Assembly: GCA_036381125.1 (NCBI GenBank)
Contig: DASVDK010000280.1
Location: forward strand, 1 to 31,914
DNA length: 31,914 nt
Direction: 5' to 3'
DNA from: DASVDK01 sp036381125 [NCBI: Thermodesulfobacteriota bacterium]
Lineage (GTDB): Bacteria; DASVDK01
Below the pieces are notes generated by a model that worked only from the letters and a program-made list of their open reading frames with translations, made no database searches and had not been told where the DNA came from. The position numbers and the translations under genes were made by a program. Below are positions 1 through 31,914 of this stretch, one piece after another. Within the stretch, counting starts at the first letter, position 1, and each line of letters begins with the position of its first letter.

Positions 1-578
1 AGGTAGAGGGCCTCCCACATGCGCGAGAGGTAGGTGCCGCTCGGGATGTCGAGGAGCCCGACGGCGACGACGTAGCCGCCCAGGATCCCGATCACGTCGC
101 AGATCACGGTGAGCAGCGGGACCATCGCCACGCCGGCCACGATCCGCGGCGTCACCAGGTAGTTGACCGGCGACACGGCCATGGTGGCGAGGGCGTCGAT
201 CTGCTCGGTGATCCGCATGGTGCCGAGTTCGGCGGCCATGGCGCTGCCCGCCCGCGCCGCCACCATGAGGCTCGTCAGGACCGGCCCCAGCTCGCGCGTC
301 ATGCTGAGCGCCACCGCGACGCTCACGAGCGACTCGGCGGTGAAGAGGCGGAAGGCGTGGAAGGACTGGAGGGCCAGCACCGCGCCGGTGAAGCCGCCCG
401 TCAGGATCACCACGAAGAGCGACTGCACCCCCACGAACTCGGCCTGTTTGAGCATCACGCCGATCCGGAACGGGGGCCGGACGAGCCAGCCGAACGCGTC
501 GAACAGGAGGAGCGCGATCCGGCCGACGTCCTCGATCGCGACGATGACCCCGCGGCCGAGCCGCTCGATCAGGACCAT
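1..578 (-). CDS. mlaE: MlaE-family ABC transporter permease (partial, 3' part off the left edge)
   Basis: Integral inner-membrane permease of the Mla (YrbE/Ttg2B) lipid-transport ABC system, which moves phospholipids between the inner membrane and a periplasmic MlaD-type carrier. About 192 residues are visible and the frame stays open to position 1, so the C-terminus is missing. Typical family features are seen: an N-terminal amphipathic stretch, FRIGVMLKQAEFVGVQSL, the helix FTGAVLALQ, the segment TRELGPVLTSLMVAARAG and the conserved AAELGTMRITEQIDAL. The ATG at 578 overlaps the alr stop in a TGATG arrangement, so translation is probably coupled to alr. MlaF, MlaD and other partners would lie beyond the edge and are not seen. 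The family is confident; the exact substrate is inferred. Confidence 0.93.
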   Translation of the reverse strand, partial: MVLIERLGRGVIVAIEDVGRIALLLFDAFGWLVRPPFRIGVMLKQAEFVGVQSLFVVILTGGFTGAVLALQSFHAFRLFTAESLVSVAVALSMTRELGPVLTSLMVAARAGSAMAAELGTMRITEQIDALATMAVSPVNYLVTPRIVAGVAMVPLLTVICDVIGILGGYVVAVGLLDIPSGTYLSRMWEALY

Positions 579-1765
579 CAGCGCCGGCCCAGGTAGCGCC
601 GCGGGACCCGGGGCCCCACCCCGCAGAAGAGCGCGTAGGCGACGGTGCCGGCCAGCGCCGCCACCTCCTCGGCCGCCAGCGAGACGTCGCCCTGGCGCCC
701 GAACCAGAGCACGGGATCGCCGATGCGGACCTCCGGAAGGTCCGTCACGTCGAGCATCGTCCAGTCCATGCAGACCCGTCCGGCGATCGGCGCGCGGCGC
801 CCGCCGACGAGCGCCGCCCCCACGCCCGAAAGCTGCCGCGGCAGCCCGTCCGCGTAGCCGGTCGGGACCACGGCGACGCGCGTCGGGCGGGTGGCCCGAA
901 AGGTGCGGCCGTACGACACCGTGTCGCCCGGCGCCAGGTCGCGCAGCCCCGTCACCGCCGAGAGGAGCGACATCACCGGCTCGACCAGCGACGGCTCCGG
1001 CGAGTGGGCCCCGTAGAGGGCGATGCCGGCGCGCACCATCGTGCACGCCGGCCAGGCGTCGACGAGCCCGGCCGAGTTGTCGACGTGCCGGTGGACCGGG
1101 GCGTGTCCGAGGGCCCTGACGCGGGCGAGCGCCTCGTCGAGCGCCGCGCGCTGGCCGGCCGTGAAGCGGGCCTCGGTCGGGTCGTCGGCCGCGGCGAGGT
1201 GGCTCATGAGCCCCTCGACGACGACGTTCGGCCGGTGGCGCTCGAGGCGCTCCATGAAGCGCGGCAGCTCCGAGGGGGCCAGGCCGAGGCGATGCATCCC
1301 GGTGTCCACCTTGACGTGGACCGGCACCGGTCGACCCCGGCGGGCGCCGGCCGCGGCGAGGCGCGCCAGCACGCAGGCCGCCGGGTCGGTCGCCTCGGCC
1401 CCCGGGCCGTCGGCCGGCAGCGAGTGGACGACCGGCGTGAGGTCCGCCGCCACGGCCGCCTCGACCTCGTCCGGGTAGAGCCCCCCCAGGACGAGGATCG
1501 GCCCGGTGTCGCCCGCCTGCCGCAGGCGGAGGCCCTCGTCGGCGGTGGCAACGCCGAGCCAGGGGGCGCCCGCCTCTCGCGCGGCACGCGCCACCTCCGC
1601 GGCCCCGTGGCCGTAGGCATCGGCCTTCACCACCGCCATGACCGGGCGGGACGCCCGACGCGCGAGCGCGCGCAGGTTGCGGCCGAGGGCCGCGAGGTCG
1701 ATCTCGGCCCTGGTCGGCCGTCCGCCCAGCACGGCGGCCGCGGCGCCCGCGTCCCCGATCCGCAT
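578..1765 (-). CDS. alr: Alanine racemase
   Basis: Cytosolic PLP enzyme that interconverts L- and D-alanine for peptidoglycan synthesis. At 395 aa it is a normal family length. The PLP-binding lysine is K47 in MAVVKADAYGHG. The second catalytic residue, the tyrosine of the family motif, is Y285 in DTVSYGRTF. Other family signatures are RAGIALYG (about 246-253), VDTGMHRLG, PTGYADGLPR and GRVCMD. The first 15-20 residues are Ala-rich and vary in the family, so a start slightly downstream is possible, but ATG 1765 sits directly behind a promoter-like sequence. It is followed without a gap by the mlaE-type permease, which suggests a cell-envelope operon. Confidence 0.95.
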   Translation of the reverse strand: MRIGDAGAAAAVLGGRPTRAEIDLAALGRNLRALARRASRPVMAVVKADAYGHGAAEVARAAREAGAPWLGVATADEGLRLRQAGDTGPILVLGGLYPDEVEAAVAADLTPVVHSLPADGPGAEATDPAACVLARLAAAGARRGRPVPVHVKVDTGMHRLGLAPSELPRFMERLERHRPNVVVEGLMSHLAAADDPTEARFTAGQRAALDEALARVRALGHAPVHRHVDNSAGLVDAWPACTMVRAGIALYGAHSPEPSLVEPVMSLLSAVTGLRDLAPGDTVSYGRTFRATRPTRVAVVPTGYADGLPRQLSGVGAALVGGRRAPIAGRVCMDWTMLDVTDLPEVRIGDPVLWFGRQGDVSLAAEEVAALAGTVAYALFCGVGPRVPRRYLGRR

Positions 1766-1773
1766 AGGCCGCT

Positions 1774-1802
1774 AATCTAGCCCAGCGCCCCCTCGAACGC
1801 AA
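1774..1802 (-). promoter_or_regulatory. Candidate housekeeping promoter for alr
   Basis: Read on the minus strand, TTGCGT (1797-1802) and TAGATT (1774-1779) are separated by 17 nt, close to the sigma-70 consensus. The expected start of transcription, about 7 nt after the -10 box, falls around 1767, only a few bases before ATG 1765. The alr message would therefore be almost leaderless. This is a sequence match only, and -10 matches are easy to find by chance. Confidence 0.4.
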
Positions 1803-1855
1803 AGCGAGAGCGGCCATGATCCACGGGATATCTTGCACTTATCGCCGTCGGGCCG

Positions 1856-1884
1856 CCGGCGCGCGCCGCAGCGGCGCGCGCCGG
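1856..1884. repeat. 29-nt GC-only perfect palindrome upstream of the ECF41 promoter
   Basis: Two 14-nt arms, CCGGCGCGCGCCGC (1856-1869) and its exact reverse complement (1871-1884), flank a single A. As RNA this would fold into a very stable hairpin with a short loop. It ends 10 nt before the TGTCACA box of the sigma gene and lies between the divergent alr and sigma promoters. A T-run is absent on either side, so it is not a classical terminator; an operator, transcription barrier or repeat-family member are alternatives. A similar palindrome lies at 27161-27187. Confidence 0.7.
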
Positions 1885-1894
1885 GGGCTTCGGC

Positions 1895-1920
1895 TGTCAC
1901 AGGACGCCGCGTCGGACGTC
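1895..1920 (+). promoter_or_regulatory. ECF41-type promoter of the sigma gene
   Basis: TGTCACA (1895-1901) is followed after 15 nt by CGTC (1917-1920). This matches the ECF41 target motif as I know it from published work (TGTCACA with a CGTC -10 element about 16 nt away). It precedes the sigma ORF start at 1957, consistent with autoregulation. The same motif occurs before the next gene at 2578-2604, which strengthens the call. Confidence 0.75.
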
Positions 1921-1956
1921 TTCGATCCGGGCGCGGACCAAGGGGCGCAAGCGCGC

Positions 1957-2538
1957 ATGGAAGGCTTCGAGGCGTATCGTGACCGCCTGCTCGGGGCGGC
2001 CTACCGCATGCTCGGCTCCCGCGCCGAGGCCGAGGACGTCGTGCAGGAAGCCTACCTGCGCTGGCACCAGGCCGATCGCGAGGCGATCCGCAACCCCGAG
2101 GCCTGGCTCGTGACGGCCGTCACCCGGCTCGCCATCGATCGCCTGCGCGCCCTCCTCGGGCTCTTCGCCCCCGACGCCGCCTGGACCGCCGACGGCGGCG
2201 GCCGCGTGCCCGCGAGCCGCCGGGTGATCGTCGGCGCCGAGCGGATCGCGAGGCTCCTCCTCGGGCTCGGCAAGTCGTTCTATCGGGGCGAGGTCACCCG
2301 GGAGGTCGTGACCATCAACGGCGAGGCCGGGCTCGTCGTCCGGGTCGACGGCCGCATCAGGTCGACGATCTCCATCGCCACCGATGGGGAGCGGATCCTG
2401 GCGGGGTACACGGTCGTCAACCCCGACAAGCTGCCGCGCCCCTTCCCCGACGGCCGGCTCGGGAGGGGGACCGAACTCGAGCAGCCCGCCGCCGGGGAGA
2501 GCGGCCCGCCGCCGGGGATGGAAAATGGAAAGACCTGA
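1957..2538 (+). CDS. ECF41-family RNA polymerase sigma factor lacking region 4 (internal in-frame deletion)
   Basis: Group ECF41 (SigJ-like) sigma factors carry sigma regions 2 and 4 followed by a SnoaL-like C-terminal domain that tunes activity. Here region 2 is present (residues 1-64; AYRMLGSRAEAEDVVQEAYL, then NPEAWLVTAVTRLAIDRLR). It runs directly into the SnoaL-like domain (from about residue 65: ALLGLFAPDAAW, DGGGR at 79-83, NPDKL at 155-159). The WLPEP linker motif and all of region 4, about 110-125 residues expected, are missing without loss of frame. The product is 193 aa, where about 290-320 would be usual. ATG 1957 was chosen because it matches the family start and lies behind the TGTCACA promoter; the frame is open further upstream to 1816. 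The last codons read into a repeat. It could be a pseudogene, an assembly collapse or a trimmed regulator. Confidence 0.85.
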   Translation: MEGFEAYRDRLLGAAYRMLGSRAEAEDVVQEAYLRWHQADREAIRNPEAWLVTAVTRLAIDRLRALLGLFAPDAAWTADGGGRVPASRRVIVGAERIARLLLGLGKSFYRGEVTREVVTINGEAGLVVRVDGRIRSTISIATDGERILAGYTVVNPDKLPRPFPDGRLGRGTELEQPAAGESGPPPGMENGKT

Positions 2539-2567
2539 CCCCGTGGAAAATGGAAAGACCTGACCCC
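2519..2567. repeat. Two tandem copies of a 24-nt REP/RAYT-like element
   Basis: The sequence TGGAAAATGGAAAGACCTGA followed by CCCC occurs at 2519-2542 and again at 2544-2567, in the same orientation and separated by one base. Its reverse complement begins GGGGTCAGGTC, which resembles the short dispersed elements found next to REP-associated tyrosine (RAYT-type) transposases in many genomes. That comparison is from memory. The sigma-factor stop codon (2536-2538) lies inside the first copy, so the last few residues of the protein are repeat-encoded. No other copy was noticed in the window. Confidence 0.7.
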
Positions 2568-2577
2568 CGGCTGCGGA

Positions 2578-2604
2578 TGTCACATCGCGCCCCCCGCCCG
2601 CGTC
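2578..2604 (+). promoter_or_regulatory. ECF41-type promoter of the AhpD/CMD-like gene
   Basis: TGTCACA (2578-2584), exactly 16 nt, then CGTC (2601-2604): an exact match to the ECF41 target motif as I recall it. Transcription should start near 2611-2614. An ATG at 2615 would then be at the very 5' end of the message, which supports the downstream GTG at 2639 as the real start. Confidence 0.85.
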
Positions 2605-2638
2605 TTCCGGGTGAATGACCACAGGGAGGAATCCAACC

Positions 2639-3115
2639 GTGACCCCACGCATCGACCTGAGCAAGTACCACTCGACGGGCCTCGTCCGCGCCATGCTGGC
2701 GCTGCAGCGCGAGGTGGAGGCGAGCGGCCTCGAGCACCGGCTGCTCGAGCTCGTCAAGATCCGGGCCTCGCAGATGAACGGCTGCGCCTACTGCATCGAC
2801 ATGCACACCAAGGACGCCCGGGCGCAGGGCGAGACGGAGCAGCGGATCTACGCCCTCGACGCCTGGCGCGAGACCCCCTTCTTCACCGACCGGGAACGGG
2901 CGGCGCTCGCCTGGACCGAGGCGGTCACGAACCTCGCCGACGGTCACGTCCCGGACGAGGTGTACGAGGAGGCTCGCCGGCACTTCAACGAGCCCGAACT
3001 CGTGGCCCTCACCTTCGCCGTCGTGGCGATCAACGGCTGGAACCGCCTGTCGATCCCCTTCCGAAAGGTCCCCGGCAGCTACCAGCCGCGCACGGCGGCC
3101 GCCACCTCCGCCTGA
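2639..3115 (+). CDS. Carboxymuconolactone decarboxylase / AhpD-like family protein
   Basis: Small all-helical protein of the CMD/AhpD superfamily, 158 aa from the chosen start. It carries the redox motif CAYCIDMH (CxxC plus His) typical of AhpD-like alkylhydroperoxidase proteins. Members have thiol-dependent peroxidase activity or act as unknown oxidoreductases. The GTG at 2639 has a strong Shine-Dalgarno (AGGGAGGA, 2623-2630) about 9 nt upstream; the in-frame ATG at 2615 sits at the predicted transcript end and lacks a ribosome site. The gene is one of the standard ECF41 partners (carboxymuconolactone decarboxylase, oxidoreductase or epimerase, the COE group) and has an ECF41 promoter. Its physiological substrate is unknown. 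Confidence 0.93.
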   Translation: MTPRIDLSKYHSTGLVRAMLALQREVEASGLEHRLLELVKIRASQMNGCAYCIDMHTKDARAQGETEQRIYALDAWRETPFFTDRERAALAWTEAVTNLADGHVPDEVYEEARRHFNEPELVALTFAVVAINGWNRLSIPFRKVPGSYQPRTAAATSA

Positions 3116-3176
3116 GGCGTCGCGCGAGGGGTGTCGTCCGGCTGCGGCTCGCCCACGGCGGCGGGTGACGGTCGGG

Positions 3177-3205
3177 TTGACACCCCCTCGCGCGAGCGCT
3201 AGCCT
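3177..3205 (+). promoter_or_regulatory. Sigma-70-type promoter of the thiamine operon
   Basis: TTGACA (3177-3182), 17 nt, then TAGCCT (3200-3205): a perfect -35 box and a moderate -10 box. It ends about 15 nt before the start of the TPP aptamer, as expected for a riboswitch leader promoter. Confidence 0.75.
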
Positions 3206-3220
3206 TTCGGCACATATCGC

Positions 3221-3320
3221 TGGGGGAGTGCTCGCGGCCCGAGGCGGCCGCCCGCGCTGAGAGTCCCGCGGAGGGACGACCCTTCGAACCTGATCCGGGT
3301 CATGCCGGCGTAGGGAAGCG
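3221..3320 (+). ncRNA. TPP riboswitch (THI element)
   Basis: Thiamine-pyrophosphate-sensing leader RNA. The conserved parts are present in order: the opening GGGGGAGTGC (from 3222), CTGAGA (3257-3262), a short GTCCC/GGGAC hairpin, ACCCTT (3279-3284), GAACCTGATCCGGGTCATGC (from 3286) and the closing GCGTAGGGAAG (to about 3318). The genes that follow are thiS, thiG and thiE, exactly the expected targets. A terminator-like hairpin lies 20-25 nt downstream, so control is probably by premature termination when TPP is bound. Confidence 0.96.
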
Positions 3321-3341
3321 ACCTGAATCCAGTGTGGAATC

Positions 3342-3372
3342 AAGCCGTGTCCCAGCCGGGCACGGCTTTTTT
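3342..3372 (+). terminator. Rho-independent attenuator of the TPP riboswitch
   Basis: AGCCGTG (3343-3349) pairs with CACGGCT (3361-3367), with CCC/GGG extending the stem, followed by a run of six T (3367-3372). It sits between the aptamer and the thiS ribosome-binding site. In the family, ligand binding favours this hairpin. The antiterminator pairing was not worked out here. Confidence 0.88.
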
Positions 3373-3388
3373 CGTTGGAGCCGCTCGC

Positions 3389-3595
3389 GTGGCGCTGACC
3401 ATCACTCTGAACGGCGAGCCGTACACCCTCGAGGGGCCGGCCACCCTCGCCGCGCTCCTCGAACGGCTCGAGATCCACCCGCAGACCGTCGCGGTGGAGC
3501 TGAACCAGGACATCGTCCGGCGCGACCGCCTGGCCGAGACGCCGCTTGCCGAGGGGGACAGGGTCGAGGTCGTGCGGATGATCGGCGGAGGCTAG
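3389..3595 (+). CDS. thiS: Sulfur carrier protein ThiS
   Basis: Ubiquitin-fold sulfur carrier for thiazole synthesis; its C-terminal Gly-Gly is adenylated by ThiF and converted to the thiocarboxylate. At 68 aa it is the usual size and ends RVEVVRMIGGG. The GTG at 3389 follows a TTGGAG ribosome site (3375-3380) just after the attenuator. An earlier in-frame GTG at 3332 would start inside the leader, before the terminator hairpin, and is rejected. The stop is 3 nt before thiG, and the thiG ribosome site (GGAGG) lies inside the thiS end, so the two are probably coupled. ThiF is not encoded in this window. Confidence 0.93.
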   Translation: MALTITLNGEPYTLEGPATLAALLERLEIHPQTVAVELNQDIVRRDRLAETPLAEGDRVEVVRMIGGG

Positions 3596-3598
3596 ACC

Positions 3599-4372
3599 AT
3601 GAACGACACCTTCCGCCTGGCCGGCCGCGAGTACCGCTCGCGCCTCATCGTCGGCACCGGCAAGTACGCCACCATGGAGCAGATGGTCGAGGCGCTCGAC
3701 GCGTCGGGCACCGAGATCGTCACCGTGGCGATCCGGCGCGTGAACCTCGCCGACCGCTCCCGGAAGTCGCTGCTCGACTACCTCGACCTCTCGCGGTACA
3801 CGCTCCTGCCGAACACCGCCGGCTGCTACACGGCCGAGGAGGCGGTGCGCGTGGCGCGCCTCGCGCGGGAGGCGACCGGATCGAGCCTCGTCAAGCTCGA
3901 GGTCATCGGCGACCAGCGCACCCTCTTCCCCGACAACGAGCAGACCCTCGTCGCCGCACGGCAGCTCGTGCAGGAAGGCTTCACGGTCCTTCCCTACTGC
4001 ATCGACGACCCGATCGTCTGCCGGAAGCTCGAGGAGATCGGCTGCGCCGCCGTCATGCCGCTCGCGGCGCCCATCGGATCCGGCCTCGGCATCAGGAACC
4101 CGCACAACATCCGGATCATCCTCGAGTTCGCGAAGGTGCCGGTCATCGTGGACGCCGGCGTCGGCCAGGCGTCCGACGCCGCCTACGCCATGGAGCTCGG
4201 CGTCGACGCCGTCCTCATGAACACCGCCATCGCCGGCGCGAAGGAGCCGGTCCTCATGGCCGAGGCCATGAAGGCGGCCGTCGAGGCGGGACGCAAGTCG
4301 TTCCTCGCCGGGCGGATCCCGCGCAAGCTCTACGCCCAGGCGTCGAGCCCCATCGAGGGGATGATCGAGTAG
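3599..4372 (+). CDS. thiG: Thiazole synthase ThiG
   Basis: Cytosolic TIM-barrel enzyme that builds the thiazole phosphate ring from deoxyxylulose 5-phosphate, dehydroglycine and sulfur carried on ThiS. Its 257 aa match the family. Signatures include [10 protein letters not shown] near the N-terminus, the Schiff-base lysine in [10 protein letters not shown] (about residue 99), [32 protein letters not shown] (phosphate binding) and [18 protein letters not shown]. It follows thiS by 3 nt and precedes thiE by 11 nt in a TPP-riboswitch operon. The dehydroglycine-forming enzyme (ThiO or ThiH) and ThiF are not nearby. Confidence 0.97.
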
Positions 4373-4383
4373 ACTGACGGGAT

Positions 4384-5049
4384 ATGCCCCGGCTCGACTT
4401 CCGGCTCTACCTCGTGACCGACCGGAAGGCCGCGGAGGCGGCCGGTCGAACCCTTCCGGCCGTCCTCGGCGCCGCGCTCGCCCGGGCCGCCGCGCGGGGC
4501 GTGCGCGTCGGCGTGCAACTCAGGGAGAAGGACCTCGACGGCGGGCCGCTCCTGGCCCTGGCCCGCGAGGCCCGCGCCGTCACGCGCGACCACGGCGCCC
4601 GCCTCCTCGTGAACGACCGGCTCGACGTGGCGGTCGCGGCCGAGGCCGACGGCGTGCACCTGCCGGCGCGCGGGCTGCCCCCCGACGCGGCCCGCAAGCT
4701 CCTCGCCGCCACGGGCCTCATCGGCGTCTCGACCCACTCGGCCGCCGAGGCGGCGGCCGCGCGCGACCGGGGCGCCGACTTCGTGGTGCTCGGTCCGGTG
4801 TACGAGCCTGCGTCCAAGCGGGCCGCCGGCCCGCCGCTCGGCGTGGCGGCCCTCGCCGGCGCGGTGGGCGAGGCCGGCCTGCCGGTGCTGGCGCTGGGCG
4901 GGCTCACGCCCGAGCGGGTGGCGGAGGTCGTGCAGGCCGGCGCGCACGGCGTCGCCTGCATCGGCGCCGTCATGGGCGCGTCCGACCCGGCCGCGGCGGT
5001 CGACCGCTTCCTCGACGCGCTCGAGGCGCACACCGGGGCCCCGGCATGA
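4384..5049 (+). CDS. thiE: Thiamine-phosphate synthase ThiE
   Basis: Joins hydroxymethylpyrimidine diphosphate and thiazole phosphate to give thiamine phosphate. At 221 aa this is a normal TIM-barrel ThiE. Visible motifs are FRLYLVTDRK at the N-terminus, VQLREKDLDGG (diphosphate and pyrimidine binding), LLVNDRLDVAVAAEADGVHL (Mg and thiazole region), IGVSTHSAAEA, DFVVLGPVYEPASK and ALGGLTPERV. It is the third gene of the riboswitch operon. Its stop overlaps the next gene by 4 nt (ATGA), so the small zinc-ribbon protein is probably translated with it. Confidence 0.96.
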   Translation: MPRLDFRLYLVTDRKAAEAAGRTLPAVLGAALARAAARGVRVGVQLREKDLDGGPLLALAREARAVTRDHGARLLVNDRLDVAVAAEADGVHLPARGLPPDAARKLLAATGLIGVSTHSAAEAAAARDRGADFVVLGPVYEPASKRAAGPPLGVAALAGAVGEAGLPVLALGGLTPERVAEVVQAGAHGVACIGAVMGASDPAAAVDRFLDALEAHTGAPA

Positions 5050-5243
5050 CCGCGCGACCCCTTCTCGTCTGCCGCGCCTGCGGCTACTCCGGCAAGATGA
5101 CCCCCTTCGGCCGCCAGCCGAAGCAGCTCCTCTTCCGCGCCTGCCTCTGGCTCCTCGTCCTGCTCCCCGGCTACCTCTACGACTTCGCGATCAGGGACCG
5201 CTACATCTGCAAGCGGTGCAAGGCCGAGGTGTACGCGCGCTGA
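5046..5243 (+). CDS. Small zinc-ribbon membrane protein (hypothetical)
   Basis: 65-aa protein of unknown function. Two cysteine pairs, CRACG at 9-13 and CKRCK at 55-59, bracket a hydrophobic helix (about 28-46, LLFRACLWLLVLLPGYLYDF). It looks like a split zinc ribbon anchored by one membrane helix with both knuckles on the same or opposite faces. It overlaps thiE by 4 nt (ATGA) and is the last gene of the thiamine operon, so it is likely under TPP control. No known thiamine function matches it. The GC-ended codon use is like that of its neighbours, which supports real coding. Confidence 0.75.
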   Translation: MTARPLLVCRACGYSGKMTPFGRQPKQLLFRACLWLLVLLPGYLYDFAIRDRYICKRCKAEVYAR

Positions 5244-5246
5244 GTC

Positions 5247-5885
5247 TCAGTCCCGAAGGGCGCGGCGCGCCTCGCGACCGAGCGCTCGGGCGACGGCGCG
5301 GAAGAACGGCCGGCCCCACAGGCCGACCGACAGCGCCGCGCCGAAGAGCACCACGGCGTCGATGCTCTCCCGCCCTTCGCGCGTCCAGTACACGTCCTCG
5401 AGGCGCAGCCAGAGCGCGAACTCGTCCAGCGTGAGGGCCGCCCCGATGCCGTAGAGGGCGGCCGTGAGCTTCGACGTCCGCGGCGACGAGCCGTCCGCGC
5501 CGGTCCCCACCTGGACGAGCCAGCAGTACCCGACGGCGAGCAACAGCAGGATTCCCCAGACCAGGTGGTGCACGTGGGTGCCGCCGACGGCGAGGTCCCG
5601 GAAGGGACCGACCTGGTCGCGGATGGCGTGGGTGATGCCCCGGACGGTGCCGAAGGCGACGAAGAAGCCGAGAGACGCCAGGAAGAGTCGCTCCCGGCGC
5701 TGATCGCGGAAGTACTGCCGGTAGTAGGCCGCGGGCGACCCGGGTAATCGCACGGCAAGGTAGCCGAGCATCAGGCCCACGCCCGCGGCGATCAGGCACG
5801 TCGCCGCCGCCACGATCCAGAAGGGGTTCGTCGTCCGCTCCCTCCGACCTGCCGCGGGCTCGACGGCCGGACCGACCGGCAACAC
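5247..5885 (-). CDS. Conserved integral membrane protein of unknown function (HxHH motif)
   Basis: About 212 aa with four or five predicted membrane helices: TNPFWIVAAATCLIAAGVGL, a helix around LFLASLGFFVAFGTVRG, THVHHLVWGILLLLAVGY, LYGIGAALTLDEFALWL and IDAVVLFGAALSVGLWG. The cluster of histidines at the membrane edge (THVHHLVWG), the acidic LDEFALWLRLEDVYW and the spacing recall a conserved hypothetical family that I have seen in actinobacteria; its function is unknown to me. A metal- or haem-related role could be guessed from the histidines but is not shown. GTG 5885 was chosen as the last start before the first helix that leaves a divergent gap to the efflux operon; the frame is open further upstream, so the start is uncertain. 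It converges tail to tail with the thiamine operon, 3 nt apart. Confidence 0.8.
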   Translation of the reverse strand: MLPVGPAVEPAAGRRERTTNPFWIVAAATCLIAAGVGLMLGYLAVRLPGSPAAYYRQYFRDQRRERLFLASLGFFVAFGTVRGITHAIRDQVGPFRDLAVGGTHVHHLVWGILLLLAVGYCWLVQVGTGADGSSPRTSKLTAALYGIGAALTLDEFALWLRLEDVYWTREGRESIDAVVLFGAALSVGLWGRPFFRAVARALGREARRALRD

Positions 5886-6107
5886 GATCCCGACGACCTG
5901 TCCTTGAGGATACGTCCTCCGCGCGACTCGCGCGCGACCGGCCTCGTTGTCGACGACCGCCGCGGTATCCCATCGCGGGGCCACCTGGGGCGTCCCCGCC
6001 ACAGGCCCCGAGGGTCCGGGCGCCGCAACGGGGCCTCCGCACAGCGCTTTTCCCGGCAGGCCGCACGGCACGGGCCTTGCGAACGCCTCGCGCGAGAGAG
6101 GCGCCGC

Positions 6108-6182
6108 ATGAGGACCCTGGACGTGGCGAGCCGCCGGCGGCGCGGCCCGGCGGCACCGGAAGCGGGCCGAGTGCCGACGTGA
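6108..6182 (+). CDS. Possible 24-aa leader peptide of the efflux operon
   Basis: A short ATG frame with a purine-rich GAGAGAGG upstream encodes an Arg-rich 24-residue peptide (contains SRRRRGP). It ends in TGA overlapping the GTG of the outer-membrane gene (GTGA at 6179-6182). The 4-nt overlap is the usual sign of translational coupling, so it may set translation of the operon. Alternatively it is chance, since GC-rich DNA holds many short open frames. There is no match to a known leader. Confidence 0.3.
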   Translation: MRTLDVASRRRRGPAAPEAGRVPT

Positions 6183-7651
6183 TCCGCACAGCAGGGCTCG
6201 GCCTCGTCGCAGCCGTCGGCGTCGCGGCCGCCGGCTGCGCCGCGGTCGGGCCCGACTACGCGCCGCCGGAGCCGGCCGTCCCTTCGGTCTGGCACGCCGA
6301 GCTCGCGCCGGGCGTGTCGACGGCGGTCGAGGAGCCGGAGGCGCTCGGCCGCTGGTGGGCAACCCTGGACGATCCGGTGCTGACGCGGCTCGTCGAGCGA
6401 GCCGTGGCGGGCAACCTCGAGCTGAAGCGGGCGCAGGCGCGCGTCCGCGAGGCGCGGGCGCGCCGCCGCCAGGTCGCGGCCGACTATCTCCCGAGCCTCG
6501 ACGCGAGCGCGTCGGTCAACCGCCAGCGCTCGAGCGAGGAGACCGGCGCGGGCGGTGCGAGCGGCCCCGGCTTCGCGATCGGCCCGGACACGACGCGGAC
6601 GCTCTACTCGACCGGCTTCGACGCGAGCTGGGAGCTCGACCTCTTCGGCGGCTCCCGGCGCGCCGTCGAGGCGGCGACCGCCAGCCTGCAGGCGAGCCAG
6701 GAGGACCTGCGGCACACGCTGGTGAGCCTCCTGTCGGAGGTCGGGCAGAACTACGTCGACGTGCGGACCACGCAGGCGCGGATCGCGATCGCCGAACGGA
6801 ACCTCGACGTGCAGCGGGAGACCTACGAGATCGCGCGCTTCCGCTTCGAGGCCGGCCTGGTCACGCAGCTCGACGTCGAGCAGGCCCGGTACAACCTGGA
6901 GCAGACGAGCGCCGCGATCCCGGCGCTCCGGATCCAGCTCGCCGAGGCGCGGCACCGGCTCGCGGTCCTCCTGGGGGACCAGCCGGGCTCCCTCGACGCG
7001 GAGCTGGCCGCCGCGGCGGCGGTCCCCGACGTGCCGGCCGGCGTGGCGATCGGCGTCCCGGCGGGCGTGCTGCGCCGCCGGCCCGACGTGCGGCGCGCGG
7101 AGCGCGAGCTGGCCGCACAGACGGCCCGGGTCGGCGTCGCGACCGCCGAGCTCTACCCCGCCTTCTCCCTGATCGGGTCGATCGGGCTCGAGGCGCTGTC
7201 CCTCTCGAACCTCTTCACGGCCTCCGCGCGAACGGCCGCCCTGGGCGCGACCGGGCTCTGGACGGTGTTCGACGCCGGCCGCCTTCGCGCGAACGTCCGG
7301 ATCGAGTCGGCGCTCCAGGAGCAGGCCCTGCTCGCGTACGAGTCCGCCGTGCGAACGGCGCTGGAGGAGACCGAGAACGCGCTGGTGGCGTTCGCGGAGG
7401 AACAGGCGCGCCGCTCGGCCCTGCGCGCAGGGACCGCGGCGGCCGAGCGCGCCGCCACGCTCGCGCGGCAGCAGTACGAATCGGGGCTCCTGGACTTCCA
7501 GCAGGTCCTGGACGCCCAGCGGACGCTCCTGTCGCTCCAGGACCAGCTCGCGGCGAGCGAGGGGGCGGTCGTCTCGAACCTGATCGCCCTCTACAAGGCG
7601 CTCGGCGGCGGCTGGACGCCGGGCGCGGCCGGATCGGACGGTACGCCATGA
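6179..7651 (+). CDS. Outer-membrane efflux lipoprotein, NodT/OprM family (TolC-like)
   Basis: Outer-membrane channel of a tripartite efflux pump, 490 aa. It starts with a lipoprotein signal: a short basic start, a hydrophobic stretch, then AAAGC as lipobox, followed by the family signature VGPDYAPPEPAVP. Two outer-membrane-efflux repeats follow (about 70-260 and 280-480). Typical motifs are LVERAVAGNLELKRAQARV, GFDASWELDLFGGSRRAV and GVPAGVLRRRPDVRRAERELA, with QYESGLLDFQQVLDAQRTLL near the end. GTG 6179 was chosen because it starts the lipoprotein signal; longer in-frame starts add an unlikely Arg/Pro-rich tail. The stop overlaps the adaptor gene by ATGA. Confidence 0.95.
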   Translation: MIRTAGLGLVAAVGVAAAGCAAVGPDYAPPEPAVPSVWHAELAPGVSTAVEEPEALGRWWATLDDPVLTRLVERAVAGNLELKRAQARVREARARRRQVAADYLPSLDASASVNRQRSSEETGAGGASGPGFAIGPDTTRTLYSTGFDASWELDLFGGSRRAVEAATASLQASQEDLRHTLVSLLSEVGQNYVDVRTTQARIAIAERNLDVQRETYEIARFRFEAGLVTQLDVEQARYNLEQTSAAIPALRIQLAEARHRLAVLLGDQPGSLDAELAAAAAVPDVPAGVAIGVPAGVLRRRPDVRRAERELAAQTARVGVATAELYPAFSLIGSIGLEALSLSNLFTASARTAALGATGLWTVFDAGRLRANVRIESALQEQALLAYESAVRTALEETENALVAFAEEQARRSALRAGTAAAERAATLARQQYESGLLDFQQVLDAQRTLLSLQDQLAASEGAVVSNLIALYKALGGGWTPGAAGSDGTP

Positions 7652-8943
7652 CGGACCCGGGGACGGCACCTCGACGCGACGTCGCCGCCGCGCTCGGCCT
7701 CGACGGCTCGTCCCGCCGCCGCTCCCGTCTCGCGCGGTGGGCGGTCCGGGGCGCGGTCGTCGCGGCGCTCGCGATCGCCGTCCTCGCCTGGCTCACGTGG
7801 GACCGGGGCGAGGCGGTGCGATACGAGACCGCCCCGGTGCAGCGAGGCAACCTCACCGTGACGGTCACGGCGACCGGGACCCTCGAGCCGACCAACCAGG
7901 TGGACGTCGGCATCGAGGTGTCCGGCACGATCCGGAGCGTCGAGGTCGACTACAACGATCGGGTGGAGGTCGGTCAGGTCCTGGCGCGACTGGACACCGC
8001 CAGGCTCGAGGCGCAGGTTCAGCAGTCGGAGGCGGCGCTCGCGTCGGCGCGGGCCAGGGTGCTCCAGGCGCAGGCGAGCGTCGAGGAGGCGAAGGCGCGG
8101 TTGTCGCGGCTCGCGCGCGTCCGTGAGCTCAGCGGCGGCCGGGTCCCCTCGCAGGACGAGATGGACTCGGCCAGGGCCAACCTCGCCCGCGCCCGGGCCG
8201 ACGAGGCGAGCGCGAAGGCGGCGGTCGCCCAGGCTCGGGCCACGCTCGACGCCGATCGCACGAACCTCGAGAAGGCCGTCATCCGCTCGCCGATCGACGG
8301 CGTGGTGCTCGCGCGCGCGGTCGAGCCGGGCCAGACGGTCGCCGCCACGTTCCAGGCGCCGGTGCTGTTCGTCCTCGCGGAGGACCTGGCGCAGATGGAG
8401 CTCCACGTCGACGTCGACGAGGCGGACATCGGTCAGGTGCGGGCGGGGCAGGAGGCCACGTTCACCGTCGACGCCTATCCGGACCGCACGTTCCCCGCGC
8501 GGATCACGCGGGTGAACTACGGGTCGGAAACGTCGGAAGGGGTCGTCACCTACCCGGCGGTGCTGGCGGTGGACAACGCCGACCTCACCCTTCGGCCCGG
8601 CATGACGGCGACCGCGACCATCACGGTCGACCACGTCGAGAACGCCCTCCTCGTGCCGAACGCGGCGCTCCGGTTCGCACCCCCCGCGGCGCGGACGGGC
8701 GAGCCGCCGGGCGACGGCGGGTTGATCGGCCGACTCCTGCCGCGGCCGCCCCGCTCGGGCGCGCGGCGGCCGGCCGAACCGGAGGGCGCGGCCGGGCGGC
8801 GCCGCGTCTTCGCGCTCCGCGACGGGCGGCTCGAGGAGATCCCCGTCTCCATCGGCGCGACGGACGGCGTCTCGTCCCAGGTGATTGCCGGCGCGCTCGA
8901 GCCCGGCATGGTCGTGGTCGTCGACGCCGTCGCCGCGGAGTGA
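7648..8943 (+). CDS. Efflux periplasmic adaptor (HlyD/MacA-type membrane fusion protein)
   Basis: 431-aa adaptor linking the inner-membrane ABC transporter to the outer-membrane channel. One N-terminal membrane anchor lies at about residues 33-50 (AVVAALAIAVLAWLTW). It is followed by the first half of a lipoyl/barrel-sandwich domain (VTVTATGTLEP, VGIEVSGTIRSVEVDYNDRV), a long Ala/Arg/Glu-rich coiled coil (about 120-210), the second half (KAVIRSPIDGVVLARAVEPG) and a beta-barrel. A Pro/Arg/Gly-rich insertion of about 45 residues (about 350-395) sits before the final domain, which is unusual for MacA. ATG 7648 overlaps the preceding stop. The next gene begins 3 nt after its stop. The substrate is not predictable. 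Confidence 0.94.
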   Translation: MTDPGTAPRRDVAAALGLDGSSRRRSRLARWAVRGAVVAALAIAVLAWLTWDRGEAVRYETAPVQRGNLTVTVTATGTLEPTNQVDVGIEVSGTIRSVEVDYNDRVEVGQVLARLDTARLEAQVQQSEAALASARARVLQAQASVEEAKARLSRLARVRELSGGRVPSQDEMDSARANLARARADEASAKAAVAQARATLDADRTNLEKAVIRSPIDGVVLARAVEPGQTVAATFQAPVLFVLAEDLAQMELHVDVDEADIGQVRAGQEATFTVDAYPDRTFPARITRVNYGSETSEGVVTYPAVLAVDNADLTLRPGMTATATITVDHVENALLVPNAALRFAPPAARTGEPPGDGGLIGRLLPRPPRSGARRPAEPEGAAGRRRVFALRDGRLEEIPVSIGATDGVSSQVIAGALEPGMVVVVDAVAAE

Positions 8944-8946
8944 GGG

Positions 8947-9642
8947 ATGGCGCCCCTGATCCGGCTCCTGGGCGTCACCAAGGTCTACGGGACCGGCGCC
9001 GCCGCGGTCCACGCGCTGCGCGGGGTCGACCTCGACATCGACGAGGGGGAGTTCGTCGCGGTGATGGGGGCGAGCGGGTCGGGCAAGAGCACCTGCCTGA
9101 ACGTCGTCGGCTGCCTCGACACCCCCACCGGCGGGAGCTACCGCTTCGGCGGCGTCGAGGTCGGCTCGCTCACCCGCGACCAGCGCGCGCTCCTGCGGCG
9201 CGAGTTCCTCGGCTTCGTCTTCCAGGGCTTCAACCTGCTCCCCCGCACCTCGGCGCTGGAGAACGTGGAGCTGCCGCTGATCTATCGCCGCCTCCCCGCG
9301 GCCGACCGGCACGGCCTGGCGCGACGGGCGCTCGCGGCGGTCGGGCTCACGGGGTGGGAGGCGCACACGCCGGGCGAGCTGTCCGGCGGCCAGCAGCAGC
9401 GCGTCGCCATCGCCCGCGCCATGGTGACCCGGCCCGCCGTGCTGCTGGCCGACGAGCCGACCGGCAACCTCGACTCGGCGCGCAGCCGGGAGATCATGGA
9501 ACTCTTGACCGGGTTCAACCGCGACGAGGGGATCACGATCGTCATGGTGACCCACGGGCCCGACATGGCCGCGTATGCGAGCCGCATCGTCCGCTTCCGG
9601 GACGGCCTGGTCGAGGCGGACGAGCGGCGGCGGGCGGCCTGA
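8947..9642 (+). CDS. ABC transporter ATP-binding protein (MacB/LolD type)
   Basis: 231-aa nucleotide-binding subunit. It has Walker A GASGSGKS (about 39-46), Q-loop FVFQGFNLLPR, signature LSGGQQQRVAIARAM, Walker B VLLADEPTGNLDS and the switch histidine in VTHG. The closest families are MacB, LolD and YknY, which power mechanotransmission rather than transport through the membrane. In E. coli the MacB ATPase and permease are one chain; here they are two genes joined by a TGATG overlap. It belongs to a four-gene efflux operon. Confidence 0.96.
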   Translation: MAPLIRLLGVTKVYGTGAAAVHALRGVDLDIDEGEFVAVMGASGSGKSTCLNVVGCLDTPTGGSYRFGGVEVGSLTRDQRALLRREFLGFVFQGFNLLPRTSALENVELPLIYRRLPAADRHGLARRALAAVGLTGWEAHTPGELSGGQQQRVAIARAMVTRPAVLLADEPTGNLDSARSREIMELLTGFNRDEGITIVMVTHGPDMAAYASRIVRFRDGLVEADERRRAA

Positions 9643-10847
9643 TGCTCTGGAGCGCGATCATGCTCGCCCTGCGGGCGATCCGCCGGAGCGCCATGCGGTC
9701 CTTCCTGACCGTGCTCGGCATCGTCATCGGCGTGGCCGCCGTGATCGTCATGGTGACCCTCGGCAGCGGCGCCACCGTCCGGGTCACGGAGCAGGTGGCG
9801 AGCCTCGGCAGCAACCTGCTCATGGTCACCCCCGGCCAGCGGAGAGGCCCGGGCCAGTCCTCCGGCGCGGCGCCGTTCCGGGTGGCGGACGCGGAGGCGA
9901 TCGCGCGGGACGTCCCCGGCGTCGCGGCCGTCGCTCCCGCCGCGAGCCGGTCGGCGACGGCGATCTACGCGAACGAGAACTGGTCCACGCTCGTGACCGG
10001 CAGCACGGAGCAGTACTTCACGGTTCGCAACTGGACCCTCGAGGAGGGTCGGAGCTTCACGCCGGGCGAGGCGCGGACCGGCGCCTCGGTCTGCGTCCTC
10101 GGCGCGACGGTGCGCGCCCGGCTCTTCGGCGCCGAGAACCCGGTCGGCAGCCGGGTCCGGGTCGGCACGCTCTCGTGCGAGGTGATCGGCCTCCTCGAGG
10201 CCAAGGGCCAGTCGACGATGGGCACCGACCAGGACGACCTGGTCGTCGTCCCCCTGCGCACGTTCCAGCGGCGCATCGCCGGCAACGAGGACGTCAACAT
10301 CATCCAGGTCTCGGTCAGGGAGGGGGTCTCGACCGAGCGTGTCCAGGGGGACATCGAGCGGCTCTTGCGGGCGCGCCGCCACATCTCGGCCGGCGAGGAG
10401 GACGACTTCAGCGTGCTGGACATGCGGGAGATCGCCAGCATGCTGTCGGGGACCACGCAGGTGCTGACCGCCCTGCTGGGGGCCGTCGCCGCGGTGAGCC
10501 TCCTGGTCGGCGGCATCGGCATCATGAACATCATGCTCGTGTCGGTGACCGAGCGGACGCGCGAGATCGGCATCCGGCTCGCCGTCGGCGCCCTCGAGCG
10601 CGACGTCCTCCTGCAGTTCCTCGTCGAGGCGGTGACGCTCTCCTCCCTCGGCGGCCTGATCGGCATCACCCTCGCCCTCGCCGCCTCGGTCGCCCTGAGC
10701 GGCGCGCTCGGCGTCCCCTTCGTCTTCGATCCGGGCATCGTGACGATCGCCTTCCTCTTCTCGGCGGCCGTCGGCGTGGTCTTCGGCTACTTCCCGGCCC
10801 GGAAGGCCGCGCGCCTCGACCCCATCGAGGCGCTGCGCCACGAGTAG
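9642..10847 (+). CDS. ABC transporter permease, MacB/FtsX family
   Basis: 401-aa permease of the MacB fold. TM1 is near the N-terminus (SFLTVLGIVIGVAAVIVMVT), followed by a large periplasmic MacB-PCD domain (about 50-280) and three C-terminal helices of the FtsX domain: VLTALLGAVAAVSLLVGGIG, IMNIMLVSVTERTREIGIRLAVGA region, and the last helix ending FGYFPARKAARLDPIEALRHE. The C-terminal PARKAARLDPIEALR motif is typical of the family. Its ATG overlaps the ATPase stop (TGATG). With the adaptor and channel it should expel a hydrophobic drug, peptide or lipid-like product; the actual substrate is unknown. Confidence 0.95.
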   Translation: MLWSAIMLALRAIRRSAMRSFLTVLGIVIGVAAVIVMVTLGSGATVRVTEQVASLGSNLLMVTPGQRRGPGQSSGAAPFRVADAEAIARDVPGVAAVAPAASRSATAIYANENWSTLVTGSTEQYFTVRNWTLEEGRSFTPGEARTGASVCVLGATVRARLFGAENPVGSRVRVGTLSCEVIGLLEAKGQSTMGTDQDDLVVVPLRTFQRRIAGNEDVNIIQVSVREGVSTERVQGDIERLLRARRHISAGEEDDFSVLDMREIASMLSGTTQVLTALLGAVAAVSLLVGGIGIMNIMLVSVTERTREIGIRLAVGALERDVLLQFLVEAVTLSSLGGLIGITLALAASVALSGALGVPFVFDPGIVTIAFLFSAAVGVVFGYFPARKAARLDPIEALRHE

Positions 10848-10855
10848 CGGGCGCC

Positions 10856-12055
10856 TCAGGAGGCCGGCACGATCCTGTAGACGGTCCCGCCCGAGGAGAG
10901 GACGTAGAGTTCGCCAGAGGCGTCCTCGCCGAAGCTCGGGACGCGGCCGCCCGGAGCGAGGGTCGGCCAGACGTGCGGATCGGCGGCCCTCCCGCCGGCG
11001 TACCGGAAGCTCCTGACCCAGCCGGCGCAGTAGTCGGCGTAGAAGTAGGTGCCTTCCAGGTCGGGGATCGCGGAGCCCCGGTAGACGTAGCCTCCCGTCA
11101 CGGAGCAGGCCCCGTCCCGATGCGTCGCGTACTCGAGGACGGGGAGCGTGTAGCCGCGGCCGCGGCACCCGGCCGAGCGGCGGCAGAGCGTCCCTTCCAT
11201 CGCCGCCCAGCCGTAGTTCAGACCGGCCGCGGTGCCGGGGGCGACATCGATCTCCTCGCGCGCCCCCTGGCCGACGTCCCCGATGTAGAGGTCGCCGGTT
11301 GCGCGGTCGAAGCTGAACCGCCAGGGGTTGCGCAGGCCGATGGCCCAGATCTCCGGCTGCGCGTCGGCCCGCCCCACGAACGGGTTGTCCGGCGGCACGG
11401 CGTACGGCGTCCCGCGTTCGGGGTCGGCCCGGTCGACGTCGATCCGGAGCATGGCGCCGAGAAGAGTCGCGGGGTTCTGACCGTGGCCATGGGGGTCATC
11501 GCCGCTGCCGCCGTCGCCGAGGCCGATATAGAGGTAGCCGTCCGGCCCGAAGGCAAGGTGGCCGCCGTTGTGGTTGCCGTAGGGCTGGTCCACCGTGAGG
11601 ATCGGGGTCCGGCTCGCCGGATCGGCCTCGTTGGGGCGATCGGCGAAGGCCTCGTACCGGACGACCTGGGTATCCCCCTCGGCGTCCGTGTAGTTGACGA
11701 AGAAGCGGCGGTTCTCCGCGTACTTCGGATGGAAGGCCAGGCCGAGGAGCCCCTGCTCGCCGCCCCTGGAGACCAGGGCCGAGACGTCGAGGAACGGCGT
11801 CGGCAGCAGGCGCCCGTTCTCGACGATCCGGATCGTGCCGCCCTTCTCGACGATGAACAGGCGGCTCGCATCCTCGGGCGGCGCCGTGAGGAGCACCGGG
11901 AAGTCCAGGCCGGAGGCGACCGCCTCGAGCCGGACCGGCACGTCCCCGGGCGTCCCGGGGGCGCCGGGGCCGCTGGCGTCGCTGCCGTCGCCGCCGCAGG
12001 CGAAGGTGACGAGGAGGATCGAGGTCGGCAGGAGGCGTCGCCGGGCGCCCATCAT
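10856..12055 (-). CDS. PQQ-dependent sugar dehydrogenase-type lipoprotein (GDH/HHIP-like beta-propeller)
   Basis: 399-aa exported lipoprotein: MMGARRRLL, a hydrophobic core and the lipobox VTFAC, then a Gly/Ser/Pro-rich linker and a six-bladed propeller of the soluble glucose dehydrogenase (YliI/Gdh-B) type. Family motifs are RLFIVEKGGTIRIV, GEQGLLGLAFHPKY, NHNGGHLAFGPDGYLYIGLGDGG, IWAIGLRNPWRFSFDRATGDLYIGDVGQ with EEID, and LNYGW. In the family this fold binds PQQ and oxidises aldose sugars, but many members have untested activity and no PQQ genes are in this window. ATG 12055 overlaps the stop of the upstream yjbQ gene (TGATG). It converges with the efflux operon, 8 nt apart. Confidence 0.92.
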   Translation of the reverse strand: MMGARRRLLPTSILLVTFACGGDGSDASGPGAPGTPGDVPVRLEAVASGLDFPVLLTAPPEDASRLFIVEKGGTIRIVENGRLLPTPFLDVSALVSRGGEQGLLGLAFHPKYAENRRFFVNYTDAEGDTQVVRYEAFADRPNEADPASRTPILTVDQPYGNHNGGHLAFGPDGYLYIGLGDGGSGDDPHGHGQNPATLLGAMLRIDVDRADPERGTPYAVPPDNPFVGRADAQPEIWAIGLRNPWRFSFDRATGDLYIGDVGQGAREEIDVAPGTAAGLNYGWAAMEGTLCRRSAGCRGRGYTLPVLEYATHRDGACSVTGGYVYRGSAIPDLEGTYFYADYCAGWVRSFRYAGGRAADPHVWPTLAPGGRVPSFGEDASGELYVLSSGGTVYRIVPAS

Positions 12056-12468
12056 CACTCCCCCATCGCCTTGATGACGACACGCTTCGGCCGCCGCCCG
12101 TCGAACTCGGCGTAGTAGATCTGCTGCCACGGCCCGAGGTCGAGCGCGCCCTTCGTGATCGGCACGATCACCTCGTGGTGGACGAGCAGCGACTTCAGGT
12201 GGGCGTCGCCGTTGGTCTCGCCGGTTCGATGGTGCCGGTAGTCCTCGCGGAAGGGTGCCAGGCGCTCGAGCCACTCGTCGATGTCGGCGATCAGGCCCTC
12301 CTCGGCGTCGTTCACGTAGACGCCGGCCGTGATGTGCATGGCCGACACGAGGACCAGCCCCTCGGCGATGCCGCTCGCCCGGACGACCTCGGCAACGCGG
12401 TCCGTGATGTTGATGTACTCCCGGCGGGACCTGGTCTCGAACGTGAGGTACTCGGTGCGGGTCTTCAC
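12055..12468 (-). CDS. yjbQ: YjbQ family protein (UPF0047; secondary thiamine-phosphate synthase)
   Basis: 137-aa protein of the UPF0047/YjbQ family. Signatures are [47 protein letters not shown] and [18 protein letters not shown]. Conserved histidines (in [14 protein letters not shown] and VHHE) fit the presumed metal site. E. coli YjbQ has weak thiamine-phosphate synthase activity and can replace ThiE in vivo when overproduced, which is established for the family. This is notable because thiE lies 7 kb away in the same window. It is the first gene of a two-gene unit with the PQQ-type lipoprotein. Confidence 0.93.
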
Positions 12469-12510
12469 GGCGGCCTCCTCGGGGGCGCGGTGGGGGTGCC
12501 GCTGGGACGG

Positions 12511-12540
12511 TTGACGCTCCCCGAGGGACCAGGGTATACT
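12511..12540 (+). promoter_or_regulatory. Promoter of tRNA-Thr
   Basis: TTGACG (12511-12516), 18 nt, then TATACT (12535-12540): close matches to both sigma-70 boxes, ending 31 nt before the first base of the tRNA. Confidence 0.82.
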
Positions 12541-12571
12541 CTGCGGTCTCGTCTGACCAGCCTACCGGCGA

Positions 12572-12646
12572 GCCGAGCTAGCTCAGTGGTAGAGCAGCCG
12601 ATTCGTAATCGGCAGGTCGTGGGTTCAAATCCCACGCTCGGCTCCA
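12572..12646 (+). tRNA. tRNA-Thr (anticodon CGT)
   Basis: A full cloverleaf can be folded: acceptor GCCGAGC (12572-12578) pairs with GCTCGGC (12636-12642), D-arm GCTC/GAGC with loop AGTGGTA, anticodon stem GCCGA/TCGGC with loop TTCGTAA (anticodon CGT at 12604-12606), T-arm GTGGG/CCCAC with loop TTCAAAT. CCA is encoded (12644-12646). It reads ACG codons. It stands between core genes and a lower-GC segment, a common site for integrated islands. Confidence 0.97.
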
Positions 12647-12859
12647 CGAACTCCGCGGACGTCCCGACCTCGTCCTGCGACCCGAACGCGATTGGTGCCG
12701 AACTGGCACCGCGGTGCCGCGGGCGCACCCTCGTCGAGCACGTCCATCGCGCGCCGAGAGCCGCAGGGCGTTTCGATCGGCAGAGGCTCGGGTTCGGAAA
12801 CGAGAGCCTCGACCTCGAGCAGGTCCGGACCGGCGAGCCAGCCCTTTCGCTCAGCCGAT
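12647..12859. other. Intergenic stretch between tRNA-Thr and the flavoprotein gene
   Basis: No gene is seen in this 213-nt stretch. It holds a perfect hairpin (GGTGCC at 12694-12699, GGCACC at 12705-12710) followed by more GC-rich inverted sequence but no T-run. The hairpin could end transcription from either side. No integrase remnant or second copy of the tRNA 3' end was found here. Confidence 0.5.
12694..12710. terminator. Possible terminator hairpin between tRNA and flavoprotein operon
   Basis: GGTGCC, loop GAACT, GGCACC form a perfect 6-bp stem. It lies 48 nt after the tRNA and 150 nt beyond the stop of the converging three-gene operon. No T-tract follows in either direction, so it is a weak candidate. 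Confidence 0.3.
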
Positions 12860-14032
12860 TCAGAAGGCAACCACCGGAAAGTCCGGCGGCACTCCAAGAT
12901 ACACTTGCCCGAAGGTTCCATACCGCGCCTCGGAGGCGAAGACGTGATGTCTCATGGTCTGGACGTCCCGAAAGCACCGTTCCAACGGGCTGGTGGCTCG
13001 AAACGCGGTCGTTCCCGCGATGCCACACGCGAGATCCACTGCCTGTACCGCGCTGCTCATCGCGTGGGTCATGGCAAGCAACAGGTCCGCTCTCTGCTTC
13101 AGCGAGTGGGTCCCACCGTCGAGGCATCTCTGCCACGCTTCGCTCACCGTGTCGAACAGCAGTAACCGACCTGAACGCAGGACCGCTTCCGCCTTCCCCA
13201 ACTGGACCTGTGCCGACGAGCGTTCTCTCAAGAGGCTCCTCGAAGCCACCGGAGCCTTGGTCGCCGCGAGCTCGGTCACCTCGTCGAGAGCCCTGCGCGC
13301 AACCCCCAGCATCGGCGTCGGGATGCCGGTCGCAGCAACGCCCACGAGCGGGAGTCGATACAGCGGCCCCCGATAGTGGGCCCCCGGCTCGAATTCCGGC
13401 ACCATCGGAAACGTCCGCGATCTGGGCACGTACACGTCGATCACCGATATGTCGTGGCTGCCCGTGCCTCGCATCCCCATGACATGCCAGGTGTCGAGTA
13501 TCTGGCAACTCTCTCTGGGGAAATAGACCATCACCGTCTCCGGCTCGCCTTCGGACTGCCGGTCAGCGTCCACCAGGGCGGTCGACGAGATCCAGTCGGC
13601 GTCATGGCAATTGCTGACGAACGGCGCTCGACCGGAGATCCGGTATCCGCCGTCGGCCGACGTGGCGTTCAGTGGGCGGCCGAACTGGGCGGCGATCAGA
13701 ATGTCCGCGCCACGGCTGTAGATCTCTTCTGCTCCCTCGTCGGGGAGACGTGCACACAGACAAGCCCAGTCCAGAGGGTTCTCCAGGGTCCAGCCGGCGG
13801 CAGAGTCGTGACGGCTGATCTCTTCGACGACGAGTGCGCGGGTGACGGGGTCCGTCTCCAGTCCTCCGAGAGACCGGGGGGTCGACATTCGCAGGAGACC
13901 GGTCTCGCGCAAGGCATTCAGGACTGGCCGGGACAGGCGCCGTTCCCGCTCGGCTTCCGGGTTGTGTTTCCGGATGATTGGCGCGATGTCCCGCGCCGCG
14001 TCGACGAGCGATGTGTCTGCTTCCCGATGCAT
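12860..14032 (-). CDS. Acyl-CoA-dehydrogenase-fold flavoprotein (two-component monooxygenase or dehydrogenase)
   Basis: 390-aa protein with the acyl-CoA dehydrogenase fold. It shows an N-terminal helical domain (ARDIAPIIRKHNPEAERERR, LRETGLLRMSTPRSLGG), a middle beta domain (YRISGRAPFVSNCHDADWI, WHVMGMRGTGSHDISV) and a C-terminal helical domain resembling Acyl-CoA_dh_2. This combination is seen in DszC, HsaA and HpaB-like group D flavin monooxygenases, which use reduced flavin from a partner reductase; no reductase is encoded nearby. A true acyl-CoA dehydrogenase is less likely. The ATG at 14032 has an AGGAG ribosome site about 8 nt upstream. It is the last gene of a minus-strand trio with a covalent-FAD oxidase and an AfsR-type regulator, and its GC is lower than the flanks. 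Confidence 0.85.
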   Translation of the reverse strand: MHREADTSLVDAARDIAPIIRKHNPEAERERRLSRPVLNALRETGLLRMSTPRSLGGLETDPVTRALVVEEISRHDSAAGWTLENPLDWACLCARLPDEGAEEIYSRGADILIAAQFGRPLNATSADGGYRISGRAPFVSNCHDADWISSTALVDADRQSEGEPETVMVYFPRESCQILDTWHVMGMRGTGSHDISVIDVYVPRSRTFPMVPEFEPGAHYRGPLYRLPLVGVAATGIPTPMLGVARRALDEVTELAATKAPVASRSLLRERSSAQVQLGKAEAVLRSGRLLLFDTVSEAWQRCLDGGTHSLKQRADLLLAMTHAMSSAVQAVDLACGIAGTTAFRATSPLERCFRDVQTMRHHVFASEARYGTFGQVYLGVPPDFPVVAF

Positions 14033-14116
14033 GGCCTTCTCCTGCGCCGGGCCCTTGTTCGAGGGTTCCCACCGGCAAGCGCTCTGCGCGCCCTCGAGAA
14101 TCGAGGAACTCGGAGA

Positions 14117-15505
14117 TCATGTTCGGCTCCGCTTCGCCGGAGCGATGTTCTGGTTGATGCGGAAGAGGTTGTCCGGGTCATAGGCCGCCTTCACGGCCGC
14201 GAGCCGCTCGTAGTTGACGCCGTAGTTTGCGGCCGCCCGGTGATCGTCGTCGCCGGACATGAAGTTGACGTAGCCACCGTCGCTGCCCGAGTGAGGATGA
14301 ATGGCTGCGTAGTAGTCCTTCACCCACCTGATGTTGACCTCGTTGTCCGCAGGGTCGGACCAGATTCCCGCAATCACCGAGGCGAAGTTCTTGTCTCGGT
14401 GTCCGAAGGCGGTCTCGTCGGCGCCGACGCGCCGAGCCGCACCGTTGATCGGATGGAGGTGCATGGACGAGCTCACGTGCGGCGTCTTCCGGCCATGCGT
14501 GACGTGAGCGGCGATCGCCTCGTCCGTGAGCCTGGTGAGGAAGTCTGCTTTCCAGTAGTGTTGCATGCCCTTCGGGACGAGTCCGTCGAAGGCGCTGTTG
14601 AGGGCCGGGAACGGCACGACCTTGACGTTCTCCGCTTTCACTTCGGCAACGTCGCGGAGGGGCCGGAGTATCGTGTCGGCCTCCTCGTGTGGGCCGTTCC
14701 AGCAGGTGACCAGTACACAGAACAGATCCCCGACGCGGTCCTCGGGGACGAACGGCACGGGCGGAGCTATCTGCCAGCCGAAGAAGCATCCGAGCTGCTC
14801 GGGCGCATCGGCGATGAACTCGCGGTAGCACTCCAGGACCGCGGCGGCGTCGTCGAACTCGTAGAACAACGGGCCGCCCACGATGTCGCCGACCTCGTGC
14901 AGCCGAAACTCGAAGCTGGTGACGACGCCGAAGTTCCCGCCGCCGCCGCGCAAGGCCCAGAACAGGTCTTCGTGCTGGTAATCGCTTGCCGTGACCTGCC
15001 GGCCATCGGCGAGTACGACGTCGGCCGACAGCAGGTTGTCGATGGACAGCCCGACGCCGCGCGTCAGGTAGCCGATGCCGCCACCCAGCGTCAGGCCGCC
15101 CACCCCGGTCGTCGAGATGATCCCGCCGGGCGCGGCCAGGCCGAACGGGTAGGTCGCATGGTCGACATCACCCCACGTTGCACCGCCCCCGACCCGGACG
15201 GCCTTCTTGACCGGGTCGACCCGCACGTTCCTCATCGGCGACAGGTCGATGACCAGACCATCGTCCACCGTGCCGAATCCGGGAACGCTGTGGCCGCCGC
15301 CGCGAATCGCCAGGGCGAATCCGCCGTCGCGGCCGGCCGCGACCGCGGCCATCACGTCGGCCGAATCCATGCACTGGATGACGGCGCGGGGCCTGCGGTC
15401 GTGCATGCCGTTGTAGACGGCGCGAGCGCCGTCGTAGTCGGGATCCGACGGGGTGATGACGCGACCCCGCACCGCCTCGGTCATGGCTTTGATCGTGTCG
15501 CGCAT
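14117..15505 (-). CDS. FAD-linked oxidoreductase, berberine-bridge-enzyme-like (VAO/PCMH family)
   Basis: 462-aa flavoprotein. The N-terminal PCMH-type FAD domain holds the histidine of IRGGGHSVPGFG (H72) that normally forms the 8-alpha covalent bond to FAD. The region where bicovalent members have a cysteine reads GGIISTTGVGG with no Cys, so attachment should be through the histidine alone. Other motifs are GLTLGGGIGYLTRGVGL, LFWALRGGGGNFGVVTSFEF and the C-terminal BBE motif YDPDNLFRINQNI. Such enzymes oxidise sugars, alcohols or polyketide and alkaloid intermediates with oxygen. There is no obvious signal peptide. It lies 84 nt upstream of the acyl-CoA-dehydrogenase-fold gene and 63 nt downstream of the regulator, all on one strand. 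Confidence 0.92.
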   Translation of the reverse strand: MRDTIKAMTEAVRGRVITPSDPDYDGARAVYNGMHDRRPRAVIQCMDSADVMAAVAAGRDGGFALAIRGGGHSVPGFGTVDDGLVIDLSPMRNVRVDPVKKAVRVGGGATWGDVDHATYPFGLAAPGGIISTTGVGGLTLGGGIGYLTRGVGLSIDNLLSADVVLADGRQVTASDYQHEDLFWALRGGGGNFGVVTSFEFRLHEVGDIVGGPLFYEFDDAAAVLECYREFIADAPEQLGCFFGWQIAPPVPFVPEDRVGDLFCVLVTCWNGPHEEADTILRPLRDVAEVKAENVKVVPFPALNSAFDGLVPKGMQHYWKADFLTRLTDEAIAAHVTHGRKTPHVSSSMHLHPINGAARRVGADETAFGHRDKNFASVIAGIWSDPADNEVNIRWVKDYYAAIHPHSGSDGGYVNFMSGDDDHRAAANYGVNYERLAAVKAAYDPDNLFRINQNIAPAKRSRT

Positions 15506-15568
15506 GGTGCGCTCCTCCGCCTGGTTTCCCCGAGGATACGCACCCTGGCGTTCCCGAAGCGTTCCCTC

Positions 15569-18500
15569 TCAACGGGACTCGTTCAGCAGGCGAGTTGCAG
15601 CTCGGAACGCCGGGAGATCATGACCCGACGGAATGGTCTCGACGAGACGCCCGAGTTGCTCGCGTACTGTCCGATCCGGAAATCGACTGGCCAGCGAATG
15701 GAGCGCCCGAAGCCCCAACCACTCCGCCCCCTGGGCGCCGGCGGTCTCGACGGCGCGACGTAGTGAAGCGGCGGCGGCTTCGGTTTCTCCGCCGCGATGA
15801 GCCAGCTCACCATCGACGCGCCACAGCTCGGCCTCGAGATAACGCTGGTTGTGGCCGTGCGACCACGAGAGCCCCTCGCGGGCGGCGGCTCGTCCCTGGT
15901 GGCACTCGCCGGCCATGGCACGAGCCCGGGCGAGAAGAAGGAGTGTGTAGGTGAGGTGGAGGGTCTCGTCATCGGTACGCGAGCGCTCCACTGACCGCAG
16001 GATCTTCTCGATGCCTCCAGGCGATCCCTCGCAGACGTCCAGCCATCCCCGAAGGGCCTCTGCAACGATCATGAGGTAGGGCATCGGAAGACGCTCCCAC
16101 AGACGCTCGGCGTGCCCGACGAGCTCGGCGAGGCGGGCGAGGTCTTCGGACTCGGCCGCGATGATCGCCGCGTACGTGACGACGTACCACAGCGTCATGA
16201 GATGATCGAGATCAACGGCCAACTCGAGAGCCGATCGAGCTGCCTCGCCGGCCCGGCCGGCATCTCCGCTCCAGAGCTCGACCCAGGCCAGCCGTACGAG
16301 GCATACCGCCTTCGGGTCCTGGGCGTACAACGCCAGGTGCTGGTCGCGATGGGACACGTCATAGGCGTCGATGGCGCCAGCCAGATAGTGCCGGGCCATG
16401 GCCAGATCGCCCCGCCAGAAGGCGCTCACGCCGAGGAGGTATCGGCCCTCCGTCCCGGCGATCGGGTCGTGGCTCTCGTGATCGAGGAGGGCCTGGCCGA
16501 GTTCACGGCAATCGTCGAAGCGGCAGCCCTGCAGCCGGGCGAGGCCGAGACCGCGGAGAATCGGTGGATCCACGGGTCGGTTGAGCTTGCGGCAGAGCGA
16601 AAGGGCTCGTTCGTAGAGATGGTGCGCACCCTTCGAGCCGTAGCCCTCGAGGGCCACGAGGGGTGATCCGAGGGCGATCCGGATGTCCAGCTCGAGCGCA
16701 TCGCGGTCGGCCGACGTTGGCACCTCCGCGAGCAGCGAGAGCGCTCTCCGAAACATGGTCACGGCTTCATCGAGGGCCGACACCGCCACCGCTCTGGCGC
16801 CTGCCACGCGGTAGGCGTCGATGGCCGGCTCGACCATACCGGCCTGGTCGTAGTGTGCGGCCAGTTGCGGGGCGGCCGCGTCGATGTCGTGGTGGAACTC
16901 GATCGCGATCGCCTCGGCGACGGCGCGGTGGAGTCGACGTCGACGAGCCGGACTCACCATCTCCAGGGCGACCGCCCGAAGCTTGTCGTGACTGAAGTCG
17001 TACGTGAGCCGCTGATCGCGAATGATCCGCCGCCGCCAGAGTTCGTCGACATGATCGACGAGCTCGTGCTCACCGAGCCCGGTGGCCGAGGCCATCAGAC
17101 CGACCGAGAAGGGCCGACCGATGACCGCCGCGACCTCGGCCAGTCGCCGGGCGCCCTCGGGTAGTCGGCTCAATCGGGCGTGCAACACCGCCCGCATCGT
17201 CGGCGTGAGCACGGCCTGACTGCGATCAGAGGAGATCCCGGCTCGAAGCACTTCGATGACGAAGAGCGGGTTGCCTCTGGTCTCGCCCCAGAGTCGTGCC
17301 GCCGGTTCCGGATCAATCGTGTCGGTCGAGCGTATCCGAGCGGCGAGCATCGCCGTGGTGGCTTCGTCGAGCGGGTCGAGGGGGACGATGCTCACTGCCC
17401 GGTCGTGGCCGAGAGCATCGATGAGCTTGCCAAGGGGGTGCTGTTCCGGGAGCTCCTCCGAGCGGACAGTACAGACGAAGAGGACCGGCGCCGTCCGTTC
17501 GGAACGGACAACGAAACCGATCAACTCGATGGTCTCGGCGTCGCACCACTGCAGGTCGTCGATGATCAGCAAACGCGGACGGTCGGCGACGACGATGGCC
17601 CGGCTCACGGCGTCGAACAACCGCTGGCGCTGAGCCAGGTCGCCAGTCCGGCTCCGTCCAGACGGCGGGGACGCGTCGAGGAGTTCGGGCAGGAGGCGGG
17701 CGAGCTCGGTCCTCCAGGCCGTGTCGAGCGTGTCGATGTGGCTCCGGAGCGCCTTCGATCGGAGGAGGTCGACCACGGGACCCCAGGGCAGTCTGCCCGC
17801 AGCCTCGTACGCACGAGCCGAAGCCACCACGTGCCCCTCTGCTCGAACCCGGCGGCCGAGCTCGTGTGCGAGACGGGTCTTTCCGATCCCAGGCTCGCCG
17901 GTGACCAGCACGAGATGTGCCCCACGCTTCCGCACCGTGTTCCATGCCTCGGCAAGCTGGTTCAACTCGAGGCCGCGGCCCACGAACGGCGATTCGGCGA
18001 GGGGCGCCGGGTCCTCGCCCTGCACGTCGCCCTGTACGTCGTCGTGGCCGAGTGAGCCGGCCCGTAGCCGCTCGTACACGGCCACGATGGCCTCGCCGGG
18101 TGCCGCCGCAAGCTCGCGCTCGAGCACCTCGGCGAACCGGTGGTACGCGCGTAGCGCCGCGGCTCTGTTGCCGAGCGCGAGATGTGCTTCCATCTGAACG
18201 CGAACGGCCGCCTCGTCGGCAGGCTCGAGGTCGATGGTGCGTTGGGCGTACCTGATCGCGGCTTCGTGGTCGCCTCGGCCCGCAGCCTCCCGTGCCAGCC
18301 GCGTGAACGCCCCGTACGCCTCGGCTCGAAGCTTCGTTCGCGCGTCCAGGACCCAGGCGTCATAACAGGCTGGAAGGAAATCGCCCGAGTAGAGGCGCGC
18401 GGCGCGGTCGACATCACCGGCCGCCAGGGCATCTCGGAACCTCAGCACGTCGACGTCGGCTGGCCCGGTCGGAATCCACCGCACGATGTCGTCGTCGATC

Positions 18501-18787
18501 TCGACGAACTCACCGGCGTCGGGAAGGGCATGACGGAAGTCGTGGAGCAGCTTTCTGAGATTGGTCCGCGCCTGATGCTCGTCGGAGTCTGGCCAGAGCT
18601 CGAACGCGAGTCGCGAGCGGTGCTGCAGGTCTCTGCGCAACGCGATCAACGCCAGAAACCGATGCAAGCGAAGAGCGTCGAAGGCGCGAAGACGCCGGCC
18701 GTCCAGGATGATCTCGACTCCACCGAGAAGTCGGACCTCCAACCGGGCTGGAGGTTCGCCGCCGCTCCCGCTCGCGTCACTCGGCAT
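15569..18787 (-). CDS. AfsR/SARP-type regulator: winged helix, BTAD, AAA ATPase and TPR domains
   Basis: A 1072-aa regulator from ATG 18787. Residues about 15-105 form an OmpR-like winged-helix DNA-binding domain (RLEVRLLGGVEIILDG, LRLHRFLALIALRRDL, RTNLRKLLHDFRHAL). The bacterial transcriptional activation domain spans about 110-245. An AAA/STAND ATPase follows with Walker A GEPGIGKT (297-304) and Walker B RLLIIDDLQWCD (about 405-416). The rest, from about 640, is helical TPR-like repeats. This order is that of AfsR-like STAND activators, usually linked to secondary metabolism and far commoner in actinobacteria. A GTG at 18925 would add 46 Arg/Pro-rich residues and is less likely. It precedes two flavoenzyme genes on the same strand and presumably controls them. 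No LuxR helix-turn-helix is present at the C-terminus. Confidence 0.9.
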   Translation of the reverse strand: MPSDASGSGGEPPARLEVRLLGGVEIILDGRRLRAFDALRLHRFLALIALRRDLQHRSRLAFELWPDSDEHQARTNLRKLLHDFRHALPDAGEFVEIDDDIVRWIPTGPADVDVLRFRDALAAGDVDRAARLYSGDFLPACYDAWVLDARTKLRAEAYGAFTRLAREAAGRGDHEAAIRYAQRTIDLEPADEAAVRVQMEAHLALGNRAAALRAYHRFAEVLERELAAAPGEAIVAVYERLRAGSLGHDDVQGDVQGEDPAPLAESPFVGRGLELNQLAEAWNTVRKRGAHLVLVTGEPGIGKTRLAHELGRRVRAEGHVVASARAYEAAGRLPWGPVVDLLRSKALRSHIDTLDTAWRTELARLLPELLDASPPSGRSRTGDLAQRQRLFDAVSRAIVVADRPRLLIIDDLQWCDAETIELIGFVVRSERTAPVLFVCTVRSEELPEQHPLGKLIDALGHDRAVSIVPLDPLDEATTAMLAARIRSTDTIDPEPAARLWGETRGNPLFVIEVLRAGISSDRSQAVLTPTMRAVLHARLSRLPEGARRLAEVAAVIGRPFSVGLMASATGLGEHELVDHVDELWRRRIIRDQRLTYDFSHDKLRAVALEMVSPARRRRLHRAVAEAIAIEFHHDIDAAAPQLAAHYDQAGMVEPAIDAYRVAGARAVAVSALDEAVTMFRRALSLLAEVPTSADRDALELDIRIALGSPLVALEGYGSKGAHHLYERALSLCRKLNRPVDPPILRGLGLARLQGCRFDDCRELGQALLDHESHDPIAGTEGRYLLGVSAFWRGDLAMARHYLAGAIDAYDVSHRDQHLALYAQDPKAVCLVRLAWVELWSGDAGRAGEAARSALELAVDLDHLMTLWYVVTYAAIIAAESEDLARLAELVGHAERLWERLPMPYLMIVAEALRGWLDVCEGSPGGIEKILRSVERSRTDDETLHLTYTLLLLARARAMAGECHQGRAAAREGLSWSHGHNQRYLEAELWRVDGELAHRGGETEAAAASLRRAVETAGAQGAEWLGLRALHSLASRFPDRTVREQLGRLVETIPSGHDLPAFRAATRLLNESR

Positions 18788-19326
18788 ATGGCCGCTCTGG
18801 TTCTCGTTCAGGACTCGATCATGGTCGGCGCCCGGCCGGCCCGGCCGAGGCCGATTCGGCGCGGATGGTGTCCGTCGTCTCGGGCGTTGGGCGTCCCGTA
18901 GCTCCCGGTGCCCGATCGTCTCCACTGGTCAGCGTACCTCGCCCGGTGCTGGCCGGGCCCTGAAGGAGACCTCCTCGCAGCTCGCCGCCAGAGGCTCCGC
19001 GTTATCGATCATTCGACGGAGCGAGCCCACGAGCGTCGGCGGCGCGGAGCCTGCGCGGTCGGACACACTGCGGGCACGGGACTCGCGACACGGACGGGCA
19101 CGCGGAAGACGATGACCCGACTGCGCAGGAACGAGGGAACGGCGGTCGGGCCGCCGTGATAACGAGGGATTGCTCTGTCCGGGCGCACCCGAGATACGTT
19201 CCTGGAGCCTCGTTGCAGGCGGCAGACTTCCGGGTCGACCCGGGGTATCATCGCGGTTGCGGTCGGGCAGGAGATGCCGAGCCGTTGCTCGCCTCGCACT
19301 CGGCCAGGACGGTGAAGAAGATCAAG
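18788..19326. other. Divergent intergenic region between the AfsR-type regulator and the histidine kinase
   Basis: About 540 nt without a convincing gene; the open frames here are short and Arg-rich. It should hold the promoters for both directions. On the plus strand TATCAT (19246-19251) is a good -10 box about 75 nt before the kinase start, directly preceded by a perfect 14-nt palindrome (19230-19243). A clear -35 box is not visible. Confidence 0.5.
19230..19251 (+). promoter_or_regulatory. Palindrome plus -10-like box upstream of the histidine kinase
   Basis: CCGGGTCGACCCGG (19230-19243) is a perfect palindrome placed just before TATCAT (19246-19251). A dimeric regulator bound there would cover the spacer of the promoter. 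No good -35 is seen, consistent with an activated or regulated promoter, but this is only a candidate. Confidence 0.35.
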
Positions 19327-21063
19327 ATGGCGAAGAAGACGGATCACGGCCTCACACCGCCCGCGTCCGTGCAGACCGAGGCCCAGACTCCCGGCGCAGC
19401 CGCGCAACGTCCCGTGGACGACCGACCGCCGGCGGCCGGCTTCCGGCAGTCGCCCGCTCGAACCTCGGTGGAGGTGCGCCCCGACGAGGGCTGGTTCCGG
19501 CTCCTCGTCGAGCGGATACGGGACTACGCCATCTTCCTGCTCGACCCCGAGGGGCGGGTCGCCACCTGGAACGCCGGGGCCGAGCGGATCAAGGGCTATC
19601 GGGCCGACGAGATCATCGGTCGCCACTTCTCGTGCCTCTACCTGCCCGACGACGTCGAGGCCGGCAAGCCGGGGGCCATGCTGGAGGCGGCAGCCCGCGA
19701 CGGGCGGGTGGAGGACGAGGGCTGGCGGCTGCGCAAGGACGGGTCCGTCTTCTGGGCCAGCGTGGTCATCACGCCGCTGCGCGATCAGGACGGCCGGCTC
19801 CTCGGCTTCGGCAAGGTCACCCGCGACCTGACCGAGCGCCGGAGGAAGGAGGCCGAGGTCCGGGCCGCCAACGTCGAGCTCGCCCGGCGGGCCGACGATC
19901 TGACGGCGGCCAATCGGCAGCTCGAGACCTTGAGCCTGCTCGTCTCGAGCGTCGTCGACTACGCGATCTTCGTCCTCGACCCGGCCGGTCGAGTCGTCAC
20001 CTGGAACATCGGGGCCGAGCGGATCAAGGGCTACCGGGCCGACGAGATCATCGGCCGGCACTTCTCCCGCTTCTACCCGCCGGAGGACGTCGAGGCGGGC
20101 AAGCCGGCGATGGAGCTGCGCGAGGCGTCCGCGCACGGCAGCTTCGAGGACGAGGGGTGGCGCGTCCGCAAGGACGGCAGCCGCTTCTGGGCCAACGTCG
20201 TGATCACCGCCCTGCGCGACGCCGAGGGGCGCCCCGTCGGGTTCGCCAAGGTCACCCGTGACCTCACGGAGCGCAAGCAGGCCGAGGAGCATCGCATCCA
20301 GCTCGCCATCGAGCGGAAGGCCCGCTCGGAAGCCGAGGCGGCCGTGCAGATGCGCGACGAGTTCCTCTCGATCGCCTCGCACGAGCTGAAGACGCCGCTG
20401 ACCCCCCTGCTGCTCCAGATGCAGATCCTCCTGCGGGGCCTGCGGGCGGAGGGGCTCGCGAGCTACTCACCCGAGCGGCTCGTCTCGATCATCGAGAGCG
20501 CCGAACGGCAGGCCCGCCGGTTCGCCGCGCTCGTCGAGCAGCTCCTCGAGGTCTCCCGCATCGCGGCCGGGCGGCTGGAGCTCGAGCCGGAGGAGGTGGA
20601 CCTCGCCGAGGTCGCGCGAAGCGTCGCCCTCCGCTTCGACGCCGAGATCGCCCGCTCAGGCTCGCCGTTCACGCTCGCGCTCGACGGCCCGGTGATCGGT
20701 CGCTGGGACCGCCTACGGCTCGAGCAGGTGATCGTCAACCTCCTCTCGAACGCGATCAAGTACGGCGCCGGCCAGCCGATCGAGCTGCGCGTCGACCGGC
20801 AGGACGAGACGGCGCGGCTCGTCGTGCGGGACCGGGGAATCGGGATCGACCCCGCGGACCAGGAGCGGATCTTCAGGCGCTTCGAGCGGGCCGCTCCCTC
20901 CCGGGCCTACGCGGGGCTCGGGATGGGCCTCTACGTCGTCCGGCAGATCGTCGAGGCCCACGGGGGATCGGTGCGCGTCGCGAGCGCGCCCGGCGCCGGC
21001 ACGGCCTTCACGGTGGAGCTACCCCGAGACGGAGCCGAGCCGGCGGCGGCCGTCGCATCCTGA
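19327..21063 (+). CDS. Cytosolic sensor histidine kinase with two near-duplicate PAS domains
   Basis: 578-aa kinase with no membrane helix. PAS1 spans about 57-172 and PAS2 about 204-317. The two are about three-quarters identical by eye, sharing WN.GAERIKGYRADEIIGRHFS and KVTRDLTER, which points to a recent tandem duplication. A short coiled coil precedes HisKA (phospho-acceptor H352 in SIASHELKTPLTP). The HATPase domain follows, with the N box around IVNLLSNAIKYGAG, the D/G1 box VRDRGIGIDP and the G2 box GLGMGLYVVRQIVEAHGG. The start is ATG 19327, chosen as the best candidate; the frame is open upstream to 19156 but that part does not look coding. The response regulator follows after 9 nt, so they form a pair. 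The signal is unknown; no haem or flavin residues were identified. Confidence 0.93.
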   Translation: MAKKTDHGLTPPASVQTEAQTPGAAAQRPVDDRPPAAGFRQSPARTSVEVRPDEGWFRLLVERIRDYAIFLLDPEGRVATWNAGAERIKGYRADEIIGRHFSCLYLPDDVEAGKPGAMLEAAARDGRVEDEGWRLRKDGSVFWASVVITPLRDQDGRLLGFGKVTRDLTERRRKEAEVRAANVELARRADDLTAANRQLETLSLLVSSVVDYAIFVLDPAGRVVTWNIGAERIKGYRADEIIGRHFSRFYPPEDVEAGKPAMELREASAHGSFEDEGWRVRKDGSRFWANVVITALRDAEGRPVGFAKVTRDLTERKQAEEHRIQLAIERKARSEAEAAVQMRDEFLSIASHELKTPLTPLLLQMQILLRGLRAEGLASYSPERLVSIIESAERQARRFAALVEQLLEVSRIAAGRLELEPEEVDLAEVARSVALRFDAEIARSGSPFTLALDGPVIGRWDRLRLEQVIVNLLSNAIKYGAGQPIELRVDRQDETARLVVRDRGIGIDPADQERIFRRFERAAPSRAYAGLGMGLYVVRQIVEAHGGSVRVASAPGAGTAFTVELPRDGAEPAAAVAS

Positions 21064-21072
21064 GGAAACAAC

Positions 21073-21447
21073 ATGGCATCGGCCCACCACGCCGGCCGGA
21101 GCGTTCTCGTCGTCGAGGACGATCCCGACATCCAGCAGACGCTGGCCTTCGCGCTCCAGATGGCCGGCTACACGGTCACCCTGGCCGGCGACGGCGCCGA
21201 GGCGATGCGCCACATGCGCTCGGCCCTCCCCTGCCTGGTCCTCCTCGACCTCGTGATGCCGGTGATGGACGGCTGGCAGTTCCGGGCCGCGCAGCAACAG
21301 GACCCGACCCTGGCCGCCGTTCCCGTCGTCGTCCTCTCGGCCGACGGCCGGGTCCGCCAGAAGGCCACCACGCTCGGCGTCGCCGGCTACCTCGAGAAGC
21401 CGATCGACCTCGACGCGCTCCTCGCCGCCGTCCGGCGCCACTGCTAG
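21073..21447 (+). CDS. Single-domain response regulator (receiver only)
   Basis: 124-aa CheY-like receiver. The acidic pair is in VLVVEDDPDIQ, the phospho-acceptor Asp in VLLDLVMPVMDGWQF (about residue 57), the Ser of the conserved Ser/Thr position in VVVLSADG, and the Lys in YLEKPIDLD. No output domain follows, so it acts through another protein or in a phosphorelay. A GAGGA ribosome site overlaps the stop of the kinase gene, suggesting coupled translation. Confidence 0.94.
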   Translation: MASAHHAGRSVLVVEDDPDIQQTLAFALQMAGYTVTLAGDGAEAMRHMRSALPCLVLLDLVMPVMDGWQFRAAQQQDPTLAAVPVVVLSADGRVRQKATTLGVAGYLEKPIDLDALLAAVRRHC

Positions 21448-21469
21448 CGACCGCGATCGGGCCCGCCTG

Positions 21470-21706
21470 GTGCAGGGCTCTGCCGGGCCTGCGAGGCGCG
21501 CCCGGCACGGGCCGCCCGCGGCCAACGGACCCATCGCTCCGATCCCCTACCCGGACGATCACGTCCTCGCGGTGCCGGCCCCCACGGACGAGCGCACGGC
21601 GCCGGCGGCGGACGTCCTCCGCGCCCACGGCGGCCGCTTCGTCGACTTCTTCATCTCCCTGATGTTCTCGTTGCACGTCGGCATGCCGTTCCTCCTGCGC
21701 GGGTGA
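21470..21706 (+). pseudogene. Short remnant resembling a small alpha/beta stress-type protein
   Basis: A 78-aa frame whose middle, DHVLAVPAPTDERTAPAADV and LRAHGGRFVDFF, has the look of a small conserved domain known from general-stress-like proteins. The first 25 residues are low-complexity, and the sequence after FVDFF (ISLMFSLHVGMPFLLRG) does not continue the domain, so the gene appears cut and joined to unrelated sequence. It lies 22 nt after the response regulator. The assignment is weak and made from memory of similar sequences. Confidence 0.35.
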
Positions 21707-22565
21707 CGCCTGCGCTTCTGCACGAGCGGCCGCGGCCGCCTGATGTGCTGCGTGGTCGTCGTCGATCACGGTGCCGAGGCGCCCGCGTCGCGCTCGCCCT
21801 GGAGGCCCCGGCACGCGAAGCAGGCGGTGCCCGGCTCGCCCGGTCCGCCGCCGACCGCGATGAGCTGGCCTCTCGACAGCCACCCGCCGAGCCCGCCTCC
21901 ACCCGTTGGCGGCACGAGGTCGAGCGTCGCTCTGCGCGGACGCCGGCTCGGCACCTGCCGACCCTTCGGGCGGCGGCCGGGGAGCCGTCGTCCGATCGCT
22001 GCGTCGCGCCGGCGGTCGGAATCATCGGGGATCGGGCTCACATCCTCTCGTGCACGGCGCTCGTCCCTGATCTCGGCAGCCTTCCGACCGTCGTGCTGGC
22101 GCTCGACGCGCTCGCCATGGCGGTTCCCGGCATCGCCGAGGCGCTGGCCACGGCCGCCATGCCGGGGGTCGACGTGAGGGCCATGGTGCGCGCGCCCCTC
22201 GGGGAACCGGCTGCCCGACCGGGGGGCGGACTTCGAGTCGGTTCGGGGACTCGGTGGCCAGGCCCTTCGCCCCGTGCTGTGAGGCGCGAGCGCAGGGGAC
22301 TGTCCCGGCCCGGATGCGAGGGCAGCCGACGTTACCGGGACACGGCAGGAGTCGTGCGTGGCCTGGTCGCCCTGCCGCAGCCGAGGCAGGAGAACTCGAG
22401 GCACCTGGCGACGGCGGCGGATCGCTGCGCGTCAATCAAGCCGTGCCGCCGAAGACGCTCGGGACCGTGCGGGGCGCGCCAGGGGGCTGCCCTCCTCCTC
22501 GACCCCCTGGCCGGGTTCGTCGCCCGCAGTCGCACCGGTCGATGGCGCACGAGGGAGACCGAGCC
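21707..22565. other. Non-coding or decayed region between response regulator and DUF5996 gene
   Basis: About 860 nt with no complete gene. One stretch on the plus strand (about 22003-22213) has strongly GC-ended codons and a plausible hydrophobic helical peptide (VGIIGDRAHILSCTALVPDL, then VVLALDALAMAVPGIAEALA). It has no credible start, and downstream of it the frame becomes Arg/Pro-rich. This looks like a fragment of a gene I do not recognise. Long frames elsewhere in the region are biased toward Arg, Pro and Gly, as expected of chance frames in GC-rich DNA. Confidence 0.45.
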
Positions 22566-23525
22566 ATGCGCAGGCAGGTGGAGTCGATCCGAACGGCCGG
22601 TGCGGGCGGGGCCTGGCCTGCCCTCCCCCTCGCGGCCTGGCGCGACACCTACGAGACGTTGCGCCGCTGGGCCCAGCTCGTCGGCAAGACGCGGCTCGCC
22701 CTGGCGCCCCGCGAGAACCACTGGTGGCACACCGCGCTCTACCCGACCGCGCGCGGCCTCACGACGTCGCCCATGCCATACGGCAACCGGACGCTCGAGG
22801 TCGACTTCGACTTCGTGGACCACAACCTGATCATCCGGACCGGCGACGGCGCGACCCGCGCGCTCGCGCTGGCTCCGCGCTCGGTGGCGGACTTCTACCG
22901 CGAGTACGTGAGCATCCTCGACTCCCTCGGGCTCCACGTCCCGCTCTGGCCCGTCCCGGTGGAGATCGACGACGCGACCCCGCTCGACACGGACCGGGTT
23001 CACGCGTCGTACGACGCCGACGCCGCACACCGGTTCTGGCTCGCGCTGGCGCAGGCCACCCGCGTGCTGCGGGAGTTCCGTGGCCGGTTCCTCGGCAAGT
23101 CCAGCCCGGTGCACTTCTTCTGGGGCAGCTTCGACCTGGCCTGCACCCGCTTCTCGGGCCGCCGGGCGCCGACGCACCCGGGCGGCGTCCCGAACCTCGC
23201 CGACCGCGTGACGCGCGAGGCGTACTCGCACGAGTGCACGAGCGCGGGGTGGTGGCCGGGAGGCGGGCCGGTGCAGGAGCCCGCGTTCTACGCGTACGCC
23301 TACCCCGAGCCGGGGGGCTTCGCCGACGCGCCGGTGCGCCCGGCGGCGGCGAGCTACCACGCGGGGCTGCGCGAGTTCGTCCTGCCGTACGACGCGGTGC
23401 GCACCGCCGATCGGCCGGAGGAGGCGGCGCTCGACTTCTTTCAGAGTACCTACGAGGCGGCCGCGGACCTCGCGGGCTGGGACCGCGCCGCGCTCGAGCC
23501 GCCCGACGCGCGAGCGAGCGCCTAG
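22566..23525 (+). CDS. DUF5996 family protein
   Basis: 319-aa cytosolic protein of the DUF5996 family, function unknown. The family signatures are very well kept: WPALPLAAWRDTYETLRRW, VGKTRLALAPRENHWWHTAL, RGLTTSPMPYGNRTLEVDFD, LAPRSVADFYREY, WPVPVEI, VHASYDADAAHRFWLALAQA, EFRGRFLGKSSPVHFFWGSF, CTRFSGRRAPTHPGG, NLADRVTREAYSHE and FYAYAYPEP. The many conserved His, Trp and acidic residues suggest an enzyme or ligand-binding role, but no reaction is known to me. ATG 22566 has a GGGAGA ribosome site. It is the first gene of a tight plus-strand operon; the next gene starts 9 nt later. Confidence 0.92.
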   Translation: MRRQVESIRTAGAGGAWPALPLAAWRDTYETLRRWAQLVGKTRLALAPRENHWWHTALYPTARGLTTSPMPYGNRTLEVDFDFVDHNLIIRTGDGATRALALAPRSVADFYREYVSILDSLGLHVPLWPVPVEIDDATPLDTDRVHASYDADAAHRFWLALAQATRVLREFRGRFLGKSSPVHFFWGSFDLACTRFSGRRAPTHPGGVPNLADRVTREAYSHECTSAGWWPGGGPVQEPAFYAYAYPEPGGFADAPVRPAAASYHAGLREFVLPYDAVRTADRPEEAALDFFQSTYEAAADLAGWDRAALEPPDARASA

Positions 23526-23534
23526 GAGGCCACG

Positions 23535-23852
23535 ATGACGACCAGATGCACGCACCTCGACCACGTCCGCGCCGTCGGTCCCCGTACCCCCGAGGGGTGC
23601 GAGGAGTGCCTGGCGACCGGCGGCCGGTGGGTGCACCTCAGGCTCTGCCTCGAGTGCGGACACGTGGGGTGCTGCGACCAGTCGCCGGGCAGGCACGCGA
23701 CGGCGCACTTCCACCGGGACGGGCATCCGGTCATGCGGAGCTTCGAGCCGGGCGAGGACTGGGGTTGGTGCTATGTCGACGGGCTCTTCATCGAGCCGGC
23801 GCCGCGCGCTCGGCAACCGCGGCCCGACGAGCGGCGCAGCCGGGCGCGGTAG
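23535..23852 (+). CDS. UBP-type zinc finger protein
   Basis: 105-aa protein made of one ZnF-UBP domain. Candidate zinc ligands are C5, H7, C22, C25, C38, C41, C46/C47, H54, H58 or H60 and H64, arranged as CxH, CxxC, CxxC and several His. The motif WCYVDGLF follows near residue 78. In eukaryotes the domain binds the ubiquitin C-terminus; bacterial members are small, of unknown role, and often sit near redox genes. The tail after residue 85 is Arg-rich. It is the second gene of the DUF5996-NhaA-NDH2 operon. Confidence 0.9.
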   Translation: MTTRCTHLDHVRAVGPRTPEGCEECLATGGRWVHLRLCLECGHVGCCDQSPGRHATAHFHRDGHPVMRSFEPGEDWGWCYVDGLFIEPAPRARQPRPDERRSRAR

Positions 23853-23889
23853 AGGGGCCAGGAAGACGGGTGACGTGCGCGAGGGGGGC

Positions 23890-23964
23890 ATGGGGCACAA
23901 GGGAGTCGACCGCTACGTGACGGGACTCGAGCCGATCGAGGGGCTCCCGCTCGACCCGAGCTGA
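23890..23964 (+). CDS. Possible 24-aa small protein or leader peptide before nhaA
   Basis: ATG 23890 follows a strong purine-rich GAGGGGGG and opens a 24-codon frame. The peptide starts [15 protein letters not shown] and ends IEGLPLDPS. All but two of its codons end in G or C, as in real genes here. Its stop is one base before the nhaA ATG, so it could couple nhaA translation. No homologue is recognised; chance cannot be excluded. Confidence 0.35.
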
Positions 23965-23965
23965 G

Positions 23966-25828
23966 ATGGCTGCCAGGCGACCGGTCAAGCTCGACCCCCC
24001 GGTAGACCTCGCCCGCGACCACGTCCTCGGCAACCCGGGCGCCGAGATCACCCTGGTCGAGTACGGCAGCTACGCGTGCCCCTTCTGCCATGCCGCCCAC
24101 GACGTCATCGCCGCGCTGCGGGACCGGTTCGGGGACCGGATGCGGTACGTCTTCCGTCACCTGCCGATCCCCGAAAGCCCGTATGCCGTGCCAGCGGCCG
24201 AGCTTGCCGAGTACGCGGCCGATACGCGGGGGACGTTCTGGGAGGTGCACGACGCCCTGATGAAGCGGGGGCCGGACTTCGCTCCGGGCGACCTCGAGGA
24301 GATCGCGTCGGCGTTCGACCTGCCGCCGCCCGGCGACGGAGACGGGGCCGCGTTGGCGGCCGCGTCCTCGAGAGTCCGGGAGGACACCGAGAGCGCGCGG
24401 CGGAGCGGCGCGCTCGTCACGCCGACCTTCTACATCAACGACCGGCGCTACGAGGGCGCCTGGGACGAGAGCTCGCTGGCCGAGGCGATGCTCGGCTCGC
24501 TCGGCCACCGGCTGCACACCGCGACGCTGGACTTCGTCCGGTGGGGGCCGTCCGCGGGGCTCCTCCTCCTGCTGATGACGCTGCTCGCGGTCGTGCTGAC
24601 GAACTCGCCGGTCGGCGCGGCGTTCGAGGCGTGGTGGCACGAGCCGTTCGGGTTCCTGTTCGGCGGCGGCGGTTACACGCTGCCGGTCGTCGACTGGGTG
24701 AACCACGGGCTCCTGACCGTCTTCTTCCTCGTGGTGGGGCTCGAGATCAAGCGGGAGTTCACCGTGGGGCGCCTCGCGACGCGGCGCGCAGCGGCGCTGC
24801 CGATCGCCGCGTCGCTCGGGGGCATCGTCGCACCGGCGCTGCTCTACCTCCTCGTGGTCCCGCCGGGCCCGCTCGTCCACGGCTGGGGCGCGACCATCTC
24901 GACGGACACCGCCTTCGCCGTCGCGCTCATCGCCATGCTCGGCGCCCGGGTCCCGGTGGACCTGCGGGTCTTCCTCACCGCCGCGGTCATCGTCGACGAC
25001 CTGGTTGCCATCGCCGTCGTGGCGGTGGCGTACTCCGGCGCGCTCGACATGGGCTACCTGGCGGCGTCCGTTGCCGTCATCGGATCCATGGCAGCCCTCA
25101 ACCGTGGAGGGATCCACAGGCCCCTTCCCTACGCGGGCCTGGGTCTCCTCCTCTGGATCTGCCTGCACGCGGCGGGGCTGCACGCCACGCTGGCCGGCGT
25201 GGTCCTCGCGGCGGCGACGCCGACCCGTCCCCCGCCGAACCTCCGCGCCCTGCTGGACCAGGCGCGGACGGTCGTGGAGGCGTCGACGAGCCGCGGCGGG
25301 GACGCCGTGATGCGGCACGGGCTCTCGCGGCCGGCACTGGAGGCGCTGGACGCGATCCACGATCGGATCGAGTCGCCCGCGGACAAGCTCCTCCGGTCGC
25401 TGGAGCCCTGGTCGAGCTACGCCGTCCTGCCGGTCTTCGCCCTCGCCAACGCCGGGGTCGCCTGGTCGTCGGACATCGTCGAGGGGCACGGCCGGCTGAC
25501 GCTGGCCGTCATCCTGGGGCTCGTCCTCGGCAAGCCGCTCGGGATCCTGCTGGGCGCCCGGCTGGCCGTACGCCTGGGGGTGGCCGAGAAGCCGGAGGCG
25601 TATACCTGGCGGCAACTGGCCGGCGCCGGCGCGCTCGGCGGGATCGGGTTCACGATGTCCCTCTTCATCGCCGGGCAGGCCTTCGCCTCCTCGGCCGACT
25701 TCACCGCCACCAAGATCGCCATCTTCGCCGCGTCGCTGATCGCCGGCGTCCTGGGGACGCTGATCCTGTGGCGGCCGGTCGAGATCGGTTCGCCGGCGGC
25801 CGAGGACACGCCGGCGCCGCGGCGGTAG
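23966..25828 (+). CDS. nhaA: DsbA/thioredoxin-like domain fused to NhaA Na+/H+ antiporter
   Basis: 620-aa fusion. Residues about 10-180 form a DsbA/thioredoxin-fold domain with active site CPFC (38-41), preceded by EYGSYA, and the cis-Pro motif VTPTF (151-155). Residues about 188-610 are NhaA: the ion-binding Asp pair is VDD (343-345) and the assembly-region motif is [11 protein letters not shown] (311-321). These correspond to D163/D164 and D133 of E. coli Nha[16 protein letters not shown] near the end is also typical. NhaA exchanges Na+ or Li+ for protons. The N-terminus has no signal peptide, so the redox domain probably faces the cytosol, where it could sense or alter thiols. Thioredoxin-NhaA fusions are known. 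An NDH-2 gene follows after 22 nt. Confidence 0.95.
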
Positions 25829-25850
25829 GCTACTGGGCTGGGAGGGCACG

Positions 25851-27212
25851 ATGCGGCAAGCCGTTCCCCGGGTCTTCATCGTCGGCGCAGGCTTTGGCGG
25901 CCTCGAGGCGGCCAAGGCGCTGGCCGACGCGCCGGTCGAGGTCGTCGTCGTCGACCGCCGCAACCACCACGTGTTCCAGCCGCTCCTCTACCAGGTGGCC
26001 ACGGCGGCCCTGTCGCCGGCCGACATCAGCGCGCCGATCCGGGCGATCCTGCGCGACCAGGCGAACTGTCAGGTGGTGCTGGCCGAGGTCACGGGTGTCG
26101 ACGTGGCCGGCCGTCGCCTCGTGGTGGCCGGCGGCCACATCGGGTACGACTACCTCATCCTCGCCGCCGGCGCGACGCACGCGTACTTCGGGCACGACGA
26201 CTGGGCGCCGATCGCGCCGGGGCTCAAGACCCTCGAGGACGCGACCGAGCTGCGCCGGCGGATTCTGCTCGCCTTCGAGTCGGCCGAGTACGAGGGGAGC
26301 GAGGAGGCCCGCCGGTCGGTGCTGACGTTCGGCATCGTCGGCGCGGGACCGACCGGCGTCGAGCTCGCCGGCGCGATCAAGGAGATCGCGGGACACACGA
26401 TCCCCGGGGACTATCGCCACATCGACACGCGGGCGACCCGCGTGATCCTCTTCGAGGGGAGCGATCGGGTGCTGCCGACGTTCGCGCCGGAACTCTCCGC
26501 GCGCGCGCAGCGCGACCTCGAGCGCATGGGCGTGGAGGTCCGCCTCAACTCCATGGTGACCAGGGTCACGCGCGAGGGGATTCACGTCGGCAGCGAGTTC
26601 ATCCCCGTGCGCAACGTCTTCTGGGCGGCGGGCGTGAAGGCGAACCCCCTCGGGAAGTCGCTCGGGGTCCCGCTCGATCGAGCGGGTCGGGTGATCGTCG
26701 GCCCCGACCTGACGATCCCCGGCCACCCCGAGGTCTTCGTCGTCGGCGACATGGCGGCGGCCAAGTCGGCCGACACCGGCAGGCCGGTGCCCGGCATGGC
26801 GCCGGGCGCCATCCAGATGGGCCGTTACGCGGGCGAGACGATCGCGCGCGAGGCGAGCGGGCGATCCACGGTCGCCGACCGCCGCCCCTTCGTCTTCCAC
26901 GACAAGGGCTCCATGGCGGTCATCGGCAAGGCCAAGGCCGTCGCGCAGATCGGCCGGTTCCGGCTCGGAGGCTTCGTCGCCTGGCTCCTCTGGGGCGGGG
27001 TGCACATCACCTACCTCGTCGGCTTCCGCAATCGCGTGATGGTCCTCCTGAGCTGGTTCTGGAACTGGCTCCTGAACGCGCGGGACGCCCGCCTGATCAC
27101 CGGCGACGCGCAGCTCGACATCCGGATCCCGCGGTCGGACGAGTTCGTCCCCGGCAGCGCCCGGCGCGCCGCGCCGCGGCGCGCCGGCGGCGCGCGCCCG
27201 CAACCCGACTGA
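25851..27212 (+). CDS. ndh: Type II NADH dehydrogenase (NDH-2, NAD(P)/FAD-dependent oxidoreductase)
   Basis: 453-aa membrane-associated flavoprotein that passes electrons from NADH to quinone without pumping protons. FAD-binding GAGFGG (residues 12-17), NHHVFQPLLYQVATAAL, the second dinucleotide fold GIVGAGPTGVELAGAI, WAAGVKANPL and FAD motif VFVVGDMAA are present. A C-terminal amphipathic region (WLLWGGVHITYLVGFRNRV, then LLSWFWNWLLN) provides membrane attachment, typical of bacterial NDH-2. The Arg/Ala/Pro-rich end is encoded by a palindrome at 27161-27187. It is the last gene of the operon with the NhaA fusion; linking a quinone-reducing enzyme and an antiporter suggests handling of redox and ion balance. 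Confidence 0.94.
   Translation: MRQAVPRVFIVGAGFGGLEAAKALADAPVEVVVVDRRNHHVFQPLLYQVATAALSPADISAPIRAILRDQANCQVVLAEVTGVDVAGRRLVVAGGHIGYDYLILAAGATHAYFGHDDWAPIAPGLKTLEDATELRRRILLAFESAEYEGSEEARRSVLTFGIVGAGPTGVELAGAIKEIAGHTIPGDYRHIDTRATRVILFEGSDRVLPTFAPELSARAQRDLERMGVEVRLNSMVTRVTREGIHVGSEFIPVRNVFWAAGVKANPLGKSLGVPLDRAGRVIVGPDLTIPGHPEVFVVGDMAAAKSADTGRPVPGMAPGAIQMGRYAGETIAREASGRSTVADRRPFVFHDKGSMAVIGKAKAVAQIGRFRLGGFVAWLLWGGVHITYLVGFRNRVMVLLSWFWNWLLNARDARLITGDAQLDIRIPRSDEFVPGSARRAAPRRAGGARPQPD
27161..27187. repeat. 27-nt GC-only perfect palindrome at the end of ndh
   Basis: Arms CCGGCGCGCCGCG (27161-27173) and its exact reverse complement (27175-27187) surround one C, inside the last codons of ndh. It shares its outer CCGGCGCGC...GCGCGCCGG with the palindrome at 1856-1884. 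Both lie at gene edges. It may help end transcription or belong to a dispersed repeat. Confidence 0.65.
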
Positions 27213-27229
27213 TCGGCCGTCAGCCGATC
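27211..27229. terminator. Bidirectional terminator-like hairpin between convergent genes
   Basis: GATCGGC (27211-27217), loop CGTCA, GCCGATC (27223-27229). The stem overlaps the ndh stop codon (27210-27212) and the loop contains the stop of the opposing dioxygenase gene (27220-27222). There is no T-run. The position between two converging genes fits a shared terminator. Confidence 0.55.
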
Positions 27230-28023
27230 CGCACGCCGAGCATGGAGACCGAGCCGCCGTCGAAGCCCTCGACCGGGAAGGTCACCGGCTCGCCCGGCTC
27301 GGCCAGGGCAAGGACGTAGAGCAGCGGCAGGTAGTGGTCGGGCGTCGGCACGGCGAGCGCGGCGTCCGCCCCCAACCCTTCGTAGGCCACGACCGTCTCG
27401 TGCTCGCCCGCGCGGATCGCCTCCCGCACGCGCCCCTCGAACCGCACCGCCCAGTCGTACGGGTCGATCGGATGCCGCCCCCACGAGTAGGCGTGGAGGT
27501 TGTGCACCACGTTGCCGGACCCGAGCACGAGCACCCCCTCGTCGCGCAGCGGCCGCAGGCGGCCGGCCAGCGCGTAGTGCTCGTGTGCGGTCAGGGTCTC
27601 GTCGAGGCCGAACTGGACGACCGGGACGGTGGCGTCCGGGAAGAGGTGGACCAGCAGCGACCAGGTCCCGTGGTCGAGCCCCCATCCCCCCCGGTCCAGG
27701 GCGACCGGCGTCGGGGCGAGCAGGTCCCGCACCCGGGCGGCGAGGGCCGGCGACCCTGGCGCCGGGTACTGCACCTCGTACAGGGCGCGCGGGAAGCCGC
27801 CGAAGTCGTGGATCGTGCGCGGCCGCTCCTCGGCGGTGACGCGGCTGCCCGGGACGTACCAGTGAGCCGAGACGGCCAGGATGGCGCGCGGGCGTGGCAG
27901 GTCTGCGGCGATCCGCGCCCACGCCTCGGTGCAGGCGTTCCGCTCGAGGGCGTTCAGGGGGGTGCCGTGGCCGAGGAAGAGGGCCGGCATGCGAGCCGCG
28001 CCGCCGTCGGCGCGTGTGGTCAT
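27220..28023 (-). CDS. Class III extradiol dioxygenase (4,5-DOPA dioxygenase, YgiD family)
   Basis: 267-aa cytosolic metal-dependent dioxygenase of the LigB/YgiD type that opens catechol rings by extradiol cleavage. Motifs are LFLGHGTPLNAL (metal His near residue 19), LAVSAHWYVPG (second His), HDFGGFPRALYEVQYPAPG, GLDHGTWSLLVHLFP, GSGNVVHNLHAYSW (third His) and PTPDHYLPLLYVLALA (fourth His). All four expected zinc or iron ligands appear to be present. ATG 28023 has a GGAGAGGTG ribosome site 7 nt upstream. The natural substrate is uncertain; E. coli YgiD acts on L-DOPA in vitro. It appears to be a single gene. Confidence 0.93.
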   Translation of the reverse strand: MTTRADGGAARMPALFLGHGTPLNALERNACTEAWARIAADLPRPRAILAVSAHWYVPGSRVTAEERPRTIHDFGGFPRALYEVQYPAPGSPALAARVRDLLAPTPVALDRGGWGLDHGTWSLLVHLFPDATVPVVQFGLDETLTAHEHYALAGRLRPLRDEGVLVLGSGNVVHNLHAYSWGRHPIDPYDWAVRFEGRVREAIRAGEHETVVAYEGLGADAALAVPTPDHYLPLLYVLALAEPGEPVTFPVEGFDGGSVSMLGVRIG

Positions 28024-28237
28024 GATGTCACCTCTCCGGTCCCCGGCCCCGCGAGGGCGCCGGACCGTCCCGCCGGCCGGACCCGAAGACTGTAGCTCGG
28101 CGCAGCGTGCGCGGCGCCATCCGGCCGGCGCCGACCTCGCCGAGGTCGCCCCCCAGTCCCGGCAGGGCCTGGATCTGCCCCCAGAGGGCCGGCAGCATGA
28201 CGCGACGCTCTCGGTGCCGTGGACTTCCCCTTTCCGG
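28024..28237. other. Intergenic stretch between arylsulfatase and dioxygenase genes
   Basis: 214 nt with no credible gene, repeat or strong hairpin noticed. It carries the ribosome site of the dioxygenase gene at its left end (minus strand). Confidence 0.4.
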
Positions 28238-30592
28238 CTACTCCCTGACGAGCGCCGCGTTCAACCGCTCCTCGGCGGAGATGTCGGCATCGCTGTCGGG
28301 CGCGCCCTCCGGGATCTCGATCTCGACCCAGTTCACCTCACCAGTGAACTCGTGTACGGTGTGGTCGCGGGTCACCGGCGAGCCGCCGTCGCGGCCGATC
28401 TCGAGCGGCTCGTCGCTGGCGAACGGGAGCGGCTGCGTCCGCCCCACGCGCCCCTCCCCGACCGGCCGGTCGTCGACGAAGAGGCGGACGGTCCCGCCCT
28501 TCGCCGGGCCGCCGCCGTCGTAGTCGAAGTCCATCCGGACGCGGTGCGTGCCTTCCGGCAGCGGCTCGGCCCCCTCGACGTAGAAGAGGTCGATGCCGTA
28601 GAAGTTGTAGCAGTACTTGAGGCGACCGCCCTTCGCGTAGAGGGACCAGCCGCCCGGGAGGCCGCCCTGGGTCACGATCACCCCCTCGCAGCCGCCGGCC
28701 GGCACGACGACCTCGGCCGCCACGCGGTGCGACTTGTTCTTGATGCTGATCACCGAGAACGCGTTCAGCCGGCCGAGGTCCGGGTAGAGCCGCTGACGCC
28801 GTCCACGGGCGAGGACCGGACGCCCGGCGGTGTCCGGATCGGCTCGCTCGGCGCCCCGGTCGTCGAGCGGCAGGACGTTGTGCCTGGCCGCCTCGATGAG
28901 GAAGAGGCGCTTGAGCTCGCGCAGCTTCTCGGGCTCCTGCCGGGCGAGGTCGCGCGCCTGGGTCCAGTCGGTGTTCGTGTCGTACAGCTCCCAGACGTCG
29001 TCCTCGAAGTCGCGCCGCGGCCAGCCGGGGACCGGCGGGGTGTGCGCCGTGACCGCCGTCCAGCCCCGGTGGTAGATGCCGCGGTTGCCGAGGATCTCGA
29101 AGTACTGCGTCTCGTGCCGGTCGGGCGCGCCGGTGTCGTCGAAGCTGTACGCCATGCTCACCCCCTCGATCGGCTGCTGATCGACGCCGTGGACGATCAG
29201 CGGGTGCGGGAGGCCCGCGACCTCGAGGAAGGTCGGCGCCACGTCGATCACGTGGTGGAACTGGCGGCGCATCTCGCCGCGGGCCTTTATCACGCGCGGC
29301 CAGTGGACGATCAGCCCGTTGCGCGTCCCGCCCCAGTGCGAGGCGACCCGCTTCGTCCACTGGTACGGGGTGTCCATGGCGTGCGCCCAGCCGAGCGAGT
29401 ACTGGGGGTACGAATCGGGCGTGCCGAACGAGTCGAGACGCTCGCGGAGGAACTCGGGCGTCTCGACGTCGACCATCCCGGTCATCGTCAGTGACTCGTT
29501 CCACGTCCCGTTGATGGTCCCCTCCCCGGAGGCGCCGTTGTCGCCGGTGATGACGTAGATCAGGGTGTCGTCGAGCGCGCCGAGCCTCTCGATGGCGTCG
29601 ACCACCCGGCCGATGCAGGAGTCGGTGTGCTCGAGGAACGCGGCGTAGAGCTCCATCTGGCGGGCCAGCACCGGCTTCATCTCGTCGGGGACGTCGCGCC
29701 AGGCCGGGATGCCCTGCGGGCGGGGCGTCAGCTCGCAGTCGGGCGGAACGATGCCGAGCTGCTTCTGTCGCGCGAACGTCTCCTCGCGCACCACGTCCCA
29801 GCCCCTGTCGAACGCGCCGCGATAGCGGTCGCGCCAGCCGCCCGGGACGTGGATGGGCGCGTGCGTGGCGCCCGGCACGAAGTAGAGGAAGAACGGCCTG
29901 TCCGGCACGAGCCCCCGCTGCTGGCCGAGCCAGCGGCACGCCCTCGTCGCGAGGTCCTCGGTGAGGTGGTATCCCTCCTCCGGCGTCCTGTCCGGCTCGA
30001 CGGGGTTCGTGCCCTCCGTGAGGCTCGGGTAGAACTGGCTCGTCTCGCCGCCGATGAAGCCGTAGAAGTACTCGAAGCCGCTGCCGGTCGGCCAGCGGTC
30101 GAAGGGGCCCATCGGGCCCCACTCCCACGTCGGCGCCTCGTGGCACTTGCCGAACTGCGCCGTGGAGTACCCGTTCAGCCGCAGCACCTCGGCGATCGTC
30201 GCCGCCGTGTTCGGCCGGCGCGAGGTATAGCCCGGTGCCGCCGTGGCCATGTCGGAGACGAGACCCATCCCCACCGAGTGGTGATTGCGGCCCGTCAGGA
30301 GCGCCTGCCGCGTCGGGGAGCACAGCGCCGTCGTGTGGAACCGGGTGTAACGCAGGCCATCGGCCGCGAGCCGTTCGAACGTCGGCGTCCGGCACGGGCC
30401 TCCGAACGCGCTGTTCGATCCGAAGCCTGCGTCGTCGAGCAGGACGAGGAAGACGTTCGGCGCGCCCGCCGGCGGGCGCAGCGGCTCGATCGGCTCGTAC
30501 CTGGCATGCGGGTCCCTGGCGTCGTACGTCGTCGGGCCGGCGTACGGGCGGTCCGGGATCGGAAGGACCTCGCGCGGGATAGTGCTGGCCAC
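28238..30592 (-). CDS. Arylsulfatase (formylglycine-dependent type I sulfatase)
   Basis: 784-aa hydrolase of sulfate esters, in the long arylsulfatase class like mycobacterial AtsA. The Cys that is converted to formylglycine is C91 in ALCSPTRQALLTGRN (CxPxR consensus). Metal ligands are D53/D54 in VLLDDAGFG and the Asp-Asn in TGDNGASGEGT. HAPIHVP, GTINGTWNE and RNGLIVHWP are also family segments. A C-terminal beta-rich domain (about 550-784) follows. There is no signal peptide, so it is probably cytosolic. The GTG at 30592 has a perfect AAGGAGG site 6 nt upstream, which decides the start. It needs a formylglycine-generating enzyme, not encoded here. Upstream on the same strand is a broken symporter gene. 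Confidence 0.95.
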   Translation of the reverse strand: MASTIPREVLPIPDRPYAGPTTYDARDPHARYEPIEPLRPPAGAPNVFLVLLDDAGFGSNSAFGGPCRTPTFERLAADGLRYTRFHTTALCSPTRQALLTGRNHHSVGMGLVSDMATAAPGYTSRRPNTAATIAEVLRLNGYSTAQFGKCHEAPTWEWGPMGPFDRWPTGSGFEYFYGFIGGETSQFYPSLTEGTNPVEPDRTPEEGYHLTEDLATRACRWLGQQRGLVPDRPFFLYFVPGATHAPIHVPGGWRDRYRGAFDRGWDVVREETFARQKQLGIVPPDCELTPRPQGIPAWRDVPDEMKPVLARQMELYAAFLEHTDSCIGRVVDAIERLGALDDTLIYVITGDNGASGEGTINGTWNESLTMTGMVDVETPEFLRERLDSFGTPDSYPQYSLGWAHAMDTPYQWTKRVASHWGGTRNGLIVHWPRVIKARGEMRRQFHHVIDVAPTFLEVAGLPHPLIVHGVDQQPIEGVSMAYSFDDTGAPDRHETQYFEILGNRGIYHRGWTAVTAHTPPVPGWPRRDFEDDVWELYDTNTDWTQARDLARQEPEKLRELKRLFLIEAARHNVLPLDDRGAERADPDTAGRPVLARGRRQRLYPDLGRLNAFSVISIKNKSHRVAAEVVVPAGGCEGVIVTQGGLPGGWSLYAKGGRLKYCYNFYGIDLFYVEGAEPLPEGTHRVRMDFDYDGGGPAKGGTVRLFVDDRPVGEGRVGRTQPLPFASDEPLEIGRDGGSPVTRDHTVHEFTGEVNWVEIEIPEGAPDSDADISAEERLNAALVRE

Positions 30593-30763
30593 GGCTGGCC
30601 TCCTTGCATCGGGGCAATGACGCGCATCGCAGGGCGCGCGCCGAGCACCCGTCCGGAACCGGCGGGTTGCGGCCGTCCGTTCGACGACGCACGACTCGCC
30701 GATCGAGAGGATGTTCCCGCCCACGAGCCCACGTTGATGCCGAGCAGCCCGGTGACGAGCGGT

Positions 30764-31227
30764 CTACGCCGCCCGCCGGCCCGCGGCGCGCCTGCCGGCC
30801 TCCGTTGCCGCGCGTCCTGCCGCCCGCCTGCGCAGCCACCACGCCGCCGGGAAGAGAATGGCGAAGCCCACCAGGGACGAGACGACGACCATGCCTTGCC
30901 CATGATCGGCTCGAGGCGCCCCGCCCAGCCCGGGGACCGTGCCCTGACGAACAGGCCGACGGCGAACGGCAGGAGCATCGCGAGGACGAGCGGCCTGCCG
31001 ATGGCGCCCGCGCTCACGGCGACGTCGGGCACCGCCAGCGGCACGACGAGGGGCATGTACACGATGGTGACCGGCAACGGGAGCACGAGCAGGGTGGCGG
31101 CGAGCGCCAGGTCGCCCTCGGCCGCCTCGGTCAGCTTGATCAGGAACGGCGCGCCGGCCGCCGTCGCGATCAGGATCAGGCCGACCTCGATGAGCGGACC
31201 TCTCATGAGCGGGCGTGCGACGAGCAT
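30764..31227 (-). pseudogene. Truncated, frameshifted bile acid:sodium symporter-like (BASS/SLC10) gene
   Basis: From ATG 31227 the frame reads MLVARPLMRGPLIEVGLILI, then FLIKLTEAAEGDLALAATLL, VTIVYMPLVVPLAV and LAMLLPFAVGLFVRAR up to about 30893. This resembles the middle part of BASS-family sodium-coupled organic-anion transporters, which usually have about 300 aa. The N-terminal helices are absent. At about 30892 the membrane-like sequence continues in another frame (MVVVSSLVGFAILFPAAWWL) and stops at 30764. A shift of one base at the AAGGCATGG junction and loss of both ends make this a remnant. A separate 42-aa single-helix protein from ATG 30892 is an alternative reading of the second part. 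Confidence 0.6.
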
Positions 31228-31265
31228 GCCCCGATCGAGGAATCCGCGCGGGCGGCGGCCGGCAT

Positions 31266-31390
31266 CTATCGCCCCCGACCGACACTCCGGGGTCGCCTCG
31301 TGATGTCGATGTCGGCCGCCCCCTCTTCGCCCGAGAGACACGCTTCCTCGACCTGGATCGTCGAGAAGTACACGTCGAAGCGGCGCCTCA
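31266..31390 (-). pseudogene. Out-of-frame C-terminal end of the CDF transporter gene
   Basis: Just after the CDF stop at 31388 another frame encodes RRRFDVYFSTIQVEEACL and ends with a TAG at 31266. This matches the expected last strand of the CDF cytosolic domain (...HVTIQVE... type). Adding a single C at GACGGCTGAGG (31389-31397 region) to make GACGGCCTGAGG would join the two parts as DGLRRRFDV. It is either a real 1-nt deletion or a sequencing error. Confidence 0.75.
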
Positions 31391-31914
31391 GCCGTCGGTC
31401 GCCTCGCGCAGGGCCCGCTCGCCGTCTTCCGCGAAGCGCCGAACGCAGACGTGTCCGGAAAAGAGGGTGCGCCCCGAGGTCAGGCTCCAGGCGTGGACGT
31501 GGTGGACGTCCGTGACGCCCTCGAGGCTCCGCAGGGCCTCGATCGCCCCGTCGAGGTCGAAGTCCCTCGGCGTCCCCTGCAGGAGGATCCGCAGGGCCGA
31601 GCGGAGGATGCTCCACGAGGCCCAGAAGAGCGCGAGGCCGAAGGCCATGCCGAGGAGGGGGTCGATCGCGAGGAAGCCGGTTAGCCGGATCACCACCGCC
31701 GAGACGACGATGATCAGGCTGCCGACGAAGGTCTGGACGATGTGCCAGAAGGCCCCCTTCATGTTCAGGTTGCCCTTCTGGCGCTCGTAGAGGAGCCGGA
31801 AGGCGATCAGCTCCGTGGCGATCCCGCCGAAGGCCGTGTACAGCATCACCGTCGTCGGCAGCTCGATCGGCGCTCTCAGGCGCATGGCGCCCATCCAGAG
31901 CACGTACGCCGCCA
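31388..31914 (-). CDS. Cation diffusion facilitator (CDF) transporter, partial and probably frameshifted near its end
   Basis: The C-terminal 174 residues of a CDF (CzcD/ZnT-like) metal/proton antiporter; the N-terminal helices lie beyond the right edge. Visible are a helix around MLYTAFGGIATELIAFRLLY, a loop with GNLNMKGAFWHIVQTFVGSL (TM5), a helix ending IRLTGFLAIDPLLG, then FWASWSILRSALRILLQGTP and the cytosolic ferredoxin-like domain with GVTDVHHVHAWSL. In most CDFs TM5 carries HxxxD; here the residue four after His is Thr (HIVQT). The reading frame stops at 31388, but the natural end continues in another frame to 31266. The GTG at 31903 is internal, not a start. The substrate is uncertain. 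Confidence 0.88.
   Translation of the reverse strand, partial: AAYVLWMGAMRLRAPIELPTTVMLYTAFGGIATELIAFRLLYERQKGNLNMKGAFWHIVQTFVGSLIIVVSAVVIRLTGFLAIDPLLGMAFGLALFWASWSILRSALRILLQGTPRDFDLDGAIEALRSLEGVTDVHHVHAWSLTSGRTLFSGHVCVRRFAEDGERALREATDG

What the first reader, a model, noticed from the sequence alone, without database searches (positions are those of the whole stretch)
1957..2538. ECF41 sigma factor that has lost region 4 but keeps region 2 and its SnoaL-like control domain
Region 2 (to about residue 64) is joined in frame to the SnoaL-like domain with DGGGR and NPDKL. The WLPEP linker and the whole -35-recognising region 4 are gone. The frame is intact and the codon use is normal. A protein that could still bind core RNA polymerase and the -10 element but not the -35 box could act as a competitor or modulator of a full ECF41 elsewhere. 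It may instead be a deletion pseudogene or an assembly collapse.
Basis: partly seen in the sequence, partly recalled or inferred. Interest (0 to 1): 0.72.

Follow-up and report, generated by a model that had tools for sequence, protein, structure and literature searches.

The report
Sigma factor missing its DNA-reading half
A bacterial gene-switch protein of a known family has lost, in one clean in-frame cut, the part that reads the upstream half of its target promoters, although both of those promoters are still intact beside it; it is most likely a recent loss-of-function deletion rather than a new kind of regulator.

Summary
Window 1957-2538 encodes 193 aa: an intact ECF41-type sigma region 2 (residues 1-64) joined in frame to a SnoaL-like extension. 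Region 4 is not found elsewhere in the window. Both partner promoters survive as exact ECF41 consensus (TGTCACA-N15/16-CGTC), before the sigma gene and before the carboxymuconolactone-decarboxylase-like (CMD) gene; a Steroidobacteraceae relative has the same layout with a full-length sigma factor. Surviving conserved residues show no decay (region 2, 22 of 22; SnoaL, 15 of 17). No other region-2/SnoaL fusion was listed in overlapping scans of 299, 396, 385 and 296 genomes (capped lists); 58 of 58 fetched relatives keep region 4. Best reading: a recent in-frame deletion that abolishes autonomous promoter recognition. A modulator or split-sigma role is possible but without positive support. The window's own genome and sister genomes were out of reach, so age, paralogues and assembly error remain open.

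The parts
1895..1920 (+). ECF41-type promoter of the sigma gene, TGTCACA-N15-CGTC
   Evidence: Exact motif; only 2 in the window, 0.04 expected from 100 shuffles; motif from Wecke 2012, passages read
1957..2148 (+). Sigma region 2 (residues 1-64), intact
   Evidence: Pfam E 2.9e-15; 22 of 22 positions conserved at 80% kept
2148..2149 (+). In-frame deletion junction; 111-125 residues missing relative to 31 relatives
   Evidence: Alignment
2149..2433 (+). SnoaL-like C-terminal extension without its first helix, with DGGGR (2191-2205) and NPDKL (2419-2433)
2434..2538 (+). Atypical 34-residue C-terminal tail and stop codon
   Evidence: 31 of 31 aligned relatives have tails of at most 18 residues
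2519..2567 (+). Two tandem copies of a 24-nt repeat (2519-2542, 2544-2567) holding the stop codon
2578..2604 (+). ECF41-type promoter of the CMD gene, TGTCACA-N16-CGTC
2639..3115 (+). Carboxymuconolactone decarboxylase / AhpD-like gene with a CxxC motif, the usual kind of ECF41 target
   Evidence: Pfam CMD E 4.2e-22; target kind from PMC3426412

Best explanation
This is an ECF41 sigma locus in which one recent in-frame deletion removed the sigma2-sigma4 linker, region 4 and the first SnoaL helix. The protein can probably still fold region 2 but cannot read the TGTCACA -35 element, so it no longer activates its own promoter or that of the CMD gene. The circuit is off, or served only by another ECF41 sigma if the genome has one. 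Shown: architecture, junction, intact promoters, intact conserved residues, no like relative in the samples seen. Inferred: recency, loss of function, deletion as the event.
For: Clean in-frame loss of 111-125 residues against 31 relatives. The cut ignores domain borders and takes a SnoaL helix. Region 4 is present in 58 of 58 fetched relatives and not found in the rest of the window (best E 0.37). No junction-spanning relative was listed in the scans of 299, 396, 385 and 296 genomes; 32 rows that ran past or near the junction were fetched and read and none is such a fusion (12, 20). Broken ECF41 genes are not rare: of the 58 loci L027 and L029 are split between frames and L046 is cut short without a SnoaL part, and L072 has an in-frame stop. 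Both promoters are still exact and the layout equals that of L001, as expected soon after loss. In S. [quoted passage not shown]
Against: Every region-2 position conserved at 80% or more (22 of 22) and 15 of 17 SnoaL positions are kept, within the range of intact relatives, and frame and codon use are normal, which a functional remnant would also show. Recency is inferred, not dated. No sister genome was available. The AlphaFold comparison that would show a damaged SnoaL domain is weak.
Confidence: 0.66

Rival explanations
1. Functional modulator: region 2 with a SnoaL remnant binds core RNA polymerase and competes with, or tunes, a full-length ECF41 encoded elsewhere that keeps reading both promoters.
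For: Conserved residues kept; both -35 elements kept although this protein has no region 4 to read them; some genomes carry several ECF41 genes, e.g. G002 has eight matches over the family cut-off.
Against: No relative with this architecture listed in the scans of 299, 396, 385 and 296 genomes. The genome of the close full-length relative, G001, has a single match over the cut-off. In B. licheniformis an ECF41 lacking its whole extension hardly bound RNA polymerase (PMC3426412, passages read), and the first helix of the extension is missing here.
Confidence: 0.15
2. Assembly or sequencing artefact: the true gene is full length and the contig joins two sites wrongly, or reports a minority strain.
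For: Single sequence, no reads, no sister genome; the whole genome is not held.
Against: The breakpoint regions share at most 8 nt (median 6) within 30 nt either side in 31 relatives, below the k-mers that assemblers commonly use (recalled); exact in-frame join with normal codon use.
Confidence: 0.14
3. Split sigma factor, as in B. subtilis SigO-RsoA: this protein supplies region 2 and a separate protein supplies region 4.
For: Intact region 2 and intact promoters; precedent described in PMC8103513 (passages read).
Against: No region 4 found in the window; no like architecture listed elsewhere.
Confidence: 0.05

Closest known systems
ECF41 sigma factors (SigJ-like; NCBIfam TIGR02957 SigX4)
   Same: Region 2, SnoaL-like extension with DGGGR and NPDKL, CMD-like neighbour, TGTCACA/CGTC promoters
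   Different: No WLPEP linker, no region 4, no first SnoaL helix, atypical tail
Steroidobacteraceae MAG locus L001 (full-length ECF41 + CMD)
   Same: Same order promoter-sigma-promoter-CMD; 69% identity in the best segment
   Different: Full length; one nucleotide separates its sigma stop codon from the second promoter, whereas 144 nt, with a repeat, lie between NPDKL and the second promoter in the window
B. [quoted passage not shown]
   Same: A region-2 protein without region 4 (PMC8103513, passages read)
   Different: No separate region 4 partner found; RsoA has no SnoaL domain (recalled)

Membership tests
ECF41 | Sigma region 2 | tested here: met
ECF41 | Sigma region 4 | tested here: not met
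ECF41 | WLPEP motif in the linker | tested here: not met
   motif from PMC3426412
ECF41 | SnoaL-like C-terminal extension with conserved motifs | tested here: inconclusive
   DGGGR and NPDKL present but first helix missing; Pfam match below its cut-off, as also in full-length L001. That DGGGR and NPDKL are among the three motifs of Wecke 2012 was not confirmed: the passages do not spell them
ECF41 | Neighbouring COE gene | tested here: met
   CMD at 2639-3115
ECF41 | TGTCACA-N16(+/-1)-CGTC promoter | tested here: met
   Two exact matches
ECF41 | Activates the COE promoter | not testable with these tools
   Needs an assay
SigO-RsoA type split sigma | Separate region 4 partner | tested here: inconclusive
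   None found in the window; genome not held

The most novel reading that the evidence does not exclude
A one-step fusion of sigma region 2 to the SnoaL remnant has created a standing regulator without -35 recognition that binds core RNA polymerase and damps or partners a full-length ECF41 acting on the same two intact promoters.
Probability: 0.12. Interest if true: 0.65.

Novelty: new variant of a known kind. Interest (0 to 1): 0.3.

Why it matters
If it is a loss event, it is a clear natural case of an ECF circuit broken at the sigma factor while its promoters are still exact. If functional, it would be a natural sigma-derived competitor and a simple test of what region 2 plus a SnoaL remnant can do without -35 recognition.

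Tried and rejected
Search of the window's own genome: not held. The taxon was not pinned down; the phylum of the window is not determined. Viral collection: searches found no relative; one search found one, L061, counted as intact. Plasmid collection: 450 records match; the 15 rows seen are all two-piece matches of full-length size; the other 435 were not viewed. The 24-nt repeat was sought exactly in viral contigs (0), with two degenerate positions in 61 loci (0) and exactly in 147 genomes of the order of G001 (0); in plasmids 3 records with weak partial matches. That it is a REP/RAYT-type element is recalled and not shown (a paper search, listed papers that I did not open); its surroundings do not fold unusually well (z -1.27). 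A microhomology origin was considered: relatives show 0-5 nt of in-register identity at the breakpoints, so it is unproven. AlphaFold at equal, shallow depth (5 sequences): P0001 mean pLDDT 57.3, SnoaL blocks 39-63, one helix 47-68 running across the junction; L001 mean 68.7, SnoaL blocks 55-91; but the other four L001 models average only 52-56, so this is weak evidence. No fold search was run, since the P0001 model is poor. Paper searches: ECF factors lacking region 4 (1 paper with at least two of six terms, not opened); ECF41 + sigma factor + truncat (11 papers, passages read in four: PMC3426412, PMC6180224, PMC8999054, PMC8103513); further listings. In these I saw no region-4-less ECF41, but seven of the 11 were not opened. 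Searches used a wrong frame for the CMD gene (2641 instead of 2639); redone (Pfam; viral); NCBIfam was not repeated for it.

Full report
What is there. The ORF at 1957-2538 gives 193 residues. Residues 4-65 match sigma region 2 (E 2.9e-15) and residues 61-146 match SnoaL_2 weakly from profile position 11; there is no region 4 match up to E 1. The best named family is TIGR02957 SigX4 in two stretches, below its full-length cut-off, and the best solved structure is SigJ, 5xe7, in two stretches. That SigJ belongs to ECF41 is stated in PMC8999054 and PMC8103513 (passages read). The full-length relative L001 from a Steroidobacteraceae MAG matches region 2, region 4 and SnoaL_2 from position 2.

The junction. 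An alignment with 31 relatives (32 rows with P0001; L005 left out as a duplicate of L001, L027 and L029 left out because they are split between frames) places the cut after IDRLR and before ALLGLF. Relatives have 111 to 125 residues there: the linker with WLPEP, region 4, and the helix before the SnoaL core, which in the L001 model is residues 169-184. Nothing resembling the lost part was found elsewhere in the window: a profile of it gives a best E of 0.37 over six-frame pieces of 25 residues or more, while the same profile finds the fetched relatives.

Signs of decay. None clear in the retained parts. Of positions conserved in at least 80% of relatives, P0001 keeps 22 of 22 in region 2 and 15 of 17 in the SnoaL part; at 90%, 13 of 13 and 11 of 11; at 70%, 27 of 28 and 18 of 23. 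Intact relatives scored the same way (at 80%, each against the others) range from 48 to 100% and from 29 to 100%. Given its region-2 similarity, P0001's SnoaL part is slightly less similar to relatives than average (mean residual -0.046; intact relatives -0.075 to +0.072, three of 31 lower), a mild hint against the SnoaL part that lies within the normal range (all). GC by codon position is 0.78/0.47/0.91 and 0.71/0.52/0.98, like the CMD, alr and thiG genes nearby. This fits either a recent cut or continued selection and does not separate the two.

The surroundings. Two exact TGTCACA-N(15-17)-CGTC sites occur in the window, at 1895-1920 and 2578-2604, against 0.04 expected from shuffles. They stand directly before the sigma gene and before a CMD/AhpD-like gene at 2639-3115 (Pfam CMD, E 4.2e-22). 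This is the ECF41 promoter and a usual ECF41 target as described by Wecke 2012 (PMC3426412, passages read). L001 has the same layout, with its own two exact sites at 5921 and 6863. Both sites could be kept because the loss is recent, or because another ECF41 sigma reads them; the second cannot be tested as the genome is not held.

The 3' end. In L001 one nucleotide separates the sigma stop codon from the second promoter. In the window 144 nt separate NPDKL from that promoter and include two copies of a 24-nt repeat holding the stop codon. The tail of P0001 after NPDKL is 34 residues; in 31 of 31 relatives it is at most 18. The locus thus seems to have been disturbed twice (inference).

Relatives with the same cut. 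P0001 was searched in 299 genomes of the phylum of G001 (37 with hits), 396 of the phylum of G002 (93), 385 of the class of G059 (51) and 296 of the order of G001 (13). The sets overlap, E-value limits differed (1e-10, 1e-11, 1e-13, 1e-14), only the best 8 or 11 candidates per genome were scored where there were more, and the match list was cut. Many full-length genes appear as two separate pieces, others as a single piece that runs from region 4 or the linker into SnoaL. Of 58 distinct loci (L001-L061 without L005, L059 and L060), 58 have a detectable region 4 and 51 have region 2, region 4 and SnoaL in one frame; L027 and L029 are split between frames, L046 is cut short without a SnoaL part, and L034, L039, L040 and L057 have region 4 in frame but a SnoaL part that this test did not detect. 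Thirty-two further regions whose rows ran past or near the junction were fetched and read. Of the first twelve, ten are full length, L072 has a stop inside region 4, and L073 showed only a SnoaL part; of the next twenty, all twenty are full length. So no second case was found; other listed rows were not each re-read, and it is not known whether the window's own phylum was sampled.

Assembly. The two breakpoint regions share at most 8 nt (median 6) within 30 nt either side in 31 relatives, so a repeat-driven collapse is unlikely; a chimeric join remains possible without reads.

Function. Wecke 2012 found that the ECF41 extension is needed: removing it wholly abolished activity and left hardly any polymerase binding, while removing only its C-terminal part made the factor more active (PMC3426412, passages read). 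Here region 4, the linker and the first part of the extension are gone, so promoter activation by this protein alone is very unlikely (inference). That the remnant binds core polymerase is possible, since region 2 is complete, but untested. The S. [quoted passage not shown] I therefore favour a recent loss-of-function deletion (0.66), over a modulator (0.15), an artefact (0.14) and a split sigma factor (0.05).

Noticed in passing
window 2519-2567: Two perfect tandem copies of a 24-nt repeat between the sigma gene and the CMD promoter, holding the sigma stop codon; perhaps a REP-type element (recalled, not shown).
   Followed up: partly
window 3212-3333: TPP riboswitch (Rfam RF00059, 70.2 bits) before ORFs that look like thiS, thiG and thiE (3332-5049, named from their translations, not searched).
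   Followed up: no
window 19501-19800 and 19936-20235: 300-nt direct repeat at 75% identity inside ORF 19156-21063, which looks like a sensor histidine kinase (named from its translation): two similar modules in tandem.
   Followed up: no
L046, L027, L029, L072: Other ECF41 genes cut short, split between frames or with an in-frame stop, suggesting that this locus is lost from time to time.
   Followed up: partly
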